Below, in pieces: positions 1 through 64,000 of a DNA stretch of 64,000 nucleotides. Positions within the stretch are counted from its first letter, which is position 1. Every line of letters begins with the position of its first letter. Location: positions 1 to 64,000 of the forward strand of contig CANHHG010000002.1 of assembly GCA_947460615.1 (NCBI GenBank), written 5' to 3'. The notes beneath the pieces were generated by a model that was not told the origin of the DNA, searched no databases, and worked only from the letters and a program-made list of their open reading frames with translations. This stretch comes from Bacteroidota bacterium (lineage in GTDB: Bacteria; Bacteroidota; Bacteroidia; Flavobacteriales; Flavobacteriaceae). The translations under genes were made by a program, and so were the position numbers.

Positions 1-1
1 A

Positions 2-589
2 ACTTTCATCAATGAAAATGGAAAAAAAGAGACCAAATCATATGTTGTGAATAAAGATGAAGGTCCTAGAGCAGCAACTTCGTTAGAAGCTTTGGCTGGA
101 CTACGTCCTGTCTTTGCTGCAGACGGAAGCGTAACCGCTGGAAATTCATCACAAATGAGTGACGGTGCGGCATTTGTATTAATTATGAGTGAAGAAATGG
201 TTAAAGAACTTAACCTCACTCCTATTGCAAGATTAGTCAATTTCGCATCCGCTGGTGTAGAACCTAGAATTATGGGAATTGGACCCGTAAAAGCCATTCC
301 AAAGGCATTGAAACAAGCAGGTTTGAAATTAAAAGACATTGATTTAATCGAATTAAACGAAGCCTTTGCCTCGCAATCATTAGCCGTAATTCGAGAATTA
401 GATTTAAATCCAAATATCGTAAATGTTAATGGTGGAGCAATTGCTTTAGGACATCCACTTGGCTGTACAGGAGCAAAATTATCCGTTCAATTGTTTAATG
501 AGATGAAATTGAGAGGTAGCAAATACGGAATTGTGAGTATGTGTGTAGGAACTGGTCAAGGGAGTGCAGGAATATTTGAGTTGTTATAA
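2..589 (+). CDS. acetyl-CoA acyltransferase (thiolase), C-terminal part
   Basis: The reading frame is open from base 2, so the gene starts before the window; the GTG at 47 is internal. The visible 195 residues are the C-terminal half of a thiolase, which cleaves 3-ketoacyl-CoA in beta-oxidation or condenses acetyl-CoA. The family's NGGAIALGHPLGCTG block carries the catalytic His, and SMCVGTGQG carries the second catalytic Cys. The nucleophilic Cys of the N-terminal half lies outside the window. The acyl-CoA dehydrogenase gene follows 29 bases later on the same strand, which supports a fatty-acid degradation operon. FadA and acetyl-CoA acetyltransferase cannot be told apart from this half alone. 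Confidence 0.93.
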   Translation, partial: TFINENGKKETKSYVVNKDEGPRAATSLEALAGLRPVFAADGSVTAGNSSQMSDGAAFVLIMSEEMVKELNLTPIARLVNFASAGVEPRIMGIGPVKAIPKALKQAGLKLKDIDLIELNEAFASQSLAVIRELDLNPNIVNVNGGAIALGHPLGCTGAKLSVQLFNEMKLRGSKYGIVSMCVGTGQGSAGIFELL

Positions 590-618
590 TTAGAAAAAAG
601 TATCAAAAAAACTAAGTA

Positions 619-2409
619 ATGAACGAAAAAACAAGAGGAGGTCAATTCCTCGTAAAAGAGACAAAATGTGAAGCAATTTTCACACCAGAAGATTTGAATG
701 AGGAACAAATAATGATGCGTGAATCCGTTAAAGAATTTGTAGATAAAGAAATTTGGCCTTACAAGAATAGGTTTGAAAATAAAGATTTCGCTTTAACATT
801 GGAAACTATGAAAAAAGCAGGTGACCTTGGCTTTTTAAGCGTTGCAGTACCTGAAGCTTATGGTGGTATGGGAATGGGATTTGTTAATACTGTTTTGGTT
901 TGTGATTATATTTCGGGTGCTACAGGTTCTTTTTCAACAGCTTTTGGTGCGCATACAGGAATTGGAACAATGCCAATTACATTATATGGAACTGAAGAAC
1001 AAAAACAAAAATACGTTCCAAAACTAGCTTCTGGCGAATGGTTTGGAGCTTATTGTTTAACAGAACCTGGAGCTGGGTCTGATGCTAATTCAGGGAAGAC
1101 AAAAGCAGTTTTATCTGATGACGGAACACATTACAAAATTACAGGACAAAAAATGTGGATTTCAAATGCCGGATTTTGTTCTTTATTTATAGTGTTTGCA
1201 AGAATTGAAGATGACAAAAATATTACTGGTTTCATAGTCGAAAATGACCCTAGTAATGGGATTTCAATGGGCGAAGAAGAGCATAAATTAGGAATTCGTG
1301 CTTCCTCCACTCGCCAAGTGTTCTTTAATGAAACAAAAGTACCAGTTGAAAATATGTTGTCTGAAAGAGGAAATGGATTTAAAATAGCCATGAATGCTTT
1401 AAATGTTGGTAGAATAAAATTGGCTGCAGCTTGTTTAGATGCTCAACGAAGAGTGACTACAGGAGCTATTAAGTATGCTGTGGAGAGAGTACAATTCAAT
1501 ACTTCCATTTCACAATTTGGGGCTGTAAGACAAAAAATAGCGGAAATGGCAACTTCTTGTTATGCTGGTGAAAGTGCGACTTATAGAGCGGCAAAAGATA
1601 TTGAAGATAGAATAACTGCAAGAGAATCAGAAGGAGCATCACATCAAGAAGCAGAATTAAAAGGGGTTGAAGAATATGCAATTGAGTGTTCAATTCTGAA
1701 AGTAGCCGTTTCTGAAGACGTTCAAAATTGCGCAGATGAGGGGATTCAAATCTTCGGTGGAATGGGTTTTTCTGAAGACACTCCAATGGAAAGTGCATGG
1801 CGTGACGCGAGAATAGCTCGTATATATGAAGGTACAAATGAAATTAACCGAATGCTATCAGTTGGAATGTTAATTAAAAAAGCCATGAAAGGTCATGTTG
1901 ATTTATTAGGACCTGCATCACAAGTTCAAGAAGAGTTAATGGGTATTCCTTCATTTGATGTGCCGGATTATTCAGAACTTTTTGCTGAAGAAAAAGAAAT
2001 GATAAGTAAAATTAAAAAAGCGTTTTTAATGGTTGCTGGTGGAGCTGTACAAAAATATGGTCCAGATTTAGAAGGTCACCAACAATTATTAATGGCTGCT
2101 GCCGATATGCTAATTGAAATTTATATGGCAGAAAGTACCATTCTTAGAACAGAAAAAATAGCTAAAAAAAGTGGCGAAGAAAAAGTTCAAGAACAAATTG
2201 CAATGGCAAAATTATATTTATATAATGCAATTGACATTATAAATCTAAAAGGTAAAGAAAGTATTATTTCATTTGCTGAAGGTGACGAACAAAGAATGAT
2301 GTTAATGGGGCTAAGAAGATTTACAAAATACACAAATATGCCAAATATTGTTGGTTTAAGGGAAATAATTACCTCAAAATTAGTTGAGAAAAACGAATAT
2401 TGTTTTTAA
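619..2409 (+). CDS. acyl-CoA dehydrogenase
   Basis: A 596-residue FAD enzyme that oxidises acyl-CoA to trans-2-enoyl-CoA, the first step of beta-oxidation. The acyl-CoA dehydrogenase core is clear: YCLTEPGAGSDA and MWISNAGF in the flavin/substrate region, and IYEGTNEINRM with the presumed catalytic Glu at residue 404. About 170 further residues after the core make it longer than short-chain enzymes (about 380) and closer to very-long-chain forms with an extra helical C-terminal domain. It starts at an ATG 29 bases after the thiolase and is probably co-transcribed with it. A terminator hairpin follows. Chain-length preference cannot be read from the sequence. Confidence 0.93.
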   Translation: MNEKTRGGQFLVKETKCEAIFTPEDLNEEQIMMRESVKEFVDKEIWPYKNRFENKDFALTLETMKKAGDLGFLSVAVPEAYGGMGMGFVNTVLVCDYISGATGSFSTAFGAHTGIGTMPITLYGTEEQKQKYVPKLASGEWFGAYCLTEPGAGSDANSGKTKAVLSDDGTHYKITGQKMWISNAGFCSLFIVFARIEDDKNITGFIVENDPSNGISMGEEEHKLGIRASSTRQVFFNETKVPVENMLSERGNGFKIAMNALNVGRIKLAAACLDAQRRVTTGAIKYAVERVQFNTSISQFGAVRQKIAEMATSCYAGESATYRAAKDIEDRITARESEGASHQEAELKGVEEYAIECSILKVAVSEDVQNCADEGIQIFGGMGFSEDTPMESAWRDARIARIYEGTNEINRMLSVGMLIKKAMKGHVDLLGPASQVQEELMGIPSFDVPDYSELFAEEKEMISKIKKAFLMVAGGAVQKYGPDLEGHQQLLMAAADMLIEIYMAESTILRTEKIAKKSGEEKVQEQIAMAKLYLYNAIDIINLKGKESIISFAEGDEQRMMLMGLRRFTKYTNMPNIVGLREIITSKLVEKNEYCF

Positions 2410-2440
2410 TATTTATCGCTAAAAATATTGATTTTGATGG

Positions 2441-2480
2441 AAAATTCACTTAGTATTTATTTACAAAGTGAATTTTTTTT
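2441..2480 (+). terminator. rho-independent terminator after the acyl-CoA dehydrogenase gene
   Basis: Arms AAAATTCACTT (2441-2451) and AAGTGAATTTT (2466-2476) pair perfectly around a 14-base loop and run into a stretch of T. It lies 31 bases after the stop codon and separates the beta-oxidation genes from sodC. Confidence 0.8.
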
Positions 2481-2567
2481 GCAGTAAAATTTTAATATAA
2501 AATTAAGAAAATTAACCCTTTTTATAATTTTTAATAACTAATTTTATAAAAAAATAAATTTAAAATT

Positions 2568-3095
2568 ATGAAAAAAATAATAGTTTCTATCTTAATCCTA
2601 ATTGCAGTTATAATTGGCTGTAAAACAAATTCTTCAAACGGAGTTACCTCAAAAATAGACGTGACTTTTGAACCAAAAAGTAGCAGTAATGTGAATGGTA
2701 CTGGAATTTTCAAAGAGAAAAATGGGCAAGTTACTTTAACAGCAAATTTCACCGGATTAAAACCTGGAATACATGCCATTCATATACATGAAAAATCAGA
2801 TTGTAGTGCCGCAGATGGAAGTTCTGCAGGTGGACATTGGAATCCTACTTTCACAAAACATGGTAAATTAGGAGAAGGAGATGCTCACAAAGGGGATATT
2901 GGTAATTTTACAACTGATGAATTTGGAAATGGTACTGTTGAATTTACAACCACTGAATGGTGTATTGGATGTGGTGATATGAATAAAGACATTGTTGGAA
3001 AAAGCTTAATTGTTCATCAAGGACCTGACGATTATATTTCTCAACCTTCAGGCAATTCAGGAGCTAGAGTAGCATGTTCAGCGATTATCAAATAA
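2568..3095 (+). CDS. sodC: superoxide dismutase [Cu-Zn], lipoprotein
   Basis: A 175-residue protein that converts superoxide to hydrogen peroxide and oxygen outside the cytoplasm. A lipoprotein signal ends at Cys18 (VIIGC). The SodC fold is shown by HAIHIHEKSDC (Cu ligands and first disulfide Cys), GGHWNP and HKGDIGN (Zn ligands including the Asp), SLIVHQGPDD (Cu ligand), and GNSGARVAC (guiding Arg and second disulfide Cys). All key residues are present, so it should be active. It appears to be transcribed alone, with a terminator upstream and a different gene type downstream. An envelope location anchored by lipid is inferred from the signal. Confidence 0.95.
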   Translation: MKKIIVSILILIAVIIGCKTNSSNGVTSKIDVTFEPKSSSNVNGTGIFKEKNGQVTLTANFTGLKPGIHAIHIHEKSDCSAADGSSAGGHWNPTFTKHGKLGEGDAHKGDIGNFTTDEFGNGTVEFTTTEWCIGCGDMNKDIVGKSLIVHQGPDDYISQPSGNSGARVACSAIIK

Positions 3096-3164
3096 AAATT
3101 AATTTTGTGTAAAACTCATTTTTAATATCATAAATTATATAAATTTGTTGGTATAAAATATGAA

Positions 3165-4361
3165 ATGATAAACCCATCTGCTTCAGGCTGGATAGATAAA
3201 TTTTTCTCTGATCAAAAGTCGATAACAATTCCTATTGTTGAAAGTACTGACGTTTTTTATTCAAATACCAGAAAGACAGGATTTATTTACGGATATATTG
3301 TTAGTTTAGATACTAAATTATCTGTAGATATAAACGGATGGACCGAAGATGAAATTTCTAAAGTTGCATTATTAAATTCCTTATTTGGCATTTATAAAAT
3401 TAATAACAAAGACTCAAATTCTGATGACTTTATTTCTAAAACAGTTTTGTTTTATAATGAAATGCATCCTCAAGGCTTTAATTTATTAAAGAAAATTCTC
3501 CCAAACAATTCCACTTCAACTAATTTAGAGAAGATAATTGACGGACGAATTCAAACCAATATTGATATTATTAATAAGCAGTTTTCTCATGTTTTAACTA
3601 ACGCCCTTCTTTTTATTGATATTCTAGCCTTTAATTACTATCTTTCAAATGGAACAATTCCAGAAAAATATATAAAAAAAATTGAGGAAACAATCATAGG
3701 CATAGTCTCCTTGGCACTTAAAATTAAATCCAATAAAACGAACTATGACGATTTACTAATCAAATTATTAGAGGCATCTGTTCGTTATAGTAAGTTTTCT
3801 AATATCAGTATTCAAAATCTAGAAGAATTGAATTTAGATAATTTTAATTTAAATATAGAAAAATATTACCTAATTGATTTGGCTGGAATGGCATTATGGA
3901 GTGATGAAAAAATTGAAAAAAACGAAGCTTTTTTCCTACATCATTTAGCTGAAATATTATCGGTTTCAGATCAATTTGTTGAAGACAGTATTTATAATAC
4001 CAACGAATTTATTACTAAATACAAAGAGGAAATCCCCTATTTCAAGTATTCAAATCCTGTAAAACACTTTTTTGATCATACTTCACAAAACGTTGAAGTA
4101 CTCATTAGCAGAAATAAAATTCGATTAATAAAAGAAATAACGGAAAGCAAAGAATTAATGCTACTACTTGCCAAATCTACCCGAAGAGATTTAGATGAAA
4201 AAGAAAAGAAAAAGGTAAAAAAACAATTGTTAGACATCTGTAAAACAATTCCCTCACTCACCATTTTCTTGTTACCTGGCGGTTCGTTATTGCTTCCTGT
4301 ATTAATTAAATTTATTCCTAAATTATTGCCTTCTGCTTTTAATGAAAACTTGGAAGAGTAA
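3165..4361 (+). CDS. LETM1-related biofilm-associated protein
   Basis: A 398-residue protein that I recognise as the flavobacterial LETM1-related family. The C-terminal part has the charged segment STRRDLDEKEKKKVKKQL followed by a hydrophobic hairpin (about 365-388, rich in Leu, Pro and Gly) like the LETM1 membrane region. The N-terminal 330 residues are mostly helical and I recognise nothing else in them. There is no signal peptide. The start is the ATG at 3165, shortly after a TAAATTTG box (3140-3147), but no TTG lies at the usual distance. It converges on the carbonic anhydrase gene with a 23-base gap. The biofilm role comes from the family name; the biochemical function is unknown. Confidence 0.75.
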   Translation: MINPSASGWIDKFFSDQKSITIPIVESTDVFYSNTRKTGFIYGYIVSLDTKLSVDINGWTEDEISKVALLNSLFGIYKINNKDSNSDDFISKTVLFYNEMHPQGFNLLKKILPNNSTSTNLEKIIDGRIQTNIDIINKQFSHVLTNALLFIDILAFNYYLSNGTIPEKYIKKIEETIIGIVSLALKIKSNKTNYDDLLIKLLEASVRYSKFSNISIQNLEELNLDNFNLNIEKYYLIDLAGMALWSDEKIEKNEAFFLHHLAEILSVSDQFVEDSIYNTNEFITKYKEEIPYFKYSNPVKHFFDHTSQNVEVLISRNKIRLIKEITESKELMLLLAKSTRRDLDEKEKKKVKKQLLDICKTIPSLTIFLLPGGSLLLPVLIKFIPKLLPSAFNENLEE

Positions 4362-4384
4362 TAACAAAAAACACTCGAAAGTAG

Positions 4385-5020
4385 TTAGAATTTTAATTGG
4401 TATACATCATCTAAGTCTTTATCAGAACTAAAATTTACTTTTAAATCGGTTACAAAACCAGAATTCAATCCATAAGTCCAACCATGAAGTGTTAAATTTT
4501 GACCACTTTTCCAAGCCGACTGAACAATTGATGTTTTAGCTAAATCATAAACTTGCTCTTTAACATTCAGTTCCACGAAAGTATTAAATCTCTCATTGTC
4601 ATCGGAAATTGAGTCTAAATAATCTTGGTGCAAACGGTAAACATCTTTAATGTGACGGATCCAGTTATCAATAATACCAATTGAATCATTACTCATAGCC
4701 GCTTTTACACCTCCACAACCATAATGTCCACAAACAATTACATGCTTAACTTTTAAGACATTAACTGCATAATCTAAAACGCTTAACATGTTCATATCGG
4801 AATGTATTACCATATTAGCAATATTTCGATGAACAAAAACTTCACCAGGCTTGGCTCCAATAATCTCATTTGCTGGAACACGACTATCAGAACATCCAAT
4901 CCATAAAAGTGGTGGCGTTTGGCCTTTTGCCAAGTCTTTAAAATAATTAGGATCTTTTTCTAATGCATTTTCAACCCAAGCTTTATTATTGTCTAATATT
5001 TTTTTATAGAAGTCACTCAT
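4385..5020 (-). CDS. can: beta-class carbonic anhydrase
   Basis: A 211-residue cytoplasmic enzyme that interconverts CO2 and bicarbonate. The beta-class zinc site is complete: Cys43, Asp45 and Arg47 in IGCSDSR, then His99 and Cys102 in CGHYGCGG. Its length matches the E. coli Can type. It lies 97 bases downstream of a second, more diverged beta-carbonic anhydrase, with a possible weak terminator in the gap, so it may have its own transcript. It is the last gene of the SulP/DUF2490/carbonic anhydrase group. Supplying bicarbonate for carboxylases is the likely job. Confidence 0.94.
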   Translation of the reverse strand: MSDFYKKILDNNKAWVENALEKDPNYFKDLAKGQTPPLLWIGCSDSRVPANEIIGAKPGEVFVHRNIANMVIHSDMNMLSVLDYAVNVLKVKHVIVCGHYGCGGVKAAMSNDSIGIIDNWIRHIKDVYRLHQDYLDSISDDNERFNTFVELNVKEQVYDLAKTSIVQSAWKSGQNLTLHGWTYGLNSGFVTDLKVNFSSDKDLDDVYQLKF

Positions 5021-5073
5021 TTTTTATGGAATTTAATTATAGAATAAATTTAATATAATTTTATTATTTGATT

Positions 5074-5102
5074 AAAAATAGACAGAAATTAATCGGTCTA
5101 TT
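5074..5102 (-). terminator. possible weak terminator between the two carbonic anhydrase genes
   Basis: On the minus strand the arms AATAGAC and GTCTATT flank a 12-base loop, followed by a few T. It would end, or partly end, transcription of the upstream carbonic anhydrase gene. The stem is short and AT-rich, so the call is tentative. Confidence 0.4.
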
Positions 5103-5117
5103 ATCTAAGTTATTTTA

Positions 5118-5738
5118 TTAATAAAATAAAACCTCTCCATTTGAGATGATATGCATTCCTCCAATTATACCTATCTCACCACTTTCAATCATTTCTTTTA
5201 GGATAGGACTTCTTTCAACAATGGCATGAACAGTTCTGTTTACATTAATAGAAGCTACTTTCTCTACAAATTCTGAATTAGTTGAATTTCTATTTTCTAA
5301 CACTGATTTTTCATCGAAAACAGCCGGTTGAATTTTACTTAGCAAAGCAGTCAAATTACCCATTTCAACATGATCACAAGCACCTTTAATAGCGCCGCAT
5401 TTTGAATGACCCAAAACAACGATTAACTTTGCTCCTGCCACTTTACATGCAAATTCCATACTTCCAAGAATATCTTCATTTATTATATTTCCAGCAATTC
5501 TAACGCTAAAAACATCTCCTAATCCCTGATCAAAAATCAATTCTGCAGAGGTTCTAGAATCTATACAACTTAGAATAACCGCAAATGGATGTTGCCCTTC
5601 GGAAGTGTCGTTTACTTGCTCTAATAAGTTTCTATTCGCTTTAAGATTGTTCATAAACCTCTTATTTCCCTCTTTTAATATCTGAATGGCTATTGATGGT
5701 GTAATAGCTGCCTGCATTTCTTTATTTAATGTTTTCAT
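5118..5738 (-). CDS. beta-carbonic anhydrase, second type
   Basis: A 206-residue protein with a full beta-class metal site: Cys58, Asp60 and Arg62 in LSCIDSR, His111 and Cys114 in LGHSKCGA. It differs clearly from the neighbouring Can-type enzyme and belongs to the subgroup often found beside SulP transporters. Its start is 2 bases after the DUF2490 gene, so SulP, DUF2490 and this enzyme form one operon. No signal peptide is visible, so it should act in the cytoplasm and trap or release the bicarbonate moved by the transporter. That coupling is inferred from position. Confidence 0.9.
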   Translation of the reverse strand: MKTLNKEMQAAITPSIAIQILKEGNKRFMNNLKANRNLLEQVNDTSEGQHPFAVILSCIDSRTSAELIFDQGLGDVFSVRIAGNIINEDILGSMEFACKVAGAKLIVVLGHSKCGAIKGACDHVEMGNLTALLSKIQPAVFDEKSVLENRNSTNSEFVEKVASINVNRTVHAIVERSPILKEMIESGEIGIIGGMHIISNGEVLFY

Positions 5739-5740
5739 AT

Positions 5741-6415
5741 TTAATTATTATTAAATGGTAAATTGTTAAAAATCACAATTTGAAATTGATTGCGATTCGA
5801 TTGTTCTAAAATTTGTGACATGACACCTGCTTCAACTTTAAAATTTATATTAATTACAAATCCTAAAGCTACATAAATTCTATTTCTATCAAAAAATGAC
5901 TTTTCTGTATTCACAAAAATCTCATTGTAAGCAGATAAATAAATAGCATTTTTATCAAGTGTTTTTTTATTTAATGGTATGTTTATATTCATAAAGTACC
6001 GAAGTCGAACCTGAAAATCATCAGATATAAACCGTTCTTCTAATCTGCATCTATGAAGCAAATAAAATCTGCCGAAATTCTGTTTATTGATAAACTGTTG
6101 AAAAATTCGATGTTCGTTAGATTCTATTTTTTGATCCGAATTCGGAATATACTTATGGGTATTAACAAATGCATACCCTAATAAAACATTATCATTATTC
6201 TCTGTAAGGTTATATCCTATACCCGTTCTTAGTAATAACTGGTTGGTATCGCCAAAAAAATCATAATTTCGATATTGGATTTCGTTATGCCAATTCCAAT
6301 TTTGATTTAACTTTTGATTACCAAAATAAATAAGCCAATTTCCGATTTCTGATTTCTGAGAATACACAGTATAATTAAAACCTAGCAAAAATAAAATAAA
6401 CAGAAAAATCCTCAT
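5741..6415 (-). CDS. DUF2490 family outer-membrane-type protein
   Basis: A 224-residue protein with an N-terminal signal peptide (cleavage near YSQ, residue 20). The body has alternating polar and aromatic beta-strand patterns and motifs such as GNWLIYFGNQ and HNEIQYR that I associate with DUF2490, a presumed small outer-membrane barrel. It lies 11 bases after the SulP gene and 2 bases before a carbonic anhydrase, so it belongs to their operon. It could be an outer-membrane port for the same substrate, but that rests only on position. No catalytic residues can be named. Confidence 0.75.
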   Translation of the reverse strand: MRIFLFILFLLGFNYTVYSQKSEIGNWLIYFGNQKLNQNWNWHNEIQYRNYDFFGDTNQLLLRTGIGYNLTENNDNVLLGYAFVNTHKYIPNSDQKIESNEHRIFQQFINKQNFGRFYLLHRCRLEERFISDDFQVRLRYFMNINIPLNKKTLDKNAIYLSAYNEIFVNTEKSFFDRNRIYVALGFVININFKVEAGVMSQILEQSNRNQFQIVIFNNLPFNNN

Positions 6416-6426
6416 TTCTATTGTTA

Positions 6427-8025
6427 TTATTTTTTAGATTCTACAAAAACATGTTTGTCTTCTTCTCCAGTTTCAACTAATCCGTACGCTTTTTTAAATC
6501 CAACTAACTTTACTTTAATTTCAAGTTCTTTAGAAGTAATTTTTTTAAATTCTTTAATTAAATCTAAAATATCATGAGCAATATAAACCGTATCAGTAGC
6601 ATTAATAACTACTTTAGATTGATTAGGAATACTCGCTAAGGTATCTTTAATTGCAGCCTTATTCAAAAAAGAAACTTCTTGCGCTAAATCTATATGAATA
6701 ATATCTCCATCATGAAATTCTTCTTTTCTAAATTTATAAGCTCTTTGCATATTTCCTTTAAGAACAAATACAATACTAATGATCATTCCTAATGCTACTC
6801 CTTTTAACAAATCAGTAAATACAACTGCGATAAATGTAGCAATAAATGGTATAAATTGGTACTTTCCTTTCGCCCAAAAATGTAAGATAGTTTTAGGATT
6901 TGCTAATTTATAACCTATTAATAGCAATACAGCAGCAAGTGTTGCTAATGGAATTTTGTTTAAAATGGAAGGAATGGATAAAACGCAGATTGTTAACAAT
7001 AAACCATGAATTATAGTTGAAAGTTTTGATTTTGCCCCCGCAGTATTATTTGCTGAGGTTCTTACTACAACTGAAGTCATTGGCAAACCACCAAGTAACG
7101 AACTAATTATATTTCCAATTCCTTGGGCTTTTAATTCAACATTGGTATTGGTGAATCGCTTTTGTTGATCCATTCTATCAGCGGCTTCGATACACAATAA
7201 GGTTTCTATGGAAGCAACAATAGCTATTGTAATTCCTACAATCCAAACTTTGGTATTTGCTAGAGCTGAAAAATTAGGTAAAATAAATATACTCTTGAAT
7301 TCCTCTATTGAACCTGGAACAGGCAAACTAACTAAATGCTCGCTTTTTATAGAAAAACTACTTCCTGAAAAAATGAAAAACTCGTTCAATAAAATACTCA
7401 CAATTACAGCTACCAATGCAGGTGGAACTAGTTTAATTTTCTTTAAAAATTCAACTTTAGTCCAAATAATTAAAATAAATAGCGATAGTAATGTAATAAT
7501 TATAGATCCTAACTGAATGTGGCTAACTAAATGAAAAATTTCAGAAAAAGTATTTTCAGAATCAGGCTGTAAGAAAGCTAGGTCACCTTCGTAATCCTTA
7601 TCATAACCAAAGGCATGCGGAATTTGCTTTAAAAATATGATAACCCCAATACCAGCCAACATTCCTTCAATTACATTAGTTGGAAAATAATTTGAAATGC
7701 TTCCAGCCTTGATAAATCCTAAAATTAGTTGGATAATTCCAGCAATAAAAACAGCAGTCAAAAAGATATCAAAAGCACCTAAATCAGTAATTGCTGTTAA
7801 AACAATAGCAGTTAAACCAGCTGCTGGTCCTGAAACACTTAAATGTGAAGTACTTAAATAACCAACGACTAATCCACCAACTATACCTGAAATAATACCT
7901 GAAAATAAGGGAGCTCCAGAAGCCATTGCAATTCCTAAACACAATGGTAAAGCAACTAAAAAAACTACTAAACCTGAAGAAAAATCAGATTTAAAGTTTG
8001 CAAAAAAATTATTGTTTTTTGTCAT
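6427..8025 (-). CDS. SulP family anion transporter, probable bicarbonate importer
   Basis: A 532-residue inner-membrane protein with the SulP layout: about 12 hydrophobic segments (residues 15-420) and a C-terminal STAS-like region. The first segments carry LPLCLGIAMASGAP and LSVSGPAAGLTAIV, typical of SLC26/SulP transport domains. SulP members carry sulfate, bicarbonate or other anions, and the sequence alone does not decide. Two beta-carbonic anhydrase genes directly downstream favour bicarbonate, as in the BicA-like clusters described from marine flavobacteria. It is the first gene of the operon. A small inverted repeat at 8058-8072 lies about 35 bases before the start. Confidence 0.9.
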   Translation of the reverse strand: MTKNNNFFANFKSDFSSGLVVFLVALPLCLGIAMASGAPLFSGIISGIVGGLVVGYLSTSHLSVSGPAAGLTAIVLTAITDLGAFDIFLTAVFIAGIIQLILGFIKAGSISNYFPTNVIEGMLAGIGVIIFLKQIPHAFGYDKDYEGDLAFLQPDSENTFSEIFHLVSHIQLGSIIITLLSLFILIIWTKVEFLKKIKLVPPALVAVIVSILLNEFFIFSGSSFSIKSEHLVSLPVPGSIEEFKSIFILPNFSALANTKVWIVGITIAIVASIETLLCIEAADRMDQQKRFTNTNVELKAQGIGNIISSLLGGLPMTSVVVRTSANNTAGAKSKLSTIIHGLLLTICVLSIPSILNKIPLATLAAVLLLIGYKLANPKTILHFWAKGKYQFIPFIATFIAVVFTDLLKGVALGMIISIVFVLKGNMQRAYKFRKEEFHDGDIIHIDLAQEVSFLNKAAIKDTLASIPNQSKVVINATDTVYIAHDILDLIKEFKKITSKELEIKVKLVGFKKAYGLVETGEEDKHVFVESKK

Positions 8026-8057
8026 AATACTATATAAATTTAATTCAAAGAGACTAA

Positions 8058-8072
8058 CGCAAAATAATTGCG
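8058..8072. promoter_or_regulatory. inverted repeat upstream of the SulP operon
   Basis: CGCAA, five bases, TTGCG forms a small perfect inverted repeat 32-47 bases before the SulP start codon. It could be an operator. No regulator can be assigned, and a chance repeat of this size in AT-rich DNA is possible. Confidence 0.3.
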
Positions 8073-8088
8073 AAAATAAAATGATGTA

Positions 8089-8370
8089 TTAAATAGTATC
8101 AGGTGGTGGTATTACTATTTTCTTAGAAATAGTATCGTGTTTATTTAAATTCTCGGAAAGAATAGTAATTGATTTTTTTTTAAGATTAAATAAAGGGTAA
8201 GTTAAGGATAAGAAAATAAAATCAGTTTTAAGTTCTTTTTGAAATTCATCAGATTCAGAATTGTCATAACTAAATGAAATAGCCACTTTCTTTTCTACTA
8301 AACTTACTATTGTAGGTGTTGAAAGAAAAGTTAGAAAAAATACAATCAAAAATTTTACAATAATTTTCAT
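8089..8370 (-). CDS. small conserved exported or membrane-anchored protein of unknown function
   Basis: A 93-residue protein with one N-terminal hydrophobic segment (residues 4-24), either a signal sequence or an anchor, then a short polar tail ending in IPPPDTI. I recognise the form as a small flavobacterial hypothetical with a TPTIVSL segment near the N-terminus, but no function is known to me. It lies 63 bases before the SulP gene on the same strand and divergent from oxyR. A TTG-N22-TAGTTTTG promoter-like pair sits only 4 bases before its start, which would give an almost leaderless message. Confidence 0.65.
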   Translation of the reverse strand: MKIIVKFLIVFFLTFLSTPTIVSLVEKKVAISFSYDNSESDEFQKELKTDFIFLSLTYPLFNLKKKSITILSENLNKHDTISKKIVIPPPDTI

Positions 8371-8374
8371 CAGA

Positions 8375-8407
8375 CAAAACTAATTTTTATTTACTAATAA
8401 ACCACAA
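8375..8407 (-). promoter_or_regulatory. possible Bacteroidota-type promoter for the small exported protein
   Basis: On the minus strand TTG (8405-8407), a 22-base spacer and TAGTTTTG (8375-8382) match the TTG/TAnnTTTG pattern. The start codon lies only 4 bases downstream, so either the message is leaderless or the match is accidental. Confidence 0.35.
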
Positions 8408-8493
8408 TAATATTAAAAATAAATATAATAAACATTAAAATTAATTATTAGAAATAGGCATAAAATTATACTATAAATTAAATTGATTGTTTT

Positions 8494-8501
8494 TATATTT
8501 G
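8494..8501 (+). promoter_or_regulatory. -7 box of the oxyR promoter
   Basis: TATATTTG matches TAnnTTTG exactly and ends 17 bases before the oxyR ATG. No TTG lies at the usual 17-23 bases upstream, which fits a promoter that depends on a regulator or is weak. Confidence 0.45.
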
Positions 8502-8518
8502 CATAACAATTTGCTATT

Positions 8519-9460
8519 ATGACTATCACTCAACTTCAATATGTTTTAGCTGTTGCTGAACATAAAAATTTTACACTTGCTGCCGATAAGTGTTTTGTTA
8601 CTCAGCCTACATTGAGCATGCAAATTCAAAAGGTTGAAGAGGAATTAAATATCCAGATTTTTGATCGAACAAAGAAACCAATTCAACTAACTGAAATTGG
8701 TCAGAAAATAGTGAATCAAGCCAAGAATATTGTCAATGAAGCCGATCGAATGAAAGATATCGTTGAGCAACAAAAAGGTTTTATTGGTGGTGAATTTAAG
8801 TTAGGTATTATTCCAACGGTAATGCCAACTTTATTACCAATGTTCCTCAATACATTTGTAAAAAAATACCCGAAAGTTAAGCTTATCATTGAGGAGTTAA
8901 ACACTGATGATATCATCGTTAGATTGAAAAATGGTAATTTAGATGCTGCAATTGCTGCTACTCCTCTAAACGAAGAAAAATTAAAAGAAATAGTCATTTA
9001 TTACGAACCATTTGTAGCATATATTCCCGAAAAACATAGAATAGCCGATAAAAAAGAAATTGAAGTATCCGATTTAAATTTAGATGAAATTTTACTTTTA
9101 CAAGACGGACATTGCTTTAGAGATGGAATTCTGAATTTATGTAAAAATCAAGATGTTGCTCCTGCCAATAATTTTCAAATTCAAAGTGGAAGTTTTGAAA
9201 CACTAATAAAATTAGCGGATGAAGGTTTAGGTCTAACGCTACTTCCCTACTTACATACGTTGGATTTAAAAGAAACTGACAAACTAAAATTGAAACATTT
9301 TAAAGATCCAAAACCAGCAAGAGAAATCAGTCTGATTTTCCCTAAAACAGAATTAAAAATTCAAATAATTGATGCCTTAAGGCAATCAATAACAGGAGTT
9401 ATTCGAGGGGCAATTGCATTTCAAAATGTAGAGATTATAAATCCTCTTCCTAAGAAATAA
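8519..9460 (+). CDS. oxyR: OxyR, hydrogen-peroxide-sensing LysR-type regulator
   Basis: A 313-residue LysR-family regulator. The N-terminal winged helix-turn-helix (residues 1-65, QYVLAVAEHKNFTLAAD) is followed by a periplasmic-binding-like sensor domain. The redox pair sits in DGHCFRDGILNLC at Cys199 and Cys208, the same positions and spacing as in E. coli OxyR. This separates it from other LysR proteins and supports peroxide sensing by disulfide formation. It is divergent from the small exported protein gene and followed by convergent mnmD. Likely targets (catalase, peroxiredoxins, Dps) are not in the window. Confidence 0.95.
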   Translation: MTITQLQYVLAVAEHKNFTLAADKCFVTQPTLSMQIQKVEEELNIQIFDRTKKPIQLTEIGQKIVNQAKNIVNEADRMKDIVEQQKGFIGGEFKLGIIPTVMPTLLPMFLNTFVKKYPKVKLIIEELNTDDIIVRLKNGNLDAAIAATPLNEEKLKEIVIYYEPFVAYIPEKHRIADKKEIEVSDLNLDEILLLQDGHCFRDGILNLCKNQDVAPANNFQIQSGSFETLIKLADEGLGLTLLPYLHTLDLKETDKLKLKHFKDPKPAREISLIFPKTELKIQIIDALRQSITGVIRGAIAFQNVEIINPLPKK

Positions 9461-9492
9461 AAAACAGTTTAACTAGGAACACTTAATTGAAT

Positions 9493-10152
9493 TCATTTCG
9501 TTGCTCTAAACATTTCTCTTTTTCCTGGTGGACCCGGTAGTTTTTCAACTTTAAAACCTACTTCAATCATACTTCGCTTTACCACGCCACGAGCGGCATA
9601 AGTTACAAGAGTACCTTCTGATTTTAGCGACTTATACATTTTTCTAAAAATTTCAGTACTCCATAATTCTGGTTGAACACGATAACCAAATGCATCAAAA
9701 TAAATTAAATCAAATTGATCTTCATCACTGATTTGTTCGAAAAATTGTTTTCTTTTTGTTAATGAGAAAAGAGTCGAAATATCTTTATTAATTTCCCATT
9801 CACAATCATGCATAAGTTTAAAAACTTCACTTTCTGAAGTTGCATCTAACTCAGTCACATAATTCATTTGTAAAATTTCTTCAGGGGAAATAGGATAAGC
9901 TTCTACTCCATAATAATCAATCTTTTGATTTGATTTCTTACCTTCTAAATAGGTAATAAAGGCATTTAAACCTGTTCCAAAACCAATTTCTAATATACAA
10001 ACTGGTTGGCAATTGAAAGTGCTCAATCCATTTTGAATAAAAACATGATACGCTTCTTGAATAGCACCATGCTTAGAATGATATGATTCATCCCAATCAG
10101 GCAAATGTATAGTGGTGGAGCCATCTAATGTTCGAAGGATTTCTCTTTTCAA
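9493..10152 (-). CDS. mnmD: tRNA 5-methylaminomethyl-2-thiouridine(34) methyltransferase MnmD
   Basis: A 219-residue SAM-dependent methyltransferase that completes the mnm5s2U wobble modification in tRNA. It corresponds to the N-terminal domain of MnmC without the oxidase domain. SAM-binding LEIGFGTGLNA, the FDAFGYRVQPELW block and the C-terminal LPGPPGKREM signature identify the family. The start is taken as TTG at 10152, because no in-frame ATG precedes MKREILRTLDGS, which matches the usual family start. It follows the heme lipoprotein gene by one base, so the two are translationally close. The free-standing form implies a different route to the substrate than MnmC. Confidence 0.92.
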   Translation of the reverse strand: MKREILRTLDGSTTIHLPDWDESYHSKHGAIQEAYHVFIQNGLSTFNCQPVCILEIGFGTGLNAFITYLEGKKSNQKIDYYGVEAYPISPEEILQMNYVTELDATSESEVFKLMHDCEWEINKDISTLFSLTKRKQFFEQISDEDQFDLIYFDAFGYRVQPELWSTEIFRKMYKSLKSEGTLVTYAARGVVKRSMIEVGFKVEKLPGPPGKREMFRATK

Positions 10153-10153
10153 A

Positions 10154-10591
10154 CTATTTGATATATAACTTTTTTATCTTAGGGATAGGACCTCCACATT
10201 TCACTTGATGACAGCTAACACAAGCATTTATTCCTTCATTAAAATGTTGTTTTGCATTTTTTGGGTCTTTATAAATCATCTCCTGAGACGTAATAAAAAG
10301 CGAAGCTTGTTCCTTAAAAAATTGATCATTGTCTGACTCATCGGTCATAACTGCTTTGTGAATATTAAGAAAATGGCTAGGAAATTTACCTATAGTGTCT
10401 CCTTTTTTAATTCTCTCTTTTAGTTTTTCATTTTCAATATACATACTTTCCATCAAAGCTGCCATTTCTGACATTTGGTACATTTCAAACTGTTTGTCCG
10501 ATTGATTAGACGCATTACATTCTGACTTCTCTGCATTTTTATTACAGGACAGAAAAAAGAAAATAGAGATAAATAAAAGTAAAGCTCTCAT
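10154..10591 (-). CDS. cytochrome c'-like heme-binding lipoprotein
   Basis: A 145-residue lipoprotein (lipobox FLSC, Cys16). The body looks like amphipathic helices, and near the C-terminus lies a single heme-attachment motif, Cys124-Val-Ser-Cys127-His128, followed by KCGGPIPKIK. A CxxCH in the last helix of a helical protein resembles the cytochrome c'/c556 architecture, so covalent heme is expected. The distal ligand cannot be named. It sits between the DUF4920 lipoprotein gene (1-base gap) and mnmD (1-base gap). An electron transfer or gas-binding role is inference. Confidence 0.7.
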   Translation of the reverse strand: MRALLLFISIFFFLSCNKNAEKSECNASNQSDKQFEMYQMSEMAALMESMYIENEKLKERIKKGDTIGKFPSHFLNIHKAVMTDESDNDQFFKEQASLFITSQEMIYKDPKNAKQHFNEGINACVSCHQVKCGGPIPKIKKLYIK

Positions 10592-10592
10592 T

Positions 10593-11078
10593 TTACTTTT
10601 TAATTAAAACTCCATCTGCCATGAATGAATAGTTAATTTTAGGCGCTACGATACTATCAATTGCAGCTTGAGATTTGCCCTCATCTTTAGCGTAATGCTT
10701 TAATTCTTCTACAGATTCAATACTCACAAATGCTTTTCCATTAACTATAACTTCCCCTTTTTGTGCATTTTTAGGAACAAAAAAAGCATAATCTTTAAAC
10801 TTTACGAAAGCTTCTTTACCCGAAGGTAATTCAATAGTCATCCAACAACCTTTCTTCTGACAAACATTTTTAATTTTAGATTTAAATTTAATGTCTAACG
10901 TGTCTCCCGGTTTTAGTTTATTGTATTGAACTAACATGTCTTCAGAAGTAACGGCTTTATCAGCAGAGATACTGTCTCCAAAAATTGCATAATCACTAGT
11001 ATTAACTGAAGAAATAGATTCTTTTTTACAACTAGTTAAGGCTAAAAAGCTAATTATTAGGTAAGCGATTTTTTTCAT
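10593..11078 (-). CDS. DUF4920 domain lipoprotein
   Basis: A 161-residue lipoprotein (lipobox LTSC, Cys17). The start is the ATG at 11078; the TTG two codons upstream is not needed. The DUF4920 core spans about residues 35-155 and includes VCQKKGCWM, a conserved Cys-x4-Cys-Trp element that could bind metal or be redox-active. Its gene is the first of a three-gene unit with the heme lipoprotein and mnmD, and a TATTTTTG box lies 36 bases upstream. The pairing with a c-type heme lipoprotein hints at an envelope redox or metal task, but the function is not known. Confidence 0.8.
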   Translation of the reverse strand: MKKIAYLIISFLALTSCKKESISSVNTSDYAIFGDSISADKAVTSEDMLVQYNKLKPGDTLDIKFKSKIKNVCQKKGCWMTIELPSGKEAFVKFKDYAFFVPKNAQKGEVIVNGKAFVSIESVEELKHYAKDEGKSQAAIDSIVAPKINYSFMADGVLIKK

Positions 11079-11114
11079 AATCAAGTATTTAGTTGATGAA
11101 TTTTATTACACCTG

Positions 11115-11122
11115 CAAAAATA
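11115..11122 (-). promoter_or_regulatory. -7 promoter box for the DUF4920 lipoprotein operon
   Basis: TATTTTTG on the minus strand matches TAnnTTTG, 36 bases before the start codon. No TTG at the expected distance is seen. Confidence 0.35.
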
Positions 11123-11353
11123 TGAGAAATTTTGAAATAAATTAGCAGAATTGTCATAAAAACAGTAAAACTAAATACTGATTTTATGATATTTTTATTT
11201 TTTTTAATAAAAATAGATTGTATCAACATAAAAGAATGGTTTTTTTATTAATTTAGCCGATATTTTTAAATATCATTAATTTAATGATCAGAAATCATAA
11301 ATTATTCATTTAGAATTGTTTATAATAATTAATTGTAATAATGTTTCATTATC

Positions 11354-12421
11354 ATGAATTCAAACAACGAAAATAAAATTCAAATTTCTAAAATTTCAAC
11401 CTCAAAACTTGAATCCATTGATTTTGATCACTTACCATTTGGTGAAGTTTTTACAGATTATATGTTGACCTGTGACTTTGTAAATGGAGAATGGGGAACT
11501 CCAACTATTGTTCCCTATGCCCCATTTTTGATGGATCCATCGGCTAAGGTTTTTCATTATGGACAAGCTATTTTTGAAGGAATGAAGGCCTATAAAGACG
11601 AAAGTGATTCTGTTTGGTTGTTTCGTCCAGAAGAAAATTTTATTCGTTTTAATAAATCAGCGGTAAGAATGGCAATGCCAGAAGTACCTGAGTCTATTTT
11701 TATGGATGGATTAAAACAATTAGTAGATTTAGAAAGAAATTGGGTAAAAAAGGGTATTGGAAGTACCTTATATATAAGACCCTTTATGATTGCTACCGGA
11801 ACCGGGGTGATCGCATCCCCTTCAAACGATTATAGATTCATGATATTACTATCTCCAGCTAAATCCTATTATTCTGGAGAAGTAAAAGTTATAATTGCTG
11901 AACATTTTAGCCGTGCGGCAAATGGTGGAATTGGAGCTGCAAAAGCTGCTGGTAATTATTCAGCACAATTTTATCCAACTAAATTAGCTAATGAAAAAGG
12001 ATACCAACAAGTAATTTGGACTGATGATGCAACCCATACAAAGTTAGAAGAATCAGGAACTATGAATGTTTTTTTTAGAATAAATGATACATTATATACC
12101 GCACCAACAAGTGAAAGAATTCTAGATGGTGTTACTAGAAAAAGCTTAATTGCGATTGCAGAAAGAGATGGAATTGAATTGGCAGTTAGACCTGTATTAG
12201 TAGATGAGCTTGTAGAAGCTGCAAAAAATGGTTCTTTAAAAGAAATTTTTGGCGCTGGAACTGCAGCAGTTGTTACAATAATTAAAGGATTCTCCTACCA
12301 GGATAATTATTATGAATTACCGAAAGTAGAAAATTCTTATTCAATGGACTTAAAAAACAAACTAACCGCTATCCAGCATAAACTTGCGGAGGATACTTTT
12401 GGATGGACAGTCAAAATATAA
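11354..12421 (+). CDS. ilvE: branched-chain amino acid aminotransferase
   Basis: A 355-residue PLP enzyme of fold type IV that makes or breaks down Val, Leu and Ile by transamination with glutamate. The PLP Lys is Lys197 in GGIGAAKAAGNY. LEESGTMNVFF, SERILDGVTRKS and GAGTAAVV are the class-IV signature and phosphate-binding parts. The N-terminal extension and overall length match the larger BCAT2-like group common in Bacteroidota. The gene stands alone behind a 275-base gap with no clear promoter match, and ends at a strong bidirectional terminator. Confidence 0.95.
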   Translation: MNSNNENKIQISKISTSKLESIDFDHLPFGEVFTDYMLTCDFVNGEWGTPTIVPYAPFLMDPSAKVFHYGQAIFEGMKAYKDESDSVWLFRPEENFIRFNKSAVRMAMPEVPESIFMDGLKQLVDLERNWVKKGIGSTLYIRPFMIATGTGVIASPSNDYRFMILLSPAKSYYSGEVKVIIAEHFSRAANGGIGAAKAAGNYSAQFYPTKLANEKGYQQVIWTDDATHTKLEESGTMNVFFRINDTLYTAPTSERILDGVTRKSLIAIAERDGIELAVRPVLVDELVEAAKNGSLKEIFGAGTAAVVTIIKGFSYQDNYYELPKVENSYSMDLKNKLTAIQHKLAEDTFGWTVKI

Positions 12422-12425
12422 ACAT

Positions 12426-12453
12426 AAAAAACCCTTAAAATAAGGGTTTTTTT
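12426..12453. terminator. bidirectional terminator between ilvE and the pyrophosphohydrolase gene
   Basis: AAAAAACCCTTA and TAAGGGTTTTTT pair perfectly around AAA and have A and T runs on both sides, so the hairpin can end transcription of both convergent genes. Confidence 0.92.
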
Positions 12454-12464
12454 ATATGAAATTA

Positions 12465-12845
12465 TTAAATAATTTTTGTGAAATCCGGTTTAAAATAATT
12501 AGGCCCTTTCATCACTTTTCCATCTTCACGATAAATAGGTTTTCCATTACTACCCAACTTACTCATATTACTTCGTTGGATTTCTTCAAAAACGGCTTCT
12601 ATTTTATCATGCAAGCCATGTTCAATGATAGTTCCACATAATATATAAAGCATATCCCCAAGTGCATCTGCAATTTCAATAAGATCATTATTTTGTACAG
12701 CATCTAAATACTCTTCATTTTCTTCTTTCATCAAATTATATCTTAAAATATTTTTAGATTCTCCCAAATTTGCTTTTGGGCTTTCACTATAACCTATTTC
12801 AAAGGCAGTATGAAATTCTTTAACGGCATTAAGTTGTTTAATCAT
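12465..12845 (-). CDS. MazG-like nucleoside triphosphate pyrophosphohydrolase
   Basis: A 126-residue all-alpha NTP pyrophosphohydrolase. The metal-binding acidic residues lie in EENEEYLDA (around residue 42) and EIADALGDMLYIL (around residue 60), the ExxE...ExxD arrangement of the MazG/PRA-PH/dUTPase superfamily. The C-terminal part (LGSNGKPIYREDGKVMKGPNYFKPD) is typical of a single-domain subgroup that probably cleaves non-canonical or damaged dNTPs. It is convergent with ilvE. The substrate is not determined by sequence. Confidence 0.85.
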   Translation of the reverse strand: MIKQLNAVKEFHTAFEIGYSESPKANLGESKNILRYNLMKEENEEYLDAVQNNDLIEIADALGDMLYILCGTIIEHGLHDKIEAVFEEIQRSNMSKLGSNGKPIYREDGKVMKGPNYFKPDFTKII

Positions 12846-12898
12846 AGTTTAGTTATTTAATTGATATTGGAAATAGTTACTTTTGAATACAAATTTAG

Positions 12899-12906
12899 TA
12901 TTTTTG
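12899..12906 (+). promoter_or_regulatory. -7 promoter box for the 62-residue membrane protein
   Basis: TATTTTTG matches TAnnTTTG and lies 15 bases before the start codon. The nearest TTGs are at non-standard spacing. Confidence 0.35.
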
Positions 12907-12920
12907 TGTAAAATAATTAT

Positions 12921-13109
12921 ATGTTTAGTCAAGGTCAATTAATTTTTGCGGCAATATTCTTTGTTTCATTTGTAATAGCAATTTCCTATTCTTACAGAAA
13001 AGACATTCTTGTTCACCAAAGAATATATAAAGGGAGTTATAAAATAGTAATTGGTTTTATCGTATTTATACTTTTATTATTTGTCATTAAAATTTTTCTC
13101 AAGCATTAA
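12921..13109 (+). CDS. small membrane protein with two transmembrane segments
   Basis: A 62-residue protein with hydrophobic segments at about 5-24 and 42-59, joined by a basic loop (SYRKDILVHQRIYKGSYK). It has a clean ATG start with a TAnnTTTG box 15 bases upstream. I do not recognise a function. The position, divergent from the MazG-like gene and 36 bases ahead of the SRPBCC gene, gives little help. The start, promoter box and composition support a real gene. Confidence 0.6.
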   Translation: MFSQGQLIFAAIFFVSFVIAISYSYRKDILVHQRIYKGSYKIVIGFIVFILLLFVIKIFLKH

Positions 13110-13145
13110 ATATATTTCAAGCCAAATAAATTAAATTCTAAACTT

Positions 13146-14237
13146 ATGAAAATATTAAAATATTTATTTCTTCTTGTATTATTACTCTCGGTTGGGGGTA
13201 GCGTTTTTATAGCTACTCAAAAAAACAATTTCAAAACAGTTAAATCTATTGTAATCAAAACGTCAAAATCATCTGTTTACAATTATTTAAATGACAACAA
13301 AAATTACAAAGATTGGTTTGTATTCGATAAAAATAACTCGTTAATTAATTTAGAATATTCTAAAAATTTCTCTGGAGTCGGAAGTCATTTTTCATGGTCA
13401 GGAAGTGAAGGAGATGGGAAAACAATTGTTTATTTTACAAAAGAAAATGATAGTATTGTTCAAAAAACCAATCTAGATGGCGCTTTTTCGGAAACCGTTT
13501 GGAAATTGAAAGATACAATTGGAGGTACTAAAGTAACTATTGTTTCAAAAGGAGAAATGTCATTTTCCAACAAACTTAATTCCTTTATAAATGGTGGAGT
13601 TGAGAAAGTAATAGCGAGAAAAATTGAACTTAGTTTGAAAAATTTAAATCGAAGTTTGGATTATGAATTAAATACTTATTCAATTGTTTCAAATGGTGTA
13701 GTATATAAAAAAGGTTGTTATTATTTAAAACATACTATTAATACGAAATTATCAAGGTTGAATTACAATGTGAAAATTTTGATTCCCTATTTGATTAATT
13801 TTTCAAATCAGAATCAAATTATAATTTCGGGAAAACCATTTGTTCTTTACAACTCAATTGATGAAAATAAAGAAATAACAAATATATCAGTGTGTTTACC
13901 CATTAAAAAAAGAATATTTACAAGTTCAGGTAGTGACATAATTTGTAACGAATTGGAAGGTTATACTTCATTTAAAACTACTTTGAATGGAGATTACTCC
14001 CATAGAAAAACAGCTTGGAAAAAAACTAAGGAATTTATAAATAAAAATAGAGAAACTTTAAATAAATCTATTCCGGTTTTAGAAGTTTACAATACAAGTT
14101 CTATTGATGGTTTAAGTCCTTCAAAATGGCAAACTACTTTATATATGGCGGTTCAACCTATAAGAAATTCTACTCTTTCAGCTTCAACTACTACAACTAC
14201 AATTGACAATAAAGAAACTATAGAATCAGAACAGTAA
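13146..14237 (+). CDS. SRPBCC domain protein with GyrI-like effector-binding region
   Basis: A 363-residue protein with an N-terminal hydrophobic anchor or signal (residues 4-24). A START/SRPBCC-type ligand-binding domain follows (about 30-175; SSVYNYLNDNKNYKDWF and WKLKDT are typical strand and helix starts). The C-terminal half (about 185-345) resembles a GyrI-like/effector-binding fold. Such fusions are common in flavobacteria and are presumed to bind small hydrophobic ligands; no catalytic residue is evident. The last 20 residues are low-complexity Ser/Thr. It lies upstream of the ECF sigma unit with a 66-base gap. Confidence 0.65.
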   Translation: MKILKYLFLLVLLLSVGGSVFIATQKNNFKTVKSIVIKTSKSSVYNYLNDNKNYKDWFVFDKNNSLINLEYSKNFSGVGSHFSWSGSEGDGKTIVYFTKENDSIVQKTNLDGAFSETVWKLKDTIGGTKVTIVSKGEMSFSNKLNSFINGGVEKVIARKIELSLKNLNRSLDYELNTYSIVSNGVVYKKGCYYLKHTINTKLSRLNYNVKILIPYLINFSNQNQIIISGKPFVLYNSIDENKEITNISVCLPIKKRIFTSSGSDIICNELEGYTSFKTTLNGDYSHRKTAWKKTKEFINKNRETLNKSIPVLEVYNTSSIDGLSPSKWQTTLYMAVQPIRNSTLSASTTTTTIDNKETIESEQ

Positions 14238-14303
14238 TATATTATTTCACCTGTTTAATTAAACCTTAACTCCTTATATGAATCTTATAATAAAATTATT
14301 TAT

Positions 14304-14843
14304 TTGGAAGAAAAAGAGTTCATATCACAACTGTTAAACCCAATAACTCAAAACAACGCGTTTCAAAAATTATTGTATGATTATAAGCGACCACTTTATA
14401 ATCATATAAGAAATATAGTTTTGGATCACGATGACACCAATGATGTATTACAAAATACATTTATCAAGGTTTATCAGAATTTAAATAAATTTAAAGGGGA
14501 AAGCAAATTGTATTCTTGGATTTACAGAATTGCCACTAACGAATCGATTACTTTTATTAATAAAAAAGCAAAATTAAGAGGTACTTCAAGCAGTGAACTA
14601 AAATCAAAAATAGTTGATAATCTTGAGGCTGACTCCCATTTTAATGGTGATGAAATCCAACTTAAATTACAAAAAGCAATACATACCTTGCCTGAAAAAC
14701 AACAATTGGTCTTTAAAATGCGCTATTTTGAAGAAATGAAATATGGGGAAATGTCTATTATTTTGGGGACATCAGTTGGAGCACTAAAAGCCTCTTATCA
14801 CCTTGCTGTAAAAAAAATTGAAATTTTAATGACAAAGGATTAA
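14304..14843 (+). CDS. ECF-type RNA polymerase sigma factor
   Basis: A 179-residue sigma-70 family protein of ECF size. Region 2 is seen at about residues 22-85 (DTNDVLQNTFIKVYQNL and SKLYSWIYRIATNE) and region 4 at about 125-175 (LPEKQQLVFKMRYFEEMKYGEMS, then GTSVGALKASYH). No in-frame ATG lies between the upstream stop and the conserved start, so the TTG at 14304 is taken as the start. The next genes encode a membrane protein (likely anti-sigma) and a Spy-like exported protein, forming an envelope-sensing unit. Its promoter targets are unknown. Confidence 0.9.
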   Translation: MEEKEFISQLLNPITQNNAFQKLLYDYKRPLYNHIRNIVLDHDDTNDVLQNTFIKVYQNLNKFKGESKLYSWIYRIATNESITFINKKAKLRGTSSSELKSKIVDNLEADSHFNGDEIQLKLQKAIHTLPEKQQLVFKMRYFEEMKYGEMSIILGTSVGALKASYHLAVKKIEILMTKD

Positions 14844-14873
14844 ACCAAAATAAAATTAAATTGTCTAAAAAGC

Positions 14874-15284
14874 ATGAATAAGTTTAAATTAAATAATGAA
14901 AATAAAATTCCCTCTGGATTTATAATTCCTGAAGGGTATTTTGAACAATTTACAGTTGAATTAAATAACAAAATAAACCTACCTAAATCTAGGGTTAAAG
15001 TTATTTCGATGAATACTAAAAGAGGGATAACTTCAATTGCGGCAATATTTATTGTAGCTTTATCAGTAAGCATTTATTCAAAAATGGCGGTGAGTAATTC
15101 TGATAAAAATAATACAACTGAAAATTACCTCACAAATCATTCTGAAATTAGCCAATACGATTTAATTACATTATTGGATAAAAAAGACATTGAAAATTTA
15201 AGTATTGAATTGAATAGTGACAACTCAAAAATTGATGAGGAATTTGCCAATACAAATGAAATAGAGAATTATTTAACAGAATAA
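14874..15284 (+). CDS. putative anti-sigma factor, single-pass membrane protein
   Basis: A 136-residue protein with an 45-residue cytoplasmic N-terminus (IPSGFIIPEGYFEQF), one transmembrane segment (about 50-68, TSIAAIFIVALSVSIYS) and an acidic periplasmic tail. It sits directly after the ECF sigma gene, 30 bases apart, as anti-sigma factors do, and shows the PEGYFE-type start I associate with the flavobacterial version. No zinc-binding HxxxCxxC motif is present, so it is not a ZAS-type anti-sigma factor. The role is inferred from topology and position. Confidence 0.65.
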   Translation: MNKFKLNNENKIPSGFIIPEGYFEQFTVELNNKINLPKSRVKVISMNTKRGITSIAAIFIVALSVSIYSKMAVSNSDKNNTTENYLTNHSEISQYDLITLLDKKDIENLSIELNSDNSKIDEEFANTNEIENYLTE

Positions 15285-15294
15285 AAAATAAAAT

Positions 15295-15756
15295 ATGAAA
15301 ACTAAAAACACCTTACTAGCGATCTTACTTTTAGTTTCTTTTAGCCTAGTTGCTCAAGGGAAAAAAATGTTGGAGAAAAAAGAAGAAATATTTGCTTTAA
15401 AAGTAGCCTTTATTACCAATAAACTTCCATTAACTAGTAGTGAAGCCGAAAAATTTTGGCCAATTTACAATGCTTTTGAAGACAAACAATTTGAACTAAA
15501 ACACGAAAAATCATTGGTTTTTTTAAAAAGAATGGATGATGGAGCATTAAGCAAAATGTCTGAAAAAGAGGCCGCTTCTTTGTTGGCCAAAATGGAATCT
15601 AATGAAGAAGAAATTTTTCAAATGCGAAAAAAATTATTAATCAGTTTAAAACCTATTCTAAGCCAAGTAAAATTAATAAAGCTTAGAAAAGCAGAAGAAG
15701 AATTTAATAAAAAATTATTACAACAATATATGAAAAAAGGGCCTAGAAATAACTAG
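15295..15756 (+). CDS. Spy/CpxP-like exported protein (sensor of the ECF system)
   Basis: A 153-residue protein with a signal peptide (about 1-21, ending SLVAQG). The mature part is a charged helical bundle. LTSSEAEKFWPIYNAFEDKQ corresponds to the LTxxEaxxFWPiY motif common to flavobacterial 'sensor of ECF-type sigma factor' proteins, which resemble Spy/CpxP. It is the third gene of the sigma unit, 10 bases after the putative anti-sigma gene, and probably works in the periplasm as a chaperone-like sensor. The stop codon is part of the terminator hairpin. Confidence 0.75.
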   Translation: MKTKNTLLAILLLVSFSLVAQGKKMLEKKEEIFALKVAFITNKLPLTSSEAEKFWPIYNAFEDKQFELKHEKSLVFLKRMDDGALSKMSEKEAASLLAKMESNEEEIFQMRKKLLISLKPILSQVKLIKLRKAEEEFNKKLLQQYMKKGPRNN

Positions 15757-15765
15757 GTCCTTTTT
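15734..15765. terminator. terminator overlapping the end of the Spy-like gene
   Basis: AAAAAGGGCCTAG and CTAGGTCCTTTTT pair (one G-T) around AAATAA. The hairpin begins inside the last codons and contains the stop codon. It also ends only 3 bases from the convergent gene's stop, so it serves both directions. Confidence 0.88.
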
Positions 15766-15767
15766 AA

Positions 15768-16379
15768 TTATTCAAATTCAAAAACAAAAGGCTCAACTAA
15801 CATTTTATCTGCGATTAAATCTATCCTTTCAGAGAGATAATCTGAGAATATCAACCGTTGTGTTTTGATTATACTATTAGAAATCCTAACAATTTTAGTG
15901 TCATGGCGCAATTTTAAAATAGTATCGGCATCATCAATTACAAACATTTTCAATCGATTTACATTATAACCAGCAGTAGAAAACATATTGCTTAACCGGT
16001 TTGGTGTACCAATTAAAACATCTATTCCAGTAGAAATATAGTTTTTATCATATTCGAGATCGCCTTTGTCGTGAACACCATAAACTCTTAAATTGGTTTT
16101 ACTTCCCAATTTTTCGAAAAGTTCTTCCATTTCAAGCACTTTCACTTTGTCTTCAACAATAATCAATGCTCTTGGTGATTCCTCACCTTCACTAACCAAT
16201 TGCTGAATAACATTTAATACAATCGTTACTGATTTACCTGATCCTATTGGAGAAATTACAATACAATCCGCGCCACTTTTTATGGTTGAAAAAGTTTCTC
16301 TTTGCATTTGATTTGCATCAGTCAATCCTGATTCTTCGAGAGCTTCTTGTAATTTTTCGTTTATTTTTTTTAGTTTCAT
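15768..16379 (-). CDS. degenerate single-domain DEAD-box-like protein
   Basis: A 203-residue protein that covers only the first RecA-like domain of a DEAD-box helicase. The Q region (GLTDANQMQ), a Walker A loop (SPIGSGKS, 43-50) and a GTPNRL motif are kept. Motif II reads DDAD (149-152) instead of DEAD, and the SAT motif is replaced by SDY (179-181). The second RecA domain with motifs IV-VI is absent and the gene ends cleanly at a terminator. It may bind nucleotide, but strand unwinding is unlikely. I have the impression that similar short forms occur in other flavobacteria, so it may be a stable family rather than a fresh truncation. Confidence 0.8.
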   Translation of the reverse strand: MKLKKINEKLQEALEESGLTDANQMQRETFSTIKSGADCIVISPIGSGKSVTIVLNVIQQLVSEGEESPRALIIVEDKVKVLEMEELFEKLGSKTNLRVYGVHDKGDLEYDKNYISTGIDVLIGTPNRLSNMFSTAGYNVNRLKMFVIDDADTILKLRHDTKIVRISNSIIKTQRLIFSDYLSERIDLIADKMLVEPFVFEFE

Positions 16380-16434
16380 TTTCTAATTTTAGATTCAGAA
16401 TTTAGATTTAGATTTAGGAATTAATAATCAAAAA

Positions 16435-16602
16435 TCATTTAAAATCACATTCACATTTTTCATAATTCCAACTACCACTTTTATCCAAACAATTATCAAT
16501 TTGAATAAATCGGAATATTTTATATCCAATAAAAAGGAGTATTATCAAAATCGTTATCAATACGCTCAATTTCTTTTTGAAATCTAAGTTTCTTAGTCTC
16601 AT
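16435..16602 (-). CDS. short membrane-anchored protein with Cys-rich tail
   Basis: A 55-residue protein starting at the ATG at 16602. A longer reading from 16680 would overlap the response regulator gene and is less likely. It has a basic N-terminus (MRLRNLDFKKK), one transmembrane segment (about 12-31), then IDNCLDKSGSWNYEKCECDF. The CLDxGGxWNYExxxC pattern recurs in small flavobacterial membrane proteins of unknown function; the cysteines would lie outside the cytoplasm. It is 28 bases after the response regulator gene on the same strand. Confidence 0.5.
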   Translation of the reverse strand: MRLRNLDFKKKLSVLITILIILLFIGYKIFRFIQIDNCLDKSGSWNYEKCECDFK

Positions 16603-16630
16603 ATAAATTTGTAAATCTTTGTGTAATAAT

Positions 16631-17794
16631 TTATTTACTTGCAAATAAATGAATGTCCGTTTCAGAAATTTCACTTCCACTCAGTATAATTAATCTTTCT
16701 ACAATATTTCTTAATTCTCTAATATTTCCTGTCCAATCGTATTCTTGCATCAATTTTATTGCTTCATTAGAAAATGATTTAGGTGCAATTCCTTGTTCTG
16801 CAGTAATTTTTTCAGTAAAATGGTTTATTAATAAAGGAATATCGTCACGTCTTTCGTTTAATCCTGGAACTTTAATTAAAATTACTGCCAAACGATGGTA
16901 TAAATCTTCACGAAAACGTCCTTTTTCAATCTCCTTTTTTAAATCTTTATTTGTTGCAGCAATTACGCGGACATCCACTTTAATGTCTTTATCTGCTCCC
17001 ACTCGCGTAATTACATTTTCTTGCAGTGCTCTTAAAACTTTTGCTTGGGCGGATAAACTCATGTCCCCTATTTCATCTAAAAATAAAGTTCCTTTGTCGG
17101 CTGCTTCAAATTTTCCAGCCCTATCTTTTATTGCAGAGGTAAAAGCACCTTTAACATGACCAAAAAGTTCACTCTCTATTAATTCAGATGGAATCGCAGC
17201 ACAATTAACTTCAATCAAAGGAAAATTAGAACGTTCACTTTTGTCATGAAGTTGATGCGCAACCAATTCTTTCCCTGTTCCGTTTGGTCCAGTAATCAAA
17301 ACTCGAGCTTCAGTTTTAGCTACTTTATCAACCATCAATTTAATATGATTAATGGCCTCGCTTTCGCCAATCATTTCATAGTTTTTGCTAACAATTTTCT
17401 TTAGAATTTTATTTTCTACCACCAATTGCTTTTTATCTAAAGCATTTCGAACTGTGTTCAATAATCGATTTAAATCCGGTGGTTTTGAAATATAATCAAA
17501 AGCACCTAGACGCATGGTTTGAATAGCTGTTTCCATATCTCCGTGACCTGAAATCATTACAACTGGAATTTCGGGTTTAATTTTTTTAACTGCTTGAAGT
17601 AATTCAACACCGTCCATTTTGGGCATTTTAATATCGCACAAAACCAAATCATAATCGAATTGAGCTATTTTTTCATATCCAATACTACCATCCTCAGCCT
17701 CTTCTACTTGATAAGTTTCGTTTTCTTCAGATAGAATTTTTGTTAAAACCCTTCTAATTGACGCTTCGTCTTCAATAATTAATATCTTACTCAT
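16631..17794 (-). CDS. sigma-54-dependent response regulator lacking a DNA-binding domain
   Basis: A 387-residue NtrC-type protein. The start is the ATG at 17794 (MSKILIIEDE); the upstream TTG is not used. The receiver domain (1-120) has phosphoacceptor Asp54 and Lys104. The AAA+ domain (about 140-370) has Walker A GPNGTGK (169-175), a sigma-54 contact loop reading GAFTSA (216-221) instead of the usual GAFTGA, and LFLDEIG as Walker B. The protein stops at 387, where relatives continue with a Fis-type helix-turn-helix. It follows the ABC permease gene by 18 bases. No sensor kinase is nearby. Confidence 0.93.
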   Translation of the reverse strand: MSKILIIEDEASIRRVLTKILSEENETYQVEEAEDGSIGYEKIAQFDYDLVLCDIKMPKMDGVELLQAVKKIKPEIPVVMISGHGDMETAIQTMRLGAFDYISKPPDLNRLLNTVRNALDKKQLVVENKILKKIVSKNYEMIGESEAINHIKLMVDKVAKTEARVLITGPNGTGKELVAHQLHDKSERSNFPLIEVNCAAIPSELIESELFGHVKGAFTSAIKDRAGKFEAADKGTLFLDEIGDMSLSAQAKVLRALQENVITRVGADKDIKVDVRVIAATNKDLKKEIEKGRFREDLYHRLAVILIKVPGLNERRDDIPLLINHFTEKITAEQGIAPKSFSNEAIKLMQEYDWTGNIRELRNIVERLIILSGSEISETDIHLFASK

Positions 17795-17812
17795 TCTATT
17801 ATAATTTATCAA

Positions 17813-19117
17813 TTAGTATTTTAACCACTTGTATAATTCTTTCCAAGTTGGTTTTTTACCATACATTAATATACCAACACGGTAAATTTTTGATGCAAAC
17901 CACACTACAAAAAAGAAGGTTCCAAAGAGAATTGTAATTGAAATTAGTATTTGCCACCAAGGAACACCAAAAGGTATTCTCATTAACATAACAATTGGAG
18001 AAGTCAGAGGAATCATTGAAAAGATTGTTGCGACATTCCCATGCGGATCATTCATAACAGTGAAAAAACCTATATAAACACCTAAAATTAGCGGCAATAT
18101 TATTGGTAACAAAAATTGTTGAGAATCAGTTTCATTGTCAACAGCTGCGCCAATTGCAGCGTAGAATGAACTGTATAAAAAGTAACCACCAATAAAATAA
18201 ATTACAAAACAAATTAAAAGTGAAGCTATTGGCAAATTCAATAATTCATTGAAGTACAATTGAGCAATTGAGCCAAATTCCTGCTGTGCACTATGAAGCA
18301 TTTCAGGAGGAATATTAGATGTTGGAGTCGCATTTATTCCGAAGAAAATGGAAACAGAAAATACTAATGTCAAACCAACTATGGTCCAAATTAAAAATTG
18401 TAAAATTCCCGCTAATGAAGTTCCAATGATTTTTCCCATCATTAATTGAAATGGTTTAACCGAAGAAATAATAATTTCAATAATCCTATTGGTTTTTTCT
18501 TCGATCACACTTCTCATAACCATATTGCCATAAATAACAATAAACATCATTATTAGATACCCAAAAGCCCCACCAATTGCAATCTTTATTTCATTAATTC
18601 CCTTCAAACTATCTTCACCAGTAGCTTTCTTGAGTTCCAAATTGACTTCAGCTTGAGCGTTATTAATTGCTAATGTATCGAGTTTAGCTAATTTAAAATT
18701 TTCATTGGTGATTTTATTTGAAATAACTTCTTGCACATGATCTACAAAAGTAATACTCGGACTATCATTGGAAACATATTGGATTTTACTTTCTAATAAT
18801 TTAATATCATTCGTTTTTGGAATATAAATTAGTCCTTCATAACGCTCCTTTTTAATACTATCTTTAATACTATTTACATCAATATTTGATAAATTTATGT
18901 AATTATATTCCTCAGAATTTTTAAATTCGGCTACAAATATTCCAGTCTCATCATGAAGAGCAACTTGTTTAACATCCGCTTTTAAGGAACTCAAATAACT
19001 TACAAAAACACCGATTCCAACAAACAACAACGGACTCAAAAAAGTCATTACAATAAATGATTTATTTCGAACTTTGGATATAAATTCTCTCCTTATAATT
19101 AATACTATTATGCTCAT
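17813..19117 (-). CDS. ABC-2 type transporter permease (NatB-like)
   Basis: A 434-residue membrane protein. One N-terminal transmembrane segment (about 20-42) precedes a large extracytoplasmic domain (about 45-185), then five to six hydrophobic segments to residue 415. The conserved VMRSVIEEKTNRIIEIIISSVKPFQLMMGKI stretch (residues about 203-233) is the ABC-2/NatB signature. It pairs with the ATPase gene 11 bases upstream. Substrates of this group include Na+ and unknown compounds, and none can be assigned here. The response regulator gene follows closely and could be co-transcribed. Confidence 0.9.
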   Translation of the reverse strand: MSIIVLIIRREFISKVRNKSFIVMTFLSPLLFVGIGVFVSYLSSLKADVKQVALHDETGIFVAEFKNSEEYNYINLSNIDVNSIKDSIKKERYEGLIYIPKTNDIKLLESKIQYVSNDSPSITFVDHVQEVISNKITNENFKLAKLDTLAINNAQAEVNLELKKATGEDSLKGINEIKIAIGGAFGYLIMMFIVIYGNMVMRSVIEEKTNRIIEIIISSVKPFQLMMGKIIGTSLAGILQFLIWTIVGLTLVFSVSIFFGINATPTSNIPPEMLHSAQQEFGSIAQLYFNELLNLPIASLLICFVIYFIGGYFLYSSFYAAIGAAVDNETDSQQFLLPIILPLILGVYIGFFTVMNDPHGNVATIFSMIPLTSPIVMLMRIPFGVPWWQILISITILFGTFFFVVWFASKIYRVGILMYGKKPTWKELYKWLKY

Positions 19118-19128
19118 GGCTTTTTAAT

Positions 19129-20049
19129 TTATTTACTTACAGTTTGAATAAAAATATCATTTACGCTTGGAATTTTCTCAACAAAATGGGTTACTTGACC
19201 TTTACTGGTTAATATATTCAATAACTCATTTGGCAATGAATTTCCAAGGTTTATTTCTAATTTTAATTCGTTGTTTAGTGATTTGAAGTTAGTAGGCTGA
19301 ATGGTGTAATTTTGAGTAATTGCTAGTATTAAACCTTCTACATTATCGGTTAAAATTCCTACTTCAAAACTATTAGTTCTAAATTGTTTTTTTACGTCAT
19401 CTAAACGGCCTTCAATAAGTTTGTTTGACTGATGAATTAATGCAATATGATCACATAGTTCTTCAACACTTTCCATTCTATGTGTTGAGAAAATAATGGT
19501 TGAACCTTGTTCTTGAAGTGCTAAAATTTCGTCTTTTATTATATTTGCATTTACTGGATCAAAACCTGAAAAAGGTTCATCAAAAATTAATAATTTAGGT
19601 TTATGTAAAACACAAACTACAAATTGAATTTTCTGAGCCATTCCTTTAGAAAGTTCCTGGATTTTTTTGTTCCACCAACCTTGAATTCCCAGTCTATCGA
19701 ACCAATAATCCAATTGAATTTTAGCTTCTGCTTTAGACAATCCTTTCATTTGTGCTAAATACAAGCATTGCTCACCCACTTTCATTGATTTATACAATCC
19801 TCTCTCTTCTGGTAAATATCCAATATGCTGAATATGTTTTGGACTTAACTTTTCACCATCAAGTATTATATCGCCACTATCGGGAATAGTAATTTGATTT
19901 ATAATCCGAATTAAAGAAGTTTTTCCGGCACCATTTGGACCTAATAGTCCGTAAATACTACCTTTAGGCACAGATAATGATACTTCATTGAGTGCTGTAT
20001 AATCTCCATATTTTTTTACAACTTTATTAACTTCAAGAATAGTACTCAT
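19129..20049 (-). CDS. ABC transporter ATP-binding protein (NatA-like)
   Basis: A 306-residue ATPase: Walker A GPNGAGKTS (near residue 38), Q-loop region, signature ELSKGMAQK in place of LSGGQ, Walker B LLIFDEPFSGFDP, and the switch His in IFSTHRM. The C-terminal about 90 residues form the extra domain usual in this exporter subgroup. It drives the permease encoded directly downstream. First gene of the transporter/response-regulator group; the dnaJ terminator at 20105-20140 lies between it and the heat-shock genes. Confidence 0.92.
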   Translation of the reverse strand: MSTILEVNKVVKKYGDYTALNEVSLSVPKGSIYGLLGPNGAGKTSLIRIINQITIPDSGDIILDGEKLSPKHIQHIGYLPEERGLYKSMKVGEQCLYLAQMKGLSKAEAKIQLDYWFDRLGIQGWWNKKIQELSKGMAQKIQFVVCVLHKPKLLIFDEPFSGFDPVNANIIKDEILALQEQGSTIIFSTHRMESVEELCDHIALIHQSNKLIEGRLDDVKKQFRTNSFEVGILTDNVEGLILAITQNYTIQPTNFKSLNNELKLEINLGNSLPNELLNILTSKGQVTHFVEKIPSVNDIFIQTVSK

Positions 20050-20104
20050 TTGTATAATTATTTATGTAAAAGTATTGAATTTGATATAAAAAGAATTATA
20101 ATTT

Positions 20105-20140
20105 ATAAAAAACCCACCCTTATTTTCACAAGGATGGGAA
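20105..20140 (-). terminator. terminator of the grpE-dnaJ operon
   Basis: On the minus strand CCCATCCTT and AAGGGTGGG pair with one internal mismatch around an 8-base loop and run into TTTTTT. It lies about 30 bases after the dnaJ stop. Confidence 0.75.
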
Positions 20141-20168
20141 AAATGCTGTAATCTATTACAACAAAAAA

Positions 20169-21290
20169 TTAGGAAAACATATCTTTAACTTTTTCAAAAA
20201 ACGATTTATCCCCTTTTTCAGGATTTGGAATAAAATTGTCCTCTGTTAACGCCTTTTCGAAAAACTGTTTTTGCTCTTTATTTAAAGTTCTAGGTGTCCA
20301 AACATTGATATGAATTAACAAATCTCCATTGCCATATCCATTGATATTAGGAATCCCTTTTCCTTTTAATCTTAATATTTTACCAGATTGAATACCTTCT
20401 TCAAGTTTAATTCTAACTTTACCTTTTACGGCTTCAATGTCTTTAGAAACGCCAAGAACCGCTTCAGCAAAACTAATATATAAGTCTAAATGGAGGTTTT
20501 CACCTTCACGCTTTAAAGACTCATGCTCGATTTCTTCAATTACAACAATTAAATCACCAGGGACACTGTTTCCCGGAGCATCGTTACCCTTATTAGAAAC
20601 TTTAAGTTGCATTCCATCAACTACACCCGCAGGAATTTTTATTGAAACTGTTTCATCATCTACTATCATCCCTTGAGAATCAGCATTGGAAGGTTTATGA
20701 TCTAATAATTGCCCAGAACCTCCGCAGTTGGAACATGTAGTTGCCGATTGCATTCTACCTAAAATAGTATTGGTAACTCGCATAACTTGACCTTGACCAT
20801 TACAGGTCGAACAGGTTTTATAAGTTACGCCTGGAGCTTGAACTTTACGTTTAACTTTGACTTTTTTCTCCACCCCAAAAGCAATTTCTTCAAGGGTAAG
20901 TTTAACTTTTATACGAAGATTACTTCCTTTTACTCTTCTTGGTCCACCACCACCTCCAAATCCTGATCTGCCTCCAAAAGCACCACCGAAAATATCGCCA
21001 AATTGGCTAAATATATCGTCCATATTCATATGACCGCCTCCAAAACCGCCTCCACCTTGTCCACCATTTTCAAAAGCTTGATGTCCATATTGATCATATT
21101 TGGCTTTCTTTTGAGGATCACTCAAAATTTCGTATGCTTCTGCGGCTTTCTTGAAATTATCTTCAGCAACTGCATCACCAGGATTTTTATCAGGGTGAAA
21201 TTCAATCGCTTTTTTTCGATAAGCCTTTTTTATTTCCGATGCATCAGCATTTCTTGAAATACCTAAAATTTCGTAAAAATCTTTTTTCAT
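20169..21290 (-). CDS. dnaJ: chaperone DnaJ with a reduced zinc domain
   Basis: A 373-residue Hsp40 co-chaperone that stimulates DnaK ATPase. The J domain has HPD at 32-34, a Gly/Phe-rich linker follows (75-117), then the substrate-binding domains and C-terminus. The zinc region carries only two CxxCxGxG repeats, at 160-167 and 186-193, where E. coli DnaJ has four. The first and fourth repeats are missing, so only the second zinc site can form. I believe this is usual for flavobacterial DnaJ, since the rest is intact. It is co-transcribed with grpE (55-base gap). Confidence 0.95.
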   Translation of the reverse strand: MKKDFYEILGISRNADASEIKKAYRKKAIEFHPDKNPGDAVAEDNFKKAAEAYEILSDPQKKAKYDQYGHQAFENGGQGGGGFGGGHMNMDDIFSQFGDIFGGAFGGRSGFGGGGGPRRVKGSNLRIKVKLTLEEIAFGVEKKVKVKRKVQAPGVTYKTCSTCNGQGQVMRVTNTILGRMQSATTCSNCGGSGQLLDHKPSNADSQGMIVDDETVSIKIPAGVVDGMQLKVSNKGNDAPGNSVPGDLIVVIEEIEHESLKREGENLHLDLYISFAEAVLGVSKDIEAVKGKVRIKLEEGIQSGKILRLKGKGIPNINGYGNGDLLIHINVWTPRTLNKEQKQFFEKALTEDNFIPNPEKGDKSFFEKVKDMFS

Positions 21291-21345
21291 TTTATGATGT
21301 CTTAATCAAACTAAAGCCGTTTTGGCAATAATTAGTTTCATTGAT

Positions 21346-21921
21346 TTAGTTTCCAATTACTACTTTGGGAAAACGAATAATTTTATCTCCTAATTGGTAT
21401 CCTTTTTCAAGAACATCTACAATTTTACCTTTTAAATTTGGTGAAGAAGCAGGAATTTGAGTAATTGCTTCAGCAAAATCGGCATCAAATAAATCACCAG
21501 GTTTTAAAGTCACTTCCTCTAAACCCTTAGAAAACAAAGTGCTTTTTAATTTATCATGAATCAATTCCACTCCTTTCAATAAAACTTCATCTTCTGATTT
21601 TTTTATTTCGATTATGGCTCTGTCAAAATCATCTAAAACAGGTAAAATTGCCAATAAAACTTCTTGATTAGCGGTTTTAAACAATTCAATTCTCTCTTTT
21701 GAAGTCCTTCTCTTATAATTTTCAAATTCAGCAAAAAGTCTTAAATGTTTGTCTTTTTCGTTTGCTAAATCTTGTATTAATTGCTCTTCAACACTTAATT
21801 CCTCAACTTTAACTTGCTCCTCATTTTCATTGTTTTCTAATGCTGTGGTGTTAAGTTCTTGATCCATTTCCGTATTTTCAGTAGTCATTTTATCCGTATT
21901 TTTAAAAAATTTTTTAAACAT
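21346..21921 (-). CDS. grpE: nucleotide exchange factor GrpE
   Basis: A 191-residue DnaK exchange factor. The acidic N-terminal tail (residues about 15-50) leads into a long coiled coil (about 50-105, KDKHLRLFAEFENYKRRTSKER is its core) and the beta-wing domain, ending in RFPKVVIGN. The ENYKRR and GYQLGDKIIRFPKV parts are family hallmarks. First gene of the grpE-dnaJ unit, with a promoter of consensus form directly upstream. No CIRCE-type inverted repeat is visible. Confidence 0.95.
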   Translation of the reverse strand: MFKKFFKNTDKMTTENTEMDQELNTTALENNENEEQVKVEELSVEEQLIQDLANEKDKHLRLFAEFENYKRRTSKERIELFKTANQEVLLAILPVLDDFDRAIIEIKKSEDEVLLKGVELIHDKLKSTLFSKGLEEVTLKPGDLFDADFAEAITQIPASSPNLKGKIVDVLEKGYQLGDKIIRFPKVVIGN

Positions 21922-21947
21922 TATCTTTTGTTCTTTTCATTTAATAA

Positions 21948-21979
21948 CAAAATTACTGCCAATTACTTAATAATGTCAA
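21948..21979 (-). promoter_or_regulatory. Bacteroidota-type promoter of grpE-dnaJ
   Basis: On the minus strand TTG (21977-21979), a 21-base spacer and TAATTTTG (21948-21955) match TTG-N17-23-TAnnTTTG exactly. The -7 box ends 26 bases before the grpE ATG. Confidence 0.7.
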
Positions 21980-22184
21980 ATTGTCACTATTTATTTATGA
22001 TACTAATTTTAATAATTCTCATTCAACAGAATTTAAAAATAAAAATTAACTAAAGTAAGGCAAAACTTTAATAAAATATTAGGATTAAATAAATGAGATT
22101 GGAGTAATTTTGTTTTTGTAGAAGGTTAAAATCTATTTTTTACAAAAAATAGAGGTAATATTGTTAATTCAAACTTAAATATTG

Positions 22185-22215
22185 AAAAAAGCTCCGTCAA
22201 AAACGGAGCTTTTTT
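22185..22215. terminator. terminator after the epimerase gene
   Basis: AAAAAAGCTCCGT and ACGGAGCTTTTTT form a perfect 13-bp stem around a 5-base loop. It touches the stop codon of the minus-strand epimerase gene and has A/T runs on both sides. Confidence 0.88.
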
Positions 22216-23120
22216 TATGCTAAAATATTTTTCAAAGCATTATCGATAGTTTTGAATTTAAAGACAAAACCTTCGTCAATAATTTTATTTGCACTTAAAT
22301 GTCTATTTTCAAATAATAATTCATGCATTTCTCCAAGAATTAATTTCATAATAAACTTTGGGATATTAGGCATAAATAGCAGTTTTTTCAGGACTTTCGC
22401 AATTGAAAAGGTTAGTTCCTCATTGGTAACCGGATTTGGAGAAACGGCATTATAAACACCTTCTAAATTATTATTAATTGCAAAATAATAAAGTGCTGCA
22501 ATATCATGTATATGGATCCAAGATTGAATTTGTTTTCCCGATCCAAAAGAAGATCCCAATCCTAGTTTTATAGTTTTTAGCATCTCAACCAAAACTCCCC
22601 CTTTTGTAGAGAGCACTATACCTGTTCTAAGTTTACAAACTTTCAAACCTAAAGTTGCAAACTTATCAGTAGTTTCTTCCCATTTTACAACCACATTCCC
22701 TAAAAAATTATCATTAACCTGAGTTGAATTTTCGTCAAAAATAATTGTATCACTATTTGGATAAATTGAAGTTCCTGAGGCTGATACAATTTGTTTTACT
22801 TGATTGGGATTGCTTTTAACTGCTTTAAATAATAATGCAGAAGATAACAAACGACTTTCAATAATTTCTTGTTTGTAGGAATTCGTCCATCGTTTAGAAA
22901 TATTTGCCCCAGCTAAATTTATTATTGAATCGACGCCCATTAAACAATTTTCATCGATTATACCTTGCTCTGGGCTCCAATAAAATCCATTATAATTTAA
23001 TTCATTAATAATTTTATTCTTGGATGTAGTTAGGTAATTTACGGTAATTCCATTTTGGAGAAGAAGGGAAACCAATTCTGTTCCAATTAAACCTGTTGCA
23101 CCTGTAATTAAAACTTTCAT
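22215..23120 (-). CDS. TIGR01777-type NAD(P)-dependent epimerase
   Basis: A 301-residue extended short-chain dehydrogenase/reductase of the SDR39U1/TIGR01777 type. The N-terminal Rossmann motif is GATGLIG (7-13), the middle has IINLAGANISKRW, and the C-terminal part carries the DUF1731-like end (LLFENRHLSANKI, FKFKTIDNAL). The substrate is unknown; a cell-division link has been proposed for relatives (SulA-like naming) but is uncertain. Transcribed alone from a promoter-like pair upstream and ended by a strong hairpin. Confidence 0.9.
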   Translation of the reverse strand: MKVLITGATGLIGTELVSLLLQNGITVNYLTTSKNKIINELNYNGFYWSPEQGIIDENCLMGVDSIINLAGANISKRWTNSYKQEIIESRLLSSALLFKAVKSNPNQVKQIVSASGTSIYPNSDTIIFDENSTQVNDNFLGNVVVKWEETTDKFATLGLKVCKLRTGIVLSTKGGVLVEMLKTIKLGLGSSFGSGKQIQSWIHIHDIAALYYFAINNNLEGVYNAVSPNPVTNEELTFSIAKVLKKLLFMPNIPKFIMKLILGEMHELLFENRHLSANKIIDEGFVFKFKTIDNALKNILA

Positions 23121-23140
23121 TTTATTATTTTTATAATATT

Positions 23141-23175
23141 CAAAATTACGTTTAATATAAAATAAAATAATTCAA
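23141..23175 (-). promoter_or_regulatory. probable promoter of the epimerase gene
   Basis: TTG (23173-23175), a 24-base spacer and TAATTTTG (23141-23148) on the minus strand. The spacer is one base longer than the usual range. The -7 box lies 20 bases before the ATG. Confidence 0.5.
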
Positions 23176-23215
23176 ATTAAGTTGGATTTAACTATCGTTA
23201 ATTGTAAACTCGGGA

Positions 23216-23668
23216 TTATTTAATTTTGATACTCCATTCAAAATCCATTTCTGATACTTGAGCTCCTGTTTCATCAACTCCAATTGATTTCATCCAAAAG
23301 GTTTGTCCTTCTCCAGTAGCTATAGTTTGATTAATTGCAGATTCAATTTTATCACCATCAAGGCAGGTGAATGTTATCTTACCCGTGGCTTTTTTGGTGA
23401 AATTAGCTTTATTATTGGCAACCAACATGGATATTTTTTTATTGCTTTTTTTAATTTGATACATAACCAAAGCTCCAGTTGACAACTCGGCAGCCATTGC
23501 TTGAACCGCAAAATACATCGAATTAAATGGATTCTGATTGATCCATCTGTGCTTTACTGTAACCACACCTCTGGATGCTTCCAATTGTTTAACACGAACA
23601 CCACAGATAAATGCAGAAGGCAATTTGAAAAACAGAAAAGTGTTTATTTTACTAGGGGAAAGTTCCAT
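23216..23668 (-). CDS. DUF4442 hot-dog fold protein
   Basis: A 150-residue protein of the DUF4442 family, related to hot-dog thioesterases such as YiiD/PaaI. Features are the RWINQNPFNSMYFAVQAMAAELSTGAL region (helix of the hot-dog and the position equivalent to the thioesterase active site; residues about 42-68) and a C-terminal five-strand pattern. An acyl-CoA thioesterase or acyl-binding role is plausible but not shown by a definite catalytic residue. It is monocistronic by position. Confidence 0.8.
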   Translation of the reverse strand: MELSPSKINTFLFFKLPSAFICGVRVKQLEASRGVVTVKHRWINQNPFNSMYFAVQAMAAELSTGALVMYQIKKSNKKISMLVANNKANFTKKATGKITFTCLDGDKIESAINQTIATGEGQTFWMKSIGVDETGAQVSEMDFEWSIKIK

Positions 23669-23758
23669 ATTGAAATGAATTTTAACGAATATAGTGATTT
23701 ATTTTATAAAAAAATAGATTATTATATTATTTCAAAAAGTTAATAAAAAGTTAATTTT

Positions 23759-23783
23759 TAGTACTATGTAAAACATGGTACTA
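23759..23783. promoter_or_regulatory. long inverted repeat upstream of padR, candidate operator
   Basis: TAGTACTATG and CATGGTACTA pair in nine of ten positions (the tenth is a G-T) around TAAAA. It contains ATGTaaaACAT, reminiscent of the ATGT/ACAT half-sites of PadR operators, and lies about 170 bases before padR. Autoregulation by PadR is inference. Confidence 0.5.
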
Positions 23784-23854
23784 TTTAAAAGATATATATT
23801 TACATAAGAAATTACTGAAAATAATTATAGATGGATAATTGTAATACTAAAATC

Positions 23855-23924
23855 CTTAGCCCCGATTGCAGAGAAAATCCCAGGCTTTTTGCCTGGATTG
23901 AAACGGAAAGCGGGAAATAGCTCC
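23855..23924 (+). ncRNA. candidate structured RNA or repeat element in the padR leader
   Basis: This stretch is much richer in G and C than its surroundings. It begins CTTAGCCCCGATTGCAG, has a central hairpin CCAGGC-TTTTT-GCCTGG with flanking AATC/GATT pairs and a bulge, and ends GCGGGAAATAGCTCC. The outer CCCG and CGGG segments can also pair. I recall the frame AGCCC-GAT-GCAG ... GCGGAAAGCGGGA-ATAGCTCC as a recurrent intergenic element in Flavobacterium genomes, possibly the flavo-1 RNA motif; that name is from memory. It lies 27 bases before the padR start, so it would be in the leader or be a separate transcript. Confidence 0.55.
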
Positions 23925-23951
23925 AAAAGAAAAAAATAAAATGAGAAAAAT

Positions 23952-24278
23952 ATGAATATTGAAAATACAAAAGCACAAATGCGAAAGGGAGTGCTCGAAT
24001 TTTGCATCTTATCTGTATTGAAAGAGAAAGATGCCTATACTTCAGAGATTTTAGACACCTTAAAAAAGGCAAAATTATTAGTCGTTGAAGGTACGGTTTA
24101 TCCACTATTGACGCGTTTAAAAAATGACGGATTGCTAAACTATCGTTGGGAAGAATCGATATCTGGTCCTCCAAGGAAATATTATGGATTAACTGAAGAA
24201 GGTCGTGAATTTTTAACAGAATTAAACAGCACCTGGACGGAATTATCAGGCGCTGTGAATTTAATAACAACCAAATAA
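23952..24278 (+). CDS. PadR family transcriptional regulator
   Basis: A 108-residue PadR-type repressor with a winged helix-turn-helix (GVLEFCILSVLKEKDAYTSE, then EGTVYPLLTRLKNDGLL) and the wing SGPPRKYYGLTEEG. It is the short single-domain form. It lies 7 bases ahead of the PspC gene, and the pair with the following GIN-domain gene is a common flavobacterial arrangement. It probably controls its own operon; a long inverted repeat upstream is a candidate binding site. The ligand or signal is unknown. Confidence 0.93.
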   Translation: MNIENTKAQMRKGVLEFCILSVLKEKDAYTSEILDTLKKAKLLVVEGTVYPLLTRLKNDGLLNYRWEESISGPPRKYYGLTEEGREFLTELNSTWTELSGAVNLITTK

Positions 24279-24285
24279 TAACAAG

Positions 24286-25968
24286 ATGAATAAGACAGTA
24301 AACATAAACTTAGGAGGATTCGTTTTTCATATTGATGAAGACGCATACCAAAAATTGACGAATTATTTTGAAGCTATAAAGCGCTCTTTGTCAAATACTT
24401 CAGGTCAAGAGGAAATCATTAAAGATATTGAAATTAGAATTGGCGAAATCATTTCAGAGAAACACACGAGTGATAAACAAGTGATCAGTTTACGAGAAGT
24501 TGAGGAAATTATTTCGATTATGGGACAACCCGAAGATTACAGAATTGAAGGTGACGAACCCATAAATGCTGAACCTATTTATAGCAATAATAAAATTAAC
24601 AAAAAACTATATCGCGATGAAGAAAATGCTGCGATTGGTGGAGTTCTTGCTGGTTTGGGTCATTATTTTGGTATTGACAAAGCAATATTAAGAGTAATTT
24701 TATTGATCATGGTTTTTGCATGGGGAACTGGAATTGTAGCCTATATAATATTGTGGATTGCAATGCCGGCAGCAAAAACAACCTCTGAAAAATTGGAAAT
24801 GCGGGGCGAAGCGGTTACTATTTCGAATATTGAAAAGAAAGTAAGAGAAGAGATTGAAACACTATCTGAGAAAATTAAATCAACTGATTTTGAGGGTGTT
24901 AAAAAAGGTCTGCAATCAAATGGGAATAAGCTAAAAGATTCATTTGGAGAGGTTTTAAGCTCTATTATAAACATTTTTGCAAAAGTAATTGGGACATTTA
25001 TGATATTAGCAAGTATTGCTATATTAGTTGTGTTTTTGATAGGTGTATTAGCTTTTGGAACGACCAATTTTGAAGGGTTTCCTTTCCATTCATTTATTGA
25101 ATTAGGAAATTTCACGGATTATCCAATTTGGTTTTTTGGAATGTTGTTCTATTTGGCAGTGAGTATTCCAAGTGTATTTGTATTATTATTAGGAATAAAA
25201 ATTATTGCTCCAACTAGTAAATCGATTGGTGCAATAGCCAAATATGTTTTATTAGCGATTTGGATTATTGCAATTGGAATTTTAATATCAATTGGGGTAA
25301 AACAAGCCTCAGAATATGCTTATGATGGAAGAGTTTATGAGAAACATACCATCAATTTGAATAAAAATGATACTCTGTATATAAAATTTAAGAACAACGA
25401 TTATTATTCAAAAGATATTAATGATTACCATGAATTTAAAGTTACTAAAGATTCATTGAGCCAAGACGTGGTGTATTCAAATAGTATTTCATTTCAAATT
25501 GATAAAACAGATGAATTAATACCTTATATAAAAATTAACAAAGAGGCTAAGGGAAATTCTTTTGAAAATGCAAAAAAGAGAGCTGAAAAAATTAAATATG
25601 GATTTAAAATAATTGGTAACCAATTGGTTTTAGATAACTATTTAATTACCAATTTGAAAGATCAATATAGAGATCAAAAAATAGAAATTAAATTATATTT
25701 ACCTAAGGGAACTTTATTTAAGGTCAATTCGAGTGTAAATAATTATGATTACTCAGACAACTCTTTTTTCAATCTACATACAAGTTCTGATAAATACGTA
25801 TATAATGTAAATGATTCTCAAGTTAAATGTTTGAATTGTCCATTAGACGAAAACGAATATGAAGATATTGAAAATGATACAACCGACCGAGTTGAAACTA
25901 CCACCGTTTCAGTAAAAGTGGGAGGGAAAGAAGTATTAGAAACAGTCACAAAAAAACCAATTAATTAA
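24286..25968 (+). CDS. PspC domain membrane protein
   Basis: A 560-residue protein. The N-terminal about 105 residues are a small cytoplasmic domain (NINLGGFVFHIDEDAY...). The PspC domain is at about 108-162 (KLYRDEENAAIGGVLAGLGHYFGIDK and a transmembrane segment ending WIAMP). Four to five more transmembrane segments follow (about 225-345), and a C-terminal extracytoplasmic region (about 350-560) is predicted beta-rich. PspC proteins act in membrane-stress responses. Second gene of the padR operon. The C-terminal part resembles the following GIN-domain protein in general style only. Confidence 0.88.
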   Translation: MNKTVNINLGGFVFHIDEDAYQKLTNYFEAIKRSLSNTSGQEEIIKDIEIRIGEIISEKHTSDKQVISLREVEEIISIMGQPEDYRIEGDEPINAEPIYSNNKINKKLYRDEENAAIGGVLAGLGHYFGIDKAILRVILLIMVFAWGTGIVAYIILWIAMPAAKTTSEKLEMRGEAVTISNIEKKVREEIETLSEKIKSTDFEGVKKGLQSNGNKLKDSFGEVLSSIINIFAKVIGTFMILASIAILVVFLIGVLAFGTTNFEGFPFHSFIELGNFTDYPIWFFGMLFYLAVSIPSVFVLLLGIKIIAPTSKSIGAIAKYVLLAIWIIAIGILISIGVKQASEYAYDGRVYEKHTINLNKNDTLYIKFKNNDYYSKDINDYHEFKVTKDSLSQDVVYSNSISFQIDKTDELIPYIKINKEAKGNSFENAKKRAEKIKYGFKIIGNQLVLDNYLITNLKDQYRDQKIEIKLYLPKGTLFKVNSSVNNYDYSDNSFFNLHTSSDKYVYNVNDSQVKCLNCPLDENEYEDIENDTTDRVETTTVSVKVGGKEVLETVTKKPIN

Positions 25969-26004
25969 AATACATTAGGTTAATTATTGCATAAGATTCT
26001 TAAT

Positions 26005-26040
26005 AAAAAAGCATTCAAATACTATTTGGATGCTTTTTTT
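26005..26040 (+). terminator. terminator after the PspC gene
   Basis: GCATTCAAAT and ATTTGGATGC pair (one G-T) around ACT, with six A before and eight T after. It separates the padR-pspC transcript from the GIN-domain gene, although some read-through is likely since these genes usually go together. Confidence 0.82.
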
Positions 26041-26074
26041 TTCTATTTTTGATGAAATTAATTATTTATAAAAA

Positions 26075-26911
26075 ATGAAAAAATTAGCATTATTATTTAT
26101 TGCCGTTTTAATAACTGGATTTTCTTATGGCCAAAAAAGAGAAAAAGTAAAAGGATCAAAAAATGTAACTATTGAGAAAAAAGAAATAGGGAATTTTGAA
26201 AATTTAGAGATTGAAGACAACCTTGATGTACTTCTCATTAAAAGTGATAAATGTTCTATAGAAATTGAGGCTGATGATAATTTGCATAATGAGATAAATA
26301 TCAATTCTAATGGAAATACCCTTCGATTAACTACATCAAAAGAGGTAAGTGGATTTAAAAAATTTTTAGTAAAAGTTTTTTATAATAATGATTTTAAGTT
26401 ATTGCTTGCAAAACATGAATCAATAATTACTGCTACTTCTGAAATTGAATTAGATAACTTTACAGTTAAAAGTTTTGATTTTTCTAAAATTTTCATGAAT
26501 GGAAAAATTAAAACATTCACCATAATGCAAAATGACAAATCCAAATCGGAATTGAACTTAAAAGCAGAAATGGCAACAATAGAACTAAGTAAAAATGCTC
26601 AATTAAAAGCATTAATAAGTTCAACACAATTAAAGGTTGACCTTTATCAAAAATCAAGTGCTGTAGTTGAAGGAGATGTTGCTGAATTAAAATTAAGACT
26701 AGATAATAGTTCAGAATTTACCGGAATGAATTTAATTACAAAAACGGCAGAACTTATAGCTGAGGCTAATTCCACAACTAAAATTAATGTTATCACAAAT
26801 GCTACTATAGAAGCTTCAGGAAAATCAGAAATTCAGTTTTATGGTGATGCAAAAATAGAACTTAAGAAGTTTACGGAAAATACAGTTATCATGAAAAAGA
26901 CTTTAAAATAA
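26075..26911 (+). CDS. GIN domain (DUF2807) exported protein
   Basis: A 278-residue protein with a signal peptide (1-19, ending FSYGQ). The mature part is a repetitive beta-rich fold typical of the GIN/DUF2807 domain: IEIEADDNLHNEI (near residue 67) matches the head-group of the family, followed by many short strands with alternating polar residues. Such proteins are envelope or surface components of unknown function, often next to PspC. It has its own terminator at both ends. Confidence 0.8.
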   Translation: MKKLALLFIAVLITGFSYGQKREKVKGSKNVTIEKKEIGNFENLEIEDNLDVLLIKSDKCSIEIEADDNLHNEININSNGNTLRLTTSKEVSGFKKFLVKVFYNNDFKLLLAKHESIITATSEIELDNFTVKSFDFSKIFMNGKIKTFTIMQNDKSKSELNLKAEMATIELSKNAQLKALISSTQLKVDLYQKSSAVVEGDVAELKLRLDNSSEFTGMNLITKTAELIAEANSTTKINVITNATIEASGKSEIQFYGDAKIELKKFTENTVIMKKTLK

Positions 26912-26931
26912 GTTTTCAAATAGACCAAAAT

Positions 26932-26963
26932 AAAAAATCCAAACGTAAAGTTTGGATTTTTTT
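26932..26963. terminator. bidirectional terminator between the GIN gene and trxB
   Basis: AAAAAATCCAAAC and GTTTGGATTTTTT pair perfectly around GTAAA and can stop both convergent transcripts. Confidence 0.9.
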
Positions 26964-26985
26964 ATATCATTAAATTAACTATTTC

Positions 26986-27933
26986 CTATTCTTTCGCAGC
27001 AATGTATCTTTCAGCATCTAAAGCTGCCATACATCCTGTTCCTGCAGCTGTAATTGCTTGACGATAAACATGATCGGCAGCATCACCAGCAACGAATACA
27101 CCAGCAATATTTGTTTTAGATGTACCTGGAGTGTTAATAATATATCCAGTTTCATCTAAATTAAGAAAATCTTTAAAAATATCTGTATTTGGTTTGTGAC
27201 CAATAGCAACGAAGAAACCGGTAGCAGGAATGTCAAAAATCTCACCTGAGGTTTTATTTTTAGCTTTAACTGCTGAAACTACTTGACCGTCACCTAGAAC
27301 TTCAATAGTATCATGATTCATTAGAATTTTAATATTCTCGGTTTTACGAACTCGCTCTTCCATAATTTTAGAAGCTCTGAAGGACTCACTTCTAACTAAC
27401 ATCGTTACTTTAGTACATAATTTTGACAAATAATGCGCTTCTTCACAGGCGGAATCCCCTGCCCCAACAATTACTACTTCTTGATTTCTGTAGAAAAAAC
27501 CATCACATACAGCACAAGCAGAAACACCACCGCCGGTTTGTAAATAGTGTTGCTCAGAAGGTAAACCCAAATATTTAGCAGTAGCTCCTGTTGAAATTAT
27601 AACCGTTTCACAATGCAACTCTTTGGTATCATTAATCCAGACTTTATGTATATCTCCAGAAAAATCAACTTTTGTAGCCCAACCATCTCTAACATCTGTG
27701 CCAAATCTTTGAGCTTGTTGTTGCAATTGAATCATCATTTCAGGTCCAGTCACTCCATCTACATATCCAGGGAAATTTTCAACTTCATTAGTAGTGGTTA
27801 ATTGACCCCCAGGTTGCGTTCCTTGATATAAAACTGGATTCATATTAGCTCTTGCAGCATAAATTGCAGCTGTATAACCAGCAGGTCCAGAACCAATAAT
27901 TAGACATTTAATATTTTCAACCGTATTTGACAT
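26986..27933 (-). CDS. trxB: thioredoxin reductase
   Basis: A 315-residue flavoenzyme that reduces thioredoxin with NADPH. FAD-binding GSGPAGYTAAIYAAR lies near the N-terminus, the redox pair is Cys140 and Cys143 in CAVCDG, NADPH-binding VGAGDSACEEA follows, and the C-terminal FAD element is VFVAGDAAD. Length and layout match the low-molecular-weight bacterial type. It appears monocistronic, with a TACCTTTG box upstream. Confidence 0.96.
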   Translation of the reverse strand: MSNTVENIKCLIIGSGPAGYTAAIYAARANMNPVLYQGTQPGGQLTTTNEVENFPGYVDGVTGPEMMIQLQQQAQRFGTDVRDGWATKVDFSGDIHKVWINDTKELHCETVIISTGATAKYLGLPSEQHYLQTGGGVSACAVCDGFFYRNQEVVIVGAGDSACEEAHYLSKLCTKVTMLVRSESFRASKIMEERVRKTENIKILMNHDTIEVLGDGQVVSAVKAKNKTSGEIFDIPATGFFVAIGHKPNTDIFKDFLNLDETGYIINTPGTSKTNIAGVFVAGDAADHVYRQAITAAGTGCMAALDAERYIAAKE

Positions 27934-27958
27934 CTTAATTTTATTTTATTAATAACCA

Positions 27959-27966
27959 CAAAGGTA
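27959..27966 (-). promoter_or_regulatory. -7 box of the trxB promoter
   Basis: TACCTTTG on the minus strand, 25 bases before the ATG. No TTG at normal distance. Confidence 0.45.
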
Positions 27967-28046
27967 AGTTATATTTGAAATAATTAAAATAAAAACAGAC
28001 GACTTATTTCAATAGATTATAAATATTTTTCTAATTTATAATTCAG

Positions 28047-28076
28047 TTGTATAAATGAAAAATAGTTATATATTTG
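28047..28076 (+). promoter_or_regulatory. Bacteroidota-type promoter of tRNA-Pro
   Basis: TTG (28047-28049), 19-base spacer, TATATTTG (28069-28076): an exact match, ending 11 bases before the first base of the mature tRNA. A useful local reference for what a strong promoter looks like in this genome. Confidence 0.8.
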
Positions 28077-28087
28077 CACACTGAATT

Positions 28088-28162
28088 CGGGGTGTAGCGT
28101 AGCTCGGTTATCGCGCCTGCTTTGGGAGCAGGAGGCCGCAGGTTCGAATCCTGCCACCCCGA
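28088..28162 (+). tRNA. tRNA-Pro (anticodon TGG)
   Basis: A 75-base cloverleaf: acceptor CGGGGTG pairs with CACCCCG, the D stem is GCG/CGC, anticodon stem CCTGC/GCAGG encloses TTTGGGA with anticodon TGG, and T stem GCAGG/CCTGC encloses TTCGAAT. The discriminator is A. C1-G72 and anticodon TGG fit proline (reads CCA). CCA is not encoded and must be added. It has its own promoter and terminator. Confidence 0.96.
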
Positions 28163-28163
28163 C

Positions 28164-28198
28164 AAAAAAAAGCTGGACCATATTGTTCAGCTTTTTTT
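28164..28198 (+). terminator. terminator of tRNA-Pro
   Basis: AGCTGGAC and GTTCAGCT pair (one G-T) between runs of A and T right after the tRNA. The following 220 bases up to the LytTR gene hold nothing I recognise beyond a near-match TAAATTCG before that gene. Confidence 0.82.
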
Positions 28199-28418
28199 AT
28201 TTTATTTCTATCCTTACTTTAATGCTCCATCAGTAACAATTTTTTTCATAAATTAAATTAATTTTTGAAGTAGACCTTGATGATTTACAATAAAAATCCC
28301 AATGTTAAAAATTAAAAAAAATGTCAAAAAAAGGGTTGTAAACAAACGTTAAATAATCAAACCCGTACGTAAACTAAATATTATATAATTTATATAAAAA
28401 ATAGTATAAATTCGTAAT

Positions 28419-29177
28419 ATGAATAAAATTATTATTATTGATGACTCCTCTACTTCAAGAATAACATTGGAAAAATTTTTGACAAAAAATTTTTCTGAAA
28501 ATTTCGAAATTGTAGGAATTTGTGAAGATGTAGAATCTGCAAAAAAAGCAATTAGAGCTAAAAAACCTGATTTAGTTTTTTTAGATATCGAAATGCCAAA
28601 TAAAAATGGTTTCGAATTATTGAAAGAAATAAAAGTTATTAAATTTGAGGTAATATTCACAACCGCACATACAGATTACGCTATTAAAGCTATTAAAGCT
28701 AATGCATTGGATTATTTGATTAAACCTATTAACTTGAAAGATCTAACCATTGCATTACGAAGATATGAAAATAAAAAAATTTTAAAAGACAATAAAGATA
28801 CTAAAGTAATTATAGCAAAAACAGGAAATGAATTAATTAAAAAAATTGCATTTTCCACCGACACCGGTTACGAATTTATTAATATTAATTCAATATTGTT
28901 TTGTGAAGCAAATAGTAACTATTGTCGAATTTTCTGCGCTGATGGTCGAGAAATACTTTTAGCAAAAACGTTAAAAAATATAGAAGAACAACTAGTGGCA
29001 ACCAATTTATTCCATAGAATTCATAAATCGTACTTAGTTAATTTAAACTACATATTAAGGTTAAATAAATCAGGATCATTAGAAGTAGAACTTCAAAACG
29101 GAATTAAATTGCCTGTTTCATTTAGGCAAAAAGATAAATTCCTTAATGCATTTAAGGAGAATGTTGAAAAAAAATAG
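28419..29177 (+). CDS. LytTR family response regulator
   Basis: A 252-residue response regulator. The receiver domain (1-125) has phosphoacceptor Asp56 (LVFLDIEMP) and the KP pair in YLIKPIN. The LytTR DNA-binding domain (about 140-248) has CEANSNYCRIF, KTLKNIEEQL and HRIHKSYLVNLNYI, the family's DNA-contact strands. No histidine kinase of the LytS/YehU type is adjacent, so its partner is elsewhere. It follows tRNA-Pro and ends at a perfect palindromic terminator. Its targets are unknown. Confidence 0.93.
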   Translation: MNKIIIIDDSSTSRITLEKFLTKNFSENFEIVGICEDVESAKKAIRAKKPDLVFLDIEMPNKNGFELLKEIKVIKFEVIFTTAHTDYAIKAIKANALDYLIKPINLKDLTIALRRYENKKILKDNKDTKVIIAKTGNELIKKIAFSTDTGYEFININSILFCEANSNYCRIFCADGREILLAKTLKNIEEQLVATNLFHRIHKSYLVNLNYILRLNKSGSLEVELQNGIKLPVSFRQKDKFLNAFKENVEKK

Positions 29178-29194
29178 GTTGGTTGGTTACAAAT

Positions 29195-29224
29195 AAAAAA
29201 GCCTCGCAATTGCGAGGCTTTTTT
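29195..29224. terminator. perfect palindromic terminator between the LytTR gene and secDF
   Basis: GCCTCGCAATTGCGAGGC with six A before and six T after is a 30-base perfect palindrome, able to stop transcription from both convergent genes. Confidence 0.93.
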
Positions 29225-29242
29225 ATTATTTAGCAAAGTACT

Positions 29243-32212
29243 TTAAGAATTGTGCTCTTGCTCAATTCTTTTGTGTTCTGCATCTGAGATTGTATCTACT
29301 AACACTGGGGTTGCAATAAATAATGATGAATAAGTACCTACAACTATTCCTATTAACATTGCGAAGATAAATCCTCTGATTGACTCCCCACCAAAAATAA
29401 ACATGATTAACAATACAAGTATCATTGTTAATGATGTGTTGATTGTTCGTGACATAGTTGAATTAATAGATTGATTTACAATAGAATTGAAATTACCTTT
29501 CGCTTTACCTCCTAAGTATTCACGAACTCTATCAAATACAATTACGGTATCATTCATAGAATAACCAATAACCGTCAATATTGCAGCGATAAAATGTTGG
29601 TCAATTTCCATTCCAAATGGCATGTATTTCCACAATAAAGAATAAATTCCTAGTACAAAAATAACATCATGCGCAACAGCTGCAAGTGCTCCAAGTGAAT
29701 ATTGCCATTTTCTGAAACTTACCACAAGGTATAAACCAACAATTAACATTGCTCCAATAACAGCCCAATAAGAATTAGTTTTAATATCATCAGCAACAGT
29801 TGGTCCAACTTTTGAAGCTTGAAGAATACCTAATTTTTTACCATCATAACTATTAACGAATTTATCATAAGTCATTGTAGCATCAAAATGCTTTTTCAAG
29901 TTTTCAAAAAGAATTTTATTAACTGCTTGATCAGCTTCTGTTCCTGCTTCCGCTACTTTATATTTTGTAGTAATTTTTAATTGGTTGTCTTTACCAAAAA
30001 TTTTAGCTTCCGCACTACCATCAAATACTTTAACTAAATCTTGTTTCACTTCTTCAGCAGAAACTGGTTTTTCAAAACGTACTTGGAATGTTCTTCCTCC
30101 AACAAAATCTACCCCTTGGTTCAAACCGTTGGTAGAAAGTGAAATAATACTTACTACTACTACTACGCTTGAAAATATATAAGTGAATTTTTTTACACCT
30201 AAGAAATCAAAGTGGAAATTAGTAAAGAAGTTTTTAGAAAAACCTGTTACAAAAGTTAATTTGTTTCCTTTATTAATACTCCAATCTAATAATATTCTAG
30301 TAATGAAAATTGAAGTAAACAATGATGTTGCTATACCTATTAATAGTGTAGTAGCAAAACCTTGAATAGGACCCGTTCCAAAAATTAATAACACGGCACC
30401 TGTTAAAACGTGAGTTACATTCGCATCAACAATTGAACGCATTGCTCCTTTCCAACCGAATGAAGCTTTAACAGCATCATCAATAGTTTTGCCAGCACGA
30501 AGTTCTTCTTTTGCACGTTCGTAAATAATAATATTCGCATCTACCGCAGTACCCATGGTTAAAACGATACCTGCAATTCCAGGAAGTGTCAATACAGCTC
30601 CTAAACTTGCCAAAATACCGAATAAGAACAATAAGTTAATTGCTAAAGCGATGTTCGCATAAAATCCAGATTTACCATAGTAAATCATCATCCAAAGAGA
30701 TACAATTAACAAACCAATAATAGCAGAATTAGTTCCATTATCAATCGCCTCCTGACCTAAAGACGGACCTACCACTTCTGATTGAACAATTTCTGCGGCA
30801 GCTGGTAATTTACCTGCTCTTAATACGTTAGCTAAATCTTTAGTTTCAGTGATATCAAATGTTCCTGAAATTTCAGATCTTCCGCCTGAAATTGGTCCGC
30901 TTGAAACCCCTGGCGCAGAATAAACTACATCATCTAATACTATTGCAATATTACTTTTTTGTGTATACGCTCTTCCTGTTAATTCCTCCCAAGCTTTAGC
31001 TCCTTGTCCACTCATTTGCATAGTAACAGATGGCTTTCCTAATTGATCAAAAGAATCTTTGGCATCAGTAACTACTCCACCGCTCATAGCAGCTTGATTA
31101 TCTCTATTACCTTTTAAAGCATATAATTCAACTGTTTCGGTTGCTTTTTTTGTTTTTTCATCAACGATTGATGTAGGCTTACCCCAAACAAATTTCGCAT
31201 AACGCTTATCAGCAGGTAATAATATTCTAATATCCTGACGTTTAAAATAACCATTAATTGCAGCTGTATCTTTAGGCTCAACTACTCCCAAAATTGGACC
31301 ACCTCCACCAGGTAAAAATCTTTTCAATAATGGACCTAAATCTTTTTTATCCGATACAGTATCTTTTGCTTTATCAGTCAATAAAGTATCAATTCCTGTT
31401 TTTGCAGTTTCTTTAACTTCAACAGCACCTTTCTCAGTTATTTTCAAGGTGTTGTTAGCTGCCATTAAGAAATTACTTAATTCGTCCACTTTATAGGTTT
31501 CCCAAAACTGTAATTGTGCCGTACTTGATAATATTTTTTTAATACGATCTACATCTTTTGCCCCCGGAAGTTCAACTAAGATTCTTCCTGATTCACCTAA
31601 TTTTTGGATATTTGGTTGAGTAACTCCGAATTTATCGATACGCTTTCTTAATACTTCAAAAGCACTTTCGATTGACTCATCAACTTTTCTTCTTATTACT
31701 TTTTTAACCTCATCATCTGTTTTTTTGAAGTTCACTTCATCACCTAATATTTTGTTTGCAAAAATATCTGGAGAGGATAATTTTATTTTTCCATTAGCAG
31801 CTTTTTCAAATTCAGCAAAAAACACATCTAAATAATCTTGATTTCCTTGTCTGTTTTTTGATGCTTCAGCTAAAGCTTGATTGAAAATTGGATTTTTAGA
31901 ATTATTAGATAATCCTTTAATAATGTCTTTAACAGAAATTTGAAGTTGTACATTTATACCACCCTCTAAGTCTAATCCTTTGTTGATTTTTTTGTCTTTT
32001 ACTTCATTGTAAGTAAAATCTGTAAATCCAAGATTAAATACTTTCTCTTTTCCAATTGAATCTAAATATTTTAATTCTTTATCAGAATTACCATTAGCAT
32101 AGGTTTTGGCATCACTTTCTATTTTTTGTGAAATAAAAGTGAATGAAAGTTGGTAAATGCTCACCAATGCAAATAAAATTGCGAAAAATTTAATAAGTCC
32201 TCTATTCTGCAT
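29243..32212 (-). CDS. secDF: protein translocase subunit SecDF (fused)
   Basis: A 989-residue fusion of SecD and SecF, the proton-driven membrane proteins that pull secreted proteins through SecYEG. The SecD part (about 1-650) starts with a transmembrane segment and a large periplasmic region (GLDLEGGINVQLQ, GVTQPNIQKLGESGRILVEL), then five membrane segments containing TMGTAVDANIIIYERAKEE. The SecF part (about 665-980) has GVDFVGGRTFQVRF and a second membrane bundle with SMNDTVIVFDRVRE. The fused form is common in Bacteroidota. Monocistronic; a terminator lies after the stop. Confidence 0.96.
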   Translation of the reverse strand: MQNRGLIKFFAILFALVSIYQLSFTFISQKIESDAKTYANGNSDKELKYLDSIGKEKVFNLGFTDFTYNEVKDKKINKGLDLEGGINVQLQISVKDIIKGLSNNSKNPIFNQALAEASKNRQGNQDYLDVFFAEFEKAANGKIKLSSPDIFANKILGDEVNFKKTDDEVKKVIRRKVDESIESAFEVLRKRIDKFGVTQPNIQKLGESGRILVELPGAKDVDRIKKILSSTAQLQFWETYKVDELSNFLMAANNTLKITEKGAVEVKETAKTGIDTLLTDKAKDTVSDKKDLGPLLKRFLPGGGGPILGVVEPKDTAAINGYFKRQDIRILLPADKRYAKFVWGKPTSIVDEKTKKATETVELYALKGNRDNQAAMSGGVVTDAKDSFDQLGKPSVTMQMSGQGAKAWEELTGRAYTQKSNIAIVLDDVVYSAPGVSSGPISGGRSEISGTFDITETKDLANVLRAGKLPAAAEIVQSEVVGPSLGQEAIDNGTNSAIIGLLIVSLWMMIYYGKSGFYANIALAINLLFLFGILASLGAVLTLPGIAGIVLTMGTAVDANIIIYERAKEELRAGKTIDDAVKASFGWKGAMRSIVDANVTHVLTGAVLLIFGTGPIQGFATTLLIGIATSLFTSIFITRILLDWSINKGNKLTFVTGFSKNFFTNFHFDFLGVKKFTYIFSSVVVVVSIISLSTNGLNQGVDFVGGRTFQVRFEKPVSAEEVKQDLVKVFDGSAEAKIFGKDNQLKITTKYKVAEAGTEADQAVNKILFENLKKHFDATMTYDKFVNSYDGKKLGILQASKVGPTVADDIKTNSYWAVIGAMLIVGLYLVVSFRKWQYSLGALAAVAHDVIFVLGIYSLLWKYMPFGMEIDQHFIAAILTVIGYSMNDTVIVFDRVREYLGGKAKGNFNSIVNQSINSTMSRTINTSLTMILVLLIMFIFGGESIRGFIFAMLIGIVVGTYSSLFIATPVLVDTISDAEHKRIEQEHNS

Positions 32213-32386
32213 TATTACTATAGTTAATTAATTTTTATTCTATTATTATTTGTAAAATTGTTAAAAATAAACAAAGTTCTAAGTATTTTAAATAAAATAC
32301 AATTTCTTTATCTAATTTTAATATTTTTTAGCTGACAAATATATAATTCTCCAAGAGATTAACCAATTTATTTAATGATTAATATC

Positions 32387-32412
32387 AAAAAAGACTGCAT
32401 TTTTGCAGTCTT
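32387..32412 (-). terminator. terminator of the gyrB-mdh operon
   Basis: AAGACTGCA and TGCAGTCTT pair perfectly around TTTT; on the minus strand it is followed by a T run. It lies about 20 bases after the mdh stop. Confidence 0.85.
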
Positions 32413-32433
32413 CTTTAAAAGTAGATTTATTAT

Positions 32434-33369
32434 TTAAGCTAAAACTGATTTTAAATCTGCATTCATATTACGAACTGCATCTGCACTTTTAGCAAATAAC
32501 GCTTTTTCTGCCTCATTCAATTTTATTTCTAAAATTTCTTCAACACCATTTTTCCCAATGATACATGGAACTCCAATACAAATGTCGTTTTGACCATATT
32601 CCCCTTCTAAAAACACGGAACATGCAATCATTTTTCTTTGATTATTTAATATTGAATCGACTAGATAAGCCACAGAAGCTCCTGGCGCATACCAAGCCGA
32701 TGTTCCTAGTAGACCCGTTAATGTTGCTCCGCCAACCATGGTTGCTGCCGCTACTTTCTCTAACTCTTCAGATGACAAGAATTCAGAAACTGGAATACCA
32801 TTATAAGAAGCCAATCTAGTTAAAGGAATCATTGTAGTGTCCCCGTGACCACCTATTACCATGGCAGAAATATCATTTGAAGGAGTTGCTAAAGCATCTG
32901 CTAAATAATATCTAAAACGAGAACTATCTAAAGCACCACCCATTCCAATTATTCTGTTTTTTGGCAAACCAGTCGCTTTTAAAGCTAAATAAGTCATGGT
33001 GTCCATAGGATTTGAAACTACTACGACAATTGTATTTGGAGAGAATTTTAAAACATTTTCTACTACTGTTTTTACAATCCCAGCATTAATACCAATTAAT
33101 TCTTCGCGTGTCATTCCAGGTTTTCTTGGTATCCCTGAAGTTATAACTACCACATCACTGTTTGCTGTTTTTGAGTAATCATTTGTAACTCCAGAAACTC
33201 TAGTATTAAAACCCGTATTGGTAGCACATTGCATGATATCCATAGCTTTACCTTCAGCAAAACCTTCTTTGATATCTAATAATACTACTTCACTAGCAAT
33301 CCCTCTGTATGAAATTGCGTCTGCACAAGATGCTCCCACATTCCCTGCTCCTACTATTGTAACTTTCAT
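32434..33369 (-). CDS. mdh: malate dehydrogenase
   Basis: A 311-residue NAD-dependent enzyme that interconverts malate and oxaloacetate in the citric acid cycle. The start is the ATG at 33369 (MKVTIVGAG); an in-frame TTG 14 codons upstream lies inside the previous gene. NAD-binding GAGNVG is near residue 8, the catalytic and substrate Arg are in PRKPGMTREE, and the catalytic His is in VIGGHGDTTMIPLTR. It is of the LDH-like malate dehydrogenase type. It follows the outer-membrane protein gene with a 19-base gap, third in the gyrB operon. Confidence 0.95.
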   Translation of the reverse strand: MKVTIVGAGNVGASCADAISYRGIASEVVLLDIKEGFAEGKAMDIMQCATNTGFNTRVSGVTNDYSKTANSDVVVITSGIPRKPGMTREELIGINAGIVKTVVENVLKFSPNTIVVVVSNPMDTMTYLALKATGLPKNRIIGMGGALDSSRFRYYLADALATPSNDISAMVIGGHGDTTMIPLTRLASYNGIPVSEFLSSEELEKVAAATMVGGATLTGLLGTSAWYAPGASVAYLVDSILNNQRKMIACSVFLEGEYGQNDICIGVPCIIGKNGVEEILEIKLNEAEKALFAKSADAVRNMNADLKSVLA

Positions 33370-33388
33370 TTTTATTGTTTTATGTTTA

Positions 33389-34399
33389 TTAAAATTCGTA
33401 CTGTACTGCAAAATTTGAATTTACAAATTTACCAAAAGCAAAGGTAGATTGTAAAAACACTTTATTAATTTTATACCTACAAGAAACTTCCCCTAAATAG
33501 TTGGTTTTAGTTTTGTAAATTTCTTTGATTTTTTCATTAAAAACAGACTGAAATGGAATTGCTTGTCCAGGAGGAACTTCTCCAATAAATTTATATTTTA
33601 TATCGCTTATATTGGCAATTATTCCAGCCATAATTTCAAACTTTTTAAATTCTTTTGATACATTATATTGAAACTGCCACGTATCCACCAGGCCGTTTAT
33701 TTCATCTATTCCTAGGTCAGGACCATTATTTGAAGCTGGTGTAATAAATCCAAAACTGATATTCTCATTTGAATAACATACCAAACCCGACATATTGATT
33801 TTATTTTTTATAAATGAATTGAAATATTGGTCGATATTGTGTTTTAATCCATAACCATAAACTTGGTAATTTCCACTTTTCAATTTAGTAACTGGAGAAT
33901 ATTTCAAAATTAATTCTGTTCCATACCAAATTGCAACGGATCCCGTAAAATGGGAATAGTAAACCTGCTCTGCGTTAACTCCTTGTGGGGTTTGAAAAAA
34001 CACTTGATCGTTACCAATATAACCATTCAAATTATACTGTTGATTCGTTCCTAATGCTGTTGGCACGGTAGCTGATGAAACTGGTGTCCAATTTGGTTCT
34101 GTGTAAATACTAAAAAAGGTAAAATCGGAATTTTTAATTTCGAATTCTCTATCTGCCTTTGGTACAAAAAATACGTTATTATTAAATCCTAAAGTTACCT
34201 CCCATAATTTTCGTTTTTTTGGAGAGGTTACCCAACCCGAAGATGCTTGATAAATTGCAGCATCTGAAACCGGTGTTATGTATTTATCGCAATAAAAAAT
34301 AGCATCATTTAATAAACGACCAAAAGTCTCTAATTCTTGAGGAGTTTGTGAAAACGAAATATTAGAAACTAATAAAAAAAGGAAAACTATTTTTTTCAT
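33389..34399 (-). CDS. outer-membrane barrel-like protein (resembles DUF6588)
   Basis: A 336-residue protein with a signal peptide (about 1-17, ending ISFSQ). The body has the alternating pattern of a beta-barrel and ends with a C-terminal aromatic residue (AVQYEF), usual for outer-membrane barrels. YGYGLKHNIDQYF and the VPKADREF region fit the DUF6588 family as I recall it. It lies between gyrB (3-base gap) and mdh, an arrangement I believe recurs in flavobacteria. No function is known. Family assignment is from memory. Confidence 0.6.
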   Translation of the reverse strand: MKKIVFLFLLVSNISFSQTPQELETFGRLLNDAIFYCDKYITPVSDAAIYQASSGWVTSPKKRKLWEVTLGFNNNVFFVPKADREFEIKNSDFTFFSIYTEPNWTPVSSATVPTALGTNQQYNLNGYIGNDQVFFQTPQGVNAEQVYYSHFTGSVAIWYGTELILKYSPVTKLKSGNYQVYGYGLKHNIDQYFNSFIKNKINMSGLVCYSNENISFGFITPASNNGPDLGIDEINGLVDTWQFQYNVSKEFKKFEIMAGIIANISDIKYKFIGEVPPGQAIPFQSVFNEKIKEIYKTKTNYLGEVSCRYKINKVFLQSTFAFGKFVNSNFAVQYEF

Positions 34400-34402
34400 T
34401 AA

Positions 34403-36403
<2,001 letters not shown>

Positions 36404-36484
36404 TTAATATTGTCTTAAATCGCTTGATTTGTAGCTTAAGTTATCAACATATATCGGTTAATTACTACTGTAATTTATACTAAT

Positions 36485-36512
36485 AAAAAACGCTTACTAA
36501 TAGTAAGCGTTT
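36485..36512 (-). terminator. terminator of asnB
   Basis: CGCTTACTA and TAGTAAGCG with flanking AAA/TTT form a strong hairpin, followed on the minus strand by a T run. It lies about 25 bases after the asnB stop. Confidence 0.85.
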
Positions 36513-36535
36513 AGAAACAAAATGCAATAAAAAAA

Positions 36536-38155
36536 CTAACTAAAAATTACATTTGTTTTAGCAATATCTGTATCTGCATTTACGTGTGCAGCATTCGCTC
36601 TTCCACTAGGATCTTGATTTTCCTGCCATTTCGGTATCCATTTTCTAACGGTTTCTGAAGCACTCGATTGCGGATAATATTTATAAAAAATAGTTCTGTA
36701 ATAATAGGCTTCTTTAGTAGTAGGCGTATTATAAGGAAATAATAAAGCCGCAGATTCCAATTCGATATCTGTAACTTTAGTCGAACAATATTCTATTAAC
36801 TGATCGATCCAATTGTAACCTACACCGTCCGAAAATTGCTCTTTTTGTCTCCACAAAACCTCATCAGGTAAATAAGGATTTTCTGGAGTATCGAAAGCTT
36901 TTCTAAGAATGTATTTTTCTTTACCGTCATAAGTTTTAGGTTGTTTTTCTTCAGCTTTGATAAGCATCGAATTAGCTAAAAAATCTTTATCCAAAAAAGG
37001 GACTCTCACTTCTAATCCATGTGCCATAGTAGATTTATCTGCTCTTAACAAATCCGCTGTAAATAATTTCTGAACTCTTTCTATGGTTTCTTTTTGGAAA
37101 TCTTCAGCCGTTGGAGCATTTCTAAAATACAAATAACCACCAAAAATTTCATCGGCTCCTTCACCTGATAAAACTACTTTTATTCCTAAATCAGTAATTG
37201 CTTTTGACAAGAAAAACATTGGGGTGCTTGCTCGAATTGAGGTCACATCATACGTTTCTAAATGCCAAACTAATTGATCTAGTATTTCAATTCCCTGCTC
37301 TATAGTAAAGTGAATTTCATGATGTTCGGTTCCTAAATAATCTGCCACTTTTTTAGCCGCTAAAGCATCAGGAGCATTGGCATCTAAACCAATTGAAAAA
37401 GAGTGTAATTTCTTACCGCTTTCCGCGAGTAATCTAGAAGCTATTGAAGAAGTTAAAGAGGAATCTAATCCTCCTGAAAGCAAAACACCAATTGGCACAT
37501 CACTCATTAATCTTTTTCGAGTTGCTTCCGTCAACGTTGTTCTAATTAATTCCAAATCCAACTCATGATCCGCTTTTAAGCAATCTTCATATTCAGGTTG
37601 GTAATATTTTACAAATCCAGTTGTGGGAGTGTAATAATGGCCTGGAGGAAATGTAGAAAATGTTTTACATTGATCGGCAATAGATTTCATTTCGGAGGAA
37701 AAGTAAGTCCGTCCTCTTTCATCCAATCCATAATATAAGGGCTTAACTCCCATTGGGTCTCGACCAGCAATATAATCATCCCCATCTACAATTACGAATG
37801 CCCAATCTCCATCTAAAATGTTGCAAAAATCATATCCAAATTCTTCATATAAATGCACAATAACTTCAGAATCAGATTTAGTTCTGAAAGTATGATGTTT
37901 TAATATTCCATCTCGTAATTGCTGGTGATTGTATATTTCTCCATTGTGCACCATCCAGGCTGAATTTGAGCCTTGTATGGGTTGCTTTCCAGAATGTAAA
38001 TCTATGATTGATAAACGCTCGTGACTTAAAATATGACCTTTTTCTGTAACATGTAGGTCACTTTCATCTGGACCACGATGCGACATTCTTTTAGAAAGCC
38101 ACTTTACTAACTCTTCGTCTTTTCCTTTTCCAATAATGGCTAAAATTCCACACAT
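36536..38155 (-). CDS. asnB: asparagine synthase (glutamine-hydrolysing)
   Basis: A 539-residue enzyme that makes asparagine from aspartate, ATP and glutamine. The start is the ATG at 38155, giving MCGILAIIG so that Cys2 becomes the N-terminal nucleophile; upstream in-frame codons are not used. The glutaminase domain carries MSHRGPDES and HNGEIYNH. The synthetase domain carries the pyrophosphate loop LLSGGLDSSL and SGEGADEIFGGY. The length matches AsnB of the E. coli type. It is monocistronic. Confidence 0.96.
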   Translation of the reverse strand: MCGILAIIGKGKDEELVKWLSKRMSHRGPDESDLHVTEKGHILSHERLSIIDLHSGKQPIQGSNSAWMVHNGEIYNHQQLRDGILKHHTFRTKSDSEVIVHLYEEFGYDFCNILDGDWAFVIVDGDDYIAGRDPMGVKPLYYGLDERGRTYFSSEMKSIADQCKTFSTFPPGHYYTPTTGFVKYYQPEYEDCLKADHELDLELIRTTLTEATRKRLMSDVPIGVLLSGGLDSSLTSSIASRLLAESGKKLHSFSIGLDANAPDALAAKKVADYLGTEHHEIHFTIEQGIEILDQLVWHLETYDVTSIRASTPMFFLSKAITDLGIKVVLSGEGADEIFGGYLYFRNAPTAEDFQKETIERVQKLFTADLLRADKSTMAHGLEVRVPFLDKDFLANSMLIKAEEKQPKTYDGKEKYILRKAFDTPENPYLPDEVLWRQKEQFSDGVGYNWIDQLIEYCSTKVTDIELESAALLFPYNTPTTKEAYYYRTIFYKYYPQSSASETVRKWIPKWQENQDPSGRANAAHVNADTDIAKTNVIFS

Positions 38156-38317
38156 AATAGTATTTTTTCTTCTGCAAAAATGGCTATTATGATTTATATT
38201 TAAAATCAAATTAAAATATTTAGTTATAATTATAAACAAAAAAGTTTAATTTAATATAAATACGAAAGTAAAAAAGGTTTTTATTATACGTGAAGTTTTA
38301 AATCGTAATAAATGAAA

Positions 38318-38767
38318 TCACGAAATACTATCGATTTGATATTTGGTTCCGTTAATTTCGAACTCAAATCCTACTTTATTTCCCATTAATTTTTCTCCAA
38401 GCGGAGATTGTGGTGAAAGTGCTATTATATTAACTTGATCGATCACAATTTTAGGTAGAGCCAAACTTAAATACAAATAAATCCCGTTGGCTTGAACCAA
38501 ACTTCCTAAGGAAATTGTAGTGTGCAGCAAACTTGAATCTATTTTTTCTAATATCCCTTTTTGATCTAGGACTTCTTTGAGTTTATAATTGAGTTTTTCC
38601 TGTTCCAAATGCATCATCGACAAAGCAGTTTCGTGTTTGTCCCCAGCCGATCCTTTCGCATCATTCTTTGAATCTTCAGTCAATGCTGATATCATATCTC
38701 TAAAAATATCAATTTTATCTTGAACCTGTCGGGAATAATACTGGTGGATTTTTTGTTTTAAAGTCAT
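38318..38767 (-). CDS. Gre-factor-like protein
   Basis: A 149-residue protein with two parts: a charged, coiled-coil-like N-terminal half (residues 1-80, with AKGSAGDKHETALSMM) and a C-terminal half with LSPQSPLGEKLMGNKVGFEFEINGTKYQI (residues 117-145), which matches the C-terminal FKBP-like domain of GreA/GreB (SPxSPLGxxLxGxxVGd). As I recall, flavobacterial relatives are often labelled 3-oxoacyl-ACP synthase, but no ketosynthase motif is present. A role at RNA polymerase is inferred from the fold. A TATCTTTG box lies 30 bases upstream. Confidence 0.7.
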   Translation of the reverse strand: MTLKQKIHQYYSRQVQDKIDIFRDMISALTEDSKNDAKGSAGDKHETALSMMHLEQEKLNYKLKEVLDQKGILEKIDSSLLHTTISLGSLVQANGIYLYLSLALPKIVIDQVNIIALSPQSPLGEKLMGNKVGFEFEINGTKYQIDSIS

Positions 38768-38796
38768 TTAATATGAGGTACGTAGATTTTGAAATG

Positions 38797-38804
38797 CAAA
38801 GATA
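38797..38804 (-). promoter_or_regulatory. -7 box of the Gre-like gene
   Basis: TATCTTTG on the minus strand, 29 bases before the ATG. No TTG at normal spacing. Confidence 0.4.
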
Positions 38805-38915
38805 CGAAGGTAAATACTCTTTGAAGATATAACGTTATAAACAATTTAGGAATTACTTTAACACCATTTCACATCAACTATGCCCGCTTTAAACTTTCTT
38901 CGCTTTTGAACTTTA

Positions 38916-40661
38916 TTAAAAATCAAATTTATAGCTTGCTCCTAACAACACTTGAAGTCCTTGAACTGGGTAATTCATCCATTTTTGGTAAGATTGATTG
39001 GCGATATTATTGAATTTTAAAAATCCTGTTAATCGTTCGCTGTGCTGGTAGCCAACATTAAAATTAGCATCAAAATAACTCTTTAAATTCGTTATTTCAG
39101 GATAATATGCCGGAGGAAAAATAGTAATCATGCTTTGAATGTAAACAATGTCTTTTCTTTCCCCAACATAGAACACATTGGCACCAGCAAACCATTTTTT
39201 AGTAATATTTACATTAAGAGTAGCCCCTAATTTTAAAGTTGGTAAATTCCAAGCTTCCTCTTGAAAGGTGGAGAAAAATCGACTGTAAGAACCATTTAAA
39301 CCAATGGTTGCATTTTTAGAAAAATCGGCTTTCAATTCTCCAAACAAATTCATGGTTCTAATGTCATCATACACTACACCAAAAGAATTTCCAAATTGGT
39401 AGCTCTCCGAATTTGTTGCAAACATATTGAATTCATTGCTCACAAATAGCGGCTTGTTTTTTTCATTTTGCACTGCTCCGCGAAGGTTATAGCTAAGATT
39501 ATTAGATAATTTACCTTTAAATCCCGCAAATAAATTAAATTGTTTGTCTGTAGGAGCAATTACTAATGTAGGCGAAACAAAAGGATTTTCATTTGAGAAA
39601 TCACGATAAGAATTTTGATTTAAACTACCTTCAACTCCGGTGTAAAAAATCATTAAATCACCAACAAGTTTTATAGAGGCATTCACTTGCGGATATACAA
39701 ATATTTTACTGCTACTATTTTGATTGTCGGCACTATAAAATACTGAAGCTCCAATGTTTAAAGCCCAATCATTTTTATTTACAACGATACTTGGATGAAT
39801 TCCAAAATTGGCGAAACCATATTTTATCGTATTGGTTCCGAAGAAGTTTTTCTCAAAATTTCCACCTAAATAATCAACAATAAAATTCGTTTTTATCTTT
39901 TCATTAAAGAGTCCGAATTCAAATGATGGTTTTACAAAAATTCTATTTTCAATTGATCCATTAGTATCCCAAAAACGATTGTATTTAAAACTAGCTTCTT
40001 TAAAAAAGCTGTCACTTAAACTTAAATTTGTTCCAAGATAAAAATTATTAAAGGTATGTTTAGGGTTGATTCTATCAATTGTTGTCTGAGTAAAATTTTC
40101 TGGGATACCATACCAATTATAGATTTGATTTTGATACCCTAAATCCGAAATCCAAGTCAAATTTTGAAGTTGGTTACCGTAGGTTAAATCCAAAGAAGTA
40201 GTATAAAAATCATTATTCAATGCAACGTCTTTTATACCACCTTGAGACGAAAGATGTCTAAACATGCCCCCTACATACTCGTGATCGCTGATATTCTCAG
40301 TTACAAAAAGTTCAGCGTTTAAAGTAGTATAATTACCTAAGCCTAAATTGACGAAATTTTTATATAATTTCTCAGCTTGTGATTTATCAACATTAGCAGC
40401 GCGCCCCTTTAAAGGAACAAAAGTAGAAGCTACGGGAAAGGAAAAAAAATTATATTTAATAGCCTCTTTTTTAGAATTATCAGCATCTTCAAGAGAAGGT
40501 ATTTCCTTTACTTTAAATGCGTCAGAAATTGTTGGAGTGTATGGTTTTACTACGTTTACTACTTCAGTTCCTATATTCTCGTCTTTCTTTTGAGCATAAG
40601 AAAGATGGCAAGTAAGAAGAACTAAAACTAATCCTTTAGTATTTTGAAATATCTTTGTCAT
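38916..40661 (-). CDS. outer-membrane beta-barrel protein, TonB-receptor-like without plug
   Basis: A 581-residue protein with a signal peptide (about 1-23, ending LSYAQ). A short periplasmic segment (VNVVKPYTPTISDAFKVKEIP) precedes about 480 residues of alternating strand pattern ending in a terminal Phe (GASYKFDF), typical of outer-membrane barrels. No plug domain or TonB box is evident, so it is not a normal TonB-dependent receptor though it resembles their barrels. It is co-transcribed with the large TPR gene (12-base gap), and the two probably work together. The substrate is unknown. Confidence 0.75.
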   Translation of the reverse strand: MTKIFQNTKGLVLVLLTCHLSYAQKKDENIGTEVVNVVKPYTPTISDAFKVKEIPSLEDADNSKKEAIKYNFFSFPVASTFVPLKGRAANVDKSQAEKLYKNFVNLGLGNYTTLNAELFVTENISDHEYVGGMFRHLSSQGGIKDVALNNDFYTTSLDLTYGNQLQNLTWISDLGYQNQIYNWYGIPENFTQTTIDRINPKHTFNNFYLGTNLSLSDSFFKEASFKYNRFWDTNGSIENRIFVKPSFEFGLFNEKIKTNFIVDYLGGNFEKNFFGTNTIKYGFANFGIHPSIVVNKNDWALNIGASVFYSADNQNSSSKIFVYPQVNASIKLVGDLMIFYTGVEGSLNQNSYRDFSNENPFVSPTLVIAPTDKQFNLFAGFKGKLSNNLSYNLRGAVQNEKNKPLFVSNEFNMFATNSESYQFGNSFGVVYDDIRTMNLFGELKADFSKNATIGLNGSYSRFFSTFQEEAWNLPTLKLGATLNVNITKKWFAGANVFYVGERKDIVYIQSMITIFPPAYYPEITNLKSYFDANFNVGYQHSERLTGFLKFNNIANQSYQKWMNYPVQGLQVLLGASYKFDF

Positions 40662-40673
40662 TTGTTTTTTTAT

Positions 40674-43600
40674 TTAATTTGTAACCGATGAATTTGTCTT
40701 AGCCTCCTCGGTTTTAATACTATCCAATTCCTTTTGAGCTTCTTCAACAACATCGGGAAATGAAGTAAAATTCTTGATCACACTATCCAAAATATAGGTA
40801 GCTTGAAAGCTATCTTTCAATCCGTAGAAATTTTTAGCCATTACCACCAAGCCTTTTGCCCCAAAATATTTATAACCAGAATAATCTTTAGTTAATTTTT
40901 GAACTACCGTATTTGAATCCTCAAATTTCCCGTCGGAATTCTTAAAATAAGCATCATAATACAACGCTTCGGCGGCAAACTCTCCTTTTGCGATAGCCAA
41001 TAACTTTATGTAGGCTTGACGTGCCTTGGTCAAATCACCAGAATAAAAAGCTGCTCTAGCAATAATTATTTGAGCATCGCTTTTTACTTTATCATCTGTT
41101 TTTGTGTTACTTAATACTTTTTCAGCATACAAAACGGAATTTACATAATCCTTTTGTTCATAATACGTTTTCATTAAATTTGCCTGAGCAAATGTTATAT
41201 TCTGAGGAAAATCTGCTTCCGTTTCTAATCGTATTAATATAGGAACTAACTTAGTATTATCATTTGATTTAATGAAAATCTCCGCCAACCTTGCCAAGGC
41301 TTGTTCTGTAAATTCATTTCTCGATTTTGAAATTACATACTCGTAATTCGCAACAGCACTGGATTCTAATCCATCGGCATAATAGGATTGTGCTAAATAG
41401 AAATTAGCATTTAATGCATGGTTTCCATTAGGAAATTTAGAAATATAACTACTAAAACCAGAAATTGCTTGTTTGGTATTGTTTTGCAAAAATTGTTTCT
41501 CAGCAGCTTCAAATGTGTCGTTATCTAATTCCGCATCGGTCACCGAAACAAAATCTAAGGTTCTAACCCAAGTAGCATATTCATCGACTTTTCCATTATC
41601 TACATAAATTATTCTAGCGGTAGAAACTGCTTCTAATGCTTCGGGCGATTTAGGATACTCCGCAGCAACTTTTTTAAATTTTGCAATTGCTAATTCGTCT
41701 TTTTCAGTGTTATAATAAATCAATCCTTGACGCAAAATCGATTTAGAAGCATAGGAACCTTTTTTAAATTCATTAAGTAGTTGCTCATAGGTTTTAATTG
41801 CTAAATCAAAATTTTTCTCCGCAACATAAGTATTCCCTAGTTCAAATAACGCATCATCACGGTATTGGGATTTTAAATAGGTTGCAATTAACTTTGTCAA
41901 ATCTTCAATTTTCTTATCATTTTTAGATACAAAACCATAGCTGATTCCTTTTTGAAATGCCGCATAATCGGCATCGATACTTTTCAAATCAATGGCCTTA
42001 TTGTAAGCATCCATTGCGGGCCAGTATTTTGCAGTTACAAATCGACTATCACCCAAACGTAAATAAGAATCATTAAGACGTATTTTATCGTCTTTAACTA
42101 CTTCAATATGTTCTTGAAAAAAATCTCCAGCTTGATCATAGTCTTTGATTTTAAAATAGGCATAAGCAATGTTATAATTTATGTTTTTAAATTCTGAAGT
42201 ATTTTTCGATTCAGGAAACGCCATAAATTGTTTGAAACTTATCAATGATTCATTGAAATTATCTAGCACAAATTCTGTTTCCCCTTTCCAAAAAGTAGCG
42301 CGAGAAGTAAATTTAGCCTCTTGCTGCTCACCGATTGATTTCTTGAACATCGATAATGCTTCTTGGTAATTTCCGTCTGTAAATAATTCTAAACCTCTGT
42401 AAAATGTTACTTTTTGATACGCTTGTTTATTCGCAAAACTCTTATTCTTTTCTAATATTTCCAACGCACCTTTGTAGTTTTTTGAAGTGATAAATGAATT
42501 GATTAAAAGTGTTTCAACATCTGTTTTGCTAGGAGAATTTGGATATTTATTTAAAAACGAAGTCAAAACATCAGGAACACTCTGATAAGAATTTCCAATA
42601 TCATAACTCAATTTCGCATAATTAAGAAACGCATCTTCTTGAATTTTTATATCCAAAACCATTTCTGAAGAATTTTTAAATGCATTCAAAGCTTGTTGCT
42701 TCCTATTGGTTTTTAAATAACTTTGACCTAAATGATAATAGGCATTTTGGGCAACAATATCATTCCCATCAATTATTTTATTAAATTGAGTAATTGCATT
42801 TTCAAAATCATTTTGCTGATAATAGGCAAATCCTAATTGGTAATAATCAGTATTGTTCCACTTTCCTTTTTTACCTTTATACATATTTAAAAAGGGAATG
42901 GCTTTGTCAAATTGGTTTAAATTAAAATAGCTTTCTCCAATAATTTTATTCAATTCTGATTTTTCTATTGCATTTGATTTTGATAATGCTACTGAACCAA
43001 GATCAATAGCATTTTGAAAATTTCCAGATTTAAAACTCATGTCTGCCTGAAAGTAAGACAACTTTTCTTTGTATTTTTCCTCCCCCGCTACTTGATCGAA
43101 ATACCGATTCGCATTTTTATAATCATCTCCTTCATAGGCCATAAATCCTAAATAATATTTAGCTTGAGCTCCATATAGTTTTGAATTTTGTACTTTACTA
43201 AAATAAGTAGTAGCCTGTGATTTATTTTTGGCTGCGAAAAAAGCATATCCTTTTTGAAAATTAAATTGATCAATATCATCACTACTTAATGTGCTTTCAT
43301 CTATTTTTTCGAACCATTTTAAGGATAAGGTAAAACTTCCTTGGTCAAAATAATATTTCGCAATTTCTATATAAGCAATATTTAGTTTTGTACTTGTAGG
43401 ATGGTCAAAAATAAAATTCTCCATTAACACATCTGAATTCGATTGATTCAGTTTTATTGCACACATTGCATTGTAAAAGGCACAATCCGATTGCACTTCT
43501 TGTTCGTGATTTTCCCATTTTACTTTTTCAAAAATGATTTGAGCAGATAAATATTGTTTGTTGTTAAAGAGGAATATCCCCTTATTAAAAGCTTCTAAAT

Positions 43601-43688
43601 CATTATTGTATAACTCCGATTTTTGGGCAGAAACTGAAGTAATTATCATTAAAACCAAAAATATAAGGAAACGGGGTGAATTTTTCAT
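40674..43688 (-). CDS. large tetratricopeptide repeat protein
   Basis: A 1004-residue exported protein with a signal peptide (1-23, ending TSVSAQ). The rest is tandem TPR-like repeats (for example YYQLGFAYYQQNDFENAITQ, YYHLGQSYLKTNRKQQALNAF and DALFELGNTYVAEKNFDLAI), more than 20 copies by eye. The start is the ATG at 43688; a TTG eight codons upstream is the end of the -7 promoter box. It probably acts in the periplasm as a scaffold with the outer-membrane barrel encoded next. It differs from the lipoprotein SprE, lacking a lipobox. Confidence 0.85.
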   Translation of the reverse strand: MKNSPRFLIFLVLMIITSVSAQKSELYNNDLEAFNKGIFLFNNKQYLSAQIIFEKVKWENHEQEVQSDCAFYNAMCAIKLNQSNSDVLMENFIFDHPTSTKLNIAYIEIAKYYFDQGSFTLSLKWFEKIDESTLSSDDIDQFNFQKGYAFFAAKNKSQATTYFSKVQNSKLYGAQAKYYLGFMAYEGDDYKNANRYFDQVAGEEKYKEKLSYFQADMSFKSGNFQNAIDLGSVALSKSNAIEKSELNKIIGESYFNLNQFDKAIPFLNMYKGKKGKWNNTDYYQLGFAYYQQNDFENAITQFNKIIDGNDIVAQNAYYHLGQSYLKTNRKQQALNAFKNSSEMVLDIKIQEDAFLNYAKLSYDIGNSYQSVPDVLTSFLNKYPNSPSKTDVETLLINSFITSKNYKGALEILEKNKSFANKQAYQKVTFYRGLELFTDGNYQEALSMFKKSIGEQQEAKFTSRATFWKGETEFVLDNFNESLISFKQFMAFPESKNTSEFKNINYNIAYAYFKIKDYDQAGDFFQEHIEVVKDDKIRLNDSYLRLGDSRFVTAKYWPAMDAYNKAIDLKSIDADYAAFQKGISYGFVSKNDKKIEDLTKLIATYLKSQYRDDALFELGNTYVAEKNFDLAIKTYEQLLNEFKKGSYASKSILRQGLIYYNTEKDELAIAKFKKVAAEYPKSPEALEAVSTARIIYVDNGKVDEYATWVRTLDFVSVTDAELDNDTFEAAEKQFLQNNTKQAISGFSSYISKFPNGNHALNANFYLAQSYYADGLESSAVANYEYVISKSRNEFTEQALARLAEIFIKSNDNTKLVPILIRLETEADFPQNITFAQANLMKTYYEQKDYVNSVLYAEKVLSNTKTDDKVKSDAQIIIARAAFYSGDLTKARQAYIKLLAIAKGEFAAEALYYDAYFKNSDGKFEDSNTVVQKLTKDYSGYKYFGAKGLVVMAKNFYGLKDSFQATYILDSVIKNFTSFPDVVEEAQKELDSIKTEEAKTNSSVTN

Positions 43689-43709
43689 AATGGTATAAAT
43701 TATTACTAT

Positions 43710-43717
43710 CAAATATA
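43710..43717 (-). promoter_or_regulatory. -7 box of the TPR/barrel operon
   Basis: TATATTTG on the minus strand, 21 bases before the TPR gene's ATG. The box contains the TTG that would otherwise look like an upstream start codon. Confidence 0.55.
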
Positions 43718-43797
43718 TCGAAATCTATTCCCTATAACGAACTTAATCTCATTATTATTATGAACATATTTTTAAACAATAAATAAGAAAATTGAAA

Positions 43798-43827
43798 TTG
43801 GTATTTCACTAAAACTTATTACTTTTA
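43798..43827 (+). promoter_or_regulatory. probable promoter of ftsE
   Basis: TTG (43798-43800), 19-base spacer, TACTTTTA (43820-43827), one mismatch from TAnnTTTG, ending 20 bases before the ATG. Confidence 0.45.
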
Positions 43828-43847
43828 CAAATTAAACAATTAATCCT

Positions 43848-44531
43848 ATGTCACAACCTATTTTATTTTTAAGAAACGTTTCCATATATCAAGAACAAAA
43901 AGTGATTTTATCCAATGTTAATTTGGAAGTAAATCAAGGTGAGTTCATTTATTTAATTGGAAAAACAGGATCTGGAAAGAGTAGTTTTATGAAAACATTA
44001 TATGCTGATTTACCTTTAACTGAAGGTCAATCGAATATTGTTGATTTTGATTTAGCAACTTTAAAAGAAGATGATATTCCATTTTTAAGAAGAAAATTAG
44101 GGATTGTTTTTCAAGATTTCAAACTTTTACCAGACAGATCTATTAACGAAAATATGATTTTTGTTTTAAAAGCAACTGGTTGGGTTGATCAAAATGATAT
44201 GCAAAATAAAATTGATGAAGTTCTTGACAAAGTAGATATGAAGTCATTTGCTGCTAAAATGCCTCATCAACTTTCTGGTGGAGAACAGCAACGCGTTGCA
44301 ATTGCGAGAGCTTTACTTAATGATCCAGAACTAATATTAGCAGATGAACCAACTGGGAATCTTGATCCACAAACTAGTATTGAAGTTATGGAAGTTTTAA
44401 GAAAAATAAATGCTTCAGGAAAAACAGTGATTATGGCGACACATGATTATGCCCTTTTGATGAAATATCCATCAAAAACTTTAAAATGTGAAGACAGTAA
44501 TATTTTTGAGGTAGTTCAAAAAATAGCTTAA
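43848..44531 (+). CDS. ftsE: cell-division ATP-binding protein FtsE
   Basis: A 227-residue ABC ATPase: Walker A GKTGSGKS, Q-loop VFQDFKLLPDRS, signature LSGGEQQR, Walker B LILADEPTGNLDP, switch His in MATHDY. The DFKLLPDRSINEN stretch and size are typical of FtsE, which with FtsX controls peptidoglycan hydrolases at the division site. FtsX is not adjacent here. The stop overlaps the start of a glycosyltransferase gene by one base (TAATG), so the two are co-translated. LolD-like relatives are the alternative but fit less well. Confidence 0.9.
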   Translation: MSQPILFLRNVSIYQEQKVILSNVNLEVNQGEFIYLIGKTGSGKSSFMKTLYADLPLTEGQSNIVDFDLATLKEDDIPFLRRKLGIVFQDFKLLPDRSINENMIFVLKATGWVDQNDMQNKIDEVLDKVDMKSFAAKMPHQLSGGEQQRVAIARALLNDPELILADEPTGNLDPQTSIEVMEVLRKINASGKTVIMATHDYALLMKYPSKTLKCEDSNIFEVVQKIA

Positions 44532-45430
44532 TGCTCTCAATTCTAATTCCAATATTTAATTACAATGCTTATCCATTAGTTTTGGAACTTCATAAGCAAT
44601 GTATGGAATGTGGTATTGATTTTGAAATTTTATGCCAAGATGACGCATCAAATTCTGAGTTGAACTTAGAAAATGAAAAAATAAATTCGTTATCCAATTG
44701 TAATTTTAAGCAGCTTAAAGTAAATATTGCTCACAGGCAAAATAGAAATCTTCTAGCTAAAACAGCTCAATATGAGCATCTGCTTTTTATAGATGGAGAT
44801 TCTATTATCATTCAGAATAATTATATCTCAAACTATATTGCTTTAATAACTAATTTTGATATCATTTATGGGGGCAGATTACATCCTAAAATGTGCCCGT
44901 CAAACAATCAAAAACTACGGTGGAAATACGGAAGGTTTATAGAAGATAAAACGACAGAACAAAGAAACCTAACTCCATTTTCCTCTTTGTTGTTTAATAA
45001 CACCGTAATAAAAAAAGCAGTTTTTGATAAAGTTAAATTTGATTCAAACCTAACAAAATATGGCCATGACGACACACAGCTTTCATGTCAACTGAGTTTA
45101 CTTAATTTAAAATTAAAACACATTGACAATCCAGTTGAACATGGCGATATTGATTTTAACAAAGACTATTTGAAAAAATCCAAAAGCTCTTTAGAAAATT
45201 TGATCCTTTTGTTCGAAGAGGGAAAAATAAATTCGAAATTTTCAAGGTTAATTTCATTATTATTAATTTTTAATAAACTAAAAATTACTTACCTCATTTC
45301 ACTATTTCACAAGACAATAGAAAGGTCACTTATTAAAAATTTAGAGGGGAAAAATCCTAATTTAATAATATATAATATTTTTAGAATCGGCTATTTATGT
45401 AAAATTAGCTCCGAAAAAACTAAGAACTAG
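44531..45430 (+). CDS. glycosyltransferase family 2
   Basis: A 299-residue GT-A fold enzyme: the N-terminal SILIPIFNYNAYPLVLELHKQC and a DGDS motif near residue 90 (metal/nucleotide-sugar binding). The middle part has YGHDDTQLSCQL, an acidic segment at the place of the GT2 catalytic base. It is translationally coupled to ftsE and its 3' end overlaps the convergent GT4 gene by 11 bases. Probably adds one sugar of the surface polysaccharide encoded nearby; donor and acceptor are unknown. Confidence 0.85.
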   Translation: MLSILIPIFNYNAYPLVLELHKQCMECGIDFEILCQDDASNSELNLENEKINSLSNCNFKQLKVNIAHRQNRNLLAKTAQYEHLLFIDGDSIIIQNNYISNYIALITNFDIIYGGRLHPKMCPSNNQKLRWKYGRFIEDKTTEQRNLTPFSSLLFNNTVIKKAVFDKVKFDSNLTKYGHDDTQLSCQLSLLNLKLKHIDNPVEHGDIDFNKDYLKKSKSSLENLILLFEEGKINSKFSRLISLLLIFNKLKITYLISLFHKTIERSLIKNLEGKNPNLIIYNIFRIGYLCKISSEKTKN

Positions 45431-46526
45431 ATTTAGATTTTATCTCTTTAAAAAGAGAATCCCAGAGAGGCATAATAGTATCAATATGATAATTCAAACT
45501 CTTCTGTTTCGCATTTTTGCCCATTTCAATTCTTTTTGATTCATTATTTATTAATAATAAAGTAGCGTCAACAAAATCAGATTCACTACCATTTTCAATT
45601 AAAAAACCATTCACTTTATTTTCAATGATGGCTTTTGGCCCACAAGGACAATCGTAGGCAATACAAGGTAATCCGGACGCCATAGCTTCAATTAACACCA
45701 TTCCAAAACCTTCAAATCTTGAAGTCATTAGGTAAATTGAATTCTCTTGATATTTAGAAACTATATCAATTGTAGGCGCAAAAAAACTTACACTATTTGT
45801 TAAATTTAATTTTGAAGTTAGCCTTTGTAGAAATAAATCATCACTAGATTTTCCATAAATATCTAAATGCCAATCTGGATGTTTTTTTACAATTTGTTTC
45901 CAAATGTGAAGTAATCGATCAAAACCTTTTTCGTATACATGTCGGCCTACAGCTATAACCTTTTTTGAATTTAGCTTAGCTGATTTGTCCGAATGAAACC
46001 ATAAAGGATTTGGAATAACAATTCCGTTTGGCACATTCCATTCTTTAATACTTTCAGGAGTTTCTACAACAAAATTATCGAACTTTCTGGCAACCAATTT
46101 CTTGAATAAAATTGATAATTGTGTCCCGATTAATTTAAAAATAGAATCGTTTTCCTTTTCAACAACACTTAACGAACTATGTATCTCTAAAACGACTGGT
46201 ATTTTTGTTTTTAAAATAAATGGAAGTAAAAAAGCTTTAAATCCATTATCACATACAACAATAATATCAGGGTTTAGCAATTCAATTTGCTCATTCAGTT
46301 TTCTTTTATAGTCCAATATAAACTGAATAGGATTTCCTTGCAACAGCATGTCATGAAATCCAATCTTCTTATTAAAATTATAAAAATGCGGGAAACTACC
46401 TTTGTTTTGCGTCAGAAAATCAATATGATAATTCCATTTCTCAATAAGATAGTACGTTTTAATGGCTAAAACTCTTGCAACTCCTCCTTCATTATTTACA
46501 TTTGGAACTAGGTAAAGTAATTTCAT
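45420..46526 (-). CDS. glycosyltransferase family 4
   Basis: A 368-residue GT-B fold enzyme. The N-terminal NVNNEGGVARVLAIK glycine-rich loop binds the acceptor side. The C-terminal VIAVGRHVYEKGFDRLL and SRFEGFGMVLIEAMASGLP contain the GT4 ExxxxxxxE nucleotide-sugar motif. CPCGPKAIIENKVNGFL follows. Its start overlaps the stop of the isomerase gene by one base, so it is the last gene of the unit reading 48034 to 45420. The 3' end overlaps the convergent GT2 gene by 11 bases. Confidence 0.9.
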   Translation of the reverse strand: MKLLYLVPNVNNEGGVARVLAIKTYYLIEKWNYHIDFLTQNKGSFPHFYNFNKKIGFHDMLLQGNPIQFILDYKRKLNEQIELLNPDIIVVCDNGFKAFLLPFILKTKIPVVLEIHSSLSVVEKENDSIFKLIGTQLSILFKKLVARKFDNFVVETPESIKEWNVPNGIVIPNPLWFHSDKSAKLNSKKVIAVGRHVYEKGFDRLLHIWKQIVKKHPDWHLDIYGKSSDDLFLQRLTSKLNLTNSVSFFAPTIDIVSKYQENSIYLMTSRFEGFGMVLIEAMASGLPCIAYDCPCGPKAIIENKVNGFLIENGSESDFVDATLLLINNESKRIEMGKNAKQKSLNYHIDTIMPLWDSLFKEIKSKSSS

Positions 46527-46927
46527 TATTTGGTTTTCAAAAATTCATTATAATCACGAATATAGTCTACTTCTTCAAATACATCCGAAGCTAAAACTAA
46601 ACAAACCGCACCGGAAGAAAAGTTTTCCAATTCACGCCAAATACCTGTTGGGATATGTAATCCTATATTCGGTTTATTCAACAAATAACTTTTCTTTTCT
46701 TTTCCATCATTTAAAGTAACTTCAAAACTTCCGCTCAAAGCAATTAATATTTCATGCTGTTTAATATGGGAATGACCACCTCTAAAGGCAGTACTAGGAA
46801 CATCAAATAAGTAGTAAATTCTTTTCAGTTCAAATGGAATAACCTCCTCCTGAACATAAGCTAAATTTCCACGTAAATCTTCAATCGTTGGTATTTGAAG
46901 TAACTCTATTTCACTAATTTTAGTCAT
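46526..46927 (-). CDS. fdtA: FdtA/WxcM-type dTDP-sugar 3,4-ketoisomerase
   Basis: A 133-residue cupin. The RGGHSHIKQHE motif carries the histidines of the FdtA/WxcM active site, with the cupin strands ALSGSFEVTLNDG and NIGLHIPTGIWREL after it. The family converts dTDP-4-keto-6-deoxyglucose into the 3-keto sugar, which a DegT-type aminotransferase then aminates to Fuc3N or Qui3N. Such an aminotransferase is encoded at 52538-53632. Which epimer is made cannot be told from the sequence. It lies between two GT4 genes in one operon. Confidence 0.85.
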   Translation of the reverse strand: MTKISEIELLQIPTIEDLRGNLAYVQEEVIPFELKRIYYLFDVPSTAFRGGHSHIKQHEILIALSGSFEVTLNDGKEKKSYLLNKPNIGLHIPTGIWRELENFSSGAVCLVLASDVFEEVDYIRDYNEFLKTK

Positions 46928-46930
46928 AGT

Positions 46931-48034
46931 CTAGTTATTTAATTTCATTAAATCCAGCCATTGTTTCCCTATAGTTTCAATAGAAAAATGTTGGCAACTT
47001 GGTAACGCATTTTCCTTGCAAATAGTATATAAATCTGTGTTTTCAATAAATAAATTCATTGCTACTGTCAATTGTTCAACCTTCTGATTTTCAACTAACA
47101 AGCCATTGCTTTTATCGTTAATCATTTCGTTTGGACCAGATAAACAATCAAAAGAAACAACTGGGATACCACAAGCCAAAGCCTCTAAAATTACATTAGG
47201 CATTCCTTCATTTAAACTACTTAAAACAAAAAATTTAGCTCCTTTAAGATAAGAATATGGATTCTTTTGAAAACCTAAAAAATGTACTTTATCTGAAATA
47301 TTAATTTGCTCAACCATTTGGATATACTCTTGCATTTTAATTCCTTCGCCAAGTAAAACTAAGTGAATATTTAAATCAGGTAATTTTGAATTTGAATAAG
47401 CAGTAATCAATTTATCAAATTGCTTAACCTCGGTTTCCATTTGACCCACTCCAATAATATATTCGAAATTAAGATCGATAGGTTCATTGCTCATTGAATG
47501 AATTTCTTCAATATTTATTGGATTATAAATAGTTTGAACATTAGCCAATTGGTGTTTTTGTACAATCAATTCTCTAGTTTTATTAGTAATTGTAATAATT
47601 TTGAAGGAATCTTTATAGGTAAATCGTGTTAAAAACGACCAATTTGACATGTAGTGATCGATCAAAAAACTATGAACTGTGAAAATAGTTTTCGTTTTAT
47701 ATAGAAATTTTGAAATTAATAATTCCTGAAATGGCTTGTTTCTAAAACGAAAATCTATAATAAAATTGAAATTATTTTCACGCAAATAGTTCTTTAAAAA
47801 TAAATACCTATTGAGTTTATTAACTAACCCATTAGATTTGTTTTTTAACTTCCCTAAGTTGATTAATTTACCTGAAAAATTGTAGGAAACTTCATCAATA
47901 ACAATAATATTATGGACTTCTATTCCTTGTTTTTCAAAAAAAACTGACAAATTTGCCATCACTCTTTCTGCGCCACCAATTCCTAATCGGTAACCAATTA
48001 AAGCAATTTTAGTTTTTTTGTTAGGTATTATCAT
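46931..48034 (-). CDS. glycosyltransferase family 4
   Basis: A 367-residue GT-B enzyme: IGYRLGIGGAERVMANL near the N-terminus, GVGQMETEVKQFDKLI at the domain linker, and SSLNEGMPNVILEALACGIP with the ExxxxxxxE motif, then CLSGPNEMINDKSNGLL. It is the first gene of a three-gene operon with fdtA and the second GT4, behind a promoter of consensus form that overlaps the start of the divergent GT2 gene. The transferred sugar is unknown. Confidence 0.92.
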   Translation of the reverse strand: MIIPNKKTKIALIGYRLGIGGAERVMANLSVFFEKQGIEVHNIIVIDEVSYNFSGKLINLGKLKNKSNGLVNKLNRYLFLKNYLRENNFNFIIDFRFRNKPFQELLISKFLYKTKTIFTVHSFLIDHYMSNWSFLTRFTYKDSFKIITITNKTRELIVQKHQLANVQTIYNPINIEEIHSMSNEPIDLNFEYIIGVGQMETEVKQFDKLITAYSNSKLPDLNIHLVLLGEGIKMQEYIQMVEQINISDKVHFLGFQKNPYSYLKGAKFFVLSSLNEGMPNVILEALACGIPVVSFDCLSGPNEMINDKSNGLLVENQKVEQLTVAMNLFIENTDLYTICKENALPSCQHFSIETIGKQWLDLMKLNN

Positions 48035-48056
48035 TAACGTTTTCTTATTTTCGTAT

Positions 48057-48086
48057 CAAATATAACTCTTTTAGAAAAATATGCAA
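48057..48086 (-). promoter_or_regulatory. Bacteroidota-type promoter of the GT4-fdtA-GT4 operon
   Basis: On the minus strand TTG (48084-48086), 19-base spacer, TATATTTG (48057-48064): exact match, ending 22 bases before the ATG. The -33 part lies inside the first codons of the divergent glycosyltransferase gene at 48081. Confidence 0.7.
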
Positions 48087-48980
48087 GAAAATCCACTTGT
48101 ATCAATAATTTGCTTGGCTTACAATCACGAGAATTTTGTGGTAGAGACTTTGAATTCTGTTATACAACAAAATTACCAACCAATTGAGTTAATAATTGTG
48201 GATGATTACAGTAAGGATAGAACTAAGTTGGAGATTAATAATTGGCTATTATCTCATCCTGAAGTACAATTTATTGCCAATGAATTTAATATTGGAAATA
48301 CCAAATCATTTAATAACGCACTAAAAATTGCTAAAGGAGAGTATATAATTGATTTAGCAGCAGACGATTTATTACTACCCAATGGTATTCAAATGCAGGT
48401 TAATGCATTCCAAAAAAGTAAATTCAAAAACCTAGGTGTCGTGTATGGAAATGCTGAAATTATCAATGAAGACGGGAGTTTTAATTCCTTTTACTTCCCC
48501 GTTGATAAAAATGGAAAAGTAATTTCAAAAAGAATTATTGGCGATATTTATAGCTCTGTGTTATCAACAGGAGATAGTATTTGTTCTGTATCGGCGTTGA
48601 TTAAAAAAAGCGTATTTGACTTCTTGGGCGGCTACGATGAAACTTTAGCCTATGAAGATTTGGATTCTTGGATCAGAGCTTCGAGGGAATATGAATTTGA
48701 TTTTATAGATGAAGTATTAGTCCGAAAAAGAATGGTTACCAACTCATTAGGGTCTAATTTTTATAAGAAAAAACACAAAATCAATATCTCAACTTATAAA
48801 ATTCTTAAAAAGGGAATAAAATTAAATCGTTCAAAAATGGAGGATTTGGCACTTCTAAAAAGAGTTCATCACGAAATTATTCACTCTTTTAGAAATCAAA
48901 GTTGGACTTTGCTAATTAAAAATATAAATCTCAAATTGGTCATTTCATGGAGAATAAATTTCAAGAACTATTCGGATTAA
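48081..48980 (+). CDS. glycosyltransferase family 2
   Basis: A 299-residue GT-A enzyme: PLVSIICLAYNHENFVVETL, ELIIVDDYSKDRT (nucleotide-binding Asp pair) and DLAADDLLLPNGI (DxD region), then GGYDETLAYEDLDSWIRA with the acidic catalytic region. It lies alone on the plus strand between two minus-strand groups. Its start overlaps the divergent promoter, and its last 4 bases overlap the convergent acyltransferase gene. A single sugar addition to the surface polysaccharide is likely; donor unknown. Confidence 0.9.
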   Translation: MQENPLVSIICLAYNHENFVVETLNSVIQQNYQPIELIIVDDYSKDRTKLEINNWLLSHPEVQFIANEFNIGNTKSFNNALKIAKGEYIIDLAADDLLLPNGIQMQVNAFQKSKFKNLGVVYGNAEIINEDGSFNSFYFPVDKNGKVISKRIIGDIYSSVLSTGDSICSVSALIKKSVFDFLGGYDETLAYEDLDSWIRASREYEFDFIDEVLVRKRMVTNSLGSNFYKKKHKINISTYKILKKGIKLNRSKMEDLALLKRVHHEIIHSFRNQSWTLLIKNINLKLVISWRINFKNYSD

Positions 48981-50038
48981 TGGCTATTTTTTCTAATCCA
49001 TCTATTTAGTGGGGTTTCGATGTAAAGATACAGTACAATTGAAATTAAATTTAAAGAGATAAATTTAAACCACTGATTTGAAGCAATTTTATTTAAAATA
49101 GTAACGAATATTCCAAGGTGAATTAGATAGAAAATATAGGAACTTTTACCTAATAATTGTAGCGCTTTGGAACTTAAAAAATCGGAAATTAAAGTCTTTT
49201 CTTTTATTAATCCGAGAAACAAAGGCGCTATTCCAATAACAGGTAATACAATTGTATTTATTGCTTTTCCAGTCAGTGTATCAACTCCAAAGCCACTTTC
49301 ACCATTCAATGAAACAAGAGCGCAAATACTGAGGATAATTCCTAATAATCCGAAATAAGTCATCCCTTTAAATATTGACGAATATTTTCTAATTAATAAA
49401 GCTAATCCTATACCTACAAAAAATTCTGAAATTCTTCCGAAGAAAGTGAAATCCAACATGAAACTAGTCGATTTCATAAAACCATTATACTCAAATCCAC
49501 TAAAATAAGTAACCAATAAAAGTCCCAACCCAATAAAAATCAAAGGAACTAAAATTAGATAAACCCTACTTTTACTGATTAGAATAAAAAAAATAGGAGC
49601 TGTAAAATAGAACACTTCTTCCACAGTTAGGGACCAACCTTGGGCAATTCCCGTAAATTTAAGATCGTCTGAGAAGCCTTTTAAAAAAGTTATATTATAA
49701 AAATAATTATATAAATCAATCCAAGTATTCTGAGAATAAACAAATGCAAAAAATACAAATGTAAGAGAGGTTAGAATAAAATACATTGGATAAATTCTAG
49801 CTACCCGTTTAATTATATAATTTTTGAAATTAAAATTAGGTTCATCAAAATACCGGTTACAAATTAGAAAGCCACTCAATACAAAGAAAACCGTAACGCC
49901 AATATGAAACTCATTAAAAAAATCGTGAATATTTTTTCCGAATATTTCAATTGAAAAAGGATTGAAGTGATGGATATAAACCATAAATGCGGCAATCGCT
50001 CGAATTCCTGTTAGCGCCGGAAAATTGACCTTATTCAT
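48977..50038 (-). CDS. acyltransferase family 3 (OafA-like) membrane protein
   Basis: A 353-residue protein with about 10 transmembrane segments. The N-terminal FPALTGIRAIAAFMVYIHHF contains the conserved HH of acyltransferase 3 enzymes, and FFVLSGFLI and IKRVARIYPMYF are further family motifs. Such proteins O-acetylate or otherwise acylate polysaccharides at the inner membrane, using acetyl-CoA as a rule. Position in the polysaccharide operon (8-base overlap with the flippase gene) supports polysaccharide decoration. Confidence 0.9.
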   Translation of the reverse strand: MNKVNFPALTGIRAIAAFMVYIHHFNPFSIEIFGKNIHDFFNEFHIGVTVFFVLSGFLICNRYFDEPNFNFKNYIIKRVARIYPMYFILTSLTFVFFAFVYSQNTWIDLYNYFYNITFLKGFSDDLKFTGIAQGWSLTVEEVFYFTAPIFFILISKSRVYLILVPLIFIGLGLLLVTYFSGFEYNGFMKSTSFMLDFTFFGRISEFFVGIGLALLIRKYSSIFKGMTYFGLLGIILSICALVSLNGESGFGVDTLTGKAINTIVLPVIGIAPLFLGLIKEKTLISDFLSSKALQLLGKSSYIFYLIHLGIFVTILNKIASNQWFKFISLNLISIVLYLYIETPLNRWIRKNSH

Positions 50039-51533
50039 TGCGTTTAAATTTGTTTTTAATCTTTATTAAATAAGGATAAATAGCCACTCGATTGTTTAAT
50101 TCTTTATAAGAATAGAGCATTGAAAAAACTAAAATTAGGCCTAGAGGATAGTATGCATAAGGATAATCAATTGTAAAAGTGATCGTGCATGCAGCTATAC
50201 CAATCAATAAGCTAATCAATAGTATCTTCAAAGTGTCTTTTCTAATTGAAAAATCGTATTTGTTTTTCAAAATTGGAATTATATAGCATCCATACAGTAT
50301 AAATTGAATTAAACTAGCGATTCCAATTCCTACTAATCCGAAATAATGATAGAAAAAAACAGTTGTAACTAATAGGAATATATCACTGATTATCTCTTGC
50401 TTAAAATACAATTTGTTATCCCCTTTTGCTAATATTACAAACGCTAATGGCCAAATAATTGCTTTTATAATTATTGCAAATAAAGCGGCTTTAAAAATCA
50501 ACAAAACACCTAAAAAATGATTCGAATAAAGCAATTTTATTATAACTGGACCACAAAAATACATGAAAATTATAGCTGGAGTAATCAATAACAATCCCAT
50601 TTCAATTTGATCGTTAACTAGTTCTTTAACTTTGGAATTGTCATTTTGAACTTCGGTAATTCTGGGATAAAAATCGGTTCCCATAGCATTAAAAATAAGG
50701 CCAACATAGGAAATTAAAATCACAGAACTTACCTCAAATAATCCTAATATTTCGGTACTAGAACCATTTACATTCAAGTATAATTTTATCAGATAGCTGC
50801 ATATTTGCCCGAAAATTACATTAATAGAAAGTAAAAATCCCATTTTTATTAATGGTTTTCCTTTTTGAAATGTTTCAGCAAAAGAAAGAGAAACTTTATC
50901 GATTGGAATCTTTCTAGTAAAATAGAAGTTCACTAGTAAATTGATAAAACTAGACACCAAAATAACCGCAATGATTCCATCAAATTTAAAAAAATAACAG
51001 ATTGGAACAGAAGCCAATGTAATTAAAATAGAACTTAAAACATTTGAAATAGCAATTGATTTTACCATACGTAGTCCTTGTAATAGTGCAACGCGGGTAG
51101 AAGTTAAATTTGCAAAAACATAATTAACGGATAGGGCAATAAACCACAAATAATATTCAGAGGTTCCAAAAGTTAATTTACTAAGCAACTTAGAAAAAAT
51201 GATGGTCACCAATGCTCCAAAAATACTTGCTATAATAGCCCATCGTTGAAGAACTATAAATCGTTTTGAAAATTGATCTTGATCCTTTTCAGCATAGGCT
51301 AAACTGACTTCGCGCACTCCAGTAATATTGATTCCAAAGCTAGTAAAAGAGCTAATAATCGCAACTGTAGTGTTTAACAATCCTACAATTCCAATACCAA
51401 AAGGACCTATAAAAATGGCCACAAACTTAGAACCTACAATACTGACCAATATTTTCATCACTTGTGCAAGCCCAAATATGCCGGTAGCCTTTAGAATCGT
51501 TTTATGTGAATTATCTTTGTTTATTATTTCCAT
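50031..51533 (-). CDS. wzx: Wzx-type polysaccharide flippase
   Basis: A 500-residue membrane protein with about 12-14 transmembrane segments and the MATE/Wzx-like N-terminus (ILKATGIFGLAQVMKILVSIVGSKF, residues 13-37). GPFGIGIVGLLNT resembles the O-antigen translocases of the WzxE/RfbX group. It should flip undecaprenyl-linked repeat units across the inner membrane. It overlaps the acyltransferase gene by 8 bases and lies one base from the downstream GT-like gene. No Wzy polymerase is recognisable nearby. Confidence 0.9.
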   Translation of the reverse strand: MEIINKDNSHKTILKATGIFGLAQVMKILVSIVGSKFVAIFIGPFGIGIVGLLNTTVAIISSFTSFGINITGVREVSLAYAEKDQDQFSKRFIVLQRWAIIASIFGALVTIIFSKLLSKLTFGTSEYYLWFIALSVNYVFANLTSTRVALLQGLRMVKSIAISNVLSSILITLASVPICYFFKFDGIIAVILVSSFINLLVNFYFTRKIPIDKVSLSFAETFQKGKPLIKMGFLLSINVIFGQICSYLIKLYLNVNGSSTEILGLFEVSSVILISYVGLIFNAMGTDFYPRITEVQNDNSKVKELVNDQIEMGLLLITPAIIFMYFCGPVIIKLLYSNHFLGVLLIFKAALFAIIIKAIIWPLAFVILAKGDNKLYFKQEIISDIFLLVTTVFFYHYFGLVGIGIASLIQFILYGCYIIPILKNKYDFSIRKDTLKILLISLLIGIAACTITFTIDYPYAYYPLGLILVFSMLYSYKELNNRVAIYPYLIKIKNKFKRNE

Positions 51534-52550
51534 TTAGTCAATATTACAGCCGAAAGTTAAATATTGATTTTTAAATTCGGAAACCCATTTTTTCCATTCC
51601 GAATTAGACGCTTCAGGAAGATTAGCTCCAACTAATAATTCTTCGATTTTATTTTGATTTAAATCTTTTGGAAAGTTTTCCATTGGATCAAAAACGTCAT
51701 TAAACCATGCTTGATTTACAATTTTATTGAAAGCAAAAAGGTCTAAATTAACTTTTTCATATTTTTTACCTTGATTACTCGCAGAAGAAAGGAAGCCTGT
51801 TTTCATTAATTCTGTATTGGTAAACCCAAAAAATTGTTGCTTTTTTTTACTAGCAATATATTTAACGGCGTTACTCAACTGAAGTCCTTCATCAACTTTA
51901 TTATTATGATTTTTCCATAATTTCAAAAAATATTTCTTTTTAAAAATAGCTCCTGAAGTTGCATAAATAGTATAATAATTTAATAACCGATCCAAAGAAT
52001 AAATCCCTAGTAAAGTTAGTATTTTTCTAATTTTAAAACGGTGGATTCTGAAAACTAAGTTAAATAAAAAAGGATTTTTAGTATATAGATTTGGAGTAAA
52101 TATAGAATATTCATCATTAAATTGATAACTTTTCTTGGGCAATAAATTTGGATTTCCAAGCCAACATAATTTCAACATTTTAATTTTATCAGATTCTAAT
52201 TTCAACCTGATCTTATTTAAATTAAAGGGTGTTGTAAACCAAAAATCATCTTCAATAAAAAGAAAATAATTAGATGCGTTTTCCGCAGCGCTTAACCACA
52301 AATCAATAGGTATTTTGGGATTTACAACAAGATCTTCATTTAGAATTGCTTTGGATTTTTCAAGATATAAATCAGATTTTAAAATAACAATACCCGGGTA
52401 TTTATCCACCAATTTATCAAGGTATTTTTGAGGAGTTCCATCGTCTAATACAATAATATTGAAATCATTATCTAAAATATTTAAATGTATACTTTGAATA
52501 CATCTGTCCAAATAATAGGGTCTATTAAATGATTTGATTAAAAGATCCAT
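51534..52550 (-). CDS. GT2-like glycosyltransferase
   Basis: A 338-residue protein. The N-terminal region is GT-A like: LLIKSFNRPYYLDRCIQSI, then NIIVLDDGTPQKYLDKL (Asp pair) and LFIEDDFWF (metal-binding acidic pair). The rest is divergent from typical GT2 enzymes, with a basic Tyr-rich C-terminal region. It lies between the flippase (no overlap) and the aminotransferase (13-base overlap). A sugar transferase role is likely, but the family is looser than for the others. Confidence 0.7.
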   Translation of the reverse strand: MDLLIKSFNRPYYLDRCIQSIHLNILDNDFNIIVLDDGTPQKYLDKLVDKYPGIVILKSDLYLEKSKAILNEDLVVNPKIPIDLWLSAAENASNYFLFIEDDFWFTTPFNLNKIRLKLESDKIKMLKLCWLGNPNLLPKKSYQFNDEYSIFTPNLYTKNPFLFNLVFRIHRFKIRKILTLLGIYSLDRLLNYYTIYATSGAIFKKKYFLKLWKNHNNKVDEGLQLSNAVKYIASKKKQQFFGFTNTELMKTGFLSSASNQGKKYEKVNLDLFAFNKIVNQAWFNDVFDPMENFPKDLNQNKIEELLVGANLPEASNSEWKKWVSEFKNQYLTFGCNID

Positions 52551-53632
52551 GAATTCATTTTTTGTATCACAAAATCAACTTCTTCAACAGTCATTACTGG
52601 GCTAATTGGCAAACTCAAAACCTCATCATGTATTTTCTCTGTAATGGGCAATTGCAAATTATTCCATTGCGTAAATGCCTTTTGAAGATGAGGAGCAACA
52701 GGATAATGTATCAATGTTTCAATTCCATTTTGCTTTAAATAATCTTGTAATTCTCTTCTTTTTGGAGTTCGAATTACAAATAAATGAAAAACGTGGTTGT
52801 CAGAAAAATCCCAAAATGGTAGAATCACATTATCATTATTTATTTCTAATAAATAACGCTTGGCAATATCTTTTCTAATTTGATTTTCGGTATCTAAATT
52901 GCATAATTTCACATTTAAAAATGCAGCTTGAAGCTCGTCTAAACGGGAATTAACTCCAATGAAATCATTAGAATATTTAACTTGAGAACCGTAATTTCGA
53001 AGAGAAAATAATATTTCGGCCAATTGATCATCATTGGTTATCACTGCGCCAGCATCTCCTAAAGCACCTAAATTTTTTCCTGGATAAAAACTATAAGCTT
53101 GCGTATTTTTGGATTTTTTATTGTTTAAAACCGCTCCATGAGATTGAGCAGCATCTTCCACTACAATCAAATTATGTTGTTTGGCGATTTCGTTAATAGT
53201 ATCTAAATCTGCCAATTGTCCATAAAGGTTAACAACTAAAATGGATCTTGTTTTATTAGTGATTTTTTCAGCTATTAAACTTGGATTTATAGTGTAGGTT
53301 TCTAATTGTGGCTCAACTAAAACTGGCACTAAATCAGCTTGGATAATTGATAAAATTGTTGCTATATAAGTATTTGCTGGAACAATAACCTCATCCCCTT
53401 TTTGCATTTTTCCTAACTCGATATAGGCTTTAAAAATTAAAGTCAATGCATCCAATCCATTTCCCACTCCAATACAATGTTTTGCATCACAATAGCTTGC
53501 GAAATTTTGTTCAAAAAGTTTTACTTCTTTACCTAATACATACCAACCACTATCTAGAACGCTTTTCAATTTATTTTGAAAAGCATTTTCATAGGGTTGA
53601 TTAATCTTATTCAAGTCAAGAAATTTTATCAT
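52538..53632 (-). CDS. DegT/DnrJ/EryC1/StrS sugar aminotransferase (FdtB-like)
   Basis: A 364-residue PLP-dependent enzyme. The PLP Lys sits in FYPGKNLGALGDAGA, the phosphate-binding region is VGNGLDALTL, and ANTYIATILSIIQAD is the family's substrate block. It adds an amino group to a keto sugar-nucleotide; with the FdtA-type isomerase of this locus it would give a 3-amino-3,6-dideoxyhexose. Substrate specificity among family members is hard to predict, so FdtB is inferred from the pairing. It overlaps the downstream GT gene by 13 bases and the upstream acyltransferase gene by 4. Confidence 0.85.
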   Translation of the reverse strand: MIKFLDLNKINQPYENAFQNKLKSVLDSGWYVLGKEVKLFEQNFASYCDAKHCIGVGNGLDALTLIFKAYIELGKMQKGDEVIVPANTYIATILSIIQADLVPVLVEPQLETYTINPSLIAEKITNKTRSILVVNLYGQLADLDTINEIAKQHNLIVVEDAAQSHGAVLNNKKSKNTQAYSFYPGKNLGALGDAGAVITNDDQLAEILFSLRNYGSQVKYSNDFIGVNSRLDELQAAFLNVKLCNLDTENQIRKDIAKRYLLEINNDNVILPFWDFSDNHVFHLFVIRTPKRRELQDYLKQNGIETLIHYPVAPHLQKAFTQWNNLQLPITEKIHDEVLSLPISPVMTVEEVDFVIQKMNSWIF

Positions 53633-54612
53633 ATCAAAATGGAATCTAATAGGTGATAATTTGAAGTTTCTATTTCATAAAAATTTTGAACTAGCGTTTG
53701 CGCCCCAAAACTCTCTTTCCAAAAATTAATATTTTTTACAATATTCAATCCATTATTTTCATGTGAAGGACCAAAATCAAAAAACTTTTTCCCTTTAGAT
53801 ACTTCATTGATTAAGAAATCGTATAAATAATCAATACTCCCTAATAAGTTATTGTCTTCATTCCCTGAAATGTATTGGGGTTTTATGACATCATTAGTAA
53901 TAAAAAGAGTAGTTCCGCAAACTAACTTGTCATTGTGATAAACATTAAAATGCTTAATATTTTTAGGGAATTTTTCTTTTAAATGTAGAATTTCTTCAAT
54001 AGAATGTACCGGTTTAGAATTGTATTTCTCCATTAAATTTGGGATCAGGATATCGTTCCAAAATAATTCTAAATTCTCTTCTTCTTTAATCACTAAATTT
54101 AACTTTTTCCCTCTGTTGATACATTCTCTTCTTGATTTAGAAATCTTAAAATTTGAATCTAAATTGATTACCGAAACAGCGTGTTTCATTTTTGTAATTC
54201 CTTTACAAATTGAAACTAAATAATCGGTTTCATCTGAAAAAGTATCGCAATAAATAGAAGGAATTTTTTTGATGTTAAAAGTTGAAATTGCATTTTCGTT
54301 TAAAAATGATAAAATAGACTTAAAGATAAAAATTACATTGTATAATTTTGAATTTGGAGGTAAAACCAACCCTCCGTAGGTTAATCCTTGATGAGAAAAA
54401 ACTGTTGCTCCTACTCTATTTGCAGGCAATACGGCAACCAATTTCTCTTGATCATAAATCATTAGGGAAAAGTCTTTGAAACGATCAGAATGATATTCCA
54501 TAAAATCCCTATTGAATAAGAAAGTAGCGTTTTTGGCGGTGCTAATAAATGCATTCCAATCATCAAAATATTTAGACTCGTACCGTTTTACTGTGTAATT
54601 TTTCAATTTCAA
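53629..54612 (-). CDS. GNAT/FemAB-like acyltransferase of the polysaccharide locus
   Basis: A 327-residue protein of the FemAB/GNAT kind: NATFLFNRDFMEYHSDRF near the N-terminus and the second acyltransferase fold at about 200-300 (YHNDKLVCGTTLF, FFDFGPSHENNGLNIVKNINFWKESFGA). It may acetylate the amino sugar made by the aminotransferase next door, taking the place of FdtC. No in-frame ATG precedes the conserved start; the TTG at 54612 or the TTG at 54606 is used, and the latter is equally possible. First gene of the operon. Confidence 0.75.
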   Translation of the reverse strand: MKLKNYTVKRYESKYFDDWNAFISTAKNATFLFNRDFMEYHSDRFKDFSLMIYDQEKLVAVLPANRVGATVFSHQGLTYGGLVLPPNSKLYNVIFIFKSILSFLNENAISTFNIKKIPSIYCDTFSDETDYLVSICKGITKMKHAVSVINLDSNFKISKSRRECINRGKKLNLVIKEEENLELFWNDILIPNLMEKYNSKPVHSIEEILHLKEKFPKNIKHFNVYHNDKLVCGTTLFITNDVIKPQYISGNEDNNLLGSIDYLYDFLINEVSKGKKFFDFGPSHENNGLNIVKNINFWKESFGAQTLVQNFYEIETSNYHLLDSILI

Positions 54613-54702
54613 TTTTTAAACATTGGAAAATTAATCATTTAATTTTATTCGAACATTATTTTATTAAAATAAATTAGTATTTTTAATCAATTATTTTAAA
54701 TA

Positions 54703-56508
54703 ATGAAACAACTGATTCAAAACGCTCTTATTGCGAGTTTATTACTTATCACAAGTGCCATTTTTGGTCAAGACGTATCATTATTCCAACAATTTAATGG
54801 AAAATATGATTTTGTTTTTATTGGTAACACCCTAAATCCAATAGAAAATTCATTTCAAACAACACCTGCTGTATTAACGTCCTCTTCCGCACAATTGTCC
54901 TTAAATACCAATGACGAAATTGAAAAGGCTTATTTGTATTGGGCTGGTTGTGGAACCGGTGACTTTGAAGTGAAATTAAATGGCCAAATTATTAGACCTG
55001 ATAGAACTTTTAGTCTACAAAGAGTAGTGTCAAATCTTGTTTTTGATTATTTTAGTGCTTTCAAAGATATAACAAATCAAGTTCAAGCCTCAGGGAACGG
55101 GACCTATACACTCTCAGATCTTGATGTTTCCTCTTTTATAGATTTTCATTCACAGCGAAGTACAAATTTTGCTGGATGGGCCATTATTGTAGTATACAAA
55201 AATCCAAATTTATCTTTAAATCAATTGAATGTTTATGACGGAATGCAAGCTGTTCCGGACGAAGTAAATATCACGTTAAATAGTTTAAATGTAATTGATA
55301 ATAATGATGCAAAAATAGGTTTTCTAGCATGGGAGGGAGATTCAGGAATTGCTGTAAATGAAACACTTCGAATCAATGGATCTCCTATTGGCAATCCACC
55401 TCTAAATCCTGTAAATAATGCCTTTAATGGCACAAATAGTTTGACCAATTCCAACCTATTGTACAACATGGATTTGGATGTATATCCTATACAAAATAAT
55501 ATTTCTGTTGGTGATACATCAGCTCAAATTCAGCTTACTTCAAGTCAGGATTTTGTAATGATCAATGCAATTGTAACCAAATTAAATAGCCAACTTCCAG
55601 ATGCCATAATTGGGATAAACAGTATAGACAAACAGTGTGACTCTAGGGCAATTACAATAAGTTATAGAGTAACCAACCCAAATTCTACGGCTATTTTACC
55701 TTCCAATACACCTATTTCAATATATGCAAATGATGTTTATTTGAGAACGATCAATACTCAAACAAGCATCCCTATTGATGGTGAAGAAATAGGGGTAGTT
55801 ACTGTGGTAATTCCAAACTCAATCCCAAATAATTTTAATATCAAATTAGCTGTAGATGAAACCGAAACTGGGACCGGAATTGTTCCAGAAATAAACGAAA
55901 TAAATAACAAATCTGTGAGTCCGGTGGTGCTTTCAAGATCGCCCTCATTCCAATTTGTACCAAATTTAGAATCTTGTAATCTTGGAAATTCAAAGGGCCT
56001 ATTTAATTTCTCCGATTATGAAGGATTGGTAAAAACAATAATTTCGGATCGTGTGGGCTTTTTTGAGTCATTATCAAACGCCCAAAATAACATCAATCAA
56101 ATTCTAAATACCACAAATTATATTGCATTGACTACTCCTAAAACTATATTTATCCGTTTGGATAATGGAGAAGGTTGCTACAGTGTTACGTCTTTTGTGT
56201 TAACAACAAAAAATTGTCCTCCAATTGTCAATAATTTTGTATCACCCGACAATGACGGTTTCAATGACACTTTCCATATTGAAGGATTAAAAGACATCTT
56301 TTTGAATCATAAAATATCAATTTATAATCGTTGGGGGCAATTAGTTTGGACAGGTGATAACAATTCAAATGAATGGGATGGTTTCGCTAATAATGGATTT
56401 GTGATGAAAGAGAATCAAATCCCTTCTGGCACCTATTATTATTTAATAGAATTAAACGATAATGATTATTCTGAACCATTAACAGGCTATTTGTATTTAA
56501 CAAAATAG
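54703..56508 (+). CDS. type IX secretion cargo with type B sorting domain
   Basis: A 601-residue secreted protein with a signal peptide (1-22, ending AIFGQ). The body (about 25-500) has beta-rich segments with YLYWAGCGTG and an adhesion-like repeat style; I recognise no catalytic motif. The last about 90 residues are the T9SS type B (gliding motility-associated, CHU_C) sorting domain: FVSPDNDGFNDTFHIEGL, ISIYNRWGQLVW, NEWDGFANNG, PSGTYYYLIEL, GYLYLTK. It should be secreted by T9SS. Divergent from the polysaccharide operon. Confidence 0.88.
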   Translation: MKQLIQNALIASLLLITSAIFGQDVSLFQQFNGKYDFVFIGNTLNPIENSFQTTPAVLTSSSAQLSLNTNDEIEKAYLYWAGCGTGDFEVKLNGQIIRPDRTFSLQRVVSNLVFDYFSAFKDITNQVQASGNGTYTLSDLDVSSFIDFHSQRSTNFAGWAIIVVYKNPNLSLNQLNVYDGMQAVPDEVNITLNSLNVIDNNDAKIGFLAWEGDSGIAVNETLRINGSPIGNPPLNPVNNAFNGTNSLTNSNLLYNMDLDVYPIQNNISVGDTSAQIQLTSSQDFVMINAIVTKLNSQLPDAIIGINSIDKQCDSRAITISYRVTNPNSTAILPSNTPISIYANDVYLRTINTQTSIPIDGEEIGVVTVVIPNSIPNNFNIKLAVDETETGTGIVPEINEINNKSVSPVVLSRSPSFQFVPNLESCNLGNSKGLFNFSDYEGLVKTIISDRVGFFESLSNAQNNINQILNTTNYIALTTPKTIFIRLDNGEGCYSVTSFVLTTKNCPPIVNNFVSPDNDGFNDTFHIEGLKDIFLNHKISIYNRWGQLVWTGDNNSNEWDGFANNGFVMKENQIPSGTYYYLIELNDNDYSEPLTGYLYLTK

Positions 56509-56542
56509 TTTTCAATTAATAAATAACCTCAATTTCTCTGAT

Positions 56543-56550
56543 TATATTTG
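56543..56550 (+). promoter_or_regulatory. -7 box before the rRNA methyltransferase gene
   Basis: TATATTTG, 25 bases before the TTG start. No TTG at regular distance upstream. Confidence 0.45.
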
Positions 56551-56575
56551 CATCATATAAATTAACATTCCCATT

Positions 56576-57364
56576 TTGAAACAAATCACATCTGCTCAAA
56601 ATCCATACATAAAATCCCTTTTACTACTTCAGGAAAAGGCAAAGGCAAGAAAACAAACCGGTACCTTTTTAATTGAAGGACAAAGAGAAATTTTATTAGC
56701 GATTAAAGGCGGTTATCCAATTGAAACCTTATTATTCTACTCGGAATTAATTTCGGAGAAGGAAATAGACCAATTAGTTCAAAGCGCAACCAATGTCATT
56801 GAAATAAATAAAGACGTTTTTGAAAAATTGGCTTATCGAGAAAGTACAGAAGGAGTTATTGCTGTAGCTAAATGCAAAAGTTTTGGTTTATCCGATTTAA
56901 AACTTAAAGAAAATCCTCTGATTCTAATTGCAGAAGCTCCAGAAAAACCAGGGAATATTGGCGCTTTATTAAGAACTGCTGATGCAGCAAATCTTGATGC
57001 AGTTATTATAGCAAATCCAAATGGAGATTTATATAATCCAAATATTATTCGTTCCAGTGTGGGCTGTTTGTTTACCAATCAAATAGCAATTGGAACAACT
57101 ACGGAAATTATTTCGTTTTTGAAAGACAAGAAAATAAGTTTTTATTGCGCTACATTGCAAAATTCAATTTCTTATCATACTCAAGATTACACAACACCTT
57201 CGGCTTTAGTTGTGGGGACAGAAGCTACTGGATTGTCACAAGAATGGCGCGATGCCGCAACCAAAAATATTATTATTCCTATGCAAGGAGAAATTGATTC
57301 AATGAATGTTTCAGTAGCTGCAGCTATTTTAATTTTTGAAGCTAAAAGGCAACGAGGATTTTAA
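56576..57364 (+). CDS. SpoU/TrmH family RNA methyltransferase
   Basis: A 262-residue SPOUT methyltransferase, probably acting on 23S rRNA or tRNA. The N-terminal RNA-binding part (TSAQNPYIKSLLLLQEKAKARKQ, FLIEGQREI) is that of the RlmB/TsnR group. The SPOUT knot shows APEKPGNIGALLRTADAA, NPNIIRSSVGCLF, VVGTEATGLSQEW and IPMQGEIDSMNVSVAAAI. No ATG occurs in frame upstream, so TTG at 56576 is the start. The exact target base is not predicted. Monocistronic, upstream of rel. Confidence 0.88.
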   Translation: MKQITSAQNPYIKSLLLLQEKAKARKQTGTFLIEGQREILLAIKGGYPIETLLFYSELISEKEIDQLVQSATNVIEINKDVFEKLAYRESTEGVIAVAKCKSFGLSDLKLKENPLILIAEAPEKPGNIGALLRTADAANLDAVIIANPNGDLYNPNIIRSSVGCLFTNQIAIGTTTEIISFLKDKKISFYCATLQNSISYHTQDYTTPSALVVGTEATGLSQEWRDAATKNIIIPMQGEIDSMNVSVAAAILIFEAKRQRGF

Positions 57365-57420
57365 ATAATTTTTAATAATTAACATTTGCACAACTAATAA
57401 CTTATTCATAATTTTAAAAA

Positions 57421-59655
57421 ATGAATGAAATAGCTATGACAGAAATCGAAATAAAGAAAGAAAACAAGGCTATTGCCCAAGAATACAAAGAACTACTCCG
57501 AATAAGTTATCAGAAATTATCTACTGAAGATAAAAAATTAATCCGAAAAGCTTTTGATGTTGCGGTTGATGCTCATCAAGAACAAAGAAGAAAATCTGGA
57601 GAAGCATATATATTTCATCCCATTGCTGTCGCAAAAATTGTAGCCTCACAAATAGGTTTAGGTCCCACTTCAATAGCAGCAGCATTACTACATGATGTGG
57701 TTGAAGATTCTGAAATTACAGTTGAAGATATTGAAAATATGTTCAATCCGAAAGTGGCACAACTTGTGGATGGTTTAACTAAAATTTCAAAAATTCAGAA
57801 AGACTTAAATTCTTCCATGCAAGCGGAAAATTTTAGAAAAATGATTCTGACATTGAATGATGATGTGCGAGTAATATTAATAAAATTGGCTGATCGACTA
57901 CATAATATGCAAACTATGGAATCGATGGTGGACTACAAACAAACAAAAATTGCTTCTGAAACTTTATACATTTATGCCCCTCTCGCACATCGTTTAGGCC
58001 TTTATAATATTAAAACTCAACTAGAAGATTTAGGTTTAAAATATACCGAACCAGCTGTTTATAAGAATATAGTTGACAAAATCAAAGAAACAAAAGAAGA
58101 GCAAGACGAATACATCAAGAATATTTCTGATGTTATAAAAAAATCTCTTGATGAAGAAGGTATTGACTACATTATTAAAGGCCGCCCAAAATCAATTTAT
58201 TCAATTCGAAGAAAAATGAAAGCTCAAAACGTGAGTTATGATGAAGTATATGACAAATTTGCTTTACGAATTGTTTATAAATCAAATGCCCATGATGAGA
58301 AATTTTTGGCTTGGAAAATCTATTCAATAGTTACGGATCATTACCGACCAAGCCCTAGTAGATTACGCGATTGGATTTCCTCACCAAAATCAACGGGGTA
58401 TGAAGCACTTCACATTACCGTTATGGGACCTTTAGGACGCTGGGTTGAAGTACAAGTTCGAAGTGAACGAATGGATGAAATTGCTGAAAAAGGATATGCT
58501 GCTCATTATAAATACAAACAAGGAGCTACCGAAGAAAGCGGTTTGGATATTTGGTTAAACCAACTAAAAGAAGCACTAGAAAACCAAGAAAAAAATGCAG
58601 TAGACTTTGTTGAAGATTTTAAAATGAATCTTTATTCCAAAGAAATTTTTGTTTTTACACCTACAGGAGAAATAAAATCACTTCCTAAAGGAGCAACCAC
58701 CTTGGATTTTGCTTTTAGTATTCACTCCGCTATTGGAGTAAGAACCAGAGGAACAAAGGTAAACGGAAAATTGGTGCCACTCAATTACGAATTAAAAAGT
58801 GGGGATCAAATAGAGGTAATTACTTCAGATAATCAAAAGCCAACACCACACTGGTTAAATTACGTAACGACTTCAAGAGCAAGGACCAAAATTAAGAACG
58901 TATTAAATGAAAATACCAAGAAAATTGCCGAGGAAGGAAAAGAACTTTTAACCCGAAAACTGAGACATTTAAAAGTAACTTTAAATGAAAAAACTATTAA
59001 TGAATTGGTAGTTTTCCTCAAACTTAAAACAAGCTTAGATTTATTTTATAGAGTTGGAAATGGAACGATAGAAAATCAAAAATTAAAAGATTTTGCAGCA
59101 CTAAAAAGCAATTCTTTCATTAATTTCTTCAAAAACAAAATTAAACGTTCCCCGTCTGCAAATGTTGAACAGATATCAAAAGAGGAAATTATTTCCAATT
59201 ATGATTTATTGGTTTTCGGACCGGAACAAGATAAATTGGAGTACAAATTATCCGCTTGTTGTAATCCCATTGTTGGAGATGATGTGTTTGGTTTTTTAAC
59301 CATAAACGAGGGGATAAAAGTTCATAAAAAAGATTGCCCAAATTCATTAAGCTTGCAATCCAACTACGCATACCGAGTTATAAAAGCTAAATGGATAGAT
59401 TCCTCTCAACAAGAATTTAAAGCCGTATTAATAATCACTGGGATGGACTTTTTAGGACTTACTAATGAACTCACCAAAGTAATCTCAAGTAATATGAATA
59501 TAAACATTCAGAGTATTTCACTAACCACTGAAGCCGGGTTATTTAATGGTAAAGTTGCTGTAATTGTTAAAAACAATACTATACTTGAAAAAATGATGGC
59601 GAAAATCCGAAAAATTGAAGGCATTGATAAGGTTACCAGGGTTTACAAAAATTAA
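57421..59655 (+). CDS. RelA/SpoT bifunctional (p)ppGpp synthetase/hydrolase
   Basis: A 744-residue stringent-response enzyme. The HD hydrolase domain (about 45-200) contains YIFHPIAVAKIVA and ALLHDVVEDSEIT. The synthetase domain (about 245-360) has KGRPKSIYSIRRK and STGYEALHITVMGP. TGS (about 400-460, FVFTPTGEIKSLPKGATTLDFAF), a helical region and the C-terminal ACT domain (about 670-740) follow. Both catalytic domains keep their key residues, so it is likely bifunctional. An ATG at 57436 is an alternative start. It heads the rel-fur-purA group. Confidence 0.95.
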   Translation: MNEIAMTEIEIKKENKAIAQEYKELLRISYQKLSTEDKKLIRKAFDVAVDAHQEQRRKSGEAYIFHPIAVAKIVASQIGLGPTSIAAALLHDVVEDSEITVEDIENMFNPKVAQLVDGLTKISKIQKDLNSSMQAENFRKMILTLNDDVRVILIKLADRLHNMQTMESMVDYKQTKIASETLYIYAPLAHRLGLYNIKTQLEDLGLKYTEPAVYKNIVDKIKETKEEQDEYIKNISDVIKKSLDEEGIDYIIKGRPKSIYSIRRKMKAQNVSYDEVYDKFALRIVYKSNAHDEKFLAWKIYSIVTDHYRPSPSRLRDWISSPKSTGYEALHITVMGPLGRWVEVQVRSERMDEIAEKGYAAHYKYKQGATEESGLDIWLNQLKEALENQEKNAVDFVEDFKMNLYSKEIFVFTPTGEIKSLPKGATTLDFAFSIHSAIGVRTRGTKVNGKLVPLNYELKSGDQIEVITSDNQKPTPHWLNYVTTSRARTKIKNVLNENTKKIAEEGKELLTRKLRHLKVTLNEKTINELVVFLKLKTSLDLFYRVGNGTIENQKLKDFAALKSNSFINFFKNKIKRSPSANVEQISKEEIISNYDLLVFGPEQDKLEYKLSACCNPIVGDDVFGFLTINEGIKVHKKDCPNSLSLQSNYAYRVIKAKWIDSSQQEFKAVLIITGMDFLGLTNELTKVISSNMNINIQSISLTTEAGLFNGKVAVIVKNNTILEKMMAKIRKIEGIDKVTRVYKN

Positions 59656-59702
59656 AGTTTTTAACAATCAAGTTGAAACATTTTATTATTAAAATAATAA
59701 TT

Positions 59703-59710
59703 TATCTTTG
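59703..59710 (+). promoter_or_regulatory. -7 box of the fur promoter
   Basis: TATCTTTG matches TAnnTTTG and ends 6 bases before the fur ATG. A TTG is found 27 bases upstream, longer than usual. The box's final TTG would be a false start codon for fur. Confidence 0.5.
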
Positions 59711-59716
59711 CAGAAT

Positions 59717-60172
59717 ATGACACTCATTTCAGTTGATAATAGTAAGAATCAAGAAATTGTAAAAAATGTTTTTACATTATACCTTGAAAATAATGGCCAC
59801 AGGAAAACACCTGAACGCTATGCTATACTGCAAGAAATTTACGATAGTGTTGATCATTTTGATGTAGAAAATCTCTATGTGAAAATGAAAAATAAAAATT
59901 ATAGAGTGAGTCGTGCTACACTTTATAATACAATTGAGCTTTTATTGGATTGTGGTTTAGTTAGGAAACACCAATTTGGTCAAAATCAAGCTCATTATGA
60001 AAAGTCCTATTTTGATAAACAACACGACCATTTAATTATGACTGATTCGGGGGAGGTAATTGAATTTTGCGATCCTAGAATTCAAATGATTAAAAAAACT
60101 ATTGAAGAAATATTTGACATCGACGTGCACAATCACTCTTTGTATTTATACGGAACAAAAAAGGTTAAATAA
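59717..60172 (+). CDS. fur: Fur family metal-responsive regulator without the CxxC zinc motif
   Basis: A 151-residue Fur-family repressor. The winged helix is at about 15-85 ([36 protein letters not shown]), the dimerisation/metal domain from 86 ([26 protein letters not shown]). Canonical Fur has CxxC after HDHLI; here it reads MTDS (108-111), so that structural zinc site is missing. The start is the ATG at 59717; a TTG three codons upstream lies in the -7 box. Overlaps the small membrane protein gene by one base. Iron is the likely effector but Zur/PerR-type sensing cannot be excluded. Confidence 0.9.
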
Positions 60173-60396
60173 TGAAAGGGAGTGACTATTTTAAAACAAC
60201 ATTTGTTTTCGTATTTGTTTTTTCTTTAGCCTACAGAATTGTATTTCAATTATTTGATGGTATTAACTCTTTTAGTTTGAAGTTCTTTTTTAAAACTCTA
60301 TTTGTTAGTATACTAACCGCACTAATTTTAGGAGGCTTAAATTATTTTTTTAAAGTAGAATTTATCAAAAAAAGCAATAAAAAAAACAATAAATAG
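60172..60396 (+). CDS. small membrane protein between fur and purA
   Basis: A 74-residue protein with two hydrophobic segments (about 8-27 and 38-60) and a Lys-rich C-terminus (KKSNKKNNK). Its ATG overlaps the fur stop codon (TAATG), which implies coupled translation. I do not know its function. It lies 25 bases ahead of purA. Position between a metal regulator and a purine gene does not explain its role. Confidence 0.65.
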   Translation: MKGSDYFKTTFVFVFVFSLAYRIVFQLFDGINSFSLKFFFKTLFVSILTALILGGLNYFFKVEFIKKSNKKNNK

Positions 60397-60421
60397 CAAC
60401 AACACACAAACAACAAGTAGA

Positions 60422-61693
60422 ATGACCGTAGATTTATTATTAGGATTACAGTGGGGAGATGAAGGAAAAGGAAAAATTGTAGACGTACTTACGTCAAAAT
60501 ATGATATTATTGCCCGTTTTCAAGGTGGCCCAAATGCAGGACATACCCTAGAATTTGATGGAATTAAACACGTTTTAAGAACAATACCTTCAGGGATTTT
60601 TCATAAAAATTCAATCAATATCATTGGAAATGGGGTAGTTATAGATCCCGTAGTTTTTCAAAAAGAAATCGAAGGTTTGGAACGCTTTAATTTGGATATC
60701 AAAAATAAATTGATCATTTCAAGAAAAGCACATTTAATTTTACCAACACACCGTTTATTAGATGCTGCTTCAGAAGCTTCAAAAGGAAAAGCTAAAATTG
60801 GATCTACTTTAAAAGGTATTGGTCCAACCTACATGGACAAAACAGGTAGAAATGGGTTACGTGTTGGAGATATTGAATTGGAAGATTTCAAAGAGCGTTA
60901 CAGAGCTTTAGCAGACAAACACGAAGCCATGATAAAATTTTATGATGTTGCCATTCAATACAATCTTGCAGAATTGGAAGTTGAATTTTTTGAAGCTATT
61001 AAAGACCTTAAAAAGCTCACTTTCATTGATAGCGAAGAATATTTACACCAAGCTCAAAAAGAAGGGAAATCTATACTTTGTGAAGGTGCTCAAGGCTCAT
61101 TATTAGATGTTGACTTTGGAACTTACCCATTCGTAACTTCTTCCAATACTACTGCTGCTGGCGCTTGTACTGGTTTAGGAATTGCTCCAAATAAAATCAA
61201 AGAAGTTTACGGAATTTTCAAAGCCTACACCACCCGTGTTGGAAGCGGCCCCTTCCCTACTGAAGATTTTGAAGAAGATGGAGCAACGATGGCTAGAGTT
61301 GGTAATGAATTTGGTTCGGTTACAGGAAGACAAAGACGTTGCGGATGGTTGGATTTAGTAGCTTTAAAATATGCTATTCAAGTGAATGGGGTTACCCAAT
61401 TAATGATGATGAAAGGAGACGTTTTATCTGGATTTGAAACTTTAAAAGTTTGCACAGAATACAGTTATAAAGGGCAAAACATTGCTCATTTACCTTACAA
61501 TATTGAACCTGAAAACGTTACACCAATTTACAAAGAATTCAAAGGCTGGAAAGCTGATTTAACTGGAATGACCACTTACGATGAACTTCCTGTAGAATTA
61601 AAAAACTATATAGACTTTATTGAAAAAGAAGTTGAAGTGCCTATTAAAATAGTTTCTGTTGGCCCTGATCGTAAACAAACAATCACAAAATAA
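60422..61693 (+). CDS. purA: adenylosuccinate synthase
   Basis: A 423-residue enzyme that joins IMP and aspartate with GTP in the first step from IMP to AMP. The N-terminal GTP loop is QWGDEGKGKIVD with the catalytic Asp, followed by FQGGPNAGHT; GSTLKGIGPTYMDK and CEGAQGSLLDVDFGTYPFVTSSN are further family signatures; VTGRQRRCGWLD near residue 300 is the aspartate/IMP loop. All are intact. It is the last gene of the rel-fur-small protein-purA group and ends at a terminator. Confidence 0.97.
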   Translation: MTVDLLLGLQWGDEGKGKIVDVLTSKYDIIARFQGGPNAGHTLEFDGIKHVLRTIPSGIFHKNSINIIGNGVVIDPVVFQKEIEGLERFNLDIKNKLIISRKAHLILPTHRLLDAASEASKGKAKIGSTLKGIGPTYMDKTGRNGLRVGDIELEDFKERYRALADKHEAMIKFYDVAIQYNLAELEVEFFEAIKDLKKLTFIDSEEYLHQAQKEGKSILCEGAQGSLLDVDFGTYPFVTSSNTTAAGACTGLGIAPNKIKEVYGIFKAYTTRVGSGPFPTEDFEEDGATMARVGNEFGSVTGRQRRCGWLDLVALKYAIQVNGVTQLMMMKGDVLSGFETLKVCTEYSYKGQNIAHLPYNIEPENVTPIYKEFKGWKADLTGMTTYDELPVELKNYIDFIEKEVEVPIKIVSVGPDRKQTITK

Positions 61694-61699
61694 TAAAAG

Positions 61700-61726
61700 A
61701 AACGCTTTGAGAAATCAAGGCGTTTT
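61700..61726 (+). terminator. terminator after purA
   Basis: AAACGCTTTGA and TCAAGGCGTTT pair (one G-T) around GAAA and end in T. It lies 6 bases after the purA stop. Confidence 0.8.
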
Positions 61727-61746
61727 ATCATTACAGCAAAATAAAT

Positions 61747-62883
61747 ATGAAAGAAACCAATTTATTCAAAGCCTTTTTTGAAAGTGAAAAAGCAGGTGGA
61801 TTTATATTAATATTTGCAACCTTAATATCTCTACTTTTAGCCAATTCTATTTTCCAATTGGAGTACCTTCAAATATGGAATTTCGAGATTGGAAAACACA
61901 GTTTTACTGAATGGATTAACGATGGGTTGATGACCCTTTTCTTTCTCTTAATTGGATTAGAATTAGAGCGTGAAGTTTATATTGGAGAACTTTCCACACT
62001 AAAAAAAGCAGCATTGCCATTAATAGGGGCCCTTGGCGGAATGATAATTCCGGCATTGATTTATGCAGCGTTTAATTATGGCACTATAACTCAATCAGGT
62101 GTTGGAATTCCAATGGCAACAGACATTGCGTTTGCAATTGGTATACTTTCGCTCTTGGGTAATCGAGTGCCAACCTCTTTAAAAATATTTCTTACTGCCT
62201 TGGCTGTTATAGATGATTTAGGTGCTATAATTGTCATTGCCATTTTTTATACTTCAAGTATTTCCTTTTTGAATTTAGGAATTGCATTAGGAATTTTAGG
62301 ATTTTTATTTATTCTAAACCGACTAAAAGTGAACCACCTAATTCCCTATTTAATTGGGGGAATTCTGATGTGGTATTTTATGTTAAATTCAGGAGTTCAC
62401 GCAACAATTACTGGAGTTTTATTGGCTTTTGTCATCCCTTTTGGAGATGGAGGTAAGAAAAATATTTCATATAAATTACAACATATACTACACCAACCTG
62501 TCGCATTGATTATCTTACCTTTATTTGCTTTGGCAAACACGGGTATCGTGTTGAATTCCAACTGGTATGAAAGTTTGAATCATTCTAATAGTATCGGGAT
62601 TATTTTGGGGTTAATTATTGGAAAACCATTAGGAATTTGGCTGTTTTCCTATTTAGGCGTACTTGTTGGAATTGGAGTTTTACCAAAAGATTTGAAATGG
62701 AGTTCCCTATTTGGAGCGGCTATTTTGGGCGGTATAGGATTTACAATGTCCCTATTTATAAGTCTTTTAGCATTTGATAATAATGAGGATATAATCCTCT
62801 CAAAAATTGCAATTTTAATTGCTTCAACAATCGCTGCAATTACGGGATTTATCTATTTGAAATTCAAACTGAAAAAAGATTGA
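61747..62883 (+). CDS. nhaA: Na+/H+ antiporter NhaA
   Basis: A 378-residue inner-membrane antiporter that exports Na+ in exchange for protons. The paired Asp of the transport site sit in ALAVIDDLGAIIVIA, TDIAFAIGIL is the unwound-helix motif, and LFFLLIGLELERE with NDGLMTLFF is the N-terminal signature. About 11-12 membrane segments are seen, as in E. coli NhaA (388 residues). It appears as a single-gene unit between two terminator/promoter regions. Confidence 0.94.
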   Translation: MKETNLFKAFFESEKAGGFILIFATLISLLLANSIFQLEYLQIWNFEIGKHSFTEWINDGLMTLFFLLIGLELEREVYIGELSTLKKAALPLIGALGGMIIPALIYAAFNYGTITQSGVGIPMATDIAFAIGILSLLGNRVPTSLKIFLTALAVIDDLGAIIVIAIFYTSSISFLNLGIALGILGFLFILNRLKVNHLIPYLIGGILMWYFMLNSGVHATITGVLLAFVIPFGDGGKKNISYKLQHILHQPVALIILPLFALANTGIVLNSNWYESLNHSNSIGIILGLIIGKPLGIWLFSYLGVLVGIGVLPKDLKWSSLFGAAILGGIGFTMSLFISLLAFDNNEDIILSKIAILIASTIAAITGFIYLKFKLKKD

Positions 62884-62921
62884 TCAAATTCCTGATTAGC
62901 AATTTATAATTATATCATAAT

Positions 62922-62955
62922 TTGATGTGCCATTACTTCCTTTTTCTTAAATTTG
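62922..62955 (+). promoter_or_regulatory. Bacteroidota-type promoter of the OstA-like gene
   Basis: TTG (62922-62924), 23-base spacer, TAAATTTG (62948-62955): exact match, ending 15 bases before the TTG start codon. The box includes an in-frame TTG at 62953 that is not a start. Confidence 0.6.
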
Positions 62956-62970
62956 GCAAAAATTAAACCT

Positions 62971-64000
62971 TTGAAAAAGTACTTATTTCTTATTAATAGT
63001 TTTATTCTGCTTTTTAGTTTGAATGTTGTAATGGCTCAAGCTCCTAAGAAAATTATCATAGAACATTCCGACTTTGCAGATATAAACCAATTAGAAATTC
63101 CAGATGCTGCATTACTAACGGGTAACGTTCGTGTGAATCATGACGGCGCAATATTAACCTGTAATAAAGCCTATTGGTTCCAAAAAGAAAACTATATAAA
63201 AGCCTTTGGAAATGTACAAATTATCCAAGGAGATTCTCTAACCATGACCAGCAAATATGCCGAATACAATGGCAATATAAAACAAGCCTATGCTACCGGT
63301 GAAGTAGTTTTAAGATCTCCAGATATGTCTTTGGTTACTGATACTTTAAACTTTAACAGAAATAGCCAAGAAGCTTTTTATACTACAGGCGGTGTGATTA
63401 ATAACAAAGGGAATACATTAAAAAGCAAGTCAGGAAAGTATTTTGTTACACAAAAAAAATACCAATTTTTAACCGCTGTAATCATAAAAACGCCTGAAAA
63501 TACAATCAAATCAAATCACTTGGATTATTACACAAATTCTGGTCATTCGTATTTGTTAGGGCCTTCAACAATTGATGGGAAAGATAATAAAATCTATACT
63601 GAAAATGGATTTTACGATACCAAAAAAGACATTGCAAGATTGCAACGAAATTCAAAAATAGAATACAATAATCGTTTGATAGAAGGCGATAGTTTATTTT
63701 ATAATAAGAAAAGAGGGTTTGCCTCTGCTACCAATAACGTGAAAATCACCGATACCGTTAATAAAATAATTGTAAAGGGACATTATGCCGAAATTTACAA
63801 GTTCAAAGACTCCGTTTATGTTACCAAAAGAGCTTTAGCGATCAGTTTAATTGAAAAAGATTCCGTTTATATTCATGCCCAAAAATTAATGATCACAGGT
63901 AAAGAAAATAATAGAATTATCCGTGGTTTTAAAGACGCTAAATTCTACAAATTGAATTTAAGTGGAAAGTGTGATTCCATTCATTCCGATCAGAAAAAAG
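62971..64000 (+). CDS. OstA/LptA-like lipopolysaccharide transport protein, 5' part
   Basis: An open frame runs from the TTG at 62971 to the window edge, giving 343 residues of a longer protein. A signal peptide (MKKYLFLINSFILLFSLNVVMAQ) is followed by the jellyroll repeats of the OstA/LptA family: LTGNVRVNHDGAILTCNKAYW, AFGNVQIIQGDSLTMTSKYAEY, ATGEVVLRSPDM. LptA-like proteins bridge inner and outer membrane for LPS or related lipids. No ATG lies near the signal peptide. Its partner genes would be beyond the window. Confidence 0.85.
   Translation, partial: MKKYLFLINSFILLFSLNVVMAQAPKKIIIEHSDFADINQLEIPDAALLTGNVRVNHDGAILTCNKAYWFQKENYIKAFGNVQIIQGDSLTMTSKYAEYNGNIKQAYATGEVVLRSPDMSLVTDTLNFNRNSQEAFYTTGGVINNKGNTLKSKSGKYFVTQKKYQFLTAVIIKTPENTIKSNHLDYYTNSGHSYLLGPSTIDGKDNKIYTENGFYDTKKDIARLQRNSKIEYNNRLIEGDSLFYNKKRGFASATNNVKITDTVNKIIVKGHYAEIYKFKDSVYVTKRALAISLIEKDSVYIHAQKLMITGKENNRIIRGFKDAKFYKLNLSGKCDSIHSDQKK

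Follow-up and report, generated by a model that had tools for sequence, protein, structure and literature searches.

The gene and its surroundings

The window, a stretch of 64,000 nucleotides from a flavobacterial genome (contig CANHHG010000002.1, positions 1 to 64,000), carries on its minus strand a gene for a mildly acidic protein (pI 5.15) that resembles the first half of a DEAD-box helicase. The gene and its upstream neighbours are as follows.

15768..16379, minus strand: DEAD-box pseudohelicase gene, single RecA1 domain, 203 aa (ATG start; short orthologues; model pLDDT 85.7)
16435..16602, minus strand: small candidate ORF between the response regulator and pseudohelicase genes, 55 aa from ATG or 81 aa from GTG (ORF list)
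16631..17812, minus strand: sigma-54-dependent response regulator, upstream neighbour, kept beside the pseudohelicase in the genus (Response_reg and Sigma54_activat domains; synteny)
17813..20049, minus strand: ABC-2 permease and ABC ATPase genes, upstream, in the same order in the compared loci of the genus (domain matches; synteny)

In the loci of the genus that we compared, the gene order is GrpE, DnaJ, ABC ATPase, ABC permease, sigma-54 response regulator and pseudohelicase (GrpE and DnaJ being named by sequence and position). Other genera have different neighbours, and there the start is often preceded, at about 26–34 bases, by a Bacteroidota-type -7 box (TATCTTTG or TATATTTG). Synteny thus holds at the level of the genus only. 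Since no neighbour gene is universal among the loci compared, the genome context yields no function.

The product of the small candidate ORF (16435–16602) would have a single hydrophobic stretch, with two cysteines close to the end of the chain. On the plus strand, positions 14304–15756 hold an ECF sigma factor gene followed by genes for a protein of 136 aa that is likely to have a membrane stretch (an anti-sigma candidate) and a charged, secreted-looking protein of 153 aa; the latter two have no Pfam or NCBIfam match. A DUF4920 (PF16267) protein is encoded at 10593–11084 on the minus strand, and several Mucilaginibacter loci, L191 among them, also have a similar-looking protein close to the dead helicase, possibly by chance.

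A single RecA domain with altered motifs

The Pfam DEAD model (PF00270) matches residues 24–179 of the window protein with an E-value of 3.1e-23. No Pfam match to Helicase_C is found in the 203 residues and motifs IV–VI are absent, in agreement with the sequence-only reading, which had recognized only the first RecA domain. Curated helicase models (RhlE1, CshA and others) are matched over the first half only and far below their cut-offs. Only 12 bases separate the stop codon from the end of the convergent ORF 15295..15756, which leaves no room for a hidden second domain downstream. The motif positions, all on the minus strand, are given below with their conservation in the sets described in the next section.

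16302..16304, minus strand: Q-motif glutamine Q26, kept (99/100 short, 44/44 Sphingobacteriaceae)
16230..16253, minus strand: Walker A SPIGSGKS, residues 43–50, kept, with its first half altered (Lys in 100/100 short Flavobacteriaceae, 44/44 Sphingobacteriaceae)
16146..16154, minus strand: EDK, residues 76–78, in place of motif Ia PTRE (Lys here in 99/100 short forms)
15996..16010, minus strand: motif Ib GTPNR, residues 124–128 (TPNR 125–128), TP kept (T 100/100, P 99/100)
15924..15935, minus strand: motif II DDAD, residues 149–152, Asp for the catalytic Glu (Asp in 99/100 short, 41/44 Sphingobacteriaceae; Glu in 32/32 canonical)
15837..15845, minus strand: SDY, residues 179–181, in place of SAT (SAT in 32/32 canonical; variable residues in the family)

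SPIGSGKS, DDAD and SDY can be read directly in the 203-aa ORF just as they had been reported, and the minus-strand DNA at 15924–15935 is GAT GAT GCC GAT. Compared with a DEAD-box helicase, the window protein has the RecA1 fold (PF00270 homology), the Q motif and the GK[ST] of Walker A; it lacks the D-E-x-D sequence with the catalytic Glu, SAT, PTRE and GG, and the second RecA domain. A helicase fold whose catalytic motifs are gone and conservation under purifying selection are two of the traits behind the use of 'pseudohelicase' for Utp25, and the window protein has both.

Spread, length and selection

Of 36 genomes sampled in the genus, 35 have a short orthologue by whole-genome search, and a profile search finds one in 105 of 301 Flavobacteriaceae genomes (counting listed rows with short open frames). 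Judging by gene content and by how many genera it holds, the family searched is probably Flavobacteriaceae and the genus probably Flavobacterium. The profile separates the short forms (216–323 bits) from full-length paralogues in Flavobacteriaceae (140 bits or less). A second family of the same order (code f7) has short forms as well, of 202–217 aa. Orthologues are always about 200–260 aa long, as the sequence-only reading would have it. Its alternative, that close relatives have a second RecA domain and the window gene a frameshift, does not hold: the short orthologues all share one end point, and the relatives that do have a second RecA domain are distant ones (Sphingobacteriaceae) in which this domain is dead too. 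A terminal extension of at least 12 residues is present in 33 of 100 short Flavobacteriaceae proteins and is strongly acidic in the genus members inspected; the acidic extension seen in congeners is missing from the window protein.

For several of the closest pairs, dN/dS (NG86) is 0.03–0.10, and the median over 344 congener pairs, for which dS is partly saturated, is 0.12. Judging by these ratios, the short family is under strong purifying selection. Together with the orthologue collection and the motif counts, this bears out the proposal of a stable conserved family in which helicase activity is unlikely.

The half length and the motifs, degraded at first sight, would suit a pseudogene, a frameshift or an assembly error of a normal helicase. 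A similar length in more than 100 genomes, the lack of any stop or shift, the low dN/dS in close pairs and the lack of a RecA2 domain downstream make such an origin next to impossible. We also searched for a split gene with a separate RecA2 partner, using a dead-RecA2 profile against the genome itself and 40 relatives, and rejected it: all convincing matches lie in ORFs of canonical helicase length, and those in the genome itself belong only to other, canonical helicases of 423–668 aa. A phage or plasmid origin was discarded, as the 23 phage and 106 plasmid matches are all below 60% identity (25–29% among the matches listed). PADLOC matches to large defence helicases are weak and partial (E ≥ 2.9e-5), and we do not regard the gene as a defence gene.

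Motif conservation across the family

We counted motif residues in three sets, made up of 100 short Flavobacteriaceae proteins, 44 proteins from Sphingobacteriaceae and 32 canonical helicases. The elements expected to bind nucleotide are retained in all three sets: the Q-motif Gln in 99/100, 44/44 and 28/32 (the remaining four canonical rows are gapped there), and the Walker A Lys in 100/100, 44/44 and 31/32, with the preceding Gly in 98 of the 100 short forms. The TP of motif Ib is likewise nearly invariant in the three sets. By contrast, the GG motif is gone in 100/100 short forms and PTRE has become [EK]DK (more loosely xDK), its Lys being present in 99/100. In DEAD-box helicases both motifs contact RNA, and the RNA-binding or regulatory role suggested by the sequence-only reading is a conjecture.

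At the first position of motif II, 63 of the 100 short forms have Asp, 35 have Glu and two have His. The constant part of the motif is x-D-A-[DE], and SDY is one among many versions of the lost SAT. Conservation of DDAD and SDY among the orthologues had been put forward as a check; DDA[DE] turned out to be a trait of the family, but SDY is not conserved and only the loss of SAT is.

The family thus lacks residues on which DEAD-box helicases depend for hydrolysis, coupling and unwinding, and we deduce that hydrolysis has probably been lost. A Glu-to-Asp change in motif II usually cripples turnover and does not always abolish it. One could thus imagine that the DDAD or EDAE site still hydrolyses ATP once a partner supplies the missing arginine, and that the protein serves as a slow nucleotide switch. 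The Walker A Lys and Gly counts in the short set speak for such an ATPase, which we nevertheless consider very improbable: Glu is replaced by Asp in 99/100, the first Asp by Glu or His in 37/100, SAT is lost, four f7 members have no P-loop at all and the two-domain relatives lack motifs V and VI.

The four f7 members, out of six, have lost the whole P-loop/Walker A and retain TPxR and the length:

L145, 6336–6944: f7 member without Walker A
L146, 5778–6386: f7 member without Walker A
L147, 1545–2156: f7 member without Walker A
L148, 3835–4446: f7 member without Walker A

The persistence of length and fold signature in these proteins, and deviations of Walker A in individual members of the same genus as the window protein (L022, L026), are what one would expect of an RNA- or protein-binding module that works independently of nucleotide and keeps its P-loop for fold stability only. 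We find this unlikely, because the Q motif, GK and [ST] are conserved almost totally in the 100 Flavobacteriaceae and 44 Sphingobacteriaceae proteins, which suggests that nucleotide still matters there.

Two-domain dead relatives and a common origin

The closest relatives of the short family are full-length proteins of Sphingobacteriaceae, a family that belongs to another order (425–441 aa in the 40 that were read), with the same changes in RecA1. They are encoded at loci L139–L142, L158 and L191–L270, and a named scan places them mostly in Mucilaginibacter, with further members in Pedobacter, Hufsiella, Daejeonella and Desertivirga. Their RecA2 domain has lost motif V (mostly A-N-E for T-D-x-x-A-R-G) and motif VI (no HRxGRxGR). 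Outside Sphingobacteriaceae, no two-domain dead form was detected in 346 and 297 genomes of the phylum at the thresholds used. The C-terminal tail of these proteins, AFHxKKxSNxK, resembles the SFHEKKEKNQK of a canonical Bacteroidota helicase group that is also represented in the genome of the window (contig C18, 450 aa).

One Mucilaginibacter MAG (L269) has two adjacent copies of the two-domain dead helicase gene on opposite strands. In 23 of 40 Sphingobacteriaceae loci (L191–L240), a gene for a VF530 DNA-binding protein (PF09905, 70–91 aa) lies convergent to and just downstream of the dead helicase gene; the other neighbours change.

A tree of RecA1 domains separates canonical from dead proteins with support of 97/94 and places all short forms, f7 included, in one clade (99/97). 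When the motif columns and the very long row canon_L157 are removed, the two values are 100/99 and 99/97; with canon_L157 retained and the motif columns removed, no branch sets the canonical group apart. In addition, 150/150 dead proteins lack one residue ahead of the SAT strand, a deletion found in 0/32 canonical ones. Because the deletion is shared and the split survives removal of the motif columns, we propose one origin of the dead proteins. The data support a path in which a helicase would have become a dead two-domain protein that was later truncated. As the tree has no root, the case for descent from the FHEKK group is made by the tail and by profile similarity. As far as alignments can tell, the family, its motif losses, the selection acting on it and its common origin are established.

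Predicted structure

An AlphaFold2 model of the window protein, computed from an alignment that included 40 Sphingobacteriaceae RecA1 halves, has a mean pLDDT of 85.7. Among solved structures it matches RecA1 domains of genuine DEAD-box proteins best, with a TM of about 0.9; Hera in complex with AMP and DDX20 in complex with ADP are among them. There is no solved structure of any family member, and the best PDB sequence matches are general DEAD-box proteins. The model of a Sphingobacteriaceae protein shows two RecA domains and a poorly predicted tail (pLDDT 78.6); it aligns with eIF4A across both domains, and its pTM of 0.47 makes the relative domain placement unreliable.

An intact predicted fold in a single RecA1 domain, several canonical helicases in the same genome and no separate RecA2 partner gene would be compatible with a regulatory subunit acting in trans. 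Such a subunit would pair with the RecA2 domain of a full-length helicase (e.g., the C18 paralogue) or with the partner of that helicase, and thereby inhibit or position it. Yet the pseudohelicase gene is not co-localised with a helicase gene, and the interdomain motifs that would face RecA2 (SAT and motif II) are exactly those that were lost; we regard a role of this kind as doubtful.

A model for the pseudohelicase

We favour, as the probable explanation, a conserved and catalytically dead DEAD-box pseudohelicase family that consists of RecA1 only and probably serves RNA or ribosome metabolism as an adaptor that binds ATP. A Bacteroidota two-domain helicase with a C-terminal FHEKK..N tail would have given rise to a relative that lost the motif II Glu, SAT, GG and PTRE, and whose RecA2 domain no longer had motifs V and VI or the arginines in them. 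This two-domain dead form would have survived in Sphingobacteriaceae, and the RecA2 half and the tail would have been lost on the line to Flavobacteriaceae. What would remain in the short protein is the RecA1 fold, together, in most members, with the Q motif and GK[ST] expected to serve ATP binding. From established knowledge of DEAD-box proteins, we infer that it may bind ATP or ADP without cycling, and bound ATP could stabilise its fold or one of its states.

Such a non-hydrolysing binding module, with partner surfaces inherited from an RNA helicase, would most likely be an adaptor or competitor on the partner of a real DEAD-box helicase, or on an RNP, for instance an intermediate in ribosome assembly. 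The acidic tail added in many members of the genus may tune this activity (the window protein has no such tail). The RNA context is an argument from inheritance: the best scores are against RNA helicases, yet the RNA-binding motifs are partly lost. The lack of a conserved partner gene outside the genus also counts against the favoured explanation. Its fullest form, a family of ATP-binding, non-hydrolysing half-helicases that act as stable adaptors or competitors on ribosome assembly or mRNA, with the evolutionary intermediate alive in another bacterial family, is a tentative proposal and less likely than not.

Comparison with known systems

Pseudoenzymes are well studied among kinases, and established pseudohelicases are few. 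We found no paper on the short pseudohelicase family in the literature searched. What this analysis adds is proof across the whole family, a two-domain dead intermediate found in Sphingobacteriaceae, a deletion common to the dead proteins, and family members that have no P-loop. The series from active helicase through dead two-domain protein and dead single domain to single domain without P-loop is visible in living bacteria and permits a direct test of what RecA1 is useful for once unwinding is gone. For a short gene present in many flavobacterial genomes, the automatic label 'DEAD/DEAH box helicase' would mislead on function.

The canonical Bacteroidota helicases with an FHEKK..N tail (the own paralogue G000:C18, 450 aa; nearest NCBIfam models RhlE1 and CshA) share with the window protein the RecA1 fold, the Q motif, the Walker A Lys and TPxR. 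Unlike the window protein, they have DEAD/DEVD, SAT, GG, PTREL and a complete RecA2 that includes motifs V and VI. The dead proteins of Sphingobacteriaceae, a neighbouring group in the tree, resemble the short family in the motif II change, the one-residue deletion, the loss of SAT and, in nearly all of them, the loss of GG, but retain a dead RecA2 and the FHEKK tail (425–441 aa).

PriA of Deinococcus radiodurans is a bacterial helicase relative that has been described as a pseudohelicase (PMC4504706); it belongs to the family of replication-restart DNA helicases and is not a DEAD-box protein. Utp25 (Def), called the first fully validated pseudohelicase, is a DEAD-box pseudohelicase of the SSU processome; growth requires the protein but is unaffected by mutations in its motifs Ia and VI (PMC9539457). 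Like the short family, it is evolutionarily conserved and has kept the DEAD-box fold and lost the catalytic motifs, a likeness at the level of description. In contrast to the family, it is eukaryotic, has two RecA domains and a disordered N-terminus, is essential by experiment and is a component of ribosome assembly (PMC9539457). Utp25 is the nearest working analogue of the short pseudohelicase.
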